From NCBI RefSeq assembly GCF_000812685.1, contig NZ_JWIF01000012.1, positions 62,001 through 126,000 on the forward strand: a stretch of 64,000 nucleotides of DNA, read 5' to 3'. The notes beneath the pieces were generated by a model. The model was given only the letters and a program-made list of their open reading frames with translations, was not told the DNA's origin and searched no databases. A program made the translations under genes and the position numbers. This document shows, one piece after another, positions 1 through 64,000 of this stretch. Source of the DNA: Halocynthiibacter namhaensis (lineage in GTDB: Bacteria; Pseudomonadota; Alphaproteobacteria; Rhodobacterales; Rhodobacteraceae). The first letter of the stretch is position 1. Each line of letters begins with the position of its first letter.

Positions 1-2
1 GC

Positions 3-131
3 GGGGCAGGATTGGGGTTGGCGATTTGTCGGGAAATCATGAATAATCTTGGCGGAACGGTTGGCTATCTTCCGGGCGAGTCTGGCACTGCATTTCGTGT
101 GACCGTGCCCCTAAAGCCACCAGCGACCTAG
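3..131 (+). CDS. Sensor histidine kinase, C-terminal end only (partial)
   Basis: The window opens inside a histidine kinase. The 42 visible residues begin with GAGLGLAICREIMNNLGG, the G2 box and following helix of the HATPase_c ATP-binding domain, and close with the usual final strand (AFRVTVPL) before a TAG stop. No receiver domain follows, so this is not a CckA-type hybrid kinase. The sensor region, the phosphorylated His and the N and G1 boxes lie outside the window, so neither signal nor partner can be named. The next gene in the same direction encodes a FliM-like motor protein, which makes a motility or cell-cycle role possible but unproven. Confidence 0.85.
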   Translation, partial: GAGLGLAICREIMNNLGGTVGYLPGESGTAFRVTVPLKPPAT

Positions 132-165
132 ATTTTGCAGCCACTACCGCAGGGAATACTTTGAT

Positions 166-184
166 TTGGTAACCAATTGGTAAC
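166..184 (+). promoter_or_regulatory. Direct repeat TTGGTAAC, candidate CtrA-type box
   Basis: TTGGTAAC occurs twice, at 166-173 and 177-184, so the copies are one helical turn apart. Written another way it is GTAA-N7-GTAA (169-172 and 180-183), which differs from the CtrA consensus TTAA-N7-TTAA only in the first base of each half. It lies about 45 bases before the start codon of the FliM-like gene. CtrA is known to control motility genes in Rhodobacterales, so a CtrA site is a reasonable inference. It is a degenerate match and nothing else supports it. Confidence 0.35.
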
Positions 185-227
185 TCTGTTTGTCGATGCT
201 GATGGGACATGCAGTAAGGGTTGGCAG

Positions 228-1568
228 ATGTCTGAAACGGACAGCAAAGAACAAGATGGCGGCGAAGTTTCGGTGATGCGCAAAATGTCGTCACGCAGGC
301 TTGTCGGGTCTGCAAAACGTATGAACCCGGTATTGGCGTTGAAGGCCGCTTTGCCCAAAGCCGCAGAGCTTGAATTGAATATGCGTTTGACAGTGAAAGA
401 AACCAAAGAAGGGGTCTTGGAAACGCAAACAATGATGGAAGCCATTCCAGAAGATTCTCTTGTGACAATCTTGGCTGCCAAAGACGGGGCGCAGGGGCTT
501 GCCGCTGTTGACCCGCAATTGCTGGCTGCTTTGATCGAGACCCAGACCACCGGCCAGATCAGTGCGATCCCTGCTGTGGTTCGGCCCTGGACCATCACGG
601 ATGGGCAAATGTGTGAACCCTTCATCGATCGCGTCTTCGATATGCTGGAATTGCTGCTTGATGCCGATGGGCGCGGCCCTTGGTTCTATGGGTATCGTTT
701 CTTGCGCAAGGTGAATGACCGGCGCAAACTTGCGATGACACTTGAGGAAACGCGATATCTTTTCTACGCTTGCAAAGTCGAACTTGGGGACGGGGCCAAG
801 ACAGGGATGTTGTGGCTGGCCCTGCCTGATAGCGTTCGCAGCGCGACCACCGATGGTCACGTCGGCCCAGAACATGAAGATTGGCAGGGCGGATTGCGGG
901 CGTCTGTGTTGGAAAGTACGGTGCAGTTGACGGCGATACTTCACCAAGCTCGGGTGCCGTTGTCATGGCTGATGTCGTTGAAAGTTGGACACAGAATTGA
1001 TGTCCCCGGGCCGCAAATCGAAGCGCTTACAGTGGTCGACAGTGGCAACCGTGTTGTGGGGACGGCCCGGCTTGGCCAAGCGTCAGGTCAGCGTGCGATA
1101 CGCATGACGTCATCCAGAGGTGAGAACGCGAGTATACGCAACACAGAAACAAATGGTTTCGGAGTGCCTGTCGGGGACGCACAGGGCGCTCTGTCAAATA
1201 CAGCGCTAAACCCGCCGCCATCTGGTTTATCCCTCGGGTTACCACCTGGAGGCCCTGTAGCTGGAACGCAAGACGCTTCACCGATGGCGGCGCTTGGTGG
1301 CGTCCCGCCTGAATTGCCGGGCGGCTTACCTGATATTGGTTCAAATGCGGGGGGCTTGCCTGATTTACCAAGTCTTCCTGGCATTGCAGGCGACAGCGCT
1401 ATGCCGCCAGCTGAAATGGATTTCGGGCTGCCCGATCTTCCGGGGGGCGGCGGTCTGCCAGACTTGCCCGCAATGGCTGGTGGTGGTGAAGCTGGAAGTG
1501 ATTTGCCGGGATTACCTGATTTATCAGACTTGCCTGATCTTCCTGGGTTGCCGCCACTCCCGTCGTGA
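228..1568 (+). CDS. FliM/FliN-like flagellar motor switch protein with LPDLPG-rich tail
   Basis: Predicted cytoplasmic protein of 446 aa related to the flagellar switch proteins FliM/FliN. The central region contains a FliM-like stretch (MCEPFIDRVFDMLELLL, about residues 130-150). A SpoA-type C-terminal domain follows at about 250-305 (LSWLMSLKVGHRIDVPGPQI). After it, about 140 residues are low complexity, rich in G, P, L and D, with repeated LPDLP or LPDLPG units up to the end. FliM and FliN normally stop shortly after the SpoA domain, so the tail is unusual. The ATG at 228 follows AAGGG at suitable distance. An earlier in-frame start at 177 is possible but adds residues that look non-coding. 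It may be an extra switch component found in roseobacters rather than the main FliM. Confidence 0.75.
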   Translation: MSETDSKEQDGGEVSVMRKMSSRRLVGSAKRMNPVLALKAALPKAAELELNMRLTVKETKEGVLETQTMMEAIPEDSLVTILAAKDGAQGLAAVDPQLLAALIETQTTGQISAIPAVVRPWTITDGQMCEPFIDRVFDMLELLLDADGRGPWFYGYRFLRKVNDRRKLAMTLEETRYLFYACKVELGDGAKTGMLWLALPDSVRSATTDGHVGPEHEDWQGGLRASVLESTVQLTAILHQARVPLSWLMSLKVGHRIDVPGPQIEALTVVDSGNRVVGTARLGQASGQRAIRMTSSRGENASIRNTETNGFGVPVGDAQGALSNTALNPPPSGLSLGLPPGGPVAGTQDASPMAALGGVPPELPGGLPDIGSNAGGLPDLPSLPGIAGDSAMPPAEMDFGLPDLPGGGGLPDLPAMAGGGEAGSDLPGLPDLSDLPDLPGLPPLPS

Positions 1569-1580
1569 TTTTCGTGTCGA

Positions 1581-1796
1581 CTAGCTCAAGATCACGCCAA
1601 CAACGACCATCATCAGGCCGATACCGGACAGTGCCAAGGCCGATAGGTTGACGGTGACGATGGTTTGCAGTCGCTTGCGCATGGCCTCGTCGTCTAGCCC
1701 GGATTTGCGAGCCTTCATCGCTTGCACAATGCACCAGATGATTCCGCAAAGGCCGAGAAAAGAAATGGCGGCACCAGGCCAGATTACAAATGACAT
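1581..1796 (-). CDS. Small two-helix membrane protein, unknown function
   Basis: A 71-aa protein with two predicted membrane helices, about residues 5-27 (IWPGAAISFLGLCGIIWCIV) and 47-69, joined by a short basic, charged loop (KARKSGLDDEAMRKRLQ). Both ends would sit on the same side of the inner membrane. GGAG lies seven bases before the ATG, which supports translation. The gene converges on the FliM-like gene with a 12-base gap. Small proteins of this build are common in Rhodobacteraceae, but I cannot assign a function. Confidence 0.7.
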   Translation of the reverse strand: MSFVIWPGAAISFLGLCGIIWCIVQAMKARKSGLDDEAMRKRLQTIVTVNLSALALSGIGLMMVVVGVILS

Positions 1797-1930
1797 GTGT
1801 TTCTCCGTCTAAAGATCGTATTCCTCTACTGTGCCTTCGCTGCGTGCGCAACCTCGCCGGTGTCTCTTGGGCCTCTTGCAGCGCAGGACGTGGCAGGGTA
1901 ATCAGAAGGCCTTAAGCAAAGGACGCTGTA

Positions 1931-2191
1931 ATGAATGATATGACCTCAGATTCGAGCTACCGGGTAACGGCGGATGAACTACGCCAGTTTATCGAGCGTA
2001 TTGAGCGGCTTGAGGCCGAAAAAAAAGACATCGCAGAACAACAAAAAGAAGTGATGGCTGAAGCTAAAGGACGTGGGTACGACACGAAAGTGCTGCGTAA
2101 AGTCATCGCATTGCGCAAACGCGAACCTGATGACATCGCCGAAGAAGAAGCGGTTCTTGAGATGTACAAAGAAGCGCTTGGAATGAGCTAA
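1931..2191 (+). CDS. gapR: GapR, nucleoid-associated protein (DUF2312)
   Basis: An 86-aa protein of the DUF2312 family. After a short N-terminus it has a long coiled-coil helix (LRQFIERIERLEAEKKDI, about residues 17-34) and then the conserved segment AKGRGYDTKVLRKVIALRKR (about 45-64). In Caulobacter GapR binds overtwisted AT-rich DNA ahead of polymerases and helps topoisomerases during replication and transcription. Length and sequence match the family well. AAGGAC stands about seven bases before the ATG. A strong hairpin follows the stop codon. The gene is monocistronic here. Confidence 0.92.
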   Translation: MNDMTSDSSYRVTADELRQFIERIERLEAEKKDIAEQQKEVMAEAKGRGYDTKVLRKVIALRKREPDDIAEEEAVLEMYKEALGMS

Positions 2192-2194
2192 TCA

Positions 2195-2226
2195 ATATGA
2201 TCCTGCCGTTTATGGCAGGATCATAT
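2195..2226 (+). terminator. Terminator hairpin after gapR, overlapping the convergent gene's end
   Basis: A perfect 13-bp stem, ATATGATCCTGCC at 2195-2207 and its complement at 2214-2226, with loop GTTTAT. It begins four bases after the gapR stop. The converging gene on the other strand ends inside the loop (its TAA is at 2210-2212), so its last codons form one arm. There is no long T-run on either side, so intrinsic termination would rely on stem strength. Confidence 0.65.
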
Positions 2227-3088
2227 CTACATCTGGCATCTGCATGATAAGCGCGAGGTCTTCCTCGTAGGCGTTGGTTGCTTCTTCCACCAACGCATCA
2301 GTCCATCCCGGAATATCAATTTCTTGTTCAAGCGCGCCTGAGATTGAAAATTTGTCCAAGAAAGCAGCCGCAACCGCGCTTTGCTGTTGCTGTGACATGG
2401 GCGCGCGCGCCTTCATATATGCTTGGTATCGCTGTAATCCATCTGGTGACATGATTTCAGCCAATATGTCATCTCCGCCTTGCAACAAGGTTGCATTGGC
2501 AGCCAAACCAGCAACAGACAGCATTATTTCTGGCCAAATAAGTGGCGTATCTTCAGAACACCACACAACCAAATGGTTGTCAGGGCATTGTTCGCGCAAT
2601 CTTCTAATCAACTCGGACCATTTTAGCTGACGGGGGTCAGAATGTAAGATGGCGTGGCTGGTTGTCTTTGCTGTACCTTGTTTGATCAGCATGGGGAGCA
2701 AAACCACGGGATTGCAGATGGACAGGTGCAATTCTTTTTCTTTTGCAGGCAAAATACCCATTAAGGTTTCCATGCGAGAATGGGCGTGTGGATAAAGTCG
2801 GTTGTTTTCCACGGCGAGTTTAGGAAAACCCAAGAAGTTTGGGGCAGACAGCACCAGCCGATCAGGCGTTGCCCCTTCCAGAATCGTGTCTAGAATTTCT
2901 TGAGCTTGATTCTCTGTCAGGTCGACATCTTCAGCGTAGGCCAAGGCTTCGCGGAGGTGACGACGGTATTTGCCAGGGCCAGGAACGAGAACACCGCTGT
3001 TGAGAAGGCGTTCTTTATCCTTCAACAGGCTTTTTAACAGGTGATCGCCATCGGTTGTGTGGGCACCAATGTGAATAGCAATTTTCAT
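2210..3088 (-). CDS. Conserved hypothetical protein, sulfotransferase-like N-terminus
   Basis: A soluble 292-aa protein without signal peptide or membrane helices. It opens with MKIAIHIGAHTTDGDHLLKS, which resembles the first strand and P-loop-like turn of sulfotransferase-fold proteins (xxxHIGxxKTGTT) but lacks the canonical lysine-glycine-threonine motif. Later parts (LVVWCSEDTPLIWPEIM, about residues 173-189) do not match a catalytic motif I know. It ends with an acidic helix (LVEEATNAYEEDLALI). It stands alone between gapR and an iron permease. Roseobacters carry similar proteins of unknown role, so function is left open. Confidence 0.6.
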   Translation of the reverse strand: MKIAIHIGAHTTDGDHLLKSLLKDKERLLNSGVLVPGPGKYRRHLREALAYAEDVDLTENQAQEILDTILEGATPDRLVLSAPNFLGFPKLAVENNRLYPHAHSRMETLMGILPAKEKELHLSICNPVVLLPMLIKQGTAKTTSHAILHSDPRQLKWSELIRRLREQCPDNHLVVWCSEDTPLIWPEIMLSVAGLAANATLLQGGDDILAEIMSPDGLQRYQAYMKARAPMSQQQQSAVAAAFLDKFSISGALEQEIDIPGWTDALVEEATNAYEEDLALIMQMPDVDMILP

Positions 3089-3203
3089 CTTAAACCCGCG
3101 ACCTCTTTATTAATGTGCCACCTGTGCGACCAAACTGTGCTGGTGTGGTGGTTGTTGCGGCAGTATAAGCACAAAAAACCCGAGGGAAACAGGTGGTGAA
3201 GCC

Positions 3204-4886
3204 TTGAATTACGAAACTATGGGCAATTCTAAAACGGTTAGCACCGCAGTGCGGGGAAAAATACCTTTCAAAGGTGGTTTTTCTATCTGGTCTCTTGGTG
3301 CCTTTTGCATCGCGACCTTTGTGATTTTGCCTGTCTTGGCAGTCGTCTATCTTGCGTTTTTCCCTACGGAAAACATTTGGCCACATCTTCTTTCGACAAC
3401 ATTGCCGCGATATTTCACAAACACCTTGGTTTTGATGTTGTCAGTCGGGATACTGGCCGGGGCTACCGGGATTGGGGCTGCATGGTTGATTGTCATGTAT
3501 AAATTTCCTGGCGCACGTATGCTTGAGTGGTTGCTGTTGCTGCCATTGGCCATTCCCGCTTACGTCGGTGCATATGCATTGGTCGATTTTTTGGAATATT
3601 CCGGGCCGGTGCAGACTTTGTTGCGCGACATCTTTGGTTGGGCGACCTCGCGCGATTATTGGTTTCCAGACATCCGATCTCGTGGTGCGGCCATCATCGT
3701 GTTGGCAGGCGCGCTGTATCCCTATGTATATCTGTTGACGAGGTCCGCTTTTCGGGAACAATCTGCCGCTGGATATGATGTCGCGCGTGCGCTTGGCGTT
3801 GGGCCATTCGCCCGGTTTTTTCGCGTTGGCTTGCCACTTGCTCGCCCCGCACTTGCGGCCAGTTGTGCGGTCGTGATGATGGAAACTGTTGCCGATTTTG
3901 GAACGGTCGAATTCTTCGCCGTGCAAACTTTGACGACCGGGATCTTTACCACATGGTTGGAAAGCAACAACGCAGGGGGCGCGGCCCAGATTGCTGTCGT
4001 TGTGCTGATGTTGGTGTTGTTGCTGTCAGGATCGGAACGCATTAGTCGCCGTAAACATCGATATCACAACTCTGCACGAAATTCCCGGCCTGTGATTCAA
4101 ACACAGCTGTCCGGCACGCATGCGGCCTTGGCTTTGGCGTTTTGTCTGGTGCCATTCTGTGTTGGCTTCCTACTGCCTGTGGGGGTCATTTCATGGCACA
4201 GCGCTAAAAATTATGCGTTTTGGTTGGATCGTTCCCTGATTGAAGCCCTGTGGAATACCGTCTTCACTGGCATGTCCGCAGGATTGATCACGGTCACGGC
4301 CGCGTTGTTCATGGTGTATGGTGTCCGGCTGAGTGGGAAGCGCTTGCCACGGCTGCTGCTACCGTTAACCACCGTCGGATATGCCGCCCCTGGGGCCGTT
4401 TTAGCGGTGGGAATATTGATCCCTTTGGCGGCTTTTGATCACATCTTAGCCGATACCATTGTGGCCATTACAGGCTATGAGCCAGGGTTGCTGTTGACTG
4501 GAACTGCGGTGGCGTTGATCTTTGCATATAGTGTCCGGTTTTTTGCAATTGCACAGGGGGCGGCGGACTCCGCTTTGGGTAGGGTTTCGCCAAGTTTTCC
4601 GATGGCAGCGCGTTCGCTTGGGCGTTCAGATGTTGGGGTTTTACGGGATGTACACGCACCATTGATCCGGGGGTCCGTGACCACAGCGATCTTGTTGGTT
4701 TTTGTAGATTGTGCCAAGGAATTGCCCGCGACCTTGCTGCTTCGGCCGTTCAATTTCAACACATTAGCGACACGGGTTTATGAACAGGCGTCTCTTGAAA
4801 ACCTTGAACAAGCCGCCCCAGCTGCGATGTTGGTTATTTTAACAGGGCTTTGTGCCGTAATGATCCTCGCCCGCGCAAGTCGATAG
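3204..4886 (+). CDS. Fe(III)-type ABC transporter permease (FbpB/ThiP family)
   Basis: A 560-aa inner-membrane protein with two fused permease halves, as in FbpB/SfuB iron and ThiP thiamine transporters. Each half has about six helices and a coupling loop: AARALG-like (DVARALGVGPFARFFRVGLP, about residues 193-212) and SLGRSDVGVLRDVHAPLIRG in the second half. In this family a periplasmic protein delivers ferric iron and an ATPase powers transport; neither is encoded nearby, so this is an orphan permease. The start is probably TTG at 3204, with AGGTGG eight bases upstream. The ATG at 3219 has no ribosome-binding site. Confidence 0.82.
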   Translation: MNYETMGNSKTVSTAVRGKIPFKGGFSIWSLGAFCIATFVILPVLAVVYLAFFPTENIWPHLLSTTLPRYFTNTLVLMLSVGILAGATGIGAAWLIVMYKFPGARMLEWLLLLPLAIPAYVGAYALVDFLEYSGPVQTLLRDIFGWATSRDYWFPDIRSRGAAIIVLAGALYPYVYLLTRSAFREQSAAGYDVARALGVGPFARFFRVGLPLARPALAASCAVVMMETVADFGTVEFFAVQTLTTGIFTTWLESNNAGGAAQIAVVVLMLVLLLSGSERISRRKHRYHNSARNSRPVIQTQLSGTHAALALAFCLVPFCVGFLLPVGVISWHSAKNYAFWLDRSLIEALWNTVFTGMSAGLITVTAALFMVYGVRLSGKRLPRLLLPLTTVGYAAPGAVLAVGILIPLAAFDHILADTIVAITGYEPGLLLTGTAVALIFAYSVRFFAIAQGAADSALGRVSPSFPMAARSLGRSDVGVLRDVHAPLIRGSVTTAILLVFVDCAKELPATLLLRPFNFNTLATRVYEQASLENLEQAAPAAMLVILTGLCAVMILARASR

Positions 4887-4907
4887 CGGACGAGGTGCAA
4901 CCTTCAA

Positions 4908-5831
4908 TCAGTTGCGTGGTGCGAGATGAATACCTGCGATGGTGCAACGCACAGATCCCCCAGCCATTTCAATTGTCGGAATGGCCAGCGGCAACATCTC
5001 AACATAGGCCGAGATCTGATTGCGCTGCTCCAATGTTAGGACATCATAGGCGGTTTGTGACAGAGCCAAGATAGGGCCATCCTTGCCCATCAATTCGATC
5101 GCATTTCCTGCAAACTTTCCGATCTGCACAGTGGTCAAATCGATCACCTGACGTCCAGAGGTTTCCAATCGTTTGATCACCTCTCGCCGACGTGCCGGAT
5201 CTGAAATCATGCTTGTCCCAACTAAGGCAAAACGGGTTCCGATGCACATCAATACATTGGTGTGATAGATTGACCTGCCCGCATCGTCCTCGGCCGCAAA
5301 TACCATAGGCTCAAAGTTGAAATGCGTGCAGAAACGTTCCAACGCGATGGGATTTGTGCGATCTGATTCCACAGCATACGCCACCCGATCAATATGATCG
5401 AGAACCATCGCCCCAGTGCCTTCCAAGAACAATCCATCAGGTTCCAAACCTGAATAATCGATGATATCTTGCACGCGGTAATCGGTTTTCAACATCTCAA
5501 GCACATCGTGCCGGCGTTCCAATCGGCGGTTCTGTGCCTTCATGGGAAAGACCGCGACGTGCCCCCCGGCATGGGTGGAAAACCAATTGTTAGGAAAGAC
5601 GCAATCAGGTGTTTGTGGGTCATCTCCTTCAAACACGTGCACGCGTACCCCTTGGGCACGCAGCATGTCGCTCGCGGTCGTATGTTCTTTATAGGCGCGG
5701 ACCGTGTGATCTGCGTCGGACATAACGTTAGATTGAAACGCATTGTCCGACGCAGTTTCTGTATTCACCGTAAAATGGTGTGGCCGCACCATAATCACGG
5801 CACTGGGGGCCTGCACCGACATGCGATTCAT
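4908..5831 (-). CDS. ctlX: CtlX-type citrulline hydrolase (arginine deiminase-like fold)
   Basis: A 307-aa cytoplasmic enzyme of the guanidine-group-modifying superfamily, closest to CtlX/amidinotransferase-like proteins. Visible features are MVRPHHFTVN near the N-terminus, DCVFPNNWFSTH (about residues 77-88), the LEGTGAMVLDH strand (about 136-146), HTNVLMCIGTRFAL and a C-terminal GGSVRCTIAGIHLA carrying the expected catalytic Cys. CtlX is reported to hydrolyse citrulline to ornithine. Its start overlaps the stop of ornithine cyclodeaminase by four bases (ATGA), so it is translated after it from one transcript. That pairing fits conversion of citrulline to ornithine to proline. Hydrolysis of a different guanidino or ureido substrate is possible. 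Confidence 0.82.
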   Translation of the reverse strand: MNRMSVQAPSAVIMVRPHHFTVNTETASDNAFQSNVMSDADHTVRAYKEHTTASDMLRAQGVRVHVFEGDDPQTPDCVFPNNWFSTHAGGHVAVFPMKAQNRRLERRHDVLEMLKTDYRVQDIIDYSGLEPDGLFLEGTGAMVLDHIDRVAYAVESDRTNPIALERFCTHFNFEPMVFAAEDDAGRSIYHTNVLMCIGTRFALVGTSMISDPARRREVIKRLETSGRQVIDLTTVQIGKFAGNAIELMGKDGPILALSQTAYDVLTLEQRNQISAYVEMLPLAIPTIEMAGGSVRCTIAGIHLAPRN

Positions 5832-6898
5832 GTAGCGGTGCCTGTGGTGGGCGTGGCGCGCAATACCATGCCAAAAAGGTCGCGCGGATCATCTGGGTCC
5901 GCCAACAGATCTAGCTGCTGGAACAGTTCGGTGCCTTCCAGTTGGTCACGTATATAGCGCAGAGCAGAGAAATCCTCGGTTGCGAAGCCAACGCCGTCAA
6001 ACAATGTGATCTGACGGTCGCTGGTCCGGCCCTTTTCTTGACCAGTGATCACCTTCCACATTTCGGTAACTGGGAAATCCTCAGGCATGTTTTGGATTTC
6101 GCCTTCAATTCGGGTCTGTGGTGGGTATTCCACGAAAACGTCAGCGCGCTTCAAGATGTCGCTTTGCAACTCTGTCTTGCCCGGGCAGTCACCACCGATG
6201 GCATTGATGTGAATTCCGGCACCAACCATGTTGTCGTTCAATACAGTGGCGTTTTGCTTGTCTGCCGTGCAGGTGGTGATGATATCCGCACCCTGAACAG
6301 CATCTTCGGCACTGTTGCAAGGTTCCAAAGTCATTCCGTGCCCGTCCAGATTGCGCAACAATTTTGCGGTCGCTGCGGGATCAACATCATATAGACGCAG
6401 GGTATCGATGCCGCAGATAACCTTCATTGCGAGGGCCTGAAATTCGGACTGCGCGCCATTGCCGATCATTGCCATTGTGCGCGCGTTCTTGGGCGCCAAA
6501 TGTTTTGCCACCACGGCGGACGTCGCCGCCGTGCGCAACGCCGTTAAGACGGTCATTTCAGTCAATAAAACCGGATATCCCGTATACACGTCGGCCAATA
6601 GGCCAAAGGCGGTCACGGTTTGTAAGCCTTCTTTGGTGTTTTTGGGATGACCGTTCACATATTTGAAACCATATGTTGTGCCATCTGATGTGGGCATTAA
6701 TTCGATCACACCTTCGGTGGAATGGGCCGCAACGCGTGGGGTTTTGTCGAACAATTCCCATCTTTTGAAGTCGTCTTCAATGTAGTCAGCGATTCCAGAA
6801 AGCATGTCTTCAATGCCAATATGGTGAATCAGTCGCATCATATTGTCGACGCTGACGAAAGGTACAAAAGCGCGGTCAGAAGGGGAGGGCACGGACAT
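5828..6898 (-). CDS. Ornithine cyclodeaminase
   Basis: A 356-aa NAD-dependent enzyme of the ornithine cyclodeaminase/mu-crystallin family, expected to convert ornithine to proline and ammonia. The family signature is present: LTALRTAATSAVVAKHLAPK (about residues 119-138), a Rossmann nucleotide-binding turn (MAMIGNGAQSEFQA, about 143-156) and GADIITTCTADK further on. The C-terminal part has ITLFDGVGFATEDFSALRYI with the conserved aspartates. It is the first gene of a two-gene operon with ctlX and has AAGGA about seven bases before its ATG. It faces a divergent Lrp/AsnC regulator, the usual arrangement for a substrate-induced amino-acid catabolic operon. Confidence 0.92.
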   Translation of the reverse strand: MSVPSPSDRAFVPFVSVDNMMRLIHHIGIEDMLSGIADYIEDDFKRWELFDKTPRVAAHSTEGVIELMPTSDGTTYGFKYVNGHPKNTKEGLQTVTAFGLLADVYTGYPVLLTEMTVLTALRTAATSAVVAKHLAPKNARTMAMIGNGAQSEFQALAMKVICGIDTLRLYDVDPAATAKLLRNLDGHGMTLEPCNSAEDAVQGADIITTCTADKQNATVLNDNMVGAGIHINAIGGDCPGKTELQSDILKRADVFVEYPPQTRIEGEIQNMPEDFPVTEMWKVITGQEKGRTSDRQITLFDGVGFATEDFSALRYIRDQLEGTELFQQLDLLADPDDPRDLFGMVLRATPTTGTAT

Positions 6899-7038
6899 CA
6901 GGTTATCCTTTGATTTGTCGTTTCCTCAAGTATCTACGCAGCAGATTGCAGGGTATATATTAAAGTTGCGGATTTTGAGGGTGCTATACTAGCAAATTGC
7001 GTGCTGGCATTGTATATATTGCAAAAATGAGCGGAAAC

Positions 7039-7485
7039 ATGACAGAAAACCACCCTGCAAAGCATATATTTGATGACCACGACCGCATGTTGATCGGCCT
7101 GTTGCGTCAAGATGGGCGTGCACCTGTGTCAAAGCTTGCTCAGATCATGGGTGTGTCACGGGGCACAGTACAAACCCGCATGGATCGCTTGCTTGCAACC
7201 GGCGCGGTGCTGGGCTTTACCGCACGTGTACGTGAGGACTATGATCAAAGTGCGATACAAGCGGTGATGATGATTGAAGTAATGGGGAAAAATACGTCCC
7301 AAGTGATCCGCCGTTTGCGTGGCCTACCTGAATTGCAAGTCTTGCACACCACCAGTGGAAAATGGGACCTGATTGCAGATATTCGGGTCGAAACTTTACA
7401 AGATTTTGATCGTGTGTTGCGTGAAGTGCGCTTGATCGACGGGGTGCGCAACAGTGAGACCAGCATATTGCTGTCGAGTGTTTAA
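7039..7485 (+). CDS. Lrp/AsnC-family transcriptional regulator
   Basis: A 148-aa regulator with an N-terminal winged helix-turn-helix (LLRQDGRAPVSKLAQIMGVS then RGTVQTRMDRL, about residues 15-45) and a C-terminal RAM/AsnC ligand domain (about 65-145, including VLHTTSGKWDLIADI). It is divergent from the ornithine cyclodeaminase/ctlX operon with an AT-rich 140-base gap carrying two TATATAT tracts, so it probably responds to ornithine, arginine or citrulline and controls that operon. I chose the ATG at 7039, giving the usual family length, with GAGCGG upstream. ATG 7027 and TTG 6997 are in frame. A strong terminator follows. Confidence 0.87.
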   Translation: MTENHPAKHIFDDHDRMLIGLLRQDGRAPVSKLAQIMGVSRGTVQTRMDRLLATGAVLGFTARVREDYDQSAIQAVMMIEVMGKNTSQVIRRLRGLPELQVLHTTSGKWDLIADIRVETLQDFDRVLREVRLIDGVRNSETSILLSSV

Positions 7486-7515
7486 TCGCCGCCTGTAACA
7501 TTCAGGGAATGTTAA

Positions 7516-7564
7516 TGCAGACCAGCCGCAGATTGCTTTCTGTGACTGGTCTGCATCAGTTTTT
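7516..7564 (+). terminator. Intrinsic terminator after the Lrp-type regulator
   Basis: TGCAGACCAG (7516-7525) pairs perfectly with CTGGTCTGCA (7546-7555). The interior extends the stem, because CGCAGA pairs with TCTGTG allowing one G-U. A run of five T follows at 7560-7564. The T-run is on the plus strand, so it terminates the regulator gene. It lies just outside the 3' end of clpA, which converges. Confidence 0.85.
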
Positions 7565-7580
7565 GTGACCGTCTGGCAGT

Positions 7581-9908
7581 TTATTCCGCAATGAGCAGAC
7601 GCGGTGACTTGCCCGAGAGTTGCTTGGTTTCGGGCGTAAGGATTTGCAAATCCAATTCGCCGTCTTTCACGCCCACGCGAACAACTCCACCTTTTGCGAG
7701 AGAACCAAACAACAGCTCTTCGGCCAACGGCTTTTTGATGTGTTCTTGGATCACACGGCCGAGAGGACGTGCGCCCATTTTCTCGTCATAGCCCCGTTCG
7801 CCAAGCCATTGTGCGGCGGGGCGAGACAATTCGAAGGTCACGTTGCGATCCATCAACTGCGCCTCAAGTTGAAGCACGAATTTCTCGACAACTTTCAAGA
7901 TCACGTCACGACCAAGGGGCGCAAAGCTGACCACGGCATCGAGGCGATTGCGGAACTCGGGACTAAAGGTGCGTTCAATCGCGGCGGTGTCTTCGCCTTC
8001 GCGACGGTCACGACCGAAACCAACGGCTTCTTTGGCTTGTTCAGATGCACCAGCGTTTGACGTCATGATCAAAATGACATTGCGGAAGTCGACGGTGCGC
8101 CCATTGTGATCGGTCAGCTGGCCATTATCCATGACCTGCAGCAGGATATTGAACACATCTGGGTGGGCTTTCTCGATCTCGTCAAGCAGCAAGACGCAAT
8201 GGGGATGCTGGTCCACACCATCCGTCAGCAGGCCGCCCTGATCGAACCCAACATAGCCGGGAGGGGCGCCAATGAGACGTGAAATCGCGTGTTTTTCCAT
8301 GTATTCGGACATGTCAAAGCGCAGCATTTCAACACCCAAAGTGCTGGAAAGCTGTTTGGCAACTTCCGTTTTACCGACACCTGTTGGACCCGCAAAGAGA
8401 TAGTTCCCGATGGGTTTTTCGGGTTCTCGAAGGCCTGCACGCGCCAGCTTGATTGCACTGGACAGAGCTTCGATCGCCGTATCTTGCCCGAAGACCACCC
8501 GTTTCAGGGATTTTTCAAGGTCGCGCAGAACTTCGGCATCATCCTTCGAGACATTTTTCGCAGGGATGCGCGCAATCTTGGCGACCACGGCTTCGATTTC
8601 TTTGGTGCCGATGGTCTTGCGACGTTTGCTTTCGGGCACCAAATGTTGGGCGGCACCAGCTTCGTCAATCACGTCAATTGCCTTATCAGGCAGCTTGCGA
8701 TCTGTGATGTAGCGCGCAGAAAGTTCCACCGCAGTTTTGATCGCGTCCAACGTATAGCGAATATCGTGATGTTCTTCAAAATAAGGCTTAATGCCCTTCA
8801 ATATCTTGATCGTATCCGGCACGCTTGGCTCATTCACGTCGATTTTTTGGAACCGGCGCACGAGGGCGCGGTCTTTTTCAAAATGTTGACGGAATTCTTT
8901 ATAGGTGGTTGAACCCATGCAACGCAGTTTACCGCCTTGCAAAGCCGGTTTCAGCAGATTGGAAGCATCCATTGCCCCACCAGAGGTCGCGCCCGCGCCA
9001 ATGATCGTGTGGATTTCATCGATGAACAGCACGGCGTTGGGATGCTCTTCCAGTTCGGTCATCACGGCTTTTAGGCGCTCTTCAAAGTCGCCACGATACC
9101 GCGTGCCAGCCAGAAGCGCACCCATGTCGAGTGAATAGATCGTTGTTTCTGATAGAATTTCGGGTGTTTCCCCCTGCACAATTTTACGTGCGAGCCCTTC
9201 CGCAATTGCGGTTTTACCCACACCAGGATCACCAACCAACAGGGGGTTGTTTTTACGACGACGGCACAGAACTTGAACGCAACGCTCAACTTCATGTTCG
9301 CGGCCAATCAAAGGGTCGACTTCGCCATCAACGGCCTTTTGGTTGAGATCTACGCAATATTTGGACAACGCGGTTTCTTTTTCCTCTGGCTCGACGCCCG
9401 AGAAACCTTCGCCTTCGTCATTTGACATCGCTGCACCGGTCAGGGGGCGATCTTCGCTAAAGTCAGGGTCCTTCGCCAAGCCGTGTGCCATGAAATTCAC
9501 CGCGTCATAGCGGCTCATGTCTTGGGCCTGCAGGAAAAACACAGCATTGCTTTCGCGTTCCGCGAAAATTGCAACCAGCACATTGGCGCCGGTGACTTCT
9601 GTGCGGCCTGAGGATTGCACATGGATTGCGGCACGTTGAATGACGCGCTGGAAGGCAGCTGTAGGAACGGCTTCTGATCCTTCTGTGTCGGTGATCAAGC
9701 TGGCCAATTCATCATCGATGAAATCTTGCAATTCACCGCGTAGAACATCCAAGTTCACTTCACAGGCTTGCATGACTTGCGCCGCATCTGGTTCATCGAC
9801 CAGGGCCAAAAGTAAATGTTCTAACGTGGCAAATTCGTGTTTGCGCGTATTGGCAAGCGCCAAAGCTGCGTGGATCGACTGCTCAAGTGTCGCTGAAAAT
9901 GAAGGCAT
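7581..9908 (-). CDS. clpA: ClpA, ATPase subunit of the ClpAP protease
   Basis: A 775-aa Hsp100 unfoldase. It has the N-terminal double Clp_N domain (residues 1-145), the first AAA+ module with IGRE and Walker A GDPGVGKT (about 201-233), and a second module with GPTGVGKT at about 500 followed by the D2-small domain. There is no ClpB-type middle coiled coil, which separates it from ClpB. ClpA unfolds substrates and feeds them to ClpP, with ClpS as adaptor for N-degron substrates. Neither clpS nor clpP is adjacent. It has AAGGAG before the ATG. The 231 bases upstream hold its promoter region and no gene. Confidence 0.96.
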
Positions 9909-10139
9909 GGCGATGGGCTCCTTATCCTTCTGGCCGCAGGCAGGCGCTACAATGATTTGATAGCGCTTCCCGTTAGCATGACCGCTCTAGTATTAAAGTT
10001 CGGTTGTGATCGCGGCCGATACAAGGGCTTTTTCATCAATTTTCTTCACAATGCCCCAATTTCTACAAATTTCTTGGGTGTGAATGATAATTATACCGCT
10101 TTTGGCGAACCGTTTTGCAGAAACTGGCGCCCGTCCTGC

Positions 10140-10910
10140 TTAGAAATTATCTTTTCGTTTACGGATTGCGGCAAAAACCTGCATTGGATCTGCATCCTCG
10201 GCCAAATCAGCTGACGTCTTAAGTGCGGATAAATGGCACCGTAAAAACGGGTTGCTGTCCAGTTCGAGCGCCAACGTGGACACGCCCGTGGCGTGACCCT
10301 GCGCACGTTTTTCAGTATTAACGATGATCCGTGCCTGAACTGCAGGATTGTCGCCATCGACGGCAGCGGCAAAGGCACCATTTCCCTGACTGTATTCATG
10401 ACCCGAGTAAATCACAGTGTGATGTGGAAGAGCTGCCAGTTTTTGCAAGCTTTCATACATGACATCTGGGTCGCCCTCAAAAAGCCGCCCACAGCCAAAG
10501 GCCATCAAACTGTCCCCGGTGAAAGCCGCATTGAGATCAGGCATATAAAAGGCAATATGGCCAAGTGTGTGACCGGATACGTCAATAACAGAACAAGATA
10601 TACCTGCAACGGTGAAGCTATCGCCTTCGGATACCGCGTGATCAAGTGGGGGCAAGCGGTGCACATCGGCCTTCGCACCGACAATCTCGGCACCAAATTG
10701 TTGTTGCAGCTCGATCGCGCCATCAATGTGGTCGGGGTGGTGATGGGTCAACAGAATTTGCGTTAACTTCCAGCCGCGTTCAGCCAAGGCAGCTGTTATA
10801 GGTTTTGCATCTGGGGCATCCACCAAGGTTGTCTCACCGGTTTGCGGGTTATGGATCAGAGAGAAATAGTTATCCGTGAGGGCGGGCAGGGTGACGATTT
10901 CCAGAGACAT
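10140..10910 (-). CDS. gloB: Hydroxyacylglutathione hydrolase (glyoxalase II)
   Basis: A 256-aa metallo-beta-lactamase-fold enzyme that hydrolyses S-lactoylglutathione to lactate and glutathione, the second step of methylglyoxal detoxification. The N-terminal MSLEIVTLPALTDNYFSLIH is characteristic, and the binuclear metal motif THHHPDHIDG is at about residues 54-63. Further metal ligands lie in VSGHTLGHIAFY and FTGDSLMAFGCGRLFEG. The C-terminal substrate-binding helices are present (NPFLRCH). The ATG at 10910 is preferred over longer readings because the family begins here and AAGGAT stands upstream. It is divergent from a DUF938 methyltransferase gene with an 87-base gap. Confidence 0.95.
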   Translation of the reverse strand: MSLEIVTLPALTDNYFSLIHNPQTGETTLVDAPDAKPITAALAERGWKLTQILLTHHHPDHIDGAIELQQQFGAEIVGAKADVHRLPPLDHAVSEGDSFTVAGISCSVIDVSGHTLGHIAFYMPDLNAAFTGDSLMAFGCGRLFEGDPDVMYESLQKLAALPHHTVIYSGHEYSQGNGAFAAAVDGDNPAVQARIIVNTEKRAQGHATGVSTLALELDSNPFLRCHLSALKTSADLAEDADPMQVFAAIRKRKDNF

Positions 10911-10997
10911 GGCGGATCCTTCGCGAAAGAGTATCCGCTCAGACTTGCCCAAATCCAAGCGAGGTGCAACAGATGGTCTACGCAAAAGGAATCCCCC

Positions 10998-11651
10998 ATG
11001 AAGAAACCTCTCGTTCTGCCGGACAGCCCACATTTAAAAGACGTCGAAAATGATGGTCGTTTGAACGCACCATCTGCCGCCCGCAATATGCCACATATTA
11101 AAGCAGTGCTTTCTGACATTTTGCCTGAACAAGGCAATGTGCTTGAGCTCGCCAGTGGGACAGGTCAGCATATCGCTGATTTCGCCGCGCAATGGCCGGG
11201 CCTGACATGGCATCCCAGTGATGTTTCGGAGGAACGTCATGACAGTGTCCGGGCTTGGGCCGCGCAGGCCGGGCTTTCAAATCTGCGGGATGTTCAGGCA
11301 TTTGACGCGATTTCTGGCTGGGGTGATCACCCGACGCGCTATGATTTCATATATGTGGTCAATCTGCTACATCTGATCTCGACTGCGGATGCAGCCAACG
11401 TCTTGGCAGGCATGGCCGGTGCTTTGAAACCCGGGGGACGTGTGATGGTCTATGGACCGTTTCGGGATCACGGCGCATTCCGCAGCGCGGGGGATGCGGA
11501 TTTCCACGCAAGGCTGACATCACAAGACCCTGATATCGGCTATAAGGATGCGCATTGGGTGCAAGAACAGCTTAACCTGGCAGGGCTTGTCGATCCTTGT
11601 GAAATCAAGATGCCTGCGAACAATCTTATCTTGCACGCGCGAAGGGCTTAA
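10998..11651 (+). CDS. DUF938 family SAM-dependent methyltransferase
   Basis: A 217-aa protein of the DUF938 family, a class I methyltransferase fold. The SAM-binding motif I is VLELASGTGQHIADFAAQWP (about residues 44-63), followed by the motif II region WHPSDVSEERHDSV and a motif with DFIYVVNLLHLIS (about 120-132). The substrate is unknown. AAAAGGA before the ATG at 10998 and the family N-terminus (SAARNMPHI) support this start. It is divergent from gloB, and another methyltransferase follows on the same strand 65 bases later. Confidence 0.85.
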   Translation: MKKPLVLPDSPHLKDVENDGRLNAPSAARNMPHIKAVLSDILPEQGNVLELASGTGQHIADFAAQWPGLTWHPSDVSEERHDSVRAWAAQAGLSNLRDVQAFDAISGWGDHPTRYDFIYVVNLLHLISTADAANVLAGMAGALKPGGRVMVYGPFRDHGAFRSAGDADFHARLTSQDPDIGYKDAHWVQEQLNLAGLVDPCEIKMPANNLILHARRA

Positions 11652-11716
11652 TACCCTCTGGCAATTCACGCGCTATATATTAAGCTGTTCTTTGCGCAGT
11701 TGCGAAAAGGTTTCCA

Positions 11717-12538
11717 ATGCATCTTGATGTACTTGATCTGAGAGAGTTCTATTATCGCAGCCTGTTGGGGCGTGCGGCGCAAAAAGGTGTGCGCGATCGC
11801 GTGAAACAGCTTTGGTCGCCACAAGATGTTCAAGGGCAAACGGTGGTTGGCTTTGGCTTTGCCGTGCCTTTGTTGCGCCCATACCTGCCAACGGCACGGC
11901 GTGTGATTGGGCTTATGCCTGCGCAACAAGGCGTCATGTCCTGGCCCGCGGGTGAGGCGAATGTCGCGGTTCTATCTGAAGAAACCATGTGGCCGCTTGA
12001 AACCGGTTCTGTTGATCGCCTGATTGTCATGCATGGGCTTGAAACATCTGATCGCCCTAAGACATTGCTGGATGAATGCTGGCGCGTGCTTGGTCCCGGT
12101 GGGCGTGCGATCTTTGTCGTGCCAAACCGTGCGGGCCTTTGGGCGCGGCGCGACGGCACGCCTTTTGGTTATGGTCGCCCCTATAGCAACAGCCAACTTG
12201 AGGCCCAGCTTAAGGACCACGACTTTATACCGGGGCGTCATCTATCGGCCCTTTTTGCCCCGCCCAGCGAGAAACGGTTTTGGCTGCGCAGCACAGGGCT
12301 GTGGGAAGGCTTCGGCCGCGCGGCCCCTTGGCTGGCTGGTGGTGTGTTATTGGTTGAGGCTAAAAAACAAACGCTCGCCCCACGCCCCCCTGGCCTTGTC
12401 AGTCGCGCCCGCAAACCTTTGCGTGTGTTAGAGGGCCTGGTGGCACCTGAAGTGAAACCGATTGGGCGTTCAAAGCCCGAGGCGGCTACAAAAGAGAAGA
12501 ACCTGGCGGGCGACGTTGTTGGGGCGGGCTTGAAGTAA
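11717..12538 (+). CDS. Class I SAM-dependent methyltransferase
   Basis: A 273-aa cytoplasmic protein with a methyltransferase type 11-like core: [15 protein letters not shown] at about residues 41-55 in the motif I position, [20 protein letters not shown] (about 102-121) and the post-II motif [20 protein letters not shown] (about 123-142). The glycine-rich motif I is weak (VVGFGFA rather than DxGxGxG). The C-terminal 60 residues are basic and proline-rich ([16 protein letters not shown]). Similar proteins flank gloB in other roseobacters, but the substrate is unknown. Its last 69 bases overlap tail to tail with the next gene. Confidence 0.75.
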
Positions 12539-13156
12539 GAAATGTGGTCCTTCAACATGGCAGGTCTCAACGCCTGCGTTTGGAAATTCATTGCATGCCC
12601 TGCCTGAGACGAGTCTGTCGTGGCTGGCTTCAATAGAAAACATGGGGATCGAGCTGTTTTGAAGTCTCGCAACTTCATTACATTGCAAGACCTGTTCTAA
12701 CCGCTGGGCCAACACCGTTGGTGGTACTGCTTTTAAGACCTGTAAAAGTGATTGGCTCAGATCAGGGCTTCCCCATTTCCCGAATCCAAACCAATCAATA
12801 ATATGGCGGATGCCCCAAAACGTAGGGGGCATCCAGGCCGTAATCTTGCCGAGGATCGAGGGTAGAGTGCGGGGCGAGCTTGGGAAGCTTACGATAAATA
12901 TAACTGCCTTCAGATTGGCGGGCTTACTGGCTGTGATTTGTAAGGCGAGGGGGCCTGAGAAAGATTCGGCGACCAGAATATAGTTGCCTTCCACTTTTGA
13001 TAGCTGTGATTGAACCATCGGCAACAGATCAGCATATGTGGTGACGTCTACAGGATAGCTAAGACATTTGGCGTCGATTTGGGGCGCAAGCGCGTCACAG
13101 AAATCCCGCCGCAATGTATCGGTTCCGTCAAGACCGGGAAGAATGATAATTTTCAT
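12470..13156 (-). CDS. Alpha/beta hydrolase family protein
   Basis: A 228-aa protein beginning [20 protein letters not shown], typical of a small group of alpha/beta hydrolases with an oxyanion-hole LPGLDGT segment. The nucleophile elbow is [12 protein letters not shown] (Ser about residue 71), a variant of GxSxG with A in the first position. The acid is in EASHDRLV and the histidine in VEGPHFLLQ, so the triad looks complete. The substrate is unknown. The ATG at 13156 matches the family start; a longer in-frame extension to 13453 looks non-coding. The 3' end overlaps the convergent methyltransferase by 69 bases. Confidence 0.7.
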
Positions 13157-13511
13157 CTTGCGATATGCCTTTGCAACAGGTGAACTCAGAACTTTAGAGC
13201 GCCGGGTTGGAATAGGCACATCTAACCAGATTGCGCAGTCAGTGGGGAATCGTTTGTTCGGCTCGATTGCGTATCGCGCTGCAAGAATGACGAAAAATGC
13301 TGACAATACGTCGCACCCTTGCAGAGAGTTCCTGTTTCCTTGCCAAAAAGTAAAGGCTTGACGCAAACAGATAGCGCAAACCATCTTGCGACAACGGGTC
13401 GCCTCTGTTACATCGATCTCGATTTCGTGCGCAGGGACCCCCGCGCGCTTCACGCCGCTTGTTTGCCGTTCACCCTGGATGGCGCAAGCTTATGACATCG
13501 GAAGGGTGGAC
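13157..13511 (+). other. Intergenic region upstream of the atp operon
   Basis: About 355 bases between the divergent hydrolase gene and atpH. No gene is evident. TTGACG at 13358-13363 is a fair -35 element, but the base positions 17 bp downstream (CCATCT) make a poor -10, so the operon promoter is not confidently placed. An alternative atpH start (ATG 13480) falls at its end. Confidence 0.4.
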
Positions 13512-14072
13512 GTGTCTGAATCTGCTTCTGTCTCAACTGGCATTGCAAACCGCTATGCCACGGCCATTTTTGAATTGGCCAATGAAAGCAAGAAACTCAA
13601 GCCGCTGGAAAGCGATCTTGATGCGCTGGGCGTACTTCTTGCAGAAAACGGCGAATTCGCCGATCTTATCTATTCGCCGGTTTACACCCGCGAAGAGCAA
13701 GGTGCCTCTGTGGGCGCCATCGCTAAAAAGATGAAACTTTCGCCTGCTGTTGCAAATGCGCTAAGCCTGATGGCTTCTAAGCGTCGTTTGTTCGTGCTTC
13801 CACATTTGATCAATGCGCTGCGCGCAATGATTGCGGATGCAAAAGGCGAAGTGACTGCGGACATAACCAGTGCTAAGGCGCTGACCAAAGCCCAGTCAGA
13901 AAAGCTTGCCAAAGTGCTTAAGGGCACTGTCGGTAAAGATGTAAAAATCAACGCGACCGTAGATGACGCTCTCATCGGTGGTCTTGTTATTAAAGTGGGT
14001 TCGCAGATGATCGATAGCTCGGTTGCCTCCAAACTCGCAGCACTCCAGAATTCAATGAAAGAGGTCGGATAA
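13512..14072 (+). CDS. atpH: ATP synthase F1 subunit delta
   Basis: A 186-aa subunit of the peripheral stalk that joins F1 to the F0 b-subunits. It has the family N-terminus ([18 protein letters not shown]) and the OSCP-like C-terminal [21 protein letters not shown] chose GTG at 13512 because GAAGGGTGG stands just before it and family members begin at this point. The ATG at 13480 would add eleven residues. It is the first gene of atpHAGDC, and its TAA shares one base with the atpA start codon, so translation is coupled. Confidence 0.93.
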
Positions 14073-15610
14073 TGGGAATCCAGGCAGCCGAAATCTCTGC
14101 GATCCTTAAGGAGCAGATCAAAAACTTTGGCCAGGACGCCGAAGTTGCCGAGGTGGGCCGTGTGCTCTCCGTTGGTGACGGTATCGCGCGTGTACACGGT
14201 TTGGATAACATCCAAGCTGGTGAAATGGTCGAATTCCCTGGTGGGATTCGCGGCATGGCGTTGAACCTTGAAACTGACAACGTTGGTGTTGTTATTTTCG
14301 GTTCTGACCGTGACATTAAAGAAGGCGACACAGTTAAGCGTACCAACGCGATTGTGGACGTTCCAACTGGTGACGCATTGCTTGGTCGCGTTGTTGACGG
14401 TCTGGGTAACCCGATCGATGGCAAAGGCCCAATCAAAACCACCACACGTGCGATTGCTGATCAAAAAGCACCGGGCATTATCCCACGTAAATCAGTTCAC
14501 GAGCCAATGGCGACTGGTCTGAAATCCGTTGATGCGATGATCCCAGTTGGCCGTGGCCAGCGCGAATTGATCATTGGTGACCGTCAGACTGGTAAAACAG
14601 CGATCGCTCTTGATGCGATCCTGAACCAAAAGTCTTATAACGAGGCTGCTGGCGACGACGAAAGCAAGAAGCTTTACTGTATCTATGTTGCGATTGGCCA
14701 AAAGCGTTCAACCGTTGCACAGCTGGTGAAGAAACTGGAAGAATCCGGTGCGATCGAATACACAACTGTTGTTGCCGCGACCGCTTCTGACCCTGCGCCT
14801 ATGCAGTTCCTGGCACCTTATGCTGCGACATCCATGGCGGAACACTTCCGCGATAATGGCCGTCACGCTTTGATCATCTATGATGACCTTTCCAAGCAAG
14901 CGGTTTCTTATCGTCAGATGTCACTTCTTCTGCGTCGCCCACCCGGACGCGAAGCATACCCAGGTGACGTGTTCTATCTTCACTCCAGACTTCTGGAACG
15001 TTCTTCAAAACTCAATGAGGATAACGGTTCCGGTTCTTTGACTGCTCTGCCAGTGATCGAAACTCAAGGTGGTGACGTTTCTGCGTTTATTCCAACCAAC
15101 GTGATCTCCATCACCGACGGTCAGATCTTCCTTGAAACAGAACTGTTCTACCAGGGCATCCGTCCTGCTGTGAACACTGGTCTGTCGGTTTCTCGTGTGG
15201 GTTCATCCGCGCAAACCAAAGCGATGTCTTCTGTTGCTGGTCCGGTTAAACTGTCTCTGGCTCAATACCGTGAGATGGCTGCATTTGCGCAGTTCGGTTC
15301 CGACCTTGACGCCGCAACCCAGCAGCTGCTGGCACGTGGTGCGCGTCTGACTGAGCTGATGAAACAGCCACAGTATTCACCGCTGACCAACTCTGAAATC
15401 GTTTGCGTCATCTATGCTGGCACCAACGGCTACCTCGACAAAATCGAAGTATCCGATGTTGGTCGCTACGAAGCAGGCATGCTGAACCACTTGCGTTCTA
15501 AGCACGCTGACCTTCTGGCAGACATCACCGAAAATGACCGTAAGGTTAAAGGTGAGTTGGCTGACAAGATCAAAGCAGCGCTAGACGAATTCGCCGCTGA
15601 TTTCGCTTAA
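14072..15610 (+). CDS. atpA: ATP synthase F1 subunit alpha
   Basis: A 512-aa non-catalytic alpha subunit of the F1 hexamer. Walker A is [13 protein letters not shown] at about residues 169-181, with the Walker B strand [12 protein letters not shown] at about 266-277. The alpha signature [20 protein letters not shown] is at about 290-309, and the regulatory-site arginine lies in the [12 protein letters not shown] segment. Length and sequence are fully standard. Codon use is regular and strongly biased, as expected of a highly expressed gene. It starts on the last base of atpH and is followed by atpG after 19 bases. Confidence 0.98.
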
Positions 15611-15629
15611 CCCGGGACTGGATATTTAA

Positions 15630-17943
<2,314 letters not shown>

Positions 17944-17955
17944 GGAGGGTGCCTG

Positions 17956-18360
17956 ATGGCCGATACAATGCAATTTGATCTGGTCTCGCCGGAAAAAAGC
18001 CTCGCGTCACTGCAAGTGACCGAGGTCCACATTCCGGGCACCGAGGGCGACCTCACAGCTATGGCCGATCACGCCCCGCTGATCACAACAATCCGTCCAG
18101 GCATCCTAAAGGTGCTTGGCGGTGGTGAGACGTTGGAATTCGCCGTAACAGGTGGCTTTGCCGAAGTGTCTGCTGGTGCAACTTCTGTGCTGGCGGAACA
18201 GGCTGTGCCTGCGTCTGAGATGACACAAGAACTGCTTGCAGCGCTTGTGACTGAAGCTGGTGAAGCGCGTGATTCTGCAACAGAATCATCACGTGACACT
18301 GCGGACAAACGTTTGAATGATTTGATCGCAATGGGTGCGCAACTAGGGCTATCTGCTTAA
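17956..18360 (+). CDS. atpC: ATP synthase F1 subunit epsilon
   Basis: A 134-aa central-stalk subunit that couples gamma to the c-ring and can inhibit ATP hydrolysis. The N-terminal beta-sandwich is clear (QFDLVSPEKSLAS, IPGTEGDLTAMADHAPLITT, about residues 6-45), with GGFAEVSAGATSVLAEQAVP at about 72-91. The short C-terminal helical part is typical of alphaproteobacteria. AGGAGGGTG stands before the ATG at 17956. It is the last gene of the operon and a strong terminator follows. Confidence 0.96.
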   Translation: MADTMQFDLVSPEKSLASLQVTEVHIPGTEGDLTAMADHAPLITTIRPGILKVLGGGETLEFAVTGGFAEVSAGATSVLAEQAVPASEMTQELLAALVTEAGEARDSATESSRDTADKRLNDLIAMGAQLGLSA

Positions 18361-18405
18361 GTGGATCAGCTTTAGGTTGACATTTCGCCTGGATCGACGA
18401 AAATT

Positions 18406-18437
18406 ATAAAAGCTCCGCCACATGGCGGAGCTTTTAT
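18406..18437 (+). terminator. Intrinsic terminator of the atp operon
   Basis: A 14-bp perfect stem, ATAAAAGCTCCGCC at 18406-18419 and its complement at 18424-18437, with tetraloop ACAT. The T-rich arm (CTTTTAT) and the following CGTTTTC supply the U-tract. It separates the atp operon from the lectin gene. Confidence 0.9.
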
Positions 18438-18499
18438 CGTTTTCTAACCATTTCTTTTGTTCTAAGAAATTAACTGTAATTAGGTATCAGGATCCATTG

Positions 18500-18850
18500 A
18501 TGTTAAAAATGGGACATAATTTGGTCGGCGTCGAAAATGGGGAACAGGTCATGTTCTCTGATTTCGAGCACGACGGTGAAATGTGGAAAGGCAAAGGACA
18601 ACGCCAAAGCCGCCGAGCGGTTGCGTTTTCAGAACCTTTTTCAAGAATTCCCGTGGTGCAAGTCAGCATGTCCATGTGGGATATCGACAAGCACAGCAAC
18701 ATGCGTGGTGATCTTCAGGCCGAAAACGTGACGACCACTGGCTTCGAGTTGGTTTTCCGCACATGGAGCGACTCACGCGTTGCTCGTATTCGTGCCTCTT
18801 GGTTGGCCATTGGCCCACTCGAGCATCAAGACGATTGGGAACTGTACTAA
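18500..18850 (+). CDS. H-type lectin domain protein
   Basis: A 116-aa protein consisting mainly of one H-type lectin domain, the fold of Helix pomatia agglutinin and the discoidin C-terminus. Matches are VAFSEPFSRIPVVQVSMSMW (about residues 47-66), the AENVTTTGFELVFRTWSDSR segment and the closing RIRASWLAIGP. These proteins usually trimerise and bind GalNAc-like sugars. No signal peptide is visible, so export is uncertain. The ATG at 18500 has AGGA eight bases upstream. It follows the atp terminator, so it has its own transcription or depends on read-through, and it converges with a capsule-type gene. Confidence 0.8.
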   Translation: MLKMGHNLVGVENGEQVMFSDFEHDGEMWKGKGQRQSRRAVAFSEPFSRIPVVQVSMSMWDIDKHSNMRGDLQAENVTTTGFELVFRTWSDSRVARIRASWLAIGPLEHQDDWELY

Positions 18851-18863
18851 CGCGCCAAGCGCG

Positions 18864-19823
18864 TTACAGCCAACCTTGCTTAGCCATGGTGTCGGCAATT
18901 TTTTCGGTGAAGTTTTCATCCAAAGGCGAGACCATCTTCTGCTTCAAATACCAATATAGGTATTTTTTGATCCGCATTTCCTTGGTCTGTACTTTGGAAA
19001 AAACAGAGTCGGCCATCTCAATGTTGCGCACGGTGAAACTGACGTGGTGATAGTCAGATTTTGCAAAAGTCACCACGGGAACGCATTGCAGCAAAGCTTC
19101 AAATCCTGCGCCTGAATTCATGCACACAACCAAGCCTGCCTGTTCAACCAGATGATGGACATGCCCTCGGGTGATGTATACGTCCGACCTGTCGCAAGCA
19201 TATTTTTTCAACATGGCGGTGACCTCGATTGACGAGCATTTTGGATGACGTTTGATGTAAACCGCACGGCCATTTCGATTTCTTAGGGTGGCCGCAATCA
19301 TTTTTTCATTGGATGTATAGGCAAGTTTCATGGTCACATCATTGTGGACTTGTAAAAACACAACGATAGATCCAGCGGGTATTTTCGGCACTTGCGAAGC
19401 CTTGTATGCCAGACCCAAAGGGTCCCATTTGGTGCGACCGGTTGCGATATATTTCTCTGACAGGTCGTCATAAAAACGTTCTGCCATCTTTCTGTCAACT
19501 TGGTCTGGCGAAAACCGCTGATCTACAATTGCGGAATACCCTGAGAAGCCGGAGGGATCGAAGTAATGGTAATCGTCCAAATAGCCGTCTTTCCAATTGA
19601 TGTATTTGGGGTCTGATTTGTTTGTGTGAAATGTAATGTGGTTTTTCCCGGCTGCGTTGCGCAGTGAGAAATCATCACGATCAATAAATTGGTGCGGCAC
19701 TTTGATCTCAACCAATGCCTGACGCAGACGGTCGGAAAAGGGGATCAGGCGGTAATCTAAACGCCCGCCAAGTGATCGGCGTGGGGAATGAAAGAAAATT
19801 TCATTGCGCATGTTATGTCTCAT
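18864..19823 (-). CDS. Capsule-synthesis-like protein (KpsC/KpsS family resemblance)
   Basis: A 319-aa protein, soluble and without signal peptide. The C-terminal half resembles Capsule_synth glycosyltransferases: a nucleotide-sugar-site-like AVYIKRHPKCSS (about residues 188-199), VYITRGHVHHLVEQAGLVVC, then NSGAGFEALLQCVPVVTFAK (about 237-256), which parallels the S-x-x-G-x-E-A-L-x-x-x-x-P-V-V motif of KpsS/KpsC. The N-terminal half is not recognisable. Most likely it is a glycan-modifying enzyme acting on surface polysaccharide, but it stands alone without a capsule cluster. It converges on the lectin gene with a 13-base gap. Confidence 0.6.
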   Translation of the reverse strand: MRHNMRNEIFFHSPRRSLGGRLDYRLIPFSDRLRQALVEIKVPHQFIDRDDFSLRNAAGKNHITFHTNKSDPKYINWKDGYLDDYHYFDPSGFSGYSAIVDQRFSPDQVDRKMAERFYDDLSEKYIATGRTKWDPLGLAYKASQVPKIPAGSIVVFLQVHNDVTMKLAYTSNEKMIAATLRNRNGRAVYIKRHPKCSSIEVTAMLKKYACDRSDVYITRGHVHHLVEQAGLVVCMNSGAGFEALLQCVPVVTFAKSDYHHVSFTVRNIEMADSVFSKVQTKEMRIKKYLYWYLKQKMVSPLDENFTEKIADTMAKQGWL

Positions 19824-19897
19824 TTGGGAAATACCCCTTGGCCATTAAACAGGGATTTTATGAGGTAAAGTCAAGATAAGCTTGTAAAATCGACCAC

Positions 19898-19931
19898 AAA
19901 AAAGGCCAACATATTTTCATATGCCGGCCTT
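19898..19931 (-). terminator. Intrinsic terminator after prs
   Basis: Read on the minus strand, AAGGCC (19931-19926) pairs with GGCCTT (19907-19902), with an inner five-pair CATAT/ATATG stem, and a run of six T follows (complement of the A-run at 19898-19903). It ends the prs transcript before the capsule-like gene. Confidence 0.8.
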
Positions 19932-19952
19932 GAAGTCGTGGTTTGCACAAGT

Positions 19953-20975
19953 TTATTCTTCGGAAGAATAAAGGCCTTCATAAATCGGGCCCAAGGCTTT
20001 GTGGTCAAACAGCGATGACACAGATGTACCGCTGGCAGTGTTGATGATTGCTTGGGCAAACATCGGTGCGGTTGGTACGATACGGATATTTGGTGCAGCT
20101 TTGACGGCATCGGTGGCTTCGATTGTGTCTGTGATCACGAGGTTCTTCATCACAGATTTGGAAATCCGGTCCACAGCCGGGCCAGAGAGCACACCGTGGG
20201 TGATGTAGGAATGAACTTCCTTTGCGCCATTTTCCATCAGTACCTGAGCCGCTTTACAAAGCGTGCCAGCCGTATCAACGATGTCGTCGATGATCAGGCA
20301 GACTTTGTCTTTCACGTCACCAATCACAGTCATTTCCGCAACTTCACCTGGCTTGCCACGGCGTTTGTCAACAATGGACAAAGGGGCGCCGATACGCTGC
20401 GCCAGATCACGTGCACGGGCCACACCACCAACGTCGGGGGACACAACCATGATCTCGTCCATCTGGTCTTTAAAGTGGTGCTTTACGTCCAGCGCATAGA
20501 TGGGCGAGGCATAAAGGTTGTCCACGGGAATATCGAAGAAGCCTTGTATCTGTGTGGCGTGCAGATCGAGGGTTAGAATGCGTTCAACACCAGCTTCGAC
20601 CAACATATTGGCCACTAGTTTCGCAGTGATTGGCGTGCGGGCCTTGGCACGGCGATCTTGGCGTGCGTACCCGAAATAGGGGATTACGGCCGTGATACGA
20701 TCCGCAGAAGACCGGCGCAGGGCATCTGCAATGATCAACAGTTCCATCAGGTTGTCATTTGCAGGGTTTGACGTGGGCTGGATAATATACATATCCTCGC
20801 CGCGAACATTTTCGTAGACTTCGACGAAGATCTCGCCGTCGTTAAAGCGCTCAACACGGGCATCGAGCAGATCGATGTTCATGCCGCGGTGCATTGAGAT
20901 GCGCCGAGAGACCGCTTTTGCGAGAGTCTGGTTGGCGTTACCTGAGATTAGTTTTGGCTCGGAAGGTGTCGGCAT
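19953..20975 (-). CDS. prs: Ribose-phosphate pyrophosphokinase (PRPP synthetase)
   Basis: A 340-aa enzyme that transfers pyrophosphate from ATP to ribose 5-phosphate, giving PRPP for nucleotide, histidine and tryptophan synthesis. Family signatures are [18 protein letters not shown] (about residues 43-60), [14 protein letters not shown] (about 98-111), the metal-binding [18 protein letters not shown] (about 136-153) and the PRPP-site [14 protein letters not shown] (about 231-244). The start at 20975 gives a normal family N-terminus; a longer reading to 21026 is possible but unlikely. It is monocistronic, divergent from the next gene, and has its own terminator. Confidence 0.97.
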
Positions 20976-21101
20976 GATGAGGTCCTGGGGGTTGGCGCAG
21001 AGCGTAACAGAATCGTGACGTGACACCGCTTACCATCCAGGTAGGTTCAAATAAAGAAAAGACCGCGCAATCTGCGTGTTCAAACAGGAGAGAGTGCCGA
21101 A

Positions 21102-21701
21102 ATGGCCCATATAGACTATTATCTTGCGACAATTTCCCCCTTCACCTATCTCGCCGGGCTTGAGCTTGAAAGAATCGCCCAAAGCCACGGCGCGACGATC
21201 ACGTATAAGCCGCTGGACATTATGGCGTTGTTTGCGCGTACCGGTGGCGTTGCGCCAAAGGATCGTCACCCAAATCGCATGGGCTATCGCGCGCAGGAGT
21301 TGCAGCGCGCCGCGAAAAAGGCGGGTGTGGATATGAACCAACAACCCGCGCATTTCCCGACCAACATGGCCCCATCATCTTACGCGATTATCGCGGCGCA
21401 AAATGCCGGGGGCGGGGACTTGGGGAAATTGGTGCATTCCGTCTTGGCGGCCTGTTGGTCGGGTGAAAAGAACGTGGCGGATGAAGGCGTGATCAAAGCC
21501 TGCCTCGAGGGCGCCGGCTTTGGCGCTGCGCTTGCGGATACCGGTCTTCTTGCCGGCGCGGAAACCTATGCGCGCAATCTAGAGGAAGCCGTTGAGGCTG
21601 GCGTCTTTGGTGCACCGTTTTATGTGGTAGATGACGGGACGTTATTCTGGGGACATGACAAACTGACGGACCTCGACCTTCACCTCGCCGGGAAACTCTG
21701 A
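21102..21701 (+). CDS. 2-hydroxychromene-2-carboxylate isomerase-like protein (DsbA fold)
   Basis: A 199-aa kappa-class GST/DsbA-fold protein. The N-terminus IDYYLATISPFTYLAGLEL carries a Ser where DsbA has its CXXC, as in HCCA isomerases that use glutathione. Other signatures are YKPLDIMALFARTGG (about residues 35-49) and GVFGAPFYVVDDGTLFWGHD (about 168-187), the cis-proline loop. The classic activity is isomerisation in naphthalene breakdown, but no aromatic pathway genes are nearby, so its real substrate is unknown. AGGAG stands upstream. An alpha/beta hydrolase gene follows after 35 bases and probably shares the transcript. Confidence 0.85.
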   Translation: MAHIDYYLATISPFTYLAGLELERIAQSHGATITYKPLDIMALFARTGGVAPKDRHPNRMGYRAQELQRAAKKAGVDMNQQPAHFPTNMAPSSYAIIAAQNAGGGDLGKLVHSVLAACWSGEKNVADEGVIKACLEGAGFGAALADTGLLAGAETYARNLEEAVEAGVFGAPFYVVDDGTLFWGHDKLTDLDLHLAGKL

Positions 21702-21736
21702 CATCACGGGTCGGAAACCAACTTGGGGTCCGACCA

Positions 21737-22531
21737 ATGACTTTACAGGCAGATGCATATTGGCGTGAATGGGGTGTCGGAAACAGCCGCGAAGCGCTGT
21801 TACTGCATTGCGGGAACGCCCATTCGGGAGCCTGGAAGGGCCTGGCCGGATTGTTGGTAGATGATCTACATATGGTTGCCACAGATCATCCCGGGCATGG
21901 CAGATCACCTGCTTGGGATGAGACACGTGCCTTACATGATCAGGCCACGCAATACGCTGCAGAGGCACTGCCAACAGGCGATGAACCCGTTGACTTGGTT
22001 GGCCATTCCTTCGGTGGTACTGTCGCGTTGCGTTTGGCGCTTGAGAAGCCGACACGCGTGCGCAGCTTAACCCTGATTGAGCCGGTTCTGTTTTGCACCT
22101 TGAAAGGCACTGCGGCGTACCAAGCGTCTTACGCTTTGGCACAACCGCTTAAAGCACTGATTGACGACGGGCGACGCGAAGAGGCAGCACGGCAATTTAC
22201 CCAGATCTGGGGAAATGGCCTGATCTGGGAAGATCTACCAGAAAGCCAACGCGCATATATCACGCAATGCATCCGCTTGATTCCCGCGAGCTGGCCGACG
22301 ATCTATTTCGACGAAGATGGGCATTTCACCCCGGATCGCCTTCGCAGTCTAAGCTGTCCAGTGCAGATTATCAGGGGCGAACATTCGCCTAATGATATCA
22401 CCTTAATTCACCAACGCCTTGAATGCGCTTTTGGTATTCAAGAGCAAGTGGTCGCCGGGGCAGGGCATATGGCGCCCATTACCCATCCAGAAGAGATTGG
22501 CGGCTTGCTTCGCCAATTTCTGAATATCTGA
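21737..22531 (+). CDS. Alpha/beta hydrolase
   Basis: A 264-aa alpha/beta hydrolase fold protein. Seen are the oxyanion segment LLHCGNAHSGAWKGLAG (about residues 21-37), ATDHPGHGRSPAWD (about 47-60), the nucleophile elbow LVGHSFGGTVAL (Ser about 88) and the C-terminal catalytic His in AGAGHMAPITHP (about 243-254). The acid is expected around IRGEHSPND. It is probably an esterase or lactonase; the substrate cannot be read. It follows the isomerase-like gene and abuts, tail to tail, the threonine aldolase gene with no spacer. Confidence 0.85.
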   Translation: MTLQADAYWREWGVGNSREALLLHCGNAHSGAWKGLAGLLVDDLHMVATDHPGHGRSPAWDETRALHDQATQYAAEALPTGDEPVDLVGHSFGGTVALRLALEKPTRVRSLTLIEPVLFCTLKGTAAYQASYALAQPLKALIDDGRREEAARQFTQIWGNGLIWEDLPESQRAYITQCIRLIPASWPTIYFDEDGHFTPDRLRSLSCPVQIIRGEHSPNDITLIHQRLECAFGIQEQVVAGAGHMAPITHPEEIGGLLRQFLNI

Positions 22532-23581
22532 TCAGCCTTTCACAAGCGCCACAAAGCGATCAATATAATCGTCGCTGATAGACCAGTCACAGACCATGCG
22601 TGCGGTCAGCATCTCATCAGGGTCATCGCCTTCCAGCGTGCCTTCCCAGACATAATAGATGGCGCCTGCGTCGTGCAGGCGCTTGTGGGCGGAGCGGGGG
22701 AAACTTGCAAAAACAATGTTGGCATCAGGGTGGAAGTCAAACCGAACGTCGGGACATTGTCGCAACCCACTCGCCAAACGAGCGGCATTGGTGTTCGCTG
22801 ATGTCGCCAATTCCACCCAAAGATCATTCGCCAAATAGGCCATCATTTGTGCTGAAAGATAGCGATGCTTGGAAAACAGATGCGCCCCACGTTTGCGGCG
22901 CAACTCGAACTCCCAGGCGTGCTTGGGGTCGAAGAAAATGACAGCTTCCACACCCATCAAACCGTTCTTTGTGCCGCCAAAACTGACTGCATCCACGCCG
23001 GCTTTCCAAGTCATTTCGGCTGGGCTGCAACCCAAAGACACCAGCGCGTTGGTAAAGCGCGCGCCATCCAAATGCACGGGCAAGTCATATTCTTTCGCCA
23101 CCGCCGTCAGCGCCTTGATTTCGCCGACTGAATAGACTGTACCGCGTTCGGTGACTTGTGTGATCGAAATTGGGCCGCGCTGTGGCCCGTGTACGCCGCG
23201 CACTTCTTCGGCTGTAATAGACTTGCGCAAGGCGTCGGGTGTCATCTTCGCATCAATCGCTGGAACCAAGGTCAGCTTCCCGCCACCCATGTAAAATTCT
23301 GGCGCGTTACATTCGTCTTCCTGGATATGTGCCATCGGGCTGCAAAAGACGGTTTCCCAGGGGTTGGACAGGGTCGCCAATGCGATCGAATTCGCGGCCG
23401 TTCCCGTCGCCACCAAATAAACTGCGGCTTCGGGGGCATCAAACATCGCGCGGATGCGTTTCACGACCTCTTCGTTGATGCGGTCTGCGCCGTAGGGCAT
23501 GGCGTAATTCTGGTTTGCAGCTTCAAGGGCGGCCATCACATTGGGGTGCACAGGGCCTGCATTATCAGAGGCGAAATACAT
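22532..23581 (-). CDS. ltaE: Low-specificity L-threonine aldolase
   Basis: A 349-aa PLP enzyme of the beta-eliminating lyase family that splits threonine or allo-threonine to glycine and acetaldehyde. Features are the N-terminal FASDNAGPVHPNVMAALEAA (about residues 3-22), YLVATGTAANSIALATL (about 55-71), HLDGARFTNALVSLG (about 170-184) and the PLP lysine in SFGGTKNGLMGVEAV (about 204-218). Its ATG shares one base with the stop of the YcgN gene, so it is the third gene of ribF-ycgN-ltaE and is translationally coupled. Confidence 0.93.
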   Translation of the reverse strand: MYFASDNAGPVHPNVMAALEAANQNYAMPYGADRINEEVVKRIRAMFDAPEAAVYLVATGTAANSIALATLSNPWETVFCSPMAHIQEDECNAPEFYMGGGKLTLVPAIDAKMTPDALRKSITAEEVRGVHGPQRGPISITQVTERGTVYSVGEIKALTAVAKEYDLPVHLDGARFTNALVSLGCSPAEMTWKAGVDAVSFGGTKNGLMGVEAVIFFDPKHAWEFELRRKRGAHLFSKHRYLSAQMMAYLANDLWVELATSANTNAARLASGLRQCPDVRFDFHPDANIVFASFPRSAHKRLHDAGAIYYVWEGTLEGDDPDEMLTARMVCDWSISDDYIDRFVALVKG

Positions 23582-24030
23582 CAGAGTTGCTCCTCAATTA
23601 GATAGTGTTCCCATTCTTCCTCAGGAACTTCAAATTCTGGCACCGTCTGGCCCTGCATCGAAATACCGGCCTTATGTACACTGTCGGCATCACCAGACAC
23701 CAAGGGGTGCCAATCTGCAAGCCCGCGCCCTTCATGCATGCGCCGATAAGCACAGCTATGTGGCATGAAGTATGACACATCAGGCAAGGTTTTAGGCGTT
23801 AAAACAATACATTCTGGCACAAATTGACGGCGAATTTCATATTGCGAACATCTACAAGTTTCATCATCTAGCAAACGGCACGCCACGCGGGTGAAGACCA
23901 CAACGCCGCTGTCTTCATCTTCGAGCTTGTTTAAACAACATTTCCCACAGCCATCACAAAGGGCTTCCCATTCTTGTGGGGTTAACTTGTCGAAGGCGTA
24001 TTTTTCCCAAAATTTCGGACGTAAACTCAT
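23581..24030 (-). CDS. YcgN family cysteine cluster protein (UPF0260)
   Basis: A 149-aa protein with the conserved cysteine pattern of the YcgN/UPF0260 family: LCDGCGKCCLNKLED (about residues 24-38), RVACRLLDDETCRCSQY (about 48-64), FVPECIVL and HSCAYRRMHEGRGLADWHPL (about 91-110). The clustered Cys suggest metal or Fe-S binding, but no function is established. The start at 24030 overlaps the ribF stop by four bases (ATGA), and its own stop overlaps the ltaE start by one base. Confidence 0.92.
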   Translation of the reverse strand: MSLRPKFWEKYAFDKLTPQEWEALCDGCGKCCLNKLEDEDSGVVVFTRVACRLLDDETCRCSQYEIRRQFVPECIVLTPKTLPDVSYFMPHSCAYRRMHEGRGLADWHPLVSGDADSVHKAGISMQGQTVPEFEVPEEEWEHYLIEEQL

Positions 24031-24968
24031 GGCTGGGCCTGCAAAATGTCGCGCGCCTTGGCACAATCCGCATCCATCTGTGTGATCAATGCGTCGAGAC
24101 TGTCGAATTTTTCCTCTGGGCGTAGATATTCAACCAAAGCAACCGACAGGTTCGTTCCGTATAGATCGCCCTTGAAGTCGAAAATAAAGGTCTCAAGGTT
24201 CGGCAGGTTTTCCCCAAACATCGGGCGTACACCCATGCTGGCGGCGCCGATGTATTGCCCCGCGTGGGGACCGTCGATGACGTCCACTTCCACTGCATAG
24301 ACACCAAATTTTGGCGGGTGCAGCCCATTGATCGACATATTCGCTGTGGGAAAACCAAGATCGCGACCGCGCTGATCGCCGCGAATGACCTCACCTTCCA
24401 TACGGTGCCAATGGCCCAACATGCGGGCAGCGTCGCCGGGGCGACCATCGGTCAAAGCTTGGCGGATGTTGGTCGATGAAAATTCACTTTTCGCGTCTTT
24501 TACCAGTTCAACAACGGTTACGCCAAAGTCAAAATCCGTCCCAAACCGTTGTAAGTCGGCGACATTTCCACTGCGGCCTTTGCCGAAGCAGAAATCGGCC
24601 CCAACCACCACATGACGCAAGTTTAACGCGCCTTTGATGATGTCACGGGCGAACTCTTCTGCGGATAACTCGGCCAAAGCTGCACCGAAGTTCAGCTCAT
24701 ATAGGCGTTCGACGCCGACCTTTTCTAGCCGATTGGCCCGGGCCTGATCATTCATCAAACGAAAGGGGGGCGCATCTGGCGCAAAAAACTGACGGGGGTG
24801 GGGTTCGAAGGTCATGACGCCAAGCGGGCATCCAAGACGGGTCGCCTCAGAACGGGTCAGGTCAATCACGGCCTGGTGCCCCAAGTGCACGCCGTCAAAG
24901 TTGCCAATCGCAACGGCAGCGCCGCCGTCTTCACTGGCCATAAAGCTGGTATCGCGGATGATTTTCAT
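24027..24968 (-). CDS. ribF: Bifunctional riboflavin kinase/FAD synthetase
   Basis: A 313-aa enzyme making FMN and then FAD. The N-terminal FAD synthetase domain has IGNFDGVHLGHQAVID (about residues 22-37) with the HxGH nucleotidyltransferase motif and VVGADFCFGKGRSGN (about 120-134). The C-terminal flavokinase domain has GRDLGFPTANMSINGLHPPK (about 200-219), containing the PTAN motif that binds Mg-ATP, and KFGVYAVEV. It is the first gene of a three-gene coupled operon with ycgN and ltaE. Confidence 0.96.
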   Translation of the reverse strand: MKIIRDTSFMASEDGGAAVAIGNFDGVHLGHQAVIDLTRSEATRLGCPLGVMTFEPHPRQFFAPDAPPFRLMNDQARANRLEKVGVERLYELNFGAALAELSAEEFARDIIKGALNLRHVVVGADFCFGKGRSGNVADLQRFGTDFDFGVTVVELVKDAKSEFSSTNIRQALTDGRPGDAARMLGHWHRMEGEVIRGDQRGRDLGFPTANMSINGLHPPKFGVYAVEVDVIDGPHAGQYIGAASMGVRPMFGENLPNLETFIFDFKGDLYGTNLSVALVEYLRPEEKFDSLDALITQMDADCAKARDILQAQP

Positions 24969-25032
24969 GCCATGGGCCTAGCCCGTGAAACCGGTCTATG
25001 CAAGGGGCTTAGCAGAGGGGCGCCAAGGGTTT

Positions 25033-25482
25033 TTATGCGCGAGAGGGCGCAAGAACCACGGCTTCGCCCAGTAATACGGGTTTCCCGTTTACCACGCATT
25101 TGGTTTCCATGGTGACTTTGCGCTTTTCGCGGTTGATGTCGGTCACGATCACATCTGTGCGGACCTCATCCCCCGGACGCACGGGGCCCATGAATTTCAG
25201 GCTTTGGGACAGGTAGATTGTGCCATGCCCGGGCAACTGTTCCCCGATAACCGCAGAGATTAACCCAGCGGTCAGCATGCCATGTGCGATGCGGCCCTTG
25301 AACATGGTGCCCGCTGCGTATTCATCATCCAGATGCACTGGGTTACGATCGGTTGAGACCTCCGCAAACATCTGAATGTCCTCATTCGTCACCACTTTGG
25401 TCAAGTGACGATGCGTGCCAATTTCCAGATCCTCAATGAAGATCGTCCCGCGCTGTGGTGTGCTGTCCAACATCTTAGCCAT
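25033..25482 (-). CDS. MaoC-like dehydratase
   Basis: A 149-aa hot-dog-fold protein of the MaoC/(R)-specific enoyl-CoA hydratase family. The family segment is FAEVSTDRNPVHLDDEYAAG (about residues 38-57), where Asp and His form the catalytic dyad, followed by GRIAHGMLTAGLISAVIGEQ (about 63-82). It probably hydrates an enoyl-CoA, as in PHA or beta-oxidation metabolism, but no partner genes lie beside it. The ATG at 25473 is an alternative start. The 123 bases up to the HAD gene stop hold nothing recognised. Confidence 0.9.
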   Translation of the reverse strand: MAKMLDSTPQRGTIFIEDLEIGTHRHLTKVVTNEDIQMFAEVSTDRNPVHLDDEYAAGTMFKGRIAHGMLTAGLISAVIGEQLPGHGTIYLSQSLKFMGPVRPGDEVRTDVIVTDINREKRKVTMETKCVVNGKPVLLGEAVVLAPSRA

Positions 25483-25605
25483 CCTGATCTGATTCCTGAC
25501 TTATACTGCAGTGCAGCATAGCTTTGCATGGAATTGAAATCAATCACTGAGGTAACTTTGTGTCGCTGGATTTATGAATTTTGTAATTTGGTTGCGTGAT
25601 GGGTT

Positions 25606-26481
25606 CTAACGGAGGAAGCCGATGGTATAGGTCGGATGGTGATCTTGGTCCTTCAACCAAGCGTTCAATAGGGCTTCGTTCGGCTGATGTTTTGTCGCAG
25701 TTTCCAGCGCGGCCAGGCCACCAGAGATAAATAGAACGTCAATATTTTCACCAACGCCACCAGCCACATCGGTGATGATGCCATCGCCAATCGCTAGGAT
25801 TTTATCATCAGGAATATCAACATCAAGCGCTGCCAGACGACGTCGGGCAAGATCATAGATCGGGGGGTGCGGTTTGCCGAAATAGAGACTTTCGCCCCCC
25901 ATCTCCGTATACAATTGCGCTAGGGCGCCCGCGCACCATTCCCGTTTTTCGCCCCGATCCACAACGATATCTGGGTTGGCGCAGAGCAGCTTCAGACCCA
26001 TTTGTTTCGCCATTAAGAAATCCGCGCGATAGACCGACGGGTCTGCAAATGGATCAAATGGCCCTGTGCAGACAATGCCTTCGGCGTCCGCCAGAGGCAC
26101 TTGTTGAATATCCAACGGATTGTCGATGATAGACATGTGATCGAAGAACCCCATGTCAACCTCGCCATCGCCAATGAAATAGATCTTCTCGCCCACAGCA
26201 CCCAGATGCATCGCCGCGCGCGCAGAGTCGCCGGATGTCGCCATCGTATCCCAAGCATCGCGTGGCACGCCGATTTGGTCCAACTGAATTTCCACAGAGG
26301 CATGGGGACGTGGCGAATTGGTCACCAAAACCACTTTGCCGCCATTCGCGCGATATTGCTGCAATGCGGCGATCGCGGCGGGGAAGGGGGTTATCCCGTT
26401 ATGAACGCAGCCCCAAAGGTCGACGAACAGCGCATCATATTGGTGCGAAATTTCGGACAAGTGTTCGATGATCTGTGTCAT
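25606..26481 (-). CDS. TIGR01459-type HAD hydrolase
   Basis: A 291-aa HAD-superfamily phosphatase of the NagD-like (class IIA) group. Motif I is FVDLWGCVHNGITPFP (about residues 19-34), motif II VVLVTNSPRP (about 50-59), and motifs III/IV lie in YFGKPHPPIYDLARRRL (about 205-221) and ILAIGDGIITDVAGGVGENI (about 231-250). The usual DxD nucleophile appears as DLW, which is characteristic of this subfamily rather than a defect. Substrate unknown. The start at 26481 gives the family N-terminus. It follows ppaC after a terminator. Confidence 0.9.
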   Translation of the reverse strand: MTQIIEHLSEISHQYDALFVDLWGCVHNGITPFPAAIAALQQYRANGGKVVLVTNSPRPHASVEIQLDQIGVPRDAWDTMATSGDSARAAMHLGAVGEKIYFIGDGEVDMGFFDHMSIIDNPLDIQQVPLADAEGIVCTGPFDPFADPSVYRADFLMAKQMGLKLLCANPDIVVDRGEKREWCAGALAQLYTEMGGESLYFGKPHPPIYDLARRRLAALDVDIPDDKILAIGDGIITDVAGGVGENIDVLFISGGLAALETATKHQPNEALLNAWLKDQDHHPTYTIGFLR

Positions 26482-26490
26482 GGCATGTGT

Positions 26491-26526
26491 TCCCAAAAGA
26501 AAAGGGCCCCACAATCAGGGCCCTTT
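26491..26526 (-). terminator. Intrinsic terminator between ppaC and the HAD gene
   Basis: On the minus strand the stem AAAGGGCCC / GGGCCCTTT (26526-26518 with 26509-26501, loop of eight) is followed by TTTTCTTTT within the next ten bases. It lies directly downstream of ppaC and just ahead of the HAD gene's start codon, so it ends the ppaC transcript. Confidence 0.8.
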
Positions 26527-26559
26527 GCAGAAATCAGATTAGCGCGGAGTGCGCAAGTC

Positions 26560-27480
26560 TCAGACAGCCAGATTAGGGATGATCTGTTTTTTGCGGCTCA
26601 TAACGCCGGGCAATACAACCGCGTCGCCGTCAACTGTTGCGCCAAAGCTTTTCTCGGCCACTGTTTTGGTCAAGGCGTTGGGGATCAGCATGGTTGCTTC
26701 TTCGTTCAGAATGTCGACAACGAACAGCAGAACCTGGTCAACGCCATCCTCAGTCGCAACTGTGGTCATGGTTTCGATCAGGGATGCTTTGCGATCCAAG
26801 ATCATTTTTGGCGCGGTTGTTTCCAACACGGACACGCGGAATTTGGTGCCGTCCACGGCGTATTCTTTACTGTCCATGCGCAACAGTTCAGCGTCTGAGA
26901 ATTCGGAAACGTCTGATTTTGCTTCGAACATTTCGCTGGCGTATTGGCCGAGGTCGATGTTCAATTCGGACGCCAATTTCAAAGCCAAAGCTTTGTCGTG
27001 GTCCGTGGTGGTTGGGGAACGGAATTCAAGCGTGTCAGACAGGATACATGACAGCATCACACCTTTGATATTGTCGGGCATTTTCGCTGCATCATCACCC
27101 ATAAGGTCATAAATCACAGTCGCGGCACAGGCCAGCGGACGGATGGTGATGTCGATCGGGCCTTTGGTGGTCAAGCCACCAACCAGCGCGTGGTGGTCAA
27201 TGATCTGAAGGATATTCGCGTTGTTGATATTGGCTGGAAGTTCAGCCGGGTTGTTGGTGTCAACGATCACAACGGCTTCACCATCTTCGACGTCAGTCAA
27301 CAAAGCAGGGGTATCAAAGCCCCATTTTTCCACAACAAATGCGGCTTCGGTGTTTGGTGTGCCCAGCAGGCGAGGTTCAGCAGCAACGCCCAGAACTTCG
27401 TTCATATACCAAGCCTGGATAATGGCGCAGCCGGTGGAATCAGTATCGGGGGCCTTATGGCCAAAAACTTTTACGGTCAT
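26560..27480 (-). CDS. ppaC: Manganese-dependent inorganic pyrophosphatase
   Basis: A 306-aa DHH-family (class II) pyrophosphatase. Signatures are VFGHKAPDTDSTGCAIIQAW (about residues 4-23) with metal ligands H and D, VIVDTNNPAELP (about 70-81) and the DHH motif IIDHHALVGG (about 93-102). The C-terminal DHHA2 domain includes the conserved R/K patch near MSRKKQIIPNL. It drives biosynthesis by hydrolysing PPi, using Mn or Co rather than Mg. ATG 27480 gives the standard start; ATG 27492 is four codons upstream. A terminator follows. Confidence 0.95.
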   Translation of the reverse strand: MTVKVFGHKAPDTDSTGCAIIQAWYMNEVLGVAAEPRLLGTPNTEAAFVVEKWGFDTPALLTDVEDGEAVVIVDTNNPAELPANINNANILQIIDHHALVGGLTTKGPIDITIRPLACAATVIYDLMGDDAAKMPDNIKGVMLSCILSDTLEFRSPTTTDHDKALALKLASELNIDLGQYASEMFEAKSDVSEFSDAELLRMDSKEYAVDGTKFRVSVLETTAPKMILDRKASLIETMTTVATEDGVDQVLLFVVDILNEEATMLIPNALTKTVAEKSFGATVDGDAVVLPGVMSRKKQIIPNLAV

Positions 27481-27665
27481 CAGAATGTCCATGCTTAGAG
27501 GGATAGATTTTGCCGCCTTATACGCAGGGTCTGTACGCTTGTCACCTGCATCAAGTGCAAGGCCGCTATGTTTGCGCTGCAGGTGGACAATTGGCCACGG
27601 GGGGGGATTTTGTCATGCACCGCATTCTGTTATGTGGGTGAGGTGTCAGTTCGTGATGTGTGAGA

Positions 27666-28208
27666 ATGATGTTTTATATTTGTGTGCTTCCAGCTGCCTT
27701 GGCTCTTTTTGCCTCAGCCGCCATCGCGGATCAGATCCCCACTGGGCGGATCAACTCAACGCATTTCGAGGTTTATGATAGGGATGAACATGCATTTCAT
27801 CTGATCAGAACTGACGGTCAGTTGTTTCATGAGGAACGCCAGCCACTTTTTGCTGACTTTCTGCCCGAACTCCTGAGGACGGGAAGGCTGCAACTGTTCT
27901 GCGAAGGTTACGAACCGTTTCATCAGCTGTATCTAGGTGATAGAGGTGGGCGGATCGAGACATCGGCGCAAGTGTCTGTTGATCTGCCAGAGATCCGCTA
28001 TCTTCCTATTAAGTCCTACCCTTCGCGGCTGATGTTCCGATCTGGTGACGCACTGGTTTCGGGGGTTATAGAAACCGGCAACTCCCGTTATGATCAGGCC
28101 AATATTTGTTCCTACATGCTGGAAGATGAAGCGGGATTCAGCAGCAATATTTCGGTTGTTTATTCCACGAAACGGGATGGATATGCTGGCTGTTGTTATC
28201 TGCAGTGA
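27666..28208 (+). CDS. Exported hypothetical protein
   Basis: About 180 aa with a clear signal peptide (MMFYICVLPAALALFASA, cleavage predicted after AIA at about residue 22). The mature part is soluble and predicted periplasmic, with cysteines in LQLFCEGYEPFHQ, NICSYML and the C-terminal GCCYLQ that could form disulfides. No domain is recognised. GTG at 27660 and ATG at 27669 are alternative starts. It stands between ppaC (divergent) and a gene-poor stretch. Confidence 0.6.
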   Translation: MMFYICVLPAALALFASAAIADQIPTGRINSTHFEVYDRDEHAFHLIRTDGQLFHEERQPLFADFLPELLRTGRLQLFCEGYEPFHQLYLGDRGGRIETSAQVSVDLPEIRYLPIKSYPSRLMFRSGDALVSGVIETGNSRYDQANICSYMLEDEAGFSSNISVVYSTKRDGYAGCCYLQ

Positions 28209-28607
28209 TAGGCAAGCCTTGGTGCTTTGGATGACGTTGCAGTTAGAATCTCACCGTCAGCACGGTCGATCTTGCCTCGTGCCAAGCGATGGTTCCGATG
28301 GGGGCATGCATCGAAAACACTTCGGCTTCAGTGTGCGCGCCGTGCTTCACTAACCCAGTCTTCAAAACCAGCGTCTTTGGCTGAATCTCCGCCGACACTC
28401 GGCCTGATGGACGTCTTAACCACCGGGGCAGGGGACACGCTTCGCGCATTGATGGATTAGTCTTCTGCATATCCGAGGCCTTTGCCCCTGTTGTGAGCCC
28501 AAAGCTGTCAAAGGCAGAGCTTTATCATCAAGGAAAGCGGCTATCTGACGGTTCAGTTTGGCCTGTTCGCCCTCGCCCTAAGTGCGATTTATCAAAGATG
28601 GGGGTGA
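28209..28607. other. Gene-poor stretch, nothing recognised
   Basis: Roughly 400 bases between the exported hypothetical and the YjbR gene. Short open frames exist on both strands (for example 28243-28470 minus, about 75 codons), but none has a convincing start signal or recognisable product. The composition resembles coding DNA in places, so a decayed gene is possible. Confidence 0.4.
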
Positions 28608-28973
28608 TCAGGCATCAAACCCCAACTCGCGTTTTAGTTTCTTGGTTAACTTGTCACGGATCATCTCATAAGACGCACGAATATGGTTCTGCAATTCCGC
28701 GTCAGACAGGCCGGGCAGATCATAATGTTGCACCCATTTCATCCCGCGCGATGCTAGGTAAGGGGCGGGCCGAACGCCGGGCATATCGGGCAGGATCTCA
28801 AATCCCATGTCCGAGACCTTAAACGTAACACTATATTGCCCGGTGCCTTTATTATGGCCGCCAATCGCAAACAGCTTGCCGCCGACCTTCCAAACATCCG
28901 CATTCCCCCATTGCACCACATGGGTGGTGTGGCTGAGAGAGCCGCAAAAAGCGTTAAAGGCGTTTTGATCCAT
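28608..28973 (-). CDS. MmcQ/YjbR family protein
   Basis: A 121-aa protein of the MmcQ/YjbR family, small DNA-binding-like proteins with a CyaY-like fold. The conserved centre is VWKVGGKLFAIGG (about residues 26-38), and the C-terminal pattern is ASRGMKWVQHYDLPGLSDAE (about 74-93) followed by a basic helix RDKLTKKLKRELG. The biological role is unknown. The second ATG (28973) is preferred because GCGGAAG stands six bases ahead; the first ATG at 28979 sits right against that sequence. Confidence 0.85.
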   Translation of the reverse strand: MDQNAFNAFCGSLSHTTHVVQWGNADVWKVGGKLFAIGGHNKGTGQYSVTFKVSDMGFEILPDMPGVRPAPYLASRGMKWVQHYDLPGLSDAELQNHIRASYEMIRDKLTKKLKRELGFDA

Positions 28974-29138
28974 ATTCATCTTCCGCAGAATAATCAGGTC
29001 AGTTTGGGTATGTTAAAAGGATGCCTCAGTCACTGATTTAAAGCAATGGATGGCGGCAACAGGCCCAACAGCACGAAATGCCAAGACAGTTAGGCAGCCG
29101 TAACTTGCCTTTCTTTCGCTAATCTTTAAAAACTACAC

Positions 29139-29387
29139 ATGACCAAAATGCGATTTATCACCCTCTTTGTTATGAACTTTATATCTTTTTGGGTGATTGC
29201 ATTTTCTATAGGTGGTGATGCTGTTAGCGGCCATTCCGTAGATGGCGCTTACTTTCTATCGATGAACGGTTTTGATACCGAAGTCAGCAGGCTGGTCTAT
29301 TCATATTCAATGGCACATACGTTGTTATTATGGCTCAACGCGCTTTGTTTTCCCGTGATCAGCCTCTTCAAAATTAACCTATCGTGA
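29139..29387 (+). CDS. Small membrane protein, hypothetical
   Basis: An 82-aa protein with two predicted membrane helices, about residues 5-25 (RFITLFVMNFISFWVIAFSI) and 57-77 (SMAHTLLLWLNALCFPVISL), and a short extracytoplasmic loop. No good ribosome-binding site precedes the ATG, which weakens the call. The sequence is AT-richer than its neighbours. It ends just before the DUF2161 gene. Function unknown. Confidence 0.45.
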   Translation: MTKMRFITLFVMNFISFWVIAFSIGGDAVSGHSVDGAYFLSMNGFDTEVSRLVYSYSMAHTLLLWLNALCFPVISLFKINLS

Positions 29388-29398
29388 TTAGATCTCCC

Positions 29399-30085
29399 AT
29401 GGCCAAACCCCGCGAAACAGATTTATACGTTCCCGTCAAAACCCTGCTTGAAGCCCAAGGTTATGAAGTCAAGGGCGAGATTGGTGATGCTGACGTTATG
29501 GCCCTTCGCGGCGCGGAAGATCCCGTGATTGTTGAACTCAAAACTGGTTTTTCGCTGGCGTTGTTTCACCAAGGGGTGGAACGTTTGAAAGTCACTGATC
29601 TGGTTTACATCGCTGTACCGTGCCAGACAGGGAAGGCGTTTCAACGCAATCTCAAAGACAACACGTCGCTCTGTCGTCGCCTCGGTCTTGGTCTGATCCT
29701 GGTGCGTCTACGCGATGGTTTTGCCGAGGTCCTGCTTGATCCCGCCCCCTATAAACCCGTTAAGTCGAAGCAACGTAAACAACGTCTGTTACGTGAATTT
29801 CAACGCCGGGTTGGCGACCCAAATAAGGGCGGTTCAACGCGCAAGGGGTTGATGACCGCCTATCGCCAAGATGCCCTGCGCTGCGCGACCTATCTTACGG
29901 AAAACGGGCCAAGCAAGGGCGCGATCGTGGCCAAGGAAACTGGCGCGCCCACCGCGACCACCATCATGCGAAATGATCATTATGGTTGGTTTGAAAAGGT
30001 CGAAAAGGGCATATACGCGCTGACCCCCAAAGGCGTGGAAGGCCTTGCGCAGTGGGGCGGTGTCGCCCCTGTGCAATCTGATTGA
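29399..30085 (+). CDS. DUF2161 protein with PD-(D/E)XK nuclease-type fold
   Basis: A 228-aa soluble protein. The N-terminal part looks like a PD-(D/E)XK phosphodiesterase core: YEVKGEIGDADVMALRG (about residues 18-34), then PVIVELKTGFSLALFHQG (about 40-57), giving a D-x(n)-E-L-K catalytic pattern. The C-terminal part is winged-helix-like (GAIVAKETGAPTATTIMRND, about 178-197, and GIYALTPKGVEGL). The family is annotated as DUF2161, with nuclease activity predicted, not shown. The ATG at 29399 gives the family start; GTG 29384 is in frame. Its 3' end meets the decayed TraB/GumN gene on the other strand. Confidence 0.82.
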   Translation: MAKPRETDLYVPVKTLLEAQGYEVKGEIGDADVMALRGAEDPVIVELKTGFSLALFHQGVERLKVTDLVYIAVPCQTGKAFQRNLKDNTSLCRRLGLGLILVRLRDGFAEVLLDPAPYKPVKSKQRKQRLLREFQRRVGDPNKGGSTRKGLMTAYRQDALRCATYLTENGPSKGAIVAKETGAPTATTIMRNDHYGWFEKVEKGIYALTPKGVEGLAQWGGVAPVQSD

Positions 30086-30087
30086 TC

Positions 30088-30499
30088 AAGCCGCGTCAGA
30101 CTGTAATCATTCTGTTGCAATAGGTTCAGAACACCGGTCTCGCCCGAGAAATGCCCGGCCCCAACGGCCACCAAATAACGCCCATTTTCGACCGCAGGCA
30201 AAAGCACTTCCTTCAGGCAAGATTACGATCTGCCAGCAACTCAGTTTCAAGTTCGGCGATCATCTCTTCACGTTTGGCGGGGGCGTTGAGATGATCACGT
30301 GCGCCCATCAAGGCATATTCCCACAGCAGGCGATGTTCACCGCGAAAACAGGCGTGTTTCACCGTGGTGAATTGCGCATCGCTGCCGCGATCAACCTCAT
30401 AGATTAATATGTCCAGTTTGAGGTCCTCAATCTGCTTAGCAATGGGATCGCCTGCTAGCAGGTTCTGCACGTCTTCGACCTTTTTTAAGGCATGTGTCT
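30088..30499 (-). pseudogene. Decayed TraB/GumN family gene, 3' part with frameshift
   Basis: The minus strand encodes the C-terminal half of a TraB/GumN family protein. One frame gives FRGEHRLLWEYALMGARDH through ELLADRNLA and then TGA; the next frame gives VLLPAVENGRYLVAVGAGHF followed by SGETGVLNLLQQ. Restoring one base at about 30214 (TGAAGG to TGGAAGG) would join them as RNLAWKEVLLPAVENG, the expected family sequence. Upstream the frame is closed by a TAG near 30499, and the N-terminal half, including the active-site GTxH segment, is missing. The gene therefore lacks its 5' half regardless of the frameshift. Confidence 0.75.
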
Positions 30500-30667
30500 A
30501 GACGCCCACGTCCGGCGCATGTGTCATGACGCGGCGATCCAAACCGTTCCGTATTTCCTAGGGCAATCATGGCGTGAACGTTACGATCTCGCCAGTAAAA
30601 ATGCACTAGGAGCAAGTGAGATTCGGTGTCCGCAATACAGGTCGATAGAAGCGCAGCGAGAGGGAGC

Positions 30668-32296
30668 TCACCCTTGATTTGGGCCGACGCACCTCCCTTT
30701 GCGAATTGTCGTCACGACGCTTATCTCCTTCAGGCTGGCGACATCATCACGAGGGTCTCTTGACAAAATTGCAAAGTCTGCAACTTTCCCTATTTCGATA
30801 GAACCACGTGTGTCTTCCTGAAAAACCTGCCACGCAGCTTCGATGGTTTGGGCGCGCAGTGCAGAGAGCACGGATATCTTTTGGTTTTCACCAAGCGTGC
30901 GTCCGGATGCAGTTACGCGATTGACCGCGCAATGGGCCAGATGAATGGGGCGAGTTGGCGTGACGGCCGCGTCATTGTGCAACGTGTAGCGTACGCCGAA
31001 TCTCTCGGCCGATGCAGCGGGCGAGATATTTTCTGCGCGTTCAGGACCAAGGAAGTTTTCATAATGGCGGTCGCCCCAGAAATGGATGTGAGCTGAGAAA
31101 AAGCTGACCGTCATACCAAGGCGCGCCATGCGCTTGAGTTGATCATCGCGCAGCACCTGACCGTGGATCAATGTATGGCGGTGATCTTGTCGAGGAGTGT
31201 CCTGTAAGGCGGCTTCCACAGCGTCGATAAAGATTTCAGCGCCGGCATCACCGTTGCAATGACAATGGATCTGAAAGCCCATGTCATGGAGTTTTTTCAC
31301 CTGTTTGTGGTGTTCTCCAATATCGGTATAAGGCATACCACGTGGGGCGTTTTCATCGATGGGTTGGTAGTAATCTTTAGACAGAAACGCGGTTTGCAAT
31401 TGAAATGCGCCATCGGTGAACAGCTTGCGTGGACCCAAAGTGAAATGTGGGTTTCCGGGCCATTTCAGTGGGTTGTCACCTTGGGTCAGATCCGGTTCCA
31501 TTTCACCAATCGGCAACAACATAAGATCGATGCCGGGGTCCTGATCTGCGGGCAGGCTTGCGAAATGTTCCAGCATCTCACGGGTGGCCCAGGCGTTCTG
31601 CGCATAGGTCACACCATGGTCCAGATATTCGTCACGCGTGGCGTCAAAACCCTGCCAGAATTTCTTGCGATCAATCAGAAAATCCGTGTCCCCCATCGGG
31701 CCCATCGCGGCGATGCCTTCAATCAGCCCGCTCAGAACACCGGTTTCCGGATCGCGCCCGTATCTGCCGCCAAGGGGATCGGGGGTATCATCGGTAATTC
31801 CCTGTAATTTCAGCGCCATAGAGTTCGCCGTGCCATTGTGACCAGAGGCATGGATGACCCAAACCGGATGATCATTTGAGACCTGATCCAGCTCAGCTCG
31901 GGTGGGCATACGCCCCTCAGCGATGGCGGTATTGTCAAAGGACACGCCCATCACCCATTCGCCAACAGGGGTGCGCGCGGCGCGTGCTTTCAGACGTTCA
32001 ATCGCTTGTGGAATATCGGCACAATCACCGCGCGGGGCCGAGGACAGATCAACGCGAAACAGCTTGATAAACCCCGGATCCGGGAAGTGGCCATGCGGGT
32101 CAATAAAGGCGGGCAGCATTGTTTTGCCTTGTAAATCATGTTCGCGGGTGTCTTGATCCATTTTCTGACGCAATTCCGCTTCACTGCCGATCGCAAGAAT
32201 GTGTTCGCCCTGTGTCAGCACGGCTTCGGGGGTGGAATTGGTGGCATCCATAGAAAGGATCACACCGTTAAAATAAAGGGTCATTGCAGAAGTCAT
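30668..32296 (-). CDS. Amidohydrolase (YtcJ/NfdA-like, amidohydrolase_3 family)
   Basis: A 542-aa metal-dependent hydrolase. It has the N-terminal beta-sandwich (TLYFNGVILSMDA), the TIM-barrel metal motif MLPAFIDPHGHFPDPG (about residues 60-75, the HxH ligands), HCHCNGDAGAEIFIDAVEAA (about 342-361), HTLIHGQVLRDDQLKRMA (about 371-388) and the final Asp in YTLHNDAAVTPTRPIHLA. YtcJ-like enzymes include N-substituted formamide deformylase. It is the last gene of the peptide-type ABC operon, 14 bases after the ATPase gene, so it probably hydrolyses the imported compound. ATG 32296 has CGGA upstream; ATG 32284 is four codons in. Confidence 0.88.
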   Translation of the reverse strand: MTSAMTLYFNGVILSMDATNSTPEAVLTQGEHILAIGSEAELRQKMDQDTREHDLQGKTMLPAFIDPHGHFPDPGFIKLFRVDLSSAPRGDCADIPQAIERLKARAARTPVGEWVMGVSFDNTAIAEGRMPTRAELDQVSNDHPVWVIHASGHNGTANSMALKLQGITDDTPDPLGGRYGRDPETGVLSGLIEGIAAMGPMGDTDFLIDRKKFWQGFDATRDEYLDHGVTYAQNAWATREMLEHFASLPADQDPGIDLMLLPIGEMEPDLTQGDNPLKWPGNPHFTLGPRKLFTDGAFQLQTAFLSKDYYQPIDENAPRGMPYTDIGEHHKQVKKLHDMGFQIHCHCNGDAGAEIFIDAVEAALQDTPRQDHRHTLIHGQVLRDDQLKRMARLGMTVSFFSAHIHFWGDRHYENFLGPERAENISPAASAERFGVRYTLHNDAAVTPTRPIHLAHCAVNRVTASGRTLGENQKISVLSALRAQTIEAAWQVFQEDTRGSIEIGKVADFAILSRDPRDDVASLKEISVVTTIRKGRCVGPNQG

Positions 32297-32310
32297 GCTG
32301 TATTCCGATA

Positions 32311-33234
32311 TTAACGAGGGGTCAGGCAACGCAGGCCGTGATCGTTGTTTACTTCCCATTTTGGGGTTTGAAGGCAAATGTCCGAGGCCACAGGGCAACG
32401 TTCGCGAAATTCGCAACCGCTTGGGCGCTTCAGAAGGCTGGGCGGTTCGCCTTTCAGGGCGATACGTTCCAGCTGGGCATCCGGGTCGGGCTCAGGATTG
32501 GCGGACAGCAAACAATGCGTATAGGGGTGGCGGGGTTCATCAAAGATCGCCTCTGTGCTGCCTTCTTCGACAAGCCGTCCAAGGTAAAGAATGCCCATGC
32601 GATCTGCGATGTGGCGCACAACATTCAGGTTGTGGGTGATAATCACCATGGACAGGCCTAGGCGATCACGCAAGTCGTTCAAAAGGTTTAATAATTCTCC
32701 CTGCACAGACACATCAAGCCCGGCGGTTGGCTCATCCGCGAGGATCAGTTTCGGCTCAAGCGCCAGGGCGCGCGCAACGCCCACGCGACGGGCTTGGCCG
32801 CCAGACAATTGATAAGGATAACGATCCGCAAAATGGGCAGGCAGATTGACCAAAGCCAGCAAGCGTTTGGCCTCGGAATCTATGTCCTTATCTTTCATCC
32901 CCTGGATACGATAGGGTTCAGTGATCAGATTGCGCACGGTGACACGCGGCGAGAGCGACCCAATTGGATCCTGAAACATCATCGCGATGTCTTTGCGCAA
33001 GGGCCGCATGGCACGTTCAGACAGGCCGCGAATTTCCTGGCCGTCAAATTTCACGGAACCCGCCTGTGCCGGCGCAAGGCCGGCAATCGCGCGGATAACC
33101 GTGGTTTTGCCAGATCCGCTTTCCCCGACCATGGCGTAGGTTTCCCCCGGCTGAACCGAAAAGCTGACGCCCGCCAGAACATTGACACTGCCGTAGTTGG
33201 TTCGCAGGTCTTTTACCTCCAAAATCGCGCTCAT
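32311..33234 (-). CDS. Oligopeptide/dipeptide ABC transporter ATPase, DppF-type
   Basis: A 307-aa ATPase of the peptide/nickel uptake family. Walker A is GESGSGKTTVIRAIAG (about residues 37-52), the Q-loop MFQDPIGSLSPR (about 89-100), the ABC signature LSGGQARRVGVARALALEP (about 142-160) and Walker B LILADEPTAGLDVS. The C-terminal oligo_HPY extension has RHPYTHCLLSANPEPD and a cysteine-bearing CEFRERCPVASDIC, typical of OppF/DppF. Its start overlaps the upstream ATPase gene by four bases. Confidence 0.93.
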   Translation of the reverse strand: MSAILEVKDLRTNYGSVNVLAGVSFSVQPGETYAMVGESGSGKTTVIRAIAGLAPAQAGSVKFDGQEIRGLSERAMRPLRKDIAMMFQDPIGSLSPRVTVRNLITEPYRIQGMKDKDIDSEAKRLLALVNLPAHFADRYPYQLSGGQARRVGVARALALEPKLILADEPTAGLDVSVQGELLNLLNDLRDRLGLSMVIITHNLNVVRHIADRMGILYLGRLVEEGSTEAIFDEPRHPYTHCLLSANPEPDPDAQLERIALKGEPPSLLKRPSGCEFRERCPVASDICLQTPKWEVNNDHGLRCLTPR

Positions 33235-34205
33235 GCCGTGGCCTCCTCAGGGTGATTAAGCCAGCAGGCGGCAAAATGCCCGTCTTTCAGTTTTTCAAGG
33301 GCGGGCACCTGGTGGCATCGCTCGGTAGCCTGTTCGCAGCGGTCGCGGAAAATGCAGCCATCCGGCAGGTTTACCAGATCAGGCACTTCGCCCGGAATGG
33401 TCGGCAGGATGCGCGCGCGGGTTTTGATATGACCGGGATCACATTCGATCAGGCGACGTGTATAGGGGTGTTTGGGGTCATGAAAAATCTCACGGACATC
33501 GCCGCTTTCCACGACGGCCCCTGCATACATCACGACCACACGATCACAAAGTTCTGCGATCACACCAAGATGATTCGAAATGAACAGGATGGCGCAGTTC
33601 ATCTCGCTTTGCAGCTCTTTCAAACGTTCAATGATCTGCACTTCCAGCGTGGCATCAAGCGCGGTAGTCGGTTCATCCGCAATCAACAAATCCGGTTCAG
33701 ACATCAACGCCATCGCAATACGTTGTCGCATCCCGCCTGAGAACTCATGCGGATATTGCTTTAGGCGCGCTTGCGGGTCAGGAATGCCCACCGCGGCAAG
33801 CATCTTCGCCGCGATATCCAGCTTCTGCGCTTTTGTGGCGTTTGAGCGATGTTGAATGTCCACCAACTGCCGTCCGATGGACAAAACCGGGTTATGGGTC
33901 TGCATAGGGTCTTGAAATACAATCGAAATATCAGAACCCCGCAGGTCACGCATCTGACGTTCTGTTTTGGTCAGGATGTCGTCGCCCTTAAAGCGCACTT
34001 CGCCGTGGCGAAACCGGGTGTTGGGGGCGGTGAGGCGTAGGATGGATGAAATCAACGTCGATTTCCCGCATCCGCTTTCGCCAACGATGCCAACGATTTC
34101 GCCTTTTTGCACATCAAAACTGATGTCGCGCAAAGCCTTCAGATCACCCCGTTCGGTTTCGTAATCCACACTGAGATTGTCGATCTCTAACAATGTATCG
34201 CTCAT
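33231..34205 (-). CDS. Oligopeptide/dipeptide ABC transporter ATPase, DppD-type
   Basis: A 324-aa ATPase pairing with the DppF-type protein. Walker A is GESGCGKSTLISSILRL (about residues 38-54), the Q-loop VFQDPMQTHNPVL (about 94-106), the signature FSGGMRQRIAMAL (about 153-165) and Walker B LLIADEPTTALDAT. The C-terminal region has the oligo_HPY motif KHPYTRRLIECDPGH and GCIFRDRCEQATERC with the Cys cluster. It overlaps both neighbours by four bases, which implies coupled, equal synthesis. Confidence 0.93.
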   Translation of the reverse strand: MSDTLLEIDNLSVDYETERGDLKALRDISFDVQKGEIVGIVGESGCGKSTLISSILRLTAPNTRFRHGEVRFKGDDILTKTERQMRDLRGSDISIVFQDPMQTHNPVLSIGRQLVDIQHRSNATKAQKLDIAAKMLAAVGIPDPQARLKQYPHEFSGGMRQRIAMALMSEPDLLIADEPTTALDATLEVQIIERLKELQSEMNCAILFISNHLGVIAELCDRVVVMYAGAVVESGDVREIFHDPKHPYTRRLIECDPGHIKTRARILPTIPGEVPDLVNLPDGCIFRDRCEQATERCHQVPALEKLKDGHFAACWLNHPEEATA

Positions 34206-35059
34206 CTGTTTTTCCTCAGCTTTGGATCAACCACATCGCGCAGGCTTTCCCCCAGAAAGGTGAACCCAAGGGTGGCAAGGATAATGGGCAAGCCGCCACC
34301 GACCACAAGCCAGGGGGTTTGACGGATCAGCGCATAGCCATCTTTCAGCAACGCGCCCCAGCTGGGTGTCGGCGGTTTCACACCAAGGCCCAGAAAGGAC
34401 AGACCCGCTTCAAGGGCGATCACGGTGGGCACATCCATCGCGGCAAGCACCCCAAGAACGCCGATGATGTTGGGCAACATATGCACCCCAAGAATGCGCG
34501 CCATGCTGGCGCCCATCGCGCGTTCCGCCAGGATGAATTCACTGTTGCGCAGGGTCAGGGTTTGCGTGCGCGCCACCCGCCCATAGGTCGGAATGGACGT
34601 GGCCATCACCACCAAAACAACGGTTTGCAGGCTTGGCCCCACGAGGGCAACAACGGCCAATGCAAACATGACGGTCGGAAAGGATCGCAGGGTATCAAAG
34701 AATAACATCAAGAGGTTATCCAGCCATTTTGGCCCATAGCCTGCGATCATTCCCAATGTCAGACCAATCGCCATCGCGCCAAAAACCGCAGGCAAGGCAA
34801 CTTTCAACGCGACCTGCCCCCCCATGATCACGCGCGAAAGCGTGTCACGCCCAAGGTTGTCCGTGCCCAGCCAATGGGACCAGGACGGGCCTTGCATGCG
34901 ATCAGGGATATTCATTCCAATGGGGTCATAGGGCACGATCCAGGCGGCAAAAATCGCGCTGACGACAATCGTGCCCACAATGATCAAACCAATCAGACCC
35001 AGGGGATCTTTTGCGACGCCACGCAGGATAATACTAAGTTCGGAACGGGGTTTTGACAT
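34202..35059 (-). CDS. Peptide-type ABC transporter permease, DppC-type
   Basis: A 285-aa inner-membrane permease with about six helices. After the N-terminal helix (LIGLIIVGTIVVSAIFAAWI) come the conserved WLGTDNLGRDTLSRVIMGGQ (about residues 63-82), characteristic of DppC/OppC, and the coupling EAA loop FILAERAMGASMARILGVHM with LPNIIGV. It forms the transmembrane channel with the DppB-type protein. It starts 12 bases after the DppB gene and overlaps the next ATPase gene by four. Confidence 0.92.
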   Translation of the reverse strand: MSKPRSELSIILRGVAKDPLGLIGLIIVGTIVVSAIFAAWIVPYDPIGMNIPDRMQGPSWSHWLGTDNLGRDTLSRVIMGGQVALKVALPAVFGAMAIGLTLGMIAGYGPKWLDNLLMLFFDTLRSFPTVMFALAVVALVGPSLQTVVLVVMATSIPTYGRVARTQTLTLRNSEFILAERAMGASMARILGVHMLPNIIGVLGVLAAMDVPTVIALEAGLSFLGLGVKPPTPSWGALLKDGYALIRQTPWLVVGGGLPIILATLGFTFLGESLRDVVDPKLRKNR

Positions 35060-35071
35060 GGTTTTCGTTCC

Positions 35072-36010
35072 TTATTTCGCGCTGCGTGCGCGGGGATCAA
35101 GAAGGGCGTTCAATAGATCTGCAATGGCCGTTGAAAGCACAAACAACCCGGTTGAGACCAAAACAGTGCCCATCACAACGGGGTAATTTCGGGTGGTGAT
35201 GCTATCAATCACAAGCTTGCCGATGCCAGGGCGGGCAAAGACGATTTCGGTGAAAACAGCGGAACTTAGCAAAAATCCCATGCCGACACCGATCACGGTG
35301 ACAACCGGCAGGATCGCGATGCGCAGGGCATAACTCATGATGATGCGACGTTCCGAAAGACCAAAAGCACGTGCGGTTCGGATATGGCCTTCGCCCAGAA
35401 CCTCAAGCATAGAGGCCCGCACAAGACGCGCAATATAGCCAACCCAGCTGAGGCCAATGGCAAAGGACGGCAACACCAGATGGTTCAGGCGCCCCCAAAA
35501 GCCCTCGCCCGCGCCGATGGCGGGAAACCATTGCAATTGCACCGCAAAAATCAGCAAAGCCAGCAAGGCGACCACAAATGCGGGCGCGGCGACGAAGCTT
35601 ACGGAAACGGCGGCGGCGATACGGTCAATCATCGTATTAGGGTGTGCTGCGGCATAGGCCCCAAGGGCAATCCCAAGGGCTGCGGACCAGAGGACAGAAA
35701 GGGTGATCATCTCAAGCGTATAGGGAAGTTGCTGAAAGACGATCTCAACCACGGAACGCCCGGAAAAGACATCAATGCCCAGATCCCCGCGCAGCAATCC
35801 CCCGTAGTAGATCAGCAATTGTTTCCAGATCGGTTGATCCAGTGCCATTTGCGCAATCAGGGAGGCCTTAAGTTCCGGCGTGGCGCGCGGCCCAAGCATG
35901 ATCGAGACAGGGTCTCCGGGGACGGCGCGGATCATCAAGAACATGGCGGTGACCGCCACAATCAGGATCAGCCCCGCCAAAGCGAACCGTTTCACAGTAT
36001 AAATAAACAT
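35072..36010 (-). CDS. Peptide-type ABC transporter permease, DppB-type
   Basis: A 312-aa permease with six helices and the DppB/OppB family start FIYTVKRFALAGLILI. The signature AVPGDPVSIMLG (about residues 29-40) and the EAA loop GLSERRIIMSYALRIAILPV (about 200-219) are clear, as is the closing DLLNALLDPRAR. I place the start at ATG 36010. GTG 36016 is also in frame, with AGGGAG close upstream. The 68-base gap to the solute-binding protein gene holds no terminator that I can see, so the operon is continuous. Confidence 0.92.
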   Translation of the reverse strand: MFIYTVKRFALAGLILIVAVTAMFLMIRAVPGDPVSIMLGPRATPELKASLIAQMALDQPIWKQLLIYYGGLLRGDLGIDVFSGRSVVEIVFQQLPYTLEMITLSVLWSAALGIALGAYAAAHPNTMIDRIAAAVSVSFVAAPAFVVALLALLIFAVQLQWFPAIGAGEGFWGRLNHLVLPSFAIGLSWVGYIARLVRASMLEVLGEGHIRTARAFGLSERRIIMSYALRIAILPVVTVIGVGMGFLLSSAVFTEIVFARPGIGKLVIDSITTRNYPVVMGTVLVSTGLFVLSTAIADLLNALLDPRARSAK

Positions 36011-36078
36011 TCCCACATGGCTCCCTGGGCTGTGCGGCAGATATGGGCGCGACGATCAGGCCGCGCCCATATGTCAGA

Positions 36079-37640
36079 TCAGGATTTGCCGAAATACCGC
36101 AGCAAGGTCAGACCATCCGGGCGCAGAGCAGGTATGATGCCCGAGGAATGCACAACCGGCGTCGCCTCATGGGTGATAAAGCGGTAAGCGCCGCTTTCTT
36201 CCATCAGATCCTGGGCGCGAATGTACATCTCTGCACGTTTCGCAAGATCGGTTTCGCGGGCCGCATCCGCGTGAAGCTGATCGAATTCCGCATTGCGGAA
36301 GTTCTCCCAGTTCCAGATGCCCGCCTGTTCCGTCGTGAACCAAGCCGTCGCATAAGTCGGATCTGGCGTCATTGAGAAGCGATTCAACACCAGTTGCAGG
36401 TTCTCATTGTTGCCGCTGTCCCAGAAAGCGCCGGATTCAAGCACGTTGATTTCAACGGTGATCCCAATGCCAGCCAGGGTCGCCTGAATGATCTGGGCGG
36501 TGGTGGTGAAGGTCGTTTTATTCAACACATCCAAGGTCAATGAGACATTGGTTTCACCGGATTCAGCCATAAGTTCAGCCGCGCGCGCAAAGTCAGCCGC
36601 GGGGGCAACTTTGCCAGCTTGACGGTGCCCAGCAAGGCCAGGGGCTATGATCCCGGTAGACGGTTCAACCGCACCGAAATAGGCAGCTTCCAGGATGGAA
36701 GGCACGTCAATCGCGTGCTGAATGGCCTGACGCAGCTTGGGATTTTGCAGCTTGGGATGGTCAAGATTCATGCCCAGCCACACGTAAAACAGCGATGGGT
36801 TTTCAACCAGGGTGCCGCCATTTGGCACGCCTGCGCGGTAATGTTCAACGGAGCCAAGCGACACGCGGGTGAAGTCCAGCTCGCCTGCTTCAAAGGCGAT
36901 CTCAGCGGTGTTTTCGTCATCGATTGGCAGGATTTCGATGTTGTCCCAAGCCGGGGCGTCCCCCTTCCAATCCGGGTTGCGTGTCAGAACGGTTTTTTCC
37001 TTCGGGCTCCAGCTGGCGCGCAGATATGGACCGGATTCAGCAGCCGGATCTGTGCCGATACGTCCGCCTGCGGCTTCGGTCGCCGCTTTGGACACGATAT
37101 TCCCGGTGATATAGGGCAAGGCGATGGACCAAAGTGGTGCGAAAGGTTCGTTCAACACGATTGTGCCTTCGCGTTCGCCCGTGACCTCAACATGGCTGAA
37201 AGACCCCATGTCAGGCTTGTTCGGGGATTCTGTTTCATCCGCGATAATGCGTTCAAACGAGAATTTCACATCCTCAGCCGTCATGGCGCCGTGGCCATTG
37301 GTGAAGCCAATATCGTCACGCAGCGCAAATTTAATATGTGTCGGATCCGCCTGTTCGATCATTGATGCAGCATCCAATTGCCAACCCCATTCAGACCCCG
37401 GCTTATACTGGATCAGCTTGTTGTAAACCGAGGCGTGAATTTCTTCGTCAAACACGCCGTTGCTGTGGGCCGGGTCCATTGTCGACATGTCGCCGTAAGA
37501 CCGCACGCGCAATGTGCTGCCCTCTGCTGCCATGGCCTGTCCGCCAAACCCCATCGGCATCGCGGCAGTGCGCCCAGGGCCGTCGCGGTCATCAGAAAGT
37601 TGCGCCGCCCCATGGGGGCTTTGGTCCATTCGAGTTTCAT
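36079..37640 (-). CDS. Peptide-type solute-binding protein, frameshifted within its Tat signal
   Basis: Periplasmic SBP_bac_5 family protein, 520 aa if repaired. The start codon at 37640 opens MKLEWTKAPMGRRNFLMTAT, a twin-arginine signal (GRRNFLM), but the frame shifts after ATALGAL at about 37566. Adding one G restores ALAAMPMGFGGQAMAAEGST and runs on into the intact mature domain. That domain shows MDPAHSNGVFDEEIHASVYN, MTAEDVKFSFERI and the lobe motif LRQAIQHAIDVPSILEAA. As written, only the mature part is in one open frame, without a signal, which would leave it in the cytoplasm. An open frame running back to 37839 into the CocE gene is an artefact. Binding substrate unknown. Confidence 0.85.
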
Positions 37641-37661
37641 AGTCTTCTCCCTTTATGTGAT

Positions 37662-39644
37662 TTACAGAAATCCGCGCGCCATGGTCTGGGACCATTCCTT
37701 CACAAGGACTTCGGATTTCAGCGCGCCTTCTGTTGCGCGTATTTTTCGATGTAGATAAAAGTTGTCGGCGTCGCAGGTCATTGAGGTTTCCGTGTCGATT
37801 TCGACCTGCCAGTCGCCGCGCCCATAGGTGAAGTTCCACTGTGATGCATAGCTTGCGCTCAGCGGATCATCAGGATGGATCGCATACCGCAGGGACACAT
37901 GGCTGCCGCTTTCCAAACCATGGCCCGGATCGCGGGATTTCCCATAATCATCAAAGGTTTCCAGAACGATCGTGCCATCGTCTTCCTGACTTTGTTCAAC
38001 GCGCGAGGCGGTGTCGCGCAGCACCTCGCTTTGCAGGGTTGGAAAGCTATCCGCAGCCCCAGGATGTGCTGTGTCACCCGTGTCTGTTGCCCGGCGCACG
38101 GGCAAAGACAGGCTGCTGTTTTCAGTCACAAGCGTGACGGTTGTGGCCTGCGCTGCGGGCCAAAGAATGGGCCAATATGAGGTCGATAACCCCAGGCGTA
38201 AACGATGCCCGGGCCGCAAGCGATGGGACAGTTCATTCAGCTCAATTTCGGCGTCATAGATTTCGCCGGGCAGCAAAAATTCGGGGGTTTCATGGCTTGC
38301 GTGATGCGTCAGATTTAGCGGGCGATAGCTGATCCGCTGCGAGACACCCTCGGGCGAGACATCACATAGGCGCGCCATAAGTTGGGCGGTGGGCTGGTCG
38401 ACGCGAAAGCTGATTTTCAACACAGGCCGTCCAAGCAGTTCCAACGCATCGGGCAATGCATTCGTGTCAAAACAAATGCTTAGCGCGTCATCTGCGGATT
38501 GATCCCCCGGCAATTCATTGTCCACGCGCATGCCCGCGCAAAAATAGCCGCTGGTTTGGCCGACATGGGCGGGGGTTTGCACATGGGTTTCGCCGGGTTG
38601 GGCGCTGTTGGTCAGGCCGTTTGCGCCGAAAAACAGGGTCTGCATTTGAACGTTTTCAGAAGGCCAATTTTCCTCAGATATCCAGCGCCCTTCGCGGGGT
38701 TTATTCTGCGGCGTTGGGTTGAAATGTTCCTGCATGAAGCTGCGATAAGCGGGCAAATCTTCCGCGCCGTTTTGCTCATTTTTCATCCAACGATCAAACC
38801 AACCGATGACCTCTGAATGAAAATCAGCGGCACCCAATTTTGAGATATGGGCATAACGATGTTCCCAGGGGCCAACCAGCGCCTTTGCGTTTGGCAGTGA
38901 CTTCGCAAGCAGGGACGGTGTGTTAACATAAGAATCCGCCCATCCCGTGATGGCAAGAACAGGCAGCTGAACCTTGCTGAAATCCTCACAGATTGAACCA
39001 TGCTTCCAGAACGCATCCCGTGTGGGATGGCTTAGCCATTCCGCCGCAAGATCGGGCAGGTTTTCCATGCGGGCGATCCAATCTTCGCGCCAATCGGGGC
39101 GCAATTCAGGGTCAGCAGGGCGGGACAGATAGGCGAACATTTGGCTGGCCCAATTGGCATTGTCGCTCAGCAAACAGCCGCCCATATAGTGAATGTCATC
39201 GGCGTATCGATCCGCAGTGGAGGCAACAGAAACGACGGCTTTTAAGGCGTTTGGTTGACGATAGGCCAGCTGCAAGCCGTTAAAGCCACCCCAAGAAATT
39301 CCAATGATCCCGATGGAGCCATTGCACCAGGGCTGCGCGGAGATCCATGCGATGATCTCTTCGCCGTCGGACAATTCCTGTTCAGAATATTCGTCGTCAA
39401 AAGACCCTTCGGAATCGCCCGTGCCAGCGATATCCACCCGCACGCAAGCATAGCCTGCCTTGGCAAAAACGCTGTGGGTGGTTTCATCGCGCGCAGCGGT
39501 TCCGTCGCGCTTGCGGTAGGGCAAATATTCCAAGATAGCCGGAGCGCTCTTGACCCCCTCAGGCATCCAAAGCCGCGCCGACAACCGACGCCCATCCCCA
39601 AGCACAACCCATTGCGTTGATGTGTTTTGTCCAAAATCCTGCAC
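37662..39644 (-). CDS. CocE/NonD family hydrolase (X-Pro dipeptidyl-peptidase S15 type)
   Basis: A 660-aa alpha/beta hydrolase of the CocE/NonD family, which cleaves ester or amide bonds (cocaine esterase, X-Pro peptidases). The nucleophile is in GIIGISWGGFNGLQLAY (about residues 112-128), preceded by AGYACVRVDIAGTGDSEG (about 67-84). The catalytic Asp region is ITGWADSYVNTP and the His is in VGPWEHRYAHIS. The C-terminal jelly-roll domain has RLRPGHRLRLGLSTSYWPIL. No signal peptide, so it acts in the cytoplasm. The start is GTG with GAGAAGG eight bases upstream. It heads the transporter operon, 21 bases before the solute-binding protein. Confidence 0.9.
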   Translation of the reverse strand: MQDFGQNTSTQWVVLGDGRRLSARLWMPEGVKSAPAILEYLPYRKRDGTAARDETTHSVFAKAGYACVRVDIAGTGDSEGSFDDEYSEQELSDGEEIIAWISAQPWCNGSIGIIGISWGGFNGLQLAYRQPNALKAVVSVASTADRYADDIHYMGGCLLSDNANWASQMFAYLSRPADPELRPDWREDWIARMENLPDLAAEWLSHPTRDAFWKHGSICEDFSKVQLPVLAITGWADSYVNTPSLLAKSLPNAKALVGPWEHRYAHISKLGAADFHSEVIGWFDRWMKNEQNGAEDLPAYRSFMQEHFNPTPQNKPREGRWISEENWPSENVQMQTLFFGANGLTNSAQPGETHVQTPAHVGQTSGYFCAGMRVDNELPGDQSADDALSICFDTNALPDALELLGRPVLKISFRVDQPTAQLMARLCDVSPEGVSQRISYRPLNLTHHASHETPEFLLPGEIYDAEIELNELSHRLRPGHRLRLGLSTSYWPILWPAAQATTVTLVTENSSLSLPVRRATDTGDTAHPGAADSFPTLQSEVLRDTASRVEQSQEDDGTIVLETFDDYGKSRDPGHGLESGSHVSLRYAIHPDDPLSASYASQWNFTYGRGDWQVEIDTETSMTCDADNFYLHRKIRATEGALKSEVLVKEWSQTMARGFL

Positions 39645-39719
39645 GTTCGTCGCCTTCTCATCCCTTAATTTGGACGACTGTTAACGTTATTCTTGCATCG
39701 CGGAAGTGAGCGAGTGTAA

Positions 39720-39759
39720 GCTATGTGATGCTAGTTGCATCTAACTAGCATCACATAGC
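39720..39759. promoter_or_regulatory. Perfect 17-bp inverted repeat, likely operator
   Basis: GCTATGTGATGCTAGTT (39720-39736) is followed by a six-base spacer GCATCT and its exact reverse complement (39743-39759). Inside it a shorter repeat is nested (GATGC-TAGTT-GCATC). It lies between the divergent CocE operon and the XRE-family gene, and ends just ahead of that gene's AGGA ribosome-binding site and its ATG at 39775. There is no T-run, so it is not a classical terminator. The likeliest role is a dimeric operator for the adjacent regulator; an RNA hairpin that masks the ribosome-binding site is the alternative. Confidence 0.75.
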
Positions 39760-39774
39760 GTCAGGATTTGAGCC

Positions 39775-40578
39775 ATGGGAAATGATTTTTCAGAAAATTT
39801 ACGATCCCTTTGTGCTGAACGTGGCTCAATTGCGCAGGTCTGTCGGGACATTGGAATCAATCGACAACAGTTCAATCGATACCTAAGCGGCAATGGTATG
39901 CCCTCAGCCCATACCCTGCGCCGCATCGCGCGCCACTTCAGAATGACCGAAAGTGACCTGCTGCTTGACCATCAGCCCTTCGTGGAACGGTTCATCCAAA
40001 ATGTGACGTCCAGAAAACGCCGGCCAATGGATGTGATGACCAATATTTTCAGTGGTCAGGCCCGGGACCTTCGCCGATATTTGGGGTTCTATCACGGGCA
40101 TTTTTGTACCCCGTCCTGGGAAGGGACAGCCCTGCGCACATTAATATGGATCAGGGAACAAGATGGCTATGTTGTGTCGCACACATATGAAGTTGCGATT
40201 TCGCCGGATGGCAGCATTCGACAAAGAACGCGCTATAGCGGGCTGTTGTCGTGGCGTGGGAACCGGATTTATCTGATCGAAAATGCGTTTAGTGACGATG
40301 GCTTCATCTCGGAAACGATCCTATTCCCTGCCCATCGTCAGCAAGTCCAATATTTGCGTGGCATGACGGTCGGCGTGGCATCGCGCCCGCGTTTGTCGCC
40401 TTATTCATCCCCCACGATCTGGAAACGCGTCAGTGAAACCGTTTCAGCCCGCGAAGCCATTGGCGCTTGCGGTGCTATCGCGTTAACCAGTTCAAGGTTG
40501 GACCCAACCATCCAAAGGCTTCTTTCGGAAAGCCAGGAGCAAGGCAGCACCTTCTCCACAATTCAAGGATTATTTTGA
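39775..40578 (+). CDS. XRE-family helix-turn-helix regulator with a unique C-terminal domain
   Basis: A 267-aa protein. The N-terminal HTH_3 domain covers about residues 5-62 (SIAQVCRDIGINRQQFNRYL then PSAHTLRRIARHFRMTESDL). The remaining ~200 residues contain repeated aromatic-rich strands (YLGFYHGHFCTPSWEG, YSGLLSWRGNRIYLIENAF) and look like a ligand- or protein-binding domain I do not recognise. It is divergent from the CocE/ABC operon and has a perfect inverted repeat directly in front of it. It probably autoregulates and controls that operon. Confidence 0.82.
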   Translation: MGNDFSENLRSLCAERGSIAQVCRDIGINRQQFNRYLSGNGMPSAHTLRRIARHFRMTESDLLLDHQPFVERFIQNVTSRKRRPMDVMTNIFSGQARDLRRYLGFYHGHFCTPSWEGTALRTLIWIREQDGYVVSHTYEVAISPDGSIRQRTRYSGLLSWRGNRIYLIENAFSDDGFISETILFPAHRQQVQYLRGMTVGVASRPRLSPYSSPTIWKRVSETVSAREAIGACGAIALTSSRLDPTIQRLLSESQEQGSTFSTIQGLF

Positions 40579-41130
40579 CGAAAGCTACGCATTTCTGGCG
40601 AGCCGTAACCAGTCGAAGGGAGTTGGCTGTTGGGGCGGTATTATAGAAGAAATACACCTGTTTCGGGTTCTGGTTTTCCATCAGACATCAGTCATTTCAA
40701 GTATCAGTGAAGGATTGATTGAAAATCCGGTTTGCGACAATGTTTGCGTTCATTATTCGGCCCTGAAACACGTCCACAAAGTGGGGTATCTCGCAAGCCC
40801 TTAACTGCCAAGGTTTCGATTGAAATTCGAGTGTTCACTGTGAAATTGTTTGGGGCGTAAGCTTCGGAACGTGAGCTGGCATGCCTGAGGTTTGATTTCC
40901 CTCTCGAACACGCAAGCTGTCCGACACAGCAGTCGTGGATCTTTGCACAAATGACTAATCCATTGGGCGAGAATTAGAAGTGCGCGCGTGGTAGGCCTTC
41001 GGCGCGAAATTCCCTAGGAAAGGCCGTCAGGTTTTTTGCATGATGATGACGGTCACATGAATATGCATCTTCAATAAAGGGGTGCTGAGAGGCTAGAACG
41101 AATGATCATGAAATTCTTATAGGTCTTTGC
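40579..41130. other. Intergenic region before groESL, nothing recognised
   Basis: About 550 bases with no plausible gene. Short open frames have no ribosome-binding site or recognisable product, and I saw no tRNA, transposon ends or long repeats. The groESL control signals begin at its right end. Confidence 0.45.
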
Positions 41131-41159
41131 CTTGACTTGACTTCCTCACGGTCCTATCT
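41131..41159 (+). promoter_or_regulatory. Probable RpoH-type heat-shock promoter of groESL
   Basis: CTTGAC (41131-41136) and CCTATCT (41153-41159), 16 bases apart, resemble the sigma-32 pattern CTTGAA-N-CCYATNT. They lie just upstream of the CIRCE element, so the operon could be under both RpoH activation and HrcA repression, as reported for other alphaproteobacteria. Confidence 0.55.
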
Positions 41160-41167
41160 CTTTTGTA

Positions 41168-41194
41168 TTATCACTCACCATAGGTGAGTGCTAA
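41168..41194 (+). promoter_or_regulatory. CIRCE element (HrcA operator)
   Basis: TTATCACTC-N9-GAGTGCTAA at 41168-41194 matches the CIRCE consensus TTAGCACTC-N9-GAGTGCTAA with one mismatch (T for G at the fourth base of the left arm). It lies 73 bases before groES. HrcA binds this repeat to repress groESL until heat shock. Confidence 0.92.
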
Positions 41195-41267
41195 TACCGG
41201 AATACCGGAGAGATTGCCCTTTGCTGAAAAGGGCCCAAAACGTAACATAAGCCAGGAGTTATCCAAC

Positions 41268-41555
41268 ATGGCATTGAAACCACTGCACGATCGCGTGCTT
41301 GTCCGCCGTACTGAAAGCGACGAAAAAACCGCTGGTGGCTTGTACATTCCTGATAGCGCAAAAGAAAAACCAGCTGAAGGCACTGTTGTGGCTTGCGGCG
41401 AAGGTCTGCGCAAAGATTCAGGCGAGCTGATCGCAATGGCTGTTAAAGACGGCGACACAATTCTGTTCGGCAAATGGTCCGGCACAGAAGTAACTGTCGA
41501 CGGCGAAGAGCTTCTGATGATGAAAGAAAGCGACATCATGGGGATCATTTCCTAA
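41268..41555 (+). CDS. groES: Co-chaperonin GroES
   Basis: A 95-aa lid of the GroEL folding chamber. It has the family N-terminus ([20 protein letters not shown]), the mobile loop [15 protein letters not shown] (about residues 21-35), and the terminal DIMGIIS. Length is standard. AGGAG stands before the ATG at 41268. The CIRCE element and heat-shock promoter lie upstream, and groEL follows after 63 bases. Confidence 0.97.
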
Positions 41556-41594
41556 TTTTAGGATCTGACCACGTGCCACGCACTTTCTATCTGA

Positions 41595-43265
<1,671 letters not shown>

Positions 43266-43350
43266 GACGAATTTCCTTAAGGAAATTCTGTCTGAAAGCA
43301 TCAGGCGCTTGGCCCTAGGGCCAACCGGCCAAAAGCTGTTAGCCAAAAGA

Positions 43351-43392
43351 AAATAAAAGGGGCTGCTCATAATTGGGCAGCCCCTTTTATTT
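43351..43392 (+). terminator. Intrinsic terminator of groESL
   Basis: A perfect 16-bp stem, AAATAAAAGGGGCTGC (43351-43366) with its complement at 43377-43392, loop of ten; the right arm ends CCCCTTTTATTT and provides the U-rich tract. A second, smaller palindrome (GAATTTCC-TTAA-GGAAATTC, 43269-43288) lies right behind the groEL stop and may protect the 3' end or add to termination. Confidence 0.88.
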
Positions 43393-43559
43393 GGCTAGGG
43401 TATTGTTCAAATATGGCTTTGCGCAAATCTTGCGTCATTCTGGACGATGGGTATTAAAGATGGCTTCGATCAGATCAAAAACGACGCATCTTGTCGAAAT
43501 TTACCGTGCAGGCTTGATGGATCGCCTGTAAGCCCGTCGCGGCGATACAGGAGGACAGC

Positions 43560-45563
43560 ATGACATTATCTCTCGGGGTGGACACGGGCGGAACCTATAC
43601 GGACGCGGTGCTTGTACGTGATGAAACAACGGTTATTGCCTCGGCGAAATCGCTGACCACGCGCCATGACCTGGCAGAAGGCATTGGCCGTGCTGTCGAA
43701 GCCGTGTTGGATCAAGCTGATATTGACCCGAATGAGGTGAGCCTCGCATCTTTATCCACCACTTTGGCGACCAACGCGCTGATCGAAGGTCAGGGCGAAC
43801 GGGTTGCGTTGGTGTTGATTGGTTTTGGCGAAAAAGATCTTGAACGCCATGGTCTGTCAGATGCAATGGCGGGCGATCCAGTGTTGTTCCTGGAAGGTGG
43901 GCATGATCATTCCGGTGGTCAGGCAAAACCCCTAGATGAAGACCGGTTGCGGGGGTGGTTGGCTGAGGTTGGTCAAGACGTGTCCGGTTTTGCCGTCGCC
44001 GGGCAATTTGCCACGCGCAATCCCGCACATGAACAAAAGGCATCAGATATTATCCGCGAGACGACAGGCAAAGCAATCAGCGCCTCGCATCATCTAAGTG
44101 CCAAACTGAATGGCCCAAAGCGTGCGATCACGGCGGTTTTGAACGCGCGTTTGGTGGGGATCATCAGCCGTTTGATCACACGCGCTCAGACGCGGCTTGG
44201 TGAATTGGGCGTGCACGCACCTTTGATGGTCGTGCGCGGTGATGGTGCCTTGATCTCGGCTGAAATGGCTCTGGAACGTCCGATTGAAACCATTCTGTCA
44301 GGCCCCGCAGCCAGCATTGTGGGCGCACGTTGGATGACCGGGCAAAGCGATGCTTTGGTCAGCGACATTGGCGGGACTACGACTGACATCGCTTTGTTGC
44401 GCGATGGGCGTCCTGCCATCGATCCAAACGGGGCCCGCGTTGGCCCATTCCGTACCATGGTCGAAGCGGTGGCTATGCGAACAACAGGCCTTGGCGGTGA
44501 CAGTCAGGTGCATATGAAAGCACAAGGCTTGGGCAGTATGGTTGCCCTTGGCCCCAAACGTATCGTGCCAATTTCACTGATCGCGATGGATGCGCCAAAG
44601 ATCGTGCATGACACTCTGACCAGGCAAATGCGCGCAGCTGCGGTGGATGAATTGCATGGGCAGTTTGTGCGCGCGGTGAAAGGCAGTGCGACGACGGGGC
44701 TTGATACCCGAGAAGCCACATTGCTGGAGCGTATTGGTGAGGGCGTGCAGCCCCTTGATATGATCCTGAGAAATCGGGTGGAGCATTCCGTTTTGCGTCG
44801 TCTTATTGGGCGTGGGCTTGTGCAATTGTCCGGCGTGACACCATCCGATGCCAGCCATGTTTTGGATCTCAACGACGCTTGGGATCGGGATGCTGCGAAA
44901 ATGGCGTTGGACCTGTTTCGTCGTCAGATATCCGGGGCAGGGCAGGTTTTAGCGGCGTCGCCCACGGTGATGGCGCAGATGATCATCGATTGCTTGACAC
45001 ATGAAACTGGGGTCGCACTGCTTGAATCCGCATTTGCTGAAGAAACGGATGATTTCATCTTGCCACCCATTGATCTTGCCCGCCATGTTTTGACGCAGAA
45101 GGGCTTGCAAGGCCATGCGGGGCTTGTTCGGATCAACACGGGTTTGAACCTTCCTGTTATCGGGCTTGGCGCATCGGCGCCAACCTATTACCCGGCGGTT
45201 GGAACCTTGTTGAGTTGCCAAATGGAGGTCCCCGAATTTGCAGGTGTCGCCAATGCAATTGGGGCTGTGGTAGGGCGCGTGACCATCCGACACAGCGGCA
45301 CCGTGACCAGCCCGTCTAATGGGCAATATCGTGTTCATCTGGAAACCGGCCCTGAGGCTTTCATCGATTCAGACAAAGCGCTGCAACGTCTCGAAGATGA
45401 ACTGCGCATGAGGGCGACCAAGGATGCTGACAGTGCTGGGGCTGAGGGCGTGCAAGTCACTGTACAGCGCGATATCAGAACGGCCAATATCGAAGGCAAC
45501 GATGTCTTCATTGAGGCGGATATCACCGTGGAAGCATCAGGTCGCCCGCGCATTGCCGCCTAA
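43560..45563 (+). CDS. Hydantoinase/oxoprolinase family protein (HyuA-like)
   Basis: A 667-aa ATP-dependent hydrolase of the HyuA family with an actin-like ATPase fold. Signatures are the N-terminal GVDTGGTYTDAVLV (about residues 6-19), STTLATNALIEGQGERVALV (about 66-85), MVVRGDGALIS (about 222-232), GPAASIVGARWMTG and the phosphate-binding DIGGTTTDIALLRDGR (about 269-284). Partners of this family (HyuB) open 5-oxoproline or hydantoin rings, but no HyuB gene is near, so the substrate is unknown. The start has a very strong AGGAGG ribosome-binding site. Confidence 0.9.
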   Translation: MTLSLGVDTGGTYTDAVLVRDETTVIASAKSLTTRHDLAEGIGRAVEAVLDQADIDPNEVSLASLSTTLATNALIEGQGERVALVLIGFGEKDLERHGLSDAMAGDPVLFLEGGHDHSGGQAKPLDEDRLRGWLAEVGQDVSGFAVAGQFATRNPAHEQKASDIIRETTGKAISASHHLSAKLNGPKRAITAVLNARLVGIISRLITRAQTRLGELGVHAPLMVVRGDGALISAEMALERPIETILSGPAASIVGARWMTGQSDALVSDIGGTTTDIALLRDGRPAIDPNGARVGPFRTMVEAVAMRTTGLGGDSQVHMKAQGLGSMVALGPKRIVPISLIAMDAPKIVHDTLTRQMRAAAVDELHGQFVRAVKGSATTGLDTREATLLERIGEGVQPLDMILRNRVEHSVLRRLIGRGLVQLSGVTPSDASHVLDLNDAWDRDAAKMALDLFRRQISGAGQVLAASPTVMAQMIIDCLTHETGVALLESAFAEETDDFILPPIDLARHVLTQKGLQGHAGLVRINTGLNLPVIGLGASAPTYYPAVGTLLSCQMEVPEFAGVANAIGAVVGRVTIRHSGTVTSPSNGQYRVHLETGPEAFIDSDKALQRLEDELRMRATKDADSAGAEGVQVTVQRDIRTANIEGNDVFIEADITVEASGRPRIAA

Positions 45564-45684
45564 ATCGCGACCCTTGCAGATCAGTGACATCTGGCCAGGA
45601 ATTGCCCAATTAAGCATCGGGACTTGTTCCTGGCCGTCCCAAAGCATAGATTCACTTTAAATGAAGTGTTTAAGGGGCGGTTTG

Positions 45685-47706
45685 ATGCGCTGGATTATCC
45701 GATTTTTCATGTTTTTGGTTGTGGTCGCCGGCGTGGCGATCGTTGGGTTGCTGATGATCCCAGGCGAGAAAATCGCGCAAATCGCTAAGGAACAATTTGA
45801 GGCCGCGACAGGTCGACCAATTGAGATCTCAGCAGATGTCAGCACCACAATTTGGCCTGTCCTTGGTGTGCGTACCGGCCGGGTTGAAATCGCCAATGCA
45901 CCTTGGTCTGACAATGGTCCAATGTTGGCTGCGGATGAGCTTTTGGTTGGGGTGAATGCGCTGTCTTTGCTCAGCGGGAACATCGATATTCGACGCATTG
46001 AGGCGATCAGCCCCGAGGTGCTTTTGGAGGTGCGTTCCGATGGCACGCCCAACTGGGCTTTTGAAGGCGTTGCACCAAGTACGGGAAGCGGCGAAACCTC
46101 CACATCCACGGGTGCTTCGATCCCGGCGTTCACGGTGGGCAAGGGCATTGTCTCAAGCGGGGGCGTGCGGTGGTTGGATCACCAAACCGGCACCGATGTC
46201 ACCCTGAGCAACGTGAACATGGAGTTACAATTGCCCAGCTTTGAGGGCGAGGGCTCAGTGCATCTAGAAATGTCAATGAATGGCGTGAGCCAAGTTCTTG
46301 ACGCAAAGATCGCAGAATTTGGCCCGTTCTTGAACGGCGCGGTGTCTAACCTTTCTGCGGATGTATCTATTGGGGGTTCGACCGCAGGCTTTCAGGGGCG
46401 GGGCGGCTGGATGCCATTGGCCTTGGATGGTGCGGTGACTGCGGATCTTGATGATATGGCGTCTGTCTATAAAATTGCTGGCCAAACGCCGGTGTCTGTG
46501 CCGCGTGGGTTTGGACAAGCGATCGCAGTGAAAGGGAATTTCACCCTGACACCTGAAAAAACAGTGCATCTACGCGGGGCAACTCTGACGCTTGATCAAA
46601 ACACGTTCAGCGGTGATGTCGACGTGAACATTGCGGGCAATCGCCCCAACATTCAAGCACAGCTTTCCGCGGGTGATCTCGATTTCTCAAGTCTTGCAGC
46701 CTCTGAGAAAGAAGGCGGAACACCGGCCACTGGGGCCGCCGGTGGCACGGGGTGGTCACGCGATGTGATTGATGCTTCCTTCCTATCTACCGCTAATGCA
46801 CGGATCGGGTTTGCGGCGCAAAGCATTGATTTGGGCACGTTGAAATTGGGTCCGACACGGGCCTCAGCTACGTTGGATAATTCGCGTATCGAATTCGACA
46901 TTGCTCAGATTGCGGCCTATCAAGGCAACGTCAGCGGAAACTTCGTTATGAACAACCGCAGCGGTCTGTCCATCGGCGGCAATCTGAATTTTGCGCAATT
47001 GGCGTTGCAACCCGCGCTAAGGGATCTTGCCGGGTACGAGCGTTTGATTGGGACCGCTGATTTTCAGATGCGTTTCCTGGGTGTGGGCAACACTATGCAC
47101 GCCATCATGAACAGCCTGTCGGGCGGCGGCAGCTTTGCGATTGGGCAGGGCGAATTGCGTGGGCTGGATTTGGCCGGGATGCTACGTAATTTTGATTTGT
47201 CTTTTGAGGGCGAGGGCAAGAAGACGATCTTTGATTCCGCAGGGGCCAGCTTTACCATGGATGGGGGCGTGTTGCGCAATGATGACTTGGCCTTTGTGGC
47301 GGATCGTATCCGTGCCGATGGTGCTGGTGTGATTGGGATTGGTACGCAAACATTGGATTATCGCGTGACACCGGCGGTTGCGTTGGGCGATGGCGGGATT
47401 ACGATTCCAGTGATCATTGAGGGCACCTGGGCAGACCCCAAATTCCGCCCCGACCTTCAGGCCATCATCGATCAAAATTTGGCGGAAGAAAAAGCAGCCC
47501 TTGAAGCCCGCCTTGCCGAGGAACGAGCCGCCGCCGAGGCACGTTTAGAACAGGAACGCGCTGAACTGGAAGCTCGGGCTGCGGAAAAACTCGAGCAAGA
47601 GTTGGGCGTGACGCGGGAAGAGGGCGAGGACCTTGAAGACACGCTTCGCCGTGGCTTGGAGAACGAAGCCAAAGACGCCCTGCGCGGGTTGCTTGGCGGG
47701 AACTAG
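45685..47706 (+). CDS. AsmA family protein
   Basis: A 673-aa envelope protein anchored by one N-terminal helix (IIRFFMFLVVVAGVAIVGLL, about residues 3-22), with the AsmA N-terminal domain (ATGRPIEISADVSTTIWPVL, about 42-61) and the AsmA_2-type C-terminal region (FAQLALQPALRDLAGYERLI, LSGGGSFAIGQGELRGLDLA). AsmA-like proteins form long beta-groove bridges thought to carry phospholipids across the periplasm. The last 85 residues are a highly charged coiled coil (EARLAEERAAAEARLEQERA). ATG 45685, with AAGGGGCGG before it, is preferred over ATG 45661. Confidence 0.88.
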   Translation: MRWIIRFFMFLVVVAGVAIVGLLMIPGEKIAQIAKEQFEAATGRPIEISADVSTTIWPVLGVRTGRVEIANAPWSDNGPMLAADELLVGVNALSLLSGNIDIRRIEAISPEVLLEVRSDGTPNWAFEGVAPSTGSGETSTSTGASIPAFTVGKGIVSSGGVRWLDHQTGTDVTLSNVNMELQLPSFEGEGSVHLEMSMNGVSQVLDAKIAEFGPFLNGAVSNLSADVSIGGSTAGFQGRGGWMPLALDGAVTADLDDMASVYKIAGQTPVSVPRGFGQAIAVKGNFTLTPEKTVHLRGATLTLDQNTFSGDVDVNIAGNRPNIQAQLSAGDLDFSSLAASEKEGGTPATGAAGGTGWSRDVIDASFLSTANARIGFAAQSIDLGTLKLGPTRASATLDNSRIEFDIAQIAAYQGNVSGNFVMNNRSGLSIGGNLNFAQLALQPALRDLAGYERLIGTADFQMRFLGVGNTMHAIMNSLSGGGSFAIGQGELRGLDLAGMLRNFDLSFEGEGKKTIFDSAGASFTMDGGVLRNDDLAFVADRIRADGAGVIGIGTQTLDYRVTPAVALGDGGITIPVIIEGTWADPKFRPDLQAIIDQNLAEEKAALEARLAEERAAAEARLEQERAELEARAAEKLEQELGVTREEGEDLEDTLRRGLENEAKDALRGLLGGN

Positions 47707-47711
47707 GTGTA

Positions 47712-48308
47712 GTGCAAAACCTTCATTCGGATTTACTGGCGCTTTCTGAGGACGAGGCCCGATGCAGAGCAATCTTAGACGGAATTTCTAGTGATGCATT
47801 TGAGGCTTGGTGGTTCTGTTCTGGCGACGAAGGCGACCTTCACTTGGTTCAATGCAGGGGCATGTCTAACTTAAGCAAGTCAGAGCGCATCTTTTTGGTG
47901 TGGGCAAGGGGCCACCTTCTTTTGCATGAACTAGATGTGAATGTTGAAAAAGATGCAGAAAGTTATTTTATATGGGCCTGTGAGCAGTGCGATCTATTCA
48001 GGGAGTTTGAAAGTTTTGTAAAAAGAGACGTAAAGCTTCACGTTTGTGGATCTAGTGACGTGGAGGATCGTTTTCTCTCTTTTCTTCAGATGGTTAGATT
48101 TGTTGCTTTTTCGAGAATGCGGAGTGAGTGGAAGACGTTCCTAGTTCACTTGGATGGGCAGGTTTTACCGAAAGATGAACTCAGTAAAATCTCGATGAAA
48201 TTACCTAACTCAGGTGGATTGCGCCTAATGGACGACTGGAATGATCAATGTTATTCTTTCGAAACGGATGAGGCATTTGGATACTTTCGCTGGCTAACAT
48301 CGGCGTAA
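47712..48308 (+). CDS. Hypothetical protein, unrecognised
   Basis: A 198-aa soluble protein with no signal peptide or membrane helix. It is rich in aromatic residues and cysteine (AWWFCSGDEGDLHLVQCRG about residues 32-50, WACEQCDLF about 88-96) and contains helical stretches such as LSFLQMVRFVAFSRMRSEW. The DNA is AT-richer and less codon-biased than its neighbours, which suggests a recent arrival or relaxed selection. The start is a GTG with TAGGTG close upstream. A shared terminator lies behind it, facing gcrA. I recognise no family. Confidence 0.55.
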   Translation: MQNLHSDLLALSEDEARCRAILDGISSDAFEAWWFCSGDEGDLHLVQCRGMSNLSKSERIFLVWARGHLLLHELDVNVEKDAESYFIWACEQCDLFREFESFVKRDVKLHVCGSSDVEDRFLSFLQMVRFVAFSRMRSEWKTFLVHLDGQVLPKDELSKISMKLPNSGGLRLMDDWNDQCYSFETDEAFGYFRWLTSA

Positions 48309-48318
48309 CGACAATGCA

Positions 48319-48351
48319 AAAGCCCCGCAACCTGATCAGGCGCGGGGCTTT
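48319..48351. terminator. Bidirectional terminator between the hypothetical gene and gcrA
   Basis: AAAGCCCCGC (48319-48328) pairs with GCGGGGCTTT (48342-48351). The loop contains the palindrome CCTGATCAGG, which can extend the structure. Both strands end in short T-tracts, so it can serve the plus-strand hypothetical gene and the convergent gcrA. Confidence 0.82.
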
Positions 48352-48374
48352 GTCATTCCAAAATATGATCCAGA

Positions 48375-48971
48375 TCAGCGGCGGCGATCGCGGCGGCTGG
48401 TCATGGGTTGGAAGGCCACGCCGACGTGGGCTTCGCAGTAGGGCTTGCCGGTTTGTGTGCCGAGGCCGCAGAACCAGAACTCATCTGTTGCAGGGTCACC
48501 GATTGGCCATTTGCAGGTGCGTTCGGTCAGTTCCATCAAAGACAGCTTCTTCGCGCCTTTTTCTACTTCGCGTACGGAAGCAAGGGCTTCTGGGCTGATC
48601 TCATTGGCAGATGGCTGTGGCGGCAGGGGTTGGCCTGCTGGAATGATCGCTTTACGTCCGCCGGGTTGCACGACACGCGCGGGCACTGCACTTGTTGTGC
48701 CGGGCACTTCCTTGGCGGGTTCTGCTGCCTTTGGCTTCGCCGCAGCTTTGGGGGCCGCCGCAGTCCGGGGCTTAGCGGCTGGTTTCGCAGCGGTCTCTTT
48801 CTTAGGCGCGGCTTTTGTGGTGCTCGCACGGTTGGAAAGGCCCAGGCGATGCACCTTGCCGATCACTGCATTGCGGGTCACGCCGCCGAGTTCCTTTGCG
48901 ATGACAGAGGCCGATTGCCCCTCGCCCCACATTTTCTTCAGTACTTCGACGCGCTCGTCAGTCCAGGACAT
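48375..48971 (-). CDS. gcrA: GcrA cell cycle regulator
   Basis: A 198-aa alphaproteobacterial regulator that works with sigma-70 at promoters, often at methylated GANTC sites. The N-terminal DNA-binding domain is MSWTDERVEVLKKMWGEGQS (residues 1-20) followed by ASVIAKELGGVTRNAVIGKV and HRLGLSNR. A long Ala-Lys-Pro linker follows (about 50-115). The C-terminal sigma-binding part has LTERTCKWPIGDPATDEFWF (about 146-165) with conserved cysteines and GKPYCEAHVGVAFQP. Length and order are standard. It is monocistronic, with a ~200-base promoter region shared with the next plus-strand gene. Confidence 0.96.
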   Translation of the reverse strand: MSWTDERVEVLKKMWGEGQSASVIAKELGGVTRNAVIGKVHRLGLSNRASTTKAAPKKETAAKPAAKPRTAAAPKAAAKPKAAEPAKEVPGTTSAVPARVVQPGGRKAIIPAGQPLPPQPSANEISPEALASVREVEKGAKKLSLMELTERTCKWPIGDPATDEFWFCGLGTQTGKPYCEAHVGVAFQPMTSRRDRRR

Positions 48972-49168
48972 GCAGTCTTCCTTTATCTTCGCGTGTTGCG
49001 GGGCCTATGCGTGCGCCAAGGAATCGGCACCAACGGACAGGGGCCGCAGGAATGAGTGATCGCCTATTTTAGCGCGCTGGCTGGCGGATACAAGCGATTG
49101 CGCAATTTTTTGGGATTTTGTGTGAAGTGATGGTATGCCAATGCTGTGTTTTGACATGGGATATAGAA

Positions 49169-49387
49169 ATGCGTGCAAGCCTAAGAGAGAAAATAATCTC
49201 AATTTGCGACGAAAAGATTGCAAAGAAAGGGGATGGTGTCGGCCTTTCTTTTTATGCGTTTTTTGCCAATAAAAACGACGATCCGACCCTTCTGATGGAG
49301 GCCGCCCGCTGGTGGATTGAAACTCATGCTTTGGATCACTTTGAAAAGGCCATAAAAATTCGAGACATGATCAAAGCTGGTAAGTAA
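49169..49387 (+). CDS. Small conserved protein (DUF6500-like)
   Basis: A 72-aa cytoplasmic protein beginning MRASLREKIISICDEKIAKK and containing GVGLSFYAFFANKNDDPTLL (about residues 24-43) and WWIETHALDHFEKAIKIRDM (about 49-68). I associate this with a small roseobacter family, DUF6500, from memory and am not certain of the number. Helical throughout; function unknown. The start at 49169 is chosen over the upstream 49118 because the family appears to begin here. Confidence 0.65.
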   Translation: MRASLREKIISICDEKIAKKGDGVGLSFYAFFANKNDDPTLLMEAARWWIETHALDHFEKAIKIRDMIKAGK

Positions 49388-49407
49388 CCGATTGCTTGCA
49401 AGGACAG

Positions 49408-50307
49408 TTAGGGTGTCTTTGCGCGCATCTCTCGGAAGAATAGCAAAAGCACGCCTGATAGGATGATCGCGGCGCCAAACAGGCTGACCCGATCTGGGAC
49501 AGCATCAAACACCATGTAGTCCAGTAAGGTTGCAAAGGGCAGGGAAGACAGAGAGACCGAGATCACAAAGCTCGCTTCTGCGCGGCGCATGGACTGGATG
49601 AAACATGCCTGAGCACAGATCATCGTGATACCGAGTGCCGCCATGACGCCCCATTCGGCAGGTTCAGGTGCCGTCCAGACGAACAGGGCCGCAGCTGTTG
49701 CAATGCACAGACCGATCCCATTGTTGGTGAACAGAATTTGCAAAGGGTTTTGTCGCCCGCTGAGACGTTTGATCAAGATGACTTCAAAACCGGTGATCAC
49801 GGCCGACGCTAGGGCAAATAGGGCTGCGGGCTGAAAACTTGCACCTGATGGGCGCAGCAAGATCAAAGCCCCGAGAAACGCGATGGCAGCCGCAAGCCAG
49901 CGCCAGGGCCCAACACGTTCCCCCAATAATGGAATTGCAAAGATCATCGCGAAAACTGGGTTGAGGAAATTGATCGCTTGGGCGTCGGGCAAGGGGATCC
50001 AGATCAGGGCGGTGAAGGCTAAGGTTATACCACTCCAGCCTGCGGTCGTGCGGGCGATGTGCAACGGGATCTCAAGAGGGCCGAATTTTGGCCGCAATAC
50101 CGTGACCGTTATGGCAATCGCGAGAAATGCAAATGCGAACCGCCCAAAGCTGATCTGAAACACATGCAGCCCGTTGCCATCTGCTGCAACAATGCCTTGG
50201 CCAAGGGTTTTCGCCAGAATACTCGTCCCCGCCAGTAAGGCCGAGGCCAAAAGCATAAAAAGCACAGAGGCCAATTGCGGCGAGATACGGGGTGCGGTTT
50301 GAGGCAT
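49408..50307 (-). CDS. DMT family transporter (EamA)
   Basis: A 299-aa inner-membrane protein with ten predicted helices in two EamA repeats. The first repeat ends with NFLNPVFAMIFAIPLLGERV (about residues 114-133), the family's recurring glutamate-bearing motif; the second has ASFVISVSLSSLPFATLLDY (about 245-264). It likely exports an amino acid or metabolite. It is divergent from a hypothetical membrane protein gene, with about 257 bases between them and no gene in the gap. Confidence 0.9.
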   Translation of the reverse strand: MPQTAPRISPQLASVLFMLLASALLAGTSILAKTLGQGIVAADGNGLHVFQISFGRFAFAFLAIAITVTVLRPKFGPLEIPLHIARTTAGWSGITLAFTALIWIPLPDAQAINFLNPVFAMIFAIPLLGERVGPWRWLAAAIAFLGALILLRPSGASFQPAALFALASAVITGFEVILIKRLSGRQNPLQILFTNNGIGLCIATAAALFVWTAPEPAEWGVMAALGITMICAQACFIQSMRRAEASFVISVSLSSLPFATLLDYMVFDAVPDRVSLFGAAIILSGVLLLFFREMRAKTP

Positions 50308-50564
50308 GATACATCCAGCGACATTTGTTCTTGTTTTGTATTTATGGCTGGCCGTCAGAAGGCAAGCGGAGATATGTCAAGACGTCATAATTCTGCGATG
50401 GGATGCGAAAGCGTCAACGCTGCAAAATCTTCGTGTTGGGACATTGGGTTATGCCATCGAAAGAATAAGGACTTCCGTCTCTATTTGATCATGATAAACT
50501 TCACTCTGGGTCGCCGTTGTTTTCGATCTAGGGCAATGATGATTATGGTTAATGGGGGGACTAG

Positions 50565-51305
50565 ATGACGTTGTTTCGTGTGATTTCTCTTGTCTTTGCG
50601 TTTTGGGCGCAAGGCGTATGGGCGCATTCCCCATATTATACACAGACGGCCCCGTTTCAGACGGAAAGTGGGAGGCAGTTCTCGATCAAACTGTTGTATG
50701 GTGACGGGGTTCTCGGGCCTGATCCAGTGCGAGCAATTGTCGTGGATACAGAGGGTCAAGTTCATGCGGTGTCACCTGTCGCGACACAGTTCATTATCTT
50801 TTGTGACGGTACGGTTTCTGGTTGCGGCGTCTACAACGGTGTTTCGGGCGAAATTCATGAACTGGCGCCCGAAGCTTGGTTCGCTGCGATGGTCGTTGAA
50901 GATGCTGGGCAGCCATTTAATTATCCTGAAGATATGGACGCGAGCTATGGTTTCCTGACCCGAGACGCGATTTGGGGTGAAATTCTATATTACGAATTAT
51001 ACTCGATTATTTCCTACCCGCTGCCCGGTTTGATCGCTATCGCATGGTGGAGCGCGATTGCCGCTTTGCTTGTGCCGATGATTTGGACATTGGTTGGCAC
51101 TAAGAGGCGCATCCGCCCGCTTTCAGTTCTTGCTGTATTGGCTGTTGGTGCCCGGATAATCACCGCGCTGGCGTTGCTGTTTCTGACATTCGTGTTTTAT
51201 GCGTTTGGCCCGTTCTCCATATATGCGGCTTTTATCTATGCCACGGCGGCGGTCGCTTTGAACCTTGGTTGGCTTTTGATCAGAAAGAGAGAAACACAAG
51301 ATTAA
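50565..51305 (+). CDS. Exported/membrane hypothetical protein
   Basis: A 246-aa protein with a signal peptide (LFRVISLVFAFWAQGVWA, cleavage around residue 20), an extracytoplasmic domain of about 130 residues containing a cysteine pair (IIFCDGTVSGCGVYN, about 77-91), then three predicted membrane helices (GLIAIAWWSAIAALLVPMIW about 159-178, and two between 190 and 240). No family recognised. The topology suggests a periplasmic sensor or assembly domain tethered at its C-terminus. A terminator-like hairpin follows. Confidence 0.6.
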   Translation: MTLFRVISLVFAFWAQGVWAHSPYYTQTAPFQTESGRQFSIKLLYGDGVLGPDPVRAIVVDTEGQVHAVSPVATQFIIFCDGTVSGCGVYNGVSGEIHELAPEAWFAAMVVEDAGQPFNYPEDMDASYGFLTRDAIWGEILYYELYSIISYPLPGLIAIAWWSAIAALLVPMIWTLVGTKRRIRPLSVLAVLAVGARIITALALLFLTFVFYAFGPFSIYAAFIYATAAVALNLGWLLIRKRETQD

Positions 51306-51390
51306 CCCTCTTGCGTCTGTGATATTCGCGGGCTAAGTCTGGCGCATGAACACAGTGATCATCATATCCGTCCTGCGACGACGCTGACTT

Positions 51391-51418
51391 AACCGGGTGC
51401 CACTGGCACCGGGGTTTT
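51391..51418 (+). terminator. Probable terminator upstream of argD
   Basis: GGTGCC (51396-51401) pairs with GGCACC (51405-51410) across an ACT loop, and the flanking AACC (51391-51394) pairs with GGTT (51413-51416) past a small internal loop. Four T follow at 51415-51418. It lies about 85 bases after the upstream hypothetical gene. Confidence 0.55.
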
Positions 51419-51554
51419 CATTAAAACCTGTTTCATATGCGCCAGATGCGCGCAAAACTTACAAACATCACCAATACAATTTGACATGGCCTCTGTGGTT
51501 TGGCAGCAATTGTTTTTTGCCTTTCCATGTGACCTTCTGAAAGAGGAAACACCT

Positions 51555-52730
51555 ATGATCCCTTCCGTTTTGCCGACATATGCACGTGCACCGCTCTCAT
51601 TTGTGAAGGGCGAAGGCTCTTGGTTGATTGAGGCAGACGGCCGACGTTTCTTGGATCTGGGGGCAGGTATTGCCGTTAACGCGCTGGGCCATGCGAATGC
51701 AGATCTGGTCGCAGCACTTACGGCGCAGGCAGGTGAGCTGTGGCACACGTCGAACCTCTATGACATTCCGGCGCAGACCAAGCTCGCAGATCAATTGGTC
51801 GAGGCAACCTTCGCTGACACAGTGTTCTTTACCAATTCCGGCACCGAGGCTTGCGAATTGGCCGTGAAAATGGCGCGGAAATATTGGTTCGATAAGGGCC
51901 AAGCCGAACGGGTTGAGATCATCACATGGGAAGGGTCTTTCCATGGCAGATCAAGCGCTGGCATTGCTGCCGCTGGCTCTGACAAGATGGTCAAAGGATT
52001 TGGCCCGATCTTGGAAGGTTTTGTGCATTTGCCTTTCGGTGATGTAGAAGGCACAAAGACTGCAATCAACGACAAAACGGCTGCGATCCTTGTAGAACCC
52101 GTGCAGGGGGAAGGTGGCATCCGCCCGATTGAGAACGCGGATCTACAGGCTTTGCGCATGATGTGCGATGAGGCGGGGATCCTGTTGATCTTTGATGAAG
52201 TCCAATGCGGCGTGGGGCGAACTGCAAAGCTGTTTGCCCATGAATGGGCCGGTGTTGCGCCAGACATTATGATGGTCGCCAAAGGTATTGGGGGTGGCTT
52301 TCCCCTTGGTGCGGTGCTGGCCAATGAAGACGCGGCCAGCGGCATGGTGGCGGGGACGCATGGATCGACCTATGGCGGCAATCCTTTGGCCTGTGCTGTG
52401 GGCAGCAAAGTGATGGAAATCGTTGTCGACCCGGATTTCCTTGACGGTGTCAGTCGACGCGCTGGCTTGTTGCGCCAAAAGCTTGAAGGTCTCGTTGCTG
52501 CGCATCCAGATGTGTTTGAATTTGTGCGCGGATCGGGTCTTATGTTGGGGCTGCGCTGCAAGGCGGTCAATATGGATGTGGTGAATGCGGGATACGCCAA
52601 TGGCGTGATTACCGTGCCAGCTGCGGATAATGTCATTCGCTTGCTGCCTCCCCTTAACATCTCTGATGAAGAAATCTCTGAGGCCGTGACGCGGCTTGAT
52701 GCGGCGGCAACTGCCGTTGAAATGGCCTGA
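51555..52730 (+). CDS. argD: Acetylornithine aminotransferase
   Basis: A 391-aa class-III PLP aminotransferase, step four of arginine synthesis; it may also serve as succinyldiaminopimelate aminotransferase. Seen are the N-terminal [36 protein letters not shown] (about residues 96-115), [19 protein letters not shown] (about 129-147), the cofactor Asp in [20 protein letters not shown] (about 212-231) and the PLP lysine in [18 protein letters not shown] (about 240-257). AGAGGAAA precedes the ATG at 51555. argF follows after 14 bases. Confidence 0.95.
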
Positions 52731-52744
52731 AGGAGGGCCTTATT

Positions 52745-53671
52745 ATGAAACATTTTCTCGATATCAACAAAACGGCGCCAGATGATCTGCGCTATATGAT
52801 CGATACCGCTGCGGCGATGAAATCTGCCCGTGCGGGCATGCCAAAGGGCACTCCGGATGCGGAACAGCCGCTTGCAAATCACATGGTTGCACTGATTTTT
52901 GAAAAACCATCGACCAGAACACGCGTTAGTTTTGATGTTGGGGTGCGTCAGATGGGCGGCCAGACAATGGTGTTGTCAGGTGCTGATATGCAGTTGGGGC
53001 ATGGTGAAACCATCGCTGATACCGCACGCGTTTTATCACGCTATGTTGACATGATCATGATCCGCACCTTCGAAGAACAAACCCTGCTGGAATTGGCGGA
53101 ACACGCCACAGTCCCTGTGATCAATGGGCTGACCGACCGGACGCATCCTTGTCAGATCATGGCGGATATCCTGACCTTTGAAGAGAAAAACGGACCGATA
53201 AAAGGGAAGAAGGTTGTTTGGTCTGGTGATGGCAATAATGTGTTCGCAAGTTTTGCCCATGCCGCTGGACAATTTGGCTTTGACTTGACGTTCACCGGGC
53301 CTGAACCTCTCGATCCTGAGATGGGGTTCATTGAGGAAGCCCGTGCCAAAGGCGTGAAAGTTGAGATTGAACGCGATCCACATAAAGCTGCCCAAGGCGC
53401 AGATTTGATTGTGACCGACACCTGGGTCTCTATGCATGATCCACAGTCAGCGCGCGAACGTCGCCACAACCAGTTGCGTGGTTATCAGGTGAATGACAGC
53501 TTGATGGCGCAGGCGAAAGACAGTGCCTTATTCATGCATTGCTTGCCCGCGCACCGGGACGAAGAAGCGACAAATGCTGTGATGGATGGTCCACAATCTG
53601 TCGTTTTTGACGAGGCGGAAAATCGTTTGCACGCCCAAAAAGCAGTGATGCGCTGGTGTTTGGATAAGTGA
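52745..53671 (+). CDS. argF: Ornithine carbamoyltransferase
   Basis: A 308-aa enzyme joining ornithine and carbamoyl phosphate to citrulline. The carbamoyl phosphate motif is [20 protein letters not shown] (about residues 53-72), with [18 protein letters not shown] (about 125-142), the ornithine-binding DTWVSMHD (about 225-232) and [15 protein letters not shown] (about 262-276). GGAGG precedes the ATG. Together with argD it forms a biosynthetic pair that opposes the ctlX/cyclodeaminase catabolic pair at the other end of the window. Confidence 0.96.
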
Positions 53672-53683
53672 TGTACAGATAAA

Positions 53684-53715
53684 TGATGTCGGGGGTTATC
53701 AAATGCCCGACATCA
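53684..53715 (+). terminator. Hairpin after argF, possible terminator
   Basis: TGATGTCGGG (53684-53693) pairs perfectly with CCCGACATCA (53706-53715), loop of twelve, starting 13 bases after the argF stop. No T-run follows on either strand, so it may be an RNA-stabilising hairpin or a factor-dependent termination site. Confidence 0.5.
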
Positions 53716-53840
53716 AATATGTCTGACAAAATATACTTGGTGGCGGCATTCGTTAATCCTGCCGCAATAACTTCTGGATACAAGATATGTGAAGCTGCTC
53801 CAAAATGGGGCGGACGCAGATTGAGCCAGGGTACCTACGC

Positions 53841-55106
53841 ATGAGTTTTGTCGAAAAACGTGATAATTTTCGCCCCGAAAGTGGTGAAGCACCTTTCAAA
53901 CCGAATGAAATCTTCTTTTCGCATACGGATGACCGGGGTGTCATTCTGACGGGTAACCACTTGTTTCAGAAGATTTCACATTATTCGTGGGATGAATTGA
54001 TCGGTGCCCCCCATAAAATCATTCGACATGACGACATGCCGAAGGGGATTTTCCATCTGTTGTGGGAAACTCTTCAATCGGGCAAGCCCATGGGGGCATA
54101 TGTAAAGAACCGCACAAAAGATAACCTACATTATTGGGTTTTCGCGGTCGTTTTGCCCTATAATGATGGCTATCTGTCAGTGCGGATCAAGCCGACAACT
54201 GACAAGCTAGAGATGGCGCAAAACCTGTATGAGCAAGCGCTTGAGCAGGAAAAATCTGGCGATTTCACACCTGAGGAAAGTGCAGCCTTCATTGTCTCAG
54301 AAGTACAAAAACTTGGCTTCGTTGACTATTCGGCGTTCAGCAGTCGGGTTCTCGCGCAAGAATTGTCCAGCCGCGATGAAGTGATGAAACGCCCGATCAA
54401 CACCAGCAAAGTGCGCTTCCAACAGATGTTGGACTTTGCATCGGATCTACAAAGTGAAACAGCGGGATTGTCTCAGGCTTTTGAAGCGATCGGAACTATT
54501 CCGACAAATTTGCGTGTTATTGCAACTCGGTTAGAAGCGGCCGGGGGGGCGATCAGTGTTTTGTCTCAAAACTACTGGGCGATGTCGCAAGAAATTTCCG
54601 GCTGGTTTAACGATTTTGTAGCTGACCCGCGCAGTGACTTTGCAAAAATCCGCGATACAATTGACGAATGCTGGTTTCTCAATTGTACTGCGCAAATTTT
54701 GCAAGAAGCTGCGGGGGAGTTCGAAAAAGAAAGGCGTCAACTGGGATCGACGGATGTCGCGGGTGAACAAAAAAATCTATATCACCTCGCTGTTGAACAA
54801 ACACGCGCGGCCAATCGCGGTATGACCAAAATTGCAGAAGAAGCCGAACGGATTGCGACGGCAATTACGGTGATGCGACGTTACATTTCAGGGCTTAGTA
54901 TGACGCGCGTGATGTGCAAGATCGAAAGTGCGCGCCTTCCCAGCGGTGGCGAAAGCCTGTCTGACATCATCGAACAGCTGGGGGCATTTCAGGGTACGAT
55001 CAATGCCCAGTTGGGTAGTATTGAAAACTTGGGGCGCAGCATCCAATCTCTGGCTCAGACCCTGATCAATGAACGTGATGAGAAGCAAGTAAGTGTGACA
55101 GCTTAA
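53841..55106 (+). CDS. Aer-type PAS protein with divergent signalling C-terminus
   Basis: A 421-aa soluble protein. The N-terminal PAS domain (about residues 18-115) is of the aerotaxis-receptor type: FFSHTDDRGVILTGNHLFQK, HYSWDELIGAPHKIIRHDDM, GAYVKNRTKDNLHYWVFAVV. The remaining 300 residues are helical. They contain elements vaguely like a methyl-accepting protein (KIRDTIDECWFLNCTAQILQ, then GLSMTRVMCKIESARLPSGG) but not the conserved hairpin-tip sequence that binds CheA and CheW. There is no membrane helix and no HAMP domain. It may be a redox or oxygen sensor with an altered output. AGGG lies ten bases before the ATG. Confidence 0.75.
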   Translation: MSFVEKRDNFRPESGEAPFKPNEIFFSHTDDRGVILTGNHLFQKISHYSWDELIGAPHKIIRHDDMPKGIFHLLWETLQSGKPMGAYVKNRTKDNLHYWVFAVVLPYNDGYLSVRIKPTTDKLEMAQNLYEQALEQEKSGDFTPEESAAFIVSEVQKLGFVDYSAFSSRVLAQELSSRDEVMKRPINTSKVRFQQMLDFASDLQSETAGLSQAFEAIGTIPTNLRVIATRLEAAGGAISVLSQNYWAMSQEISGWFNDFVADPRSDFAKIRDTIDECWFLNCTAQILQEAAGEFEKERRQLGSTDVAGEQKNLYHLAVEQTRAANRGMTKIAEEAERIATAITVMRRYISGLSMTRVMCKIESARLPSGGESLSDIIEQLGAFQGTINAQLGSIENLGRSIQSLAQTLINERDEKQVSVTA

Positions 55107-55262
55107 AGCAGCGACAAGATATTTCGGTGAAATACGGTAACGCCACCGGATGCTCAGTTTATGCAACAAAGCCCTGAAAAGGCAAAATCAGGGATTGAGC
55201 CCCAGGCGCGCTGCATTTAGGTCTTTGGCCATAAAATGGGCAATGCCAACTTGGGGACCGCC

Positions 55263-55901
55263 ATGACATCGGACGACATCGAAAAGCTATTCACGCGCGG
55301 CAATGGCGATTATGTGTTCGCGCGTTGGGGGCGCCCGATCGTGCCTGTGGTGTTTGGTGTCGATGATGCGACAGTTTCAGTTCTGAAGGGTGCGATCGAA
55401 GCAGTGACAACCATTGCAGGGCATCAAATGGCTGAGACTGACCCTGAACTTGGCACCAATCTGATGGTGTTTTTCATTCAGGATTGGGCTGAGCTGGTGG
55501 AAACCCCGAACATGGATCAACTGATCCCTGATTCGCCCAGTGTTGTTGCGCGCCTGCAAGCGGCCAATGCAAGTCAATACCGCGCGTTTCGTTTTGATGA
55601 TGATAACGCGATTCAAGCCTGTTTTGCTTTTGTACGCATGGATGACACTTTGGCGGATTTGCCTGCGGAAACAATTGCGTTATCCATGATGGTGCAGGCG
55701 ATTGTCCTTTGGTCCGATCAAGCGTTCAATGATACATCGCCATTGGCCAACCTTCCCGATGGCAATACTATCCTTAAACCGGAAATCGCGGGTGTCATCA
55801 CGGCGGCTTATGACGTAAATATGCCCGCCAGTGCACGTGAAACCAGCCATGCCCTGCGTTTGGCAGCCCGTCTAGGTCTTGCAATCGGGAAAGCACATTG
55901 A
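55263..55901 (+). CDS. Conserved hypothetical protein ahead of ybgC
   Basis: A 212-aa soluble protein, no signal peptide. It opens MTSDDIEKLFTRGNGDYVFA and includes GHQMAETDPELGTNLMVFFI (about residues 50-69), FRFDDDNAIQACFAFVRMDD (about 105-124) and a C-terminal ARETSHALRLAARLGLAIGK. No domain recognised. TGGGGA before ATG 55263 decides the start over ATG 55236. The next gene, ybgC, begins on its stop codon (TTGA overlap), so it is coupled to the Tol-Pal operon and might take part in envelope maintenance. That is inference from position only. Confidence 0.7.
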   Translation: MTSDDIEKLFTRGNGDYVFARWGRPIVPVVFGVDDATVSVLKGAIEAVTTIAGHQMAETDPELGTNLMVFFIQDWAELVETPNMDQLIPDSPSVVARLQAANASQYRAFRFDDDNAIQACFAFVRMDDTLADLPAETIALSMMVQAIVLWSDQAFNDTSPLANLPDGNTILKPEIAGVITAAYDVNMPASARETSHALRLAARLGLAIGKAH

Positions 55902-56275
55902 GCCATCAATTTACCCTGCGCGTCTATTATGAAGATACGGATTTGGCTGGCATCGTTTACTATGCCAACTACCTAAAGTTCATTGAACGCGCGCGTAGTG
56001 AATATGTGCGCGCCCTTGGCATCGACCAAGTCGATATGAAAACACAGGGTTTGGTCTTTGCCGTGTCCCGGGTTGAAGCTGACTATATTCAGCCTGCAAA
56101 ATATGATGATGAACTGCGTGTTGCGACTGAGATTACCAATGCAACCGCGGCCCGCTTGACCTTGGCTCAGCAGGTTTGGCGTGGCGAAGTTCTGTTGTTT
56201 GATGCTTGCGTCACGATTGTTTGTCTTGATGAAACAGGTCGGCCCCAACGGCTTCCGGCAGCTTTTCGCGCATAA
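55898..56275 (+). CDS. ybgC: Tol-Pal-associated acyl-CoA thioesterase YbgC
   Basis: A 125-aa hot-dog-fold thioesterase. The catalytic segment is VYYEDTDLAGIVYYANYLKF (about residues 8-27), where Asp 14 and the YYANY region are characteristic, followed by ERARSEYVRALGID. It hydrolyses acyl-CoA or acyl carrier protein thioesters and is linked to phospholipid metabolism; its gene sits at the head of tol operons in many proteobacteria. The start codon is TTG, overlapping the previous gene's TGA by four bases. Confidence 0.93.
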   Translation: MSHQFTLRVYYEDTDLAGIVYYANYLKFIERARSEYVRALGIDQVDMKTQGLVFAVSRVEADYIQPAKYDDELRVATEITNATAARLTLAQQVWRGEVLLFDACVTIVCLDETGRPQRLPAAFRA

Positions 56276-56451
56276 TTACACTCATATTTGGGCGTTTGGC
56301 TGCGTTTTGACAGATTTACGCCCCAAATCCGTCGCCTAATGCGAAGGTGAGTGACGTGCTGCGCCTTTCCCCTGTCTTTTTTTTTTGCGCTGCATTAGGG
56401 TTTTCCTCAACCAGAGCCGTCAAAAGATGGCCACAACAAAAGAGCAGGCAT

Positions 56452-57147
56452 ATGGAAACAGAACTTCTTTCTGCGGCGCAGGAGATTGATTTCTCGCTGT
56501 GGGCGCTGTTTGCACGGGCAACTTTGGCCGTCAAACTCGTGATGATCATGCTGATCGTGGCTTCCTTCTGGAGCTGGGCCATCATCGTGCAAAAAATCAT
56601 CGCTTATCGTAACAGTCGGGCAGAGGCCGCCGTGTTTGATCGCGCATTTTGGTCCGGCGAACCTTTGGATGAACTTTTCGATAAAATCGGGGCGACTCCG
56701 GCGGGTTCATCGCAAAAAGTCTTTGCAGCCGGCATGACCGAATGGCGTCGCAATTTACGTCAGGACGGTGGTTTCATCGCGGGTGCGCAGTCCCGTATTG
56801 ATCGTTCCATGGATGTGGCTATCGCCAAGGAAAGCGAAAAACTGACCTCTGGTTTGAACTTCCTTGCGACGGTGGGGTCAACCGCGCCGTTTGTTGGTTT
56901 GTTCGGCACCGTTATGGGCATTATGAATGCGTTTATCGAAATCGCGGCGCAGCAAAATACCAATCTGGCCGTCGTAGCTCCGGGTATTGCAGAAGCACTT
57001 TTGGCGACCGGCCTGGGTCTTCTGGCAGCGATCCCCGCCGTTATCTTTTACAACAAACTGTCCAGTGACAGTGATCGCATCATCGCAAGTTACGAGGCAT
57101 TCGCCGATGAATTCGCAACCATTCTATCTCGTGAATTGGACAGTTAA
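56452..57147 (+). CDS. tolQ: TolQ, proton-channel subunit of Tol-Pal
   Basis: A 231-aa inner-membrane protein of the MotA/TolQ/ExbB family with three helices: about residues 24-46 (VKLVMIMLIVASFWSWAIIV), 132-158 (LATVGSTAPFVGLFGTVMGI) and 170-197 (IAEALLATGLGLLAAIPAVI). The last two carry the conserved pore residues. With TolR it uses the proton motive force to drive TolA during outer-membrane constriction at division. ATG 56452, with GAGCAGG upstream, is chosen over an earlier in-frame reading from 56347. TolR begins at the next base after the stop. Confidence 0.96.
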   Translation: METELLSAAQEIDFSLWALFARATLAVKLVMIMLIVASFWSWAIIVQKIIAYRNSRAEAAVFDRAFWSGEPLDELFDKIGATPAGSSQKVFAAGMTEWRRNLRQDGGFIAGAQSRIDRSMDVAIAKESEKLTSGLNFLATVGSTAPFVGLFGTVMGIMNAFIEIAAQQNTNLAVVAPGIAEALLATGLGLLAAIPAVIFYNKLSSDSDRIIASYEAFADEFATILSRELDS

Positions 57148-57630
57148 ATGGGTGCTGGAGTCGTAAAATCTAGCGGAGGGGGGGGCGGTCGTCGCCGTCG
57201 CCGTTCAGGTCGGGGCAGCAATCACATGATGAGCGAGATCAACGTCACGCCCTTCGTGGATGTCATGTTGGTGCTGTTGATTATCTTCATGGTCGCAGCC
57301 CCTTTGTTGACCGTGGGCGTGCCCGTGCAATTGCCCGAAACATCCGCATCCGCTTTGCCAACGGAACAAGAAGAACCGCTGACGATCACGCTTACTCTTG
57401 ATGGGCTGCTGTTGTTACAAACGTCAGAAGTGCCGCGTGATGATCTGATGACACGCCTGCGCGCCATCGCGGAAGAACGTGAAAGTCAGCGTGTGTTTTT
57501 GCGTGCTGATAGTGCGGTGCCTTATGGTGATGTGGCGCAGATCATGGGGGCTTTACAAGCTGGTGGCTTTAACGAGATCAGTTTTGTGCATGACACAGGC
57601 GGCCCTGCCTTGAACGGATCGGGTGGTTAA
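57148..57630 (+). CDS. tolR: TolR, proton-channel subunit of Tol-Pal
   Basis: A 160-aa ExbD/TolR family protein with a Gly/Arg-rich cytoplasmic N-terminus (GGGGGRRRRRSGRG), one membrane helix starting at INVTPFVDVMLVLLIIFMVA (about residues 31-50) that includes the essential Asp, and a periplasmic domain (VPVQLPETSASALPTEQEEP onward). It starts directly after the tolQ stop, with no spacer, so translation is probably coupled. Confidence 0.96.
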   Translation: MGAGVVKSSGGGGGRRRRRSGRGSNHMMSEINVTPFVDVMLVLLIIFMVAAPLLTVGVPVQLPETSASALPTEQEEPLTITLTLDGLLLLQTSEVPRDDLMTRLRAIAEERESQRVFLRADSAVPYGDVAQIMGALQAGGFNEISFVHDTGGPALNGSGG

Positions 57631-57636
57631 TTCGAC

Positions 57637-58710
57637 ATGCGAACCGGGTATTGGATATCAGGTCTGGGGCATGGTGCTCTGATTTTTTGGTTGCTTTTTG
57701 GTGGGTTTTTCTTGCCAGAGCCAGCGCCAGAATTTGAGATGACTGACGTGGGATTTATCTCAGAAGCGGATTTTCAAGCGCTGCAAGATCAGGCCAACGC
57801 CACGCCTGCAGCCCCTGTGGAAAGCCCTGCGCCAGTCCCGCGCCCGGAACCTGACCCAATTCCCGAACCAGTCCCTGAACCCACGCCCGCACCTGTGATT
57901 GAGCCGGAGGTCGAGCCAACACCTGAACCCCCAGCGCCCGAACCAAACCCTGTCTCGCCCGGGCCTGAACAGCCGGTTGAAACGCCACAGGTGGCAGAGC
58001 CAGCCGAAACTGTGATCCCGGAAGCAAATGAGATCATCGCGCCTACACCCGTGGTCGAACCTGAGCCCGAGGTGGAAATAGCACCCGAAGTGACAGAACA
58101 GTTGGTTGAGACACCAGAACCTGCTGAAATAATAGAAGAAGTAACGCCAACTGAGGCCACGACCGTGGAAAACGGGGGCGACGAAATTGTGCCTGAACAG
58201 GTCGAAGCCCCAAGCTATGCGCCCGTGACATCTCGGGTTCCGCAATTGCGTCCCGCACGCCCTGTGCCAACGCCAGAGCCCGCTCAGGAAACAGTGCAAA
58301 CCACACAATCGACCGAAACGGCAGATCCTCTGGCGGATGTAATAAACAATGCGGTTACGGTTGCAAATGAAACGCCTGCTGGCCCATCTGGCCCGCCGCT
58401 GACCTCAGGTGAACGTGACGGGTTACGTCGTCAGGTTCATAACTGTTGGAACACTGGAGCGATTTCATCTGCTGCGGAACGGGTCATCATCAAGGTGCAT
58501 TTCTCTCTGAATCGCGAAGGAAAAGTTGCAGGTGACGTTGTTTTAGCATCTTGGGAAAACGGTGATCGCGCGACTGCCAATATTGCCTTTTCTGCTGCAC
58601 GTCGCGCAATTCTGCGCTGTGGGGCCCGTGGCTATGACATGCCCGCAGAGAAATTTGATCATTGGCGTGACATCGAAGCGAACTTTGATGCAAGTGGGAT
58701 GCAACGATAA
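57637..58710 (+). CDS. tolA: TolA-like cell envelope protein
   Basis: A 357-aa inner-membrane-anchored protein, with one helix (GLGHGALIFWLLFGGFFLPE, about residues 9-28), a long Pro/Glu-rich periplasmic stalk (about 55-230, repeats such as PEPVPEPTPAPVIEPEVEPT) and a TonB/TolA-like C-terminal domain (about 265-357: QVHNCWNTGAISSAAERVII). It links the TolQR motor to TolB and Pal. The stalk is proline-rich instead of the Ala/Lys helix of E. coli TolA, as usual in alphaproteobacteria. Its stop shares a base with a small reading frame. Confidence 0.92.
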   Translation: MRTGYWISGLGHGALIFWLLFGGFFLPEPAPEFEMTDVGFISEADFQALQDQANATPAAPVESPAPVPRPEPDPIPEPVPEPTPAPVIEPEVEPTPEPPAPEPNPVSPGPEQPVETPQVAEPAETVIPEANEIIAPTPVVEPEPEVEIAPEVTEQLVETPEPAEIIEEVTPTEATTVENGGDEIVPEQVEAPSYAPVTSRVPQLRPARPVPTPEPAQETVQTTQSTETADPLADVINNAVTVANETPAGPSGPPLTSGERDGLRRQVHNCWNTGAISSAAERVIIKVHFSLNREGKVAGDVVLASWENGDRATANIAFSAARRAILRCGARGYDMPAEKFDHWRDIEANFDASGMQR

Positions 58711-58835
58711 TGCGTCTCAGCAAAAATATGACCGGCGTTGATTGGCCGGAAACCGCCGCCGTAGGGCCTTTGGGCCGGTGCGCCTTGAAATTATCACCAA
58801 CCCGGCGAGAATTGGCCCGGAAAGAATGGGACTGA
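58710..58835 (+). CDS. Possible 41-residue small protein between tolA and tolB
   Basis: A small open frame whose ATG shares its first base with the last base of the tolA TAA (TAATG) and which ends two bases before the tolB ATG. It would encode 41 mostly polar residues ([20 protein letters not shown] at the start). The two junctions are just what translational coupling produces, so it may be translated. The product is unrecognised and could equally be spacer or leader sequence. Confidence 0.35.
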
Positions 58836-58836
58836 G

Positions 58837-60168
58837 ATGACTTATATGAGTAGAATAATCACACGTTTGTTTGCATTTTTGATTTTGGCGGTCACTGTTT
58901 CTGCGGCCCACGCCGAACGTTTGGTGATTGATCTTAGCAATCCTCGGGTCGAACCTGTTCCGTTGGCGGTTCCGTCCTTTGTCGCTGAGAATAGCGCAGC
59001 GAATGAATACGCCCAACAGATCGCCCAAGTGGTTGCAGCCGATTTGGTTGGAACTGGTCTGTTTCGGCAGGTCAGCCAAGATGCATTCATCAGCAACATC
59101 ACCAGTTTCGAAGCTCCGGTCCAATACGCCGATTGGCGCGCGATCAACGTTGAAGGTTTGATTTCCGGTGCCGTGACCGTCACCGATGATGGTGGCGTCA
59201 ACGTGAAATTCCGTGTTTATGACATCGCAACGGGTGCCGAATTAGGTAGTGGTCTGCAATTGGGTGGCACCACGGGATCGTGGCGTCGCTTGGCGCATAA
59301 AGTTGCAGATACTGTTTATTCGCGCATCACGGGCGAGGGAGCATATTTCGACAGCCGCGTCGTTTATGTGTCTGAAGCCGGCCCCAAAGATAATCGCCGC
59401 AAACGTTTGGCCGTGATGGATTATGACGGTGCCAACCTGCAGTATCTGACCGACAGTTCCGACATCGTTCTTGCGCCGCGCTTTTCACCAACGGGCGACC
59501 GCGTGCTGTACACATCTTATGAAACGGGGACGCCACAAGTGTTTTTGTTGGATGTGGGATCCGTACAACGCCGCGCACTTGGTGGGCAAGACGGTGCGAT
59601 GACTTTCGCACCGCGCTTTGGGCCCAATGGCAACACTGTTGTTTTCTCGTCGTCGACAGGTGGCAACACTGACATCTTTACCGTTGACCTGCGCACCGGT
59701 GCGAGAGCACGTTTGACGTCTTCGCCTTCGATCGAAACATCCCCCAGCTTCTCGCCTGATGGGTCTCAGATTGTGTTTGAAAGTGATCGGTCTGGATCGC
59801 CGCAACTCTATGTGATGTCCGCTTCTGGTGGCGAGGCGCGCCGGATCAGTTTTGGCAATGGTCGCTATGGCACGCCTGTTTGGTCTCCGCGTGGTGATCT
59901 GGTTGCGTTCACCAAGCAAAACGATGGGCGTTTCCACATTGGTGTTATGCGCACAGATGGGTCCGAGGAACGGTTGTTGACCGTGTCGTTCCTTGATGAA
60001 GGCCCAACCTGGTCCCCCAATGGTCGTGTGATCATGTTTATGCGTGAAACATCCGGTGCGGAGGGGCAGGCATCCCTTTATTCAGTTGATATTTCTGGGC
60101 GCAACCTGCGCCGGGTAAACACAGAAGGTTCCGGTTCCGATCCCGCTTGGTCGCCGCTGCTTCCGTAA
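58837..60168 (+). CDS. tolB: TolB, periplasmic component of Tol-Pal
   Basis: A 443-aa periplasmic protein with a signal peptide ([19 protein letters not shown], cleavage around residue 26), an N-terminal alpha/beta domain (to about 165) and a six-bladed beta-propeller carrying repeated motifs such as [40 protein letters not shown] and [20 protein letters not shown]. It binds Pal and TolA. GGGACTGAG precedes the ATG. Length is normal. Confidence 0.97.
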
Positions 60169-60169
60169 G

Positions 60170-60198
60170 TTTCCAAGTGACCTAGCAAATGCTATAAT
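60170..60198 (+). promoter_or_regulatory. Candidate promoter for pal
   Basis: A perfect TATAAT at 60193-60198 with TTTCCA (60170-60175) 17 bases upstream, in the short gap between tolB and pal. This would give Pal and CpoB a separate transcript. A palindrome (GCTGAC-ACTGCA-GTCAGC) follows before the pal ribosome-binding site. Confidence 0.5.
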
Positions 60199-60262
60199 GA
60201 CGAAAAGTAGAATAAATATACCGCTGACACTGCAGTCAGCCACAGATACAGAGGCGAAGATC

Positions 60263-60784
60263 ATGATGAATATGAAGAAGACTGCAGCACTGCTGCTCGT
60301 GGCTGGCGCATTATCCGCCTGTTCCAATGCAGACCGATTTGGCAACGGCGGCAATGGGGGCACGAATGGTGCAGGCAATGGCGGCATCGTTGCGGGCAGC
60401 GTAAATGATCCGCATTCTGTGGCCTATTTCCAGCAAACCGTTGGTGATCGCGTGTTGTTCTTGGTGAACCAATCGACTTTGACGGACCAAGGGCGCAGTG
60501 TACTTGCAGGCCAAGCGCAGTGGCTGTCGCAAAATCCCGAATATACGGCACGCGTTGAAGGCCACGCAGATGAGCAGGGCACACGTGAGTACAACCTTGC
60601 GCTTGGCGCGCGCCGGGCGAATGCGGTCAGCGAATACCTCGTGTCACAAGGCGTGTCTTCGGCGCGGGTGAATACAGTGTCCTTCGGCAAAGAACGCCCA
60701 ATTGAGATTTGTTCTTCCGAAAGCTGCTATTCCCAAAACCGTCGTTCGGTGACGGTTGTTGGCGCTGGCATTCCTACAAGCTGA
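60263..60784 (+). CDS. pal: Pal, peptidoglycan-associated lipoprotein
   Basis: A 173-aa outer-membrane lipoprotein. The signal peptide ends with lipobox LSAC (Cys about residue 20), a Gly/Asn-rich linker follows (NGGNGGTNGAGNGG), and then the OmpA-like domain with VEGHADEQGTREYNLALGAR (about 100-119), which binds peptidoglycan through the conserved Asp/Arg. GAGG stands before ATG 60263. It is required for outer-membrane attachment during division. Confidence 0.97.
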   Translation: MMNMKKTAALLLVAGALSACSNADRFGNGGNGGTNGAGNGGIVAGSVNDPHSVAYFQQTVGDRVLFLVNQSTLTDQGRSVLAGQAQWLSQNPEYTARVEGHADEQGTREYNLALGARRANAVSEYLVSQGVSSARVNTVSFGKERPIEICSSESCYSQNRRSVTVVGAGIPTS

Positions 60785-60807
60785 TTGTAAAGATAAGGAA
60801 GACTGAT

Positions 60808-61644
60808 ATGTTTCGTTTCACCTTTGCTGCGGGCGTTTTAGCGCTGATGGTTTCTGTGTCGCCTTTGGCGGTGCAGGCTCAGGATCGCGACCAAACCCTT
60901 GCAGATATTCGCCAAGAAATGTCGGTGCTTTATGTCGAAGTACAACGTCTAAAGCGTGAACTTTCAACAACGGGTGCCCCCAGCAGCAACCTCGGCGGAA
61001 ATTCCCCGCTTGAACGCATTGATGCGATGGAAGCCTCGTTGCAACGCCTCACAGCGCGCACCGAAGAAATGGAATATAAGATCAATCAGATCGCCAAAGT
61101 CGGAGGCAACCAAATTGGTGATCTTGAATTCCGCCTTTGTGAGCTGGAAGCGAATTGCGACCTAGGGTCTTTGTCGGATAGCACCACTTTGGGCAATGTC
61201 GACACAGCCGCTGCCCCTTCGGTGGTTCTAACCCCAACCCGTAACGATGGGCTGGAATTGGCAGTCGGCGAAAAAGCCGATTTTGAGGCGGCTCAAGATT
61301 CTGTTGAGGGCGGTGACTACACGGGGGCGACCCAACAATTGGGGGAATTCGTTCAGAATTATCCCGGTAGCCCATTGTCAGCACAGGCGTATTTCATGCA
61401 AGGCGACGCCTATGAAAAACTGGGTGATACACGCCCGGCCGCACGGGCTTATTTGGATGCGTTCAGTTCAGCCCCGGATGGGGATATTGCACCGCAGTCT
61501 TTGTATAAAGTAGGCACAACTTTGCGAGATCTCGGTCAACAAGCAGAGGCCTGTCAAATGTTTGAACAGGTCGGCGTACGGTTCCCAAATTCTGCTGTAA
61601 CATCCGATGCGCAAAGCGCGGGTCAGAACATGGGTTGCCTGTAA
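60808..61644 (+). CDS. cpoB: CpoB/YbgF, Tol-Pal-associated TPR protein
   Basis: A 278-aa periplasmic protein with a signal peptide (FAAGVLALMVSVSPLAVQAQ, cleavage near residue 24), an N-terminal trimerising coiled coil (about 28-95) and C-terminal TPR repeats (about 165-275: GDYTGATQQLGEFVQNYPGS, DTRPAARAYLDAFSSAPDGD). In E. coli it coordinates Tol with peptidoglycan synthesis. Codons near the end carry conserved cysteines (EACQMF, NMGCL). It has AAGGAAG before ATG 60808. Confidence 0.93.
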   Translation: MFRFTFAAGVLALMVSVSPLAVQAQDRDQTLADIRQEMSVLYVEVQRLKRELSTTGAPSSNLGGNSPLERIDAMEASLQRLTARTEEMEYKINQIAKVGGNQIGDLEFRLCELEANCDLGSLSDSTTLGNVDTAAAPSVVLTPTRNDGLELAVGEKADFEAAQDSVEGGDYTGATQQLGEFVQNYPGSPLSAQAYFMQGDAYEKLGDTRPAARAYLDAFSSAPDGDIAPQSLYKVGTTLRDLGQQAEACQMFEQVGVRFPNSAVTSDAQSAGQNMGCL

Positions 61645-61677
61645 AGCAATCCGCGCGGTAAACCCTGTCAAAAGACG

Positions 61678-62949
61678 ATGGGGTTTGCCGTGAGCGCTGA
61701 CAGTGATTTTCTAAAGTTTCAATTCAATTCCGCCCTGACGTCAGAAGCGCCGGGGCGTATTGGTGTGGCCTGTTCCGGGGGTGGAGATTCCCTTGCGCTT
61801 TTGCATTTGGCGGTTGGGTATGCACGTGAAAATGGCGCTGAGCTTCACTGCGTGAGCGTCGATCACGGTTTGCGTTCGGGTTCGGACGCTGAGGCCGACG
61901 GTGTTACGGCGATCTGCGGCAATCTTGGTGTGTCACATGAAATTGCGCGTTGGTCGAATTGGGACGGGCAGGGGAACTTGCAAGATGAAGCCCGGCGCGC
62001 GCGCTATGGTTTGATTGCGGATTGGGCGCATCGACTGGAACTGAACCTCGTGTGTCTTGGTCACACGGCGGATGATCAGGCTGAAACGGTTTTGATGCAG
62101 ATCGCTCGATCGGCGGGCGTCGATGGTCTCGCCGCGATGGCCCCGAAACGGGATCATCTTGGCGTGACCTGGCTTCGCCCTCTTCTGCAGACCCGCCGTG
62201 CTGAGTTGCGGAGTTATTTGCAGGAACTGGGACAGGCGTGGATCGATGATCCATCGAATGAAGACGAACGTTTTGATCGTATTAAGGCGCGCAATATCCT
62301 TGATGCCCTCAAGCCACTTGGCGTGTCTGCGGAAAAATTGTGTACCCTTGCTGGGAATATGGCGGATGCGCGTCACGCGTTGAATCAGCAAGTTTGGCAT
62401 TTCGCGGGTGATGTGGCCTTGGTGCAGGAAGGTGATGTGTTGCTGCATCGAGAAAACCTAATGCGCGGTCACTTTGAAACCCGTCGGCGCTTATTGCGCC
62501 ATGCGCTGATGTGGGTGTCTGCAAATGATTACGGACCACGTCAACGCGAGATCATGAACCTGTTCAAGGCGATAAAGGAAGAACGCACCGCGACTTTATG
62601 TGGATGCCTGGTTGCCATCGAGAACGACCGCATTCGTATTTCCCGTGAATTCAGCGCAGTGGCTGGGTTGCAAACCGCAGCAGGTGAACTTTGGGACAAT
62701 CGGTGGCGTTTAACCCCAGATGAGGGCGATACAACCGGTGTCACCATCCGCGCATTGGGCGAGGAGGCATTGGCGCTTTGCCCTGATTGGCGTGAAACAG
62801 GCCTTTCGCGCGCCTCAATGATCGCTTCACCGGCGGCATTTCGTGGCGACGCCTTGCTTGCGGCACCAATTGCCGGGTTAAATAACGGCTGGAACGCTGA
62901 AAATGCCTGCGGCGAAAAGGATTTCTTTAACTCTCTCGTATCTCATTGA
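61678..62949 (+). CDS. tilS: tRNA(Ile)-lysidine synthetase
   Basis: A 423-aa PP-loop ATPase that adds lysine to C34 of tRNA-Ile(CAU), so that the anticodon reads AUA rather than AUG. The PP-loop is ACSGGGDSLALLHLAVGYA (about residues 31-49), with HTADDQAETVLMQIARSAGV (about 132-151) and WIDDPSNEDERFDRIKARNI (about 187-206). It is essential in bacteria. ATG 61678 is the first start; GTG 61690, with GGGG before it, is an equally plausible one four codons in. It follows cpoB by 33 bases. Confidence 0.94.
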   Translation: MGFAVSADSDFLKFQFNSALTSEAPGRIGVACSGGGDSLALLHLAVGYARENGAELHCVSVDHGLRSGSDAEADGVTAICGNLGVSHEIARWSNWDGQGNLQDEARRARYGLIADWAHRLELNLVCLGHTADDQAETVLMQIARSAGVDGLAAMAPKRDHLGVTWLRPLLQTRRAELRSYLQELGQAWIDDPSNEDERFDRIKARNILDALKPLGVSAEKLCTLAGNMADARHALNQQVWHFAGDVALVQEGDVLLHRENLMRGHFETRRRLLRHALMWVSANDYGPRQREIMNLFKAIKEERTATLCGCLVAIENDRIRISREFSAVAGLQTAAGELWDNRWRLTPDEGDTTGVTIRALGEEALALCPDWRETGLSRASMIASPAAFRGDALLAAPIAGLNNGWNAENACGEKDFFNSLVSH

Positions 62950-63028
62950 AGATCAGGGCGAGGCCACCTATTTTAAATGTGGGCCGATCACGTTATGACT
63001 GGCCCTGAACGAATCTGAGGAGATGCCC

Positions 63029-64000
63029 GTGGGCAACGCGAGAAATATCGCTTTCTGGGTCGTGCTGATTGTGCTCGTCATGACCCTTTTCAATGTATTC
63101 AGCAGTGGCTCTGGGGCCGGCAATTCTACAGCCGTACCTTATTCCGAGTTCCTGAACCAAGTCGAAGCAGGCTCTGTCACCAGTGTTGAACTGGATGGCG
63201 AGAACGCAACCTTCCGAGGTTCTGACGGTGCTGAACAAGTGACCATTGTGCCAACAGGCGCGGAATATACCAGTGATCTCAGCAACATGCTGGTAGAGAT
63301 GGGTGTGCAGGTTTCTGCCAAAACCCGCGAAGAAAGCGGATTTTTCTCGCTGCTGTCGCTGCTTCTACCCGTTTTGATTCTGATCGGTTTCTGGTTCTTT
63401 ATGATGAATCGGATGCAAGGCGGCGGCAAAGGTGGGGCGATGGGCTTCGGCAAATCACGTGCCAAAATGCTCACCGAATCCTCCGGTCGTGTGACCTTTG
63501 ACGACGTCGCTGGCATCGATGAGGCCAAGGAAGAACTCGAAGAAGTCGTCGAATTCTTGCGCAATCCGCAGAAATTCTCGCGACTCGGTGGTAAAATTCC
63601 GAAAGGTGCGCTGCTTGTCGGTTCACCTGGTACGGGTAAAACCTTGTTGGCGCGTGCAATCGCGGGCGAAGCTGGTGTGCCATTCTTTACGATCTCCGGG
63701 TCTGACTTTGTTGAAATGTTCGTTGGTGTGGGCGCATCCCGTGTGCGTGACATGTTTGAACAAGCCAAGAAAAACGCGCCTTGTATCGTCTTTATCGATG
63801 AAATCGACGCCGTTGGCCGTCACCGTGGTGCAGGCCATGGCGGTGGTAATGATGAACGCGAACAGACATTGAACCAATTGCTGGTTGAAATGGATGGCTT
63901 TGAATCCAATGAAGGCGTGATTATCGTTGCGGCGACCAACCGCAAAGATGTTCTTGATCCTGCTCTGTTGCGTCCTGGTCGTTTTGATCGTCAGGTGACT
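63029..64000 (+). CDS. ftsH: FtsH, ATP-dependent zinc metalloprotease (partial, runs off the end)
   Basis: The first 324 codons of a membrane AAA+ protease. Two helices flank a small periplasmic domain: [20 protein letters not shown] (about residues 4-23) and [20 protein letters not shown] (about 106-125). The AAA+ domain has Walker [21 protein letters not shown] (about 198-217), the pore loop [14 protein letters not shown] (about 229-242), Walker B and second region of homology; the zinc HEXXH would lie beyond the window. GTG at 63029 is the likely start, because GAGGAG is six bases ahead; ATG 63023 is too close to it. Confidence 0.96.

Follow-up and report, generated by a model that had tools for sequence, protein, structure and literature searches.

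The window analysed here, a stretch of 64,000 nucleotides of the Halocynthiibacter namhaensis contig NZ_JWIF01000012.1, encodes a 267-aa XRE-type regulator (39775–40578, + strand), upstream of which a Shine-Dalgarno-like AGGA (39763–39766, +) was placed on the basis of the sequence. The divergent gene codes for a CocE/NonD-type hydrolase (37662–39644, − strand; ORF with Peptidase_S15 and PepX_C domain matches) and is the first of an oligopeptide-ABC operon extending to about 30668. This operon further comprises genes for a solute-binding protein family 5 of the oligopeptide type (36079–37839, −; the true start probably lies within the ORF), two ABC permeases and two ATP-binding proteins (32311–36016, −; ORFs), and an amidohydrolase-like ORF (30668–32416, −), which is probably the last operon gene. 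The order of the transporter genes is annotated in the related loci L052 and L054, both of which carry an annotated amidohydrolase in the same place.

The regulator possesses a Cro/C1-type helix-turn-helix (HTH) domain at residues 8–63 with the recognition helix at about residues 30–37 (INRQQFNRY). Matches to HTH_26 (E 1.2e-7) and HTH_31 (E 1.2e-6) were both above the Pfam cut-off, a match to HTH_3 was below it, and the C-terminal part of the protein matched no Pfam or NCBIfam family. Membership in the RstR family (NF041951) was rejected at 24.1 bits versus an NCBIfam cut-off of 80. AlphaFold2 prediction with the window, L030 and L031 proteins yielded a mean pLDDT of 42.0, with 39 of 267 residues at 70–90 and the rest lower; the model, confident in the HTH only, contains helices at 19–26 and 30–37. 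Sequence searches of solved structures with profile A3 returned HTH-sized matches only (2kpj, E 1e-5; 3op9, E 0.009). Seven paralogues of the regulator, inspected by eye, are present in the same genome.

The 130-bp gap between the hydrolase start (39644, −) and the regulator ATG (39775, +) harbours a perfect inverted repeat with arms at 39720–39736 and 39743–39759 (17/17 nt complementary) and a 6-nt loop at 39737–39742. A sequence-only reading of this DNA had described perfect 17-bp arms six bases apart, and its coordinates proved exact. Among the perfect inverted repeats of the 64-kb window whose loop does not exceed about 20, it is the longest; by simple arithmetic, ~64000 × 21 × 4^-17 = 8e-5 repeats with 17-bp arms and loops of 0–20 are expected in 64 kb of random sequence. 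Next in length are perfect inverted repeats at 43351–43392 (16-bp arms), 18406–18437 (15) and 2195–2226 (13), the first of which is located 86 bases 3' of a groEL-like ORF and has a terminator-like appearance. The location assigned to the 17-bp repeat by the same reading, between the divergent regulator and operon and abutting the ribosome-binding site, is correct, and the word "abutting" is fair since only 3 bases separate the end of the right arm from AGGA. The nested GATGC/GCATC motif that it had pointed out is likewise present, with GCATC occurring in the loop (39737–39741) and in the right arm (39748–39752), and corresponds to the half-site phasing described below.

An intrinsic terminator was rejected, because the stem is not followed by a T-tract (GTCAGGATTTG) and scanning of 39500–39900 revealed no terminator-like site. 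In the same interval no sigma-70-like site was called, and no Rfam family matched within 36000–43000 at the gathering score. The exact palindrome, searched as a 32-letter pattern, had no match in the genome-contig collection, which perhaps does not include its own genome.

Related loci were collected by searches with the regulator, which had matches in 2 of 61 genomes at E ≤ 1e-40, in 18 genomes of a family sample of 394 at E ≤ 1e-35, and at 1e-60 in 2 of 101 and 1 of 61 genomes. Two further loci were obtained from the genome-contig collection, and 15 regions were taken among 146 plasmid records. L031 (without upstream DNA) and L032 (a duplicate of L030) did not enter the operator analysis, which drew on 37 loci with upstream DNA, including the window. 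The 20 closest loci, sharing at least 44 % identity with the window protein, constitute alignment A2, while the 17 distant loci (30–39 % identity) were kept out of it and tested separately because no register could be obtained.

The gene directly divergent from the regulator has an intact CocE N-terminus in 17 of the 37 loci (window included) and codes for the solute-binding protein in 14; CocE is present in the other orientation in one locus, and five have neither gene in the examined flank. Named carriers of the regulator include Phaeobacter inhibens DSM 17395 (homologue WP_014881798.1; plasmid pPGA1_262), Ruegeria, Leisingera and rhizobial plasmids. C-terminal remnants of CocE were noted in L052 (8516–8659), L056 (2016–2165) and L038 (990–1190), those in L052 and L056 being annotated as "hypothetical protein"; no CocE was found upstream in L057 and L058. 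Since these loci retain the regulator, the operator array and the solute-binding gene, they point to repeated loss of the hydrolase.

Across the operator columns of A2, all 20 rows of which align there without internal gap, a half-site of ~7 bp with the approximate consensus TTKRNGC recurs in 10-bp steps just 5' of the regulator start, three times in forward (columns 23–29, 33–39 and 43–49) and twice in reversed orientation (columns 66–72 and 76–82). Its GC columns (28–29, 38–39, 48–49, 66–67 and 76–77) hold 1.2–2.0 bits each among the 19 relatives. In the window, A2 assigns the forward half-sites to GAGC (39708–39711), AAGC (39718–39721) and GATGC (39727–39731), a forward chain of three at 10-bp steps, and the reversed ones to GCATC (39748–39752) and GCGTC (39758–39762). 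This chain and the conserved GC columns delimit the proposed operator at 39708–39762 (no strand assigned). The central GCATC (39737–39741), one base out of phase, is a weaker element with counterparts in some A2 rows.

The perfect repeat spans the second to the fifth half-site of the array and is not conserved in the relatives, nor even in L030, the protein of which is 90 % identical. Looking for the same repeat upstream of orthologues, as the sequence-only reading had proposed, thus gave a divided answer: the repeat as such does not recur, and the half-sites within it do. The conserved unit is a set of short half-sites, not a stem. The genome itself contains no second full-match copy of the operator pattern; with up to three mismatches, the four-half-site pattern hit the operator and two further places with three mismatches each, the reversed-pattern control giving no hit.

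The phasing was analysed upstream of 22 relatives made non-redundant at <70 % identity, with the window and L030 excluded and dinucleotide shuffles as controls. Pairs of RNGC at a distance of 10 bp occurred 30 times versus 4.9 in shuffles (0/1000 as high), at 20 bp 21 times versus 4.3 (0/1000) and at 30 bp 12 times versus 3.9 (1/1000). RNGC spacing inside the genes of the relatives was flat, with none of these peaks. At least one strict RNGC pair at 10 bp was present in 15 of the 22 relatives (shuffle mean 4.2, most 12) and absent in seven. Weaker excesses at 18 bp (12/1000 shuffles as high) and 28 bp (8/1000) have no explanation.

Forward chains of at least three half-sites at 10-bp steps were detected in 12 of the 17 distant loci, where shuffles gave a mean of 0.25 and at most 2, and in 7 of the 20 close loci, where they gave a mean of 0.17 and likewise at most 2. 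Forward phasing thus has firm support across the regulator family. Reversed chains of three were restricted to 2 of the 17 distant loci, both from near-identical Sinorhizobium, and were absent from all 20 loci of the close group; reversed chains of two occurred in 9 of the latter, which is within the shuffle range (mean 3.7, most 10). As this count does not stand out clearly from the shuffles, the evidence for reversed half-sites in the close group comes from column conservation in the alignment and from complementarity, not from the chains. In the two Sinorhizobium loci (L061 and L066), three forward and four reversed GC half-sites occupy the same stretch at about −50 to −10, an arrangement from which other rhizobial loci differ. 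No strict half-site chain was found in L045 and L046.

The complementarity of the dyad was evaluated separately for half-sites and spacers. In the 19 relatives, Watson-Crick pairs form at 103 of 133 half-site positions (77 %), compared to 8–30 % after sliding by 1–3 bases, and at 77 of 190 spacer positions (41 %), compared to 38 % in a shuffle control with pairing partners swapped between sequences. If the 17 pairs of the window are imposed on all 20 rows and G-U is allowed, 64.1 % of 340 cells pair, versus 57.9 % in shuffled (2/500 as high) and 31–43 % in slid controls; pairing above both controls indicates real conservation of the dyad with covariation, and the pairs kept across the A2 rows are those of the half-sites. 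Complementarity limited to half-sites is what a symmetric DNA operator would predict, whereas a functional RNA stem would need paired spacers.

These data bear on the alternative that the repeat forms a hairpin in the 5' leader RNA, either gating the ribosome-binding site of the regulator or serving as a protein-binding stem. The predicted stem of the window is indeed strong and ends 3 bases 5' of AGGA: as RNA, a 91-nt stretch folds at −32.6 kcal/mol (z −4.5; 0/200 shuffles equal) and the 40-mer at −27.5 kcal/mol (z −8.6), the latter being the sole 40-mer to form one unbroken stem. Further points in favour of a hairpin are the A2 covariation measures, which exceed most shuffles, and the 40-mers of four Leisingera loci (z −3.6 to −4.3 versus their own shuffles, with broken stems) and of L036, L048 and L055 (z about −2.4). 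The remaining twelve 40-mers, however, reach −1.8 or weaker, the nearest relative L030 retains only 4 of 10 spacer pairs (z −1.2), spacer pairing in the relatives stays at the shuffled level, and RNAalifold on A2 predicted no pair and no common RNA structure. A conserved structured RNA leader was rejected on these grounds (no RNAalifold pairs and spacers at the shuffled level, with half-sites that stay complementary), and an RNA hairpin as the explanation of the repeat is regarded as highly improbable. The proposal of the sequence-only reading that a hairpin controls translation accordingly finds no support as a conserved function, given 77/190 paired spacer positions against 38 % in shuffles. 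In the window's species, a strong RNA hairpin would form if the repeat is transcribed through, and it might have an effect in this species alone.

The same reading had suggested that the arms are longer than one XRE dimer site usually requires, so that the repeat may bind two dimers. This suggestion is supported by the 10-bp-phased array of 7-bp half-sites with its dyad, as well as by an altered half-site in the clade with an altered recognition helix. Conservation of the regulator is highest in the HTH, and most A2 rows have the recognition helix INRQQFNRY. Among the 16 rows with Arg30, column 45 varies, with G in 12 and T in 4, and column 70 holds C in 14, one of which (L049) is misaligned at that place. 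In all four rows with Gln or Pro at position 30, column 45 is T and column 70 is A or T. Because these four rows form one clade, the association of recognition helix and half-site amounts to a single phylogenetic contrast, which speaks for binding by the linked regulator, short of proof. The array might alternatively be the operator of a different regulator, unlinked or global, that is common to these operons. Against this stand the change of the half-sites in the clade with the changed helix and the position of the array, which adjoins the gene of the linked regulator regardless of whether CocE, the solute-binding gene or, in the examined flank, neither of them is divergent, and involvement of another regulator is considered very unlikely.

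Taken as an operator of the linked regulator, the perfect repeat seems to be a conserved DNA switch in a form that is unusually symmetrical in this one species, and its symmetry calls for a separate account. In the window, 10 of 10 spacer pairs are complementary, compared to 2 to 7 in the 19 relatives (most in L033, 7/10); by chance, 10/10 would arise at ~3e-5 if the relatives' columns were independent, a value to be read with the choice of this row for its perfect pairing in mind. Relative to L030, the window differs at 8 of 17 positions in the left arm, 3 of 17 in the right arm and none of 6 in the loop, as well as at 3 of 35 positions upstream and 7 of the 15 bases downstream of the repeat. 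A template switch that rewrote the left arm from the right arm, an origin compatible with operator function, has a somewhat less than even chance of being correct. Besides the complete spacer pairing, the distribution of differences from L030 over the arms and loop is the expected residue of right-to-left copying, and PMC7202029 describes that template switching turns quasi-palindromes perfect in E. coli. The likeness lies in the expected outcome, an imperfect inverted repeat made perfect by arm copying (PMC7202029), and the difference in that the event is deduced here from one near relative only. Creation of hairpin stems by template switching in a single event is described in PMC8794818. The contrast between left and right arm alone is, however, not significant (arms, p 0.14; spacers, 7/10 v 2/10, p 0.07), the downstream 15 bases also differ at 7 places, no relative nearer than L030 fixes the direction, and selection for symmetry is an alternative. 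The spacer complementarity is probably an extra arising from a template switch (quasi-palindrome correction) or drift, rather than a conserved RNA stem.

Comparison of the loci provides the half-sites, their phasing, the dyad, their conservation and the association with the recognition helix. On this basis, the repeat very likely belongs to the operator of the adjacent XRE regulator, which would also serve the divergent CocE/oligopeptide-ABC operon and accommodate several subunits, and the regulator probably controls itself and the neighbouring peptide-uptake genes. We infer binding, an oligomeric state, repression rather than activation, and a ligand as follows. The array would lie between the divergent promoters and reach up to the ribosome-binding site of the regulator; several regulator subunits, aligned at the phased half-sites along one face of the helix, would repress the CocE/oligopeptide-ABC operon together with the promoter of the regulator gene; a ligand at the C-terminal domain, perhaps a peptide imported or cut by products of the operon, would relieve repression.

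It is nothing unusual for an XRE regulator to have its operator at its own gene; the variant lies in the one-turn direct-repeat array. Autoregulatory operators of XRE proteins (lambda Cro/CI-type) resemble the present one in the HTH_26/Cro-C1-type domain, the short half-site dyad and the location at the start of the regulator gene, in a divergent intergenic region. They differ from it in that here runs of three or four half-sites share one orientation and succeed one another every helical turn (10 bp), and in that many distant relatives have direct repeats only; a single symmetric dimer site would not require this. C-proteins of restriction-modification systems possess tandem dimer sites. Likewise Cro-like regulators acting near their own start in a divergent layout, which for the present regulator is predicted from sequence, they are set apart by its 267 aa with an extra C-terminal part, its other site layout and the lack of restriction-modification genes at this locus. 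PMC6237814 describes C-proteins such as C.Kpn2I as small Cro-like regulators that control their own expression from a binding site close to the promoter, with divergent promoters.

For the regulator family, its operator and the one-turn direct-repeat array, no description was found in the open-access papers searched, a scope outside which most subscription journals lie. A bolder version of the operator reading would have an undescribed alphaproteobacterial XRE family read a phased array with one subunit per 10-bp turn, head-to-tail on direct repeats in rhizobial loci and head-to-tail plus dyad in CocE-linked loci, the window palindrome arising from a template switch and doubling as an RNA hairpin at the ribosome-binding site of the regulator; in this full form it is rather unlikely. 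If direct-repeat arrays were bound head-to-tail, this would be an unusual mode for an XRE protein. The operator reading offers a testable DNA-recognition rule (half-site, 10-bp phase and Arg30 contact) for a regulator family that lacks a Pfam C-terminal domain and neighbours operons for oligopeptide uptake on plasmids of roseobacters and rhizobia. It also illustrates that a striking perfect palindrome can mislead, as the functional signal is carried by a fraction of its bases.

The distribution of the regulator points to gene loss or transfer. Two genomes of the same genus (G001 and G002) had no match to the regulator at E ≤ 1e-40, and Cochlodiniinecator, a different genus, carries a regulator 90 % identical to the window protein.
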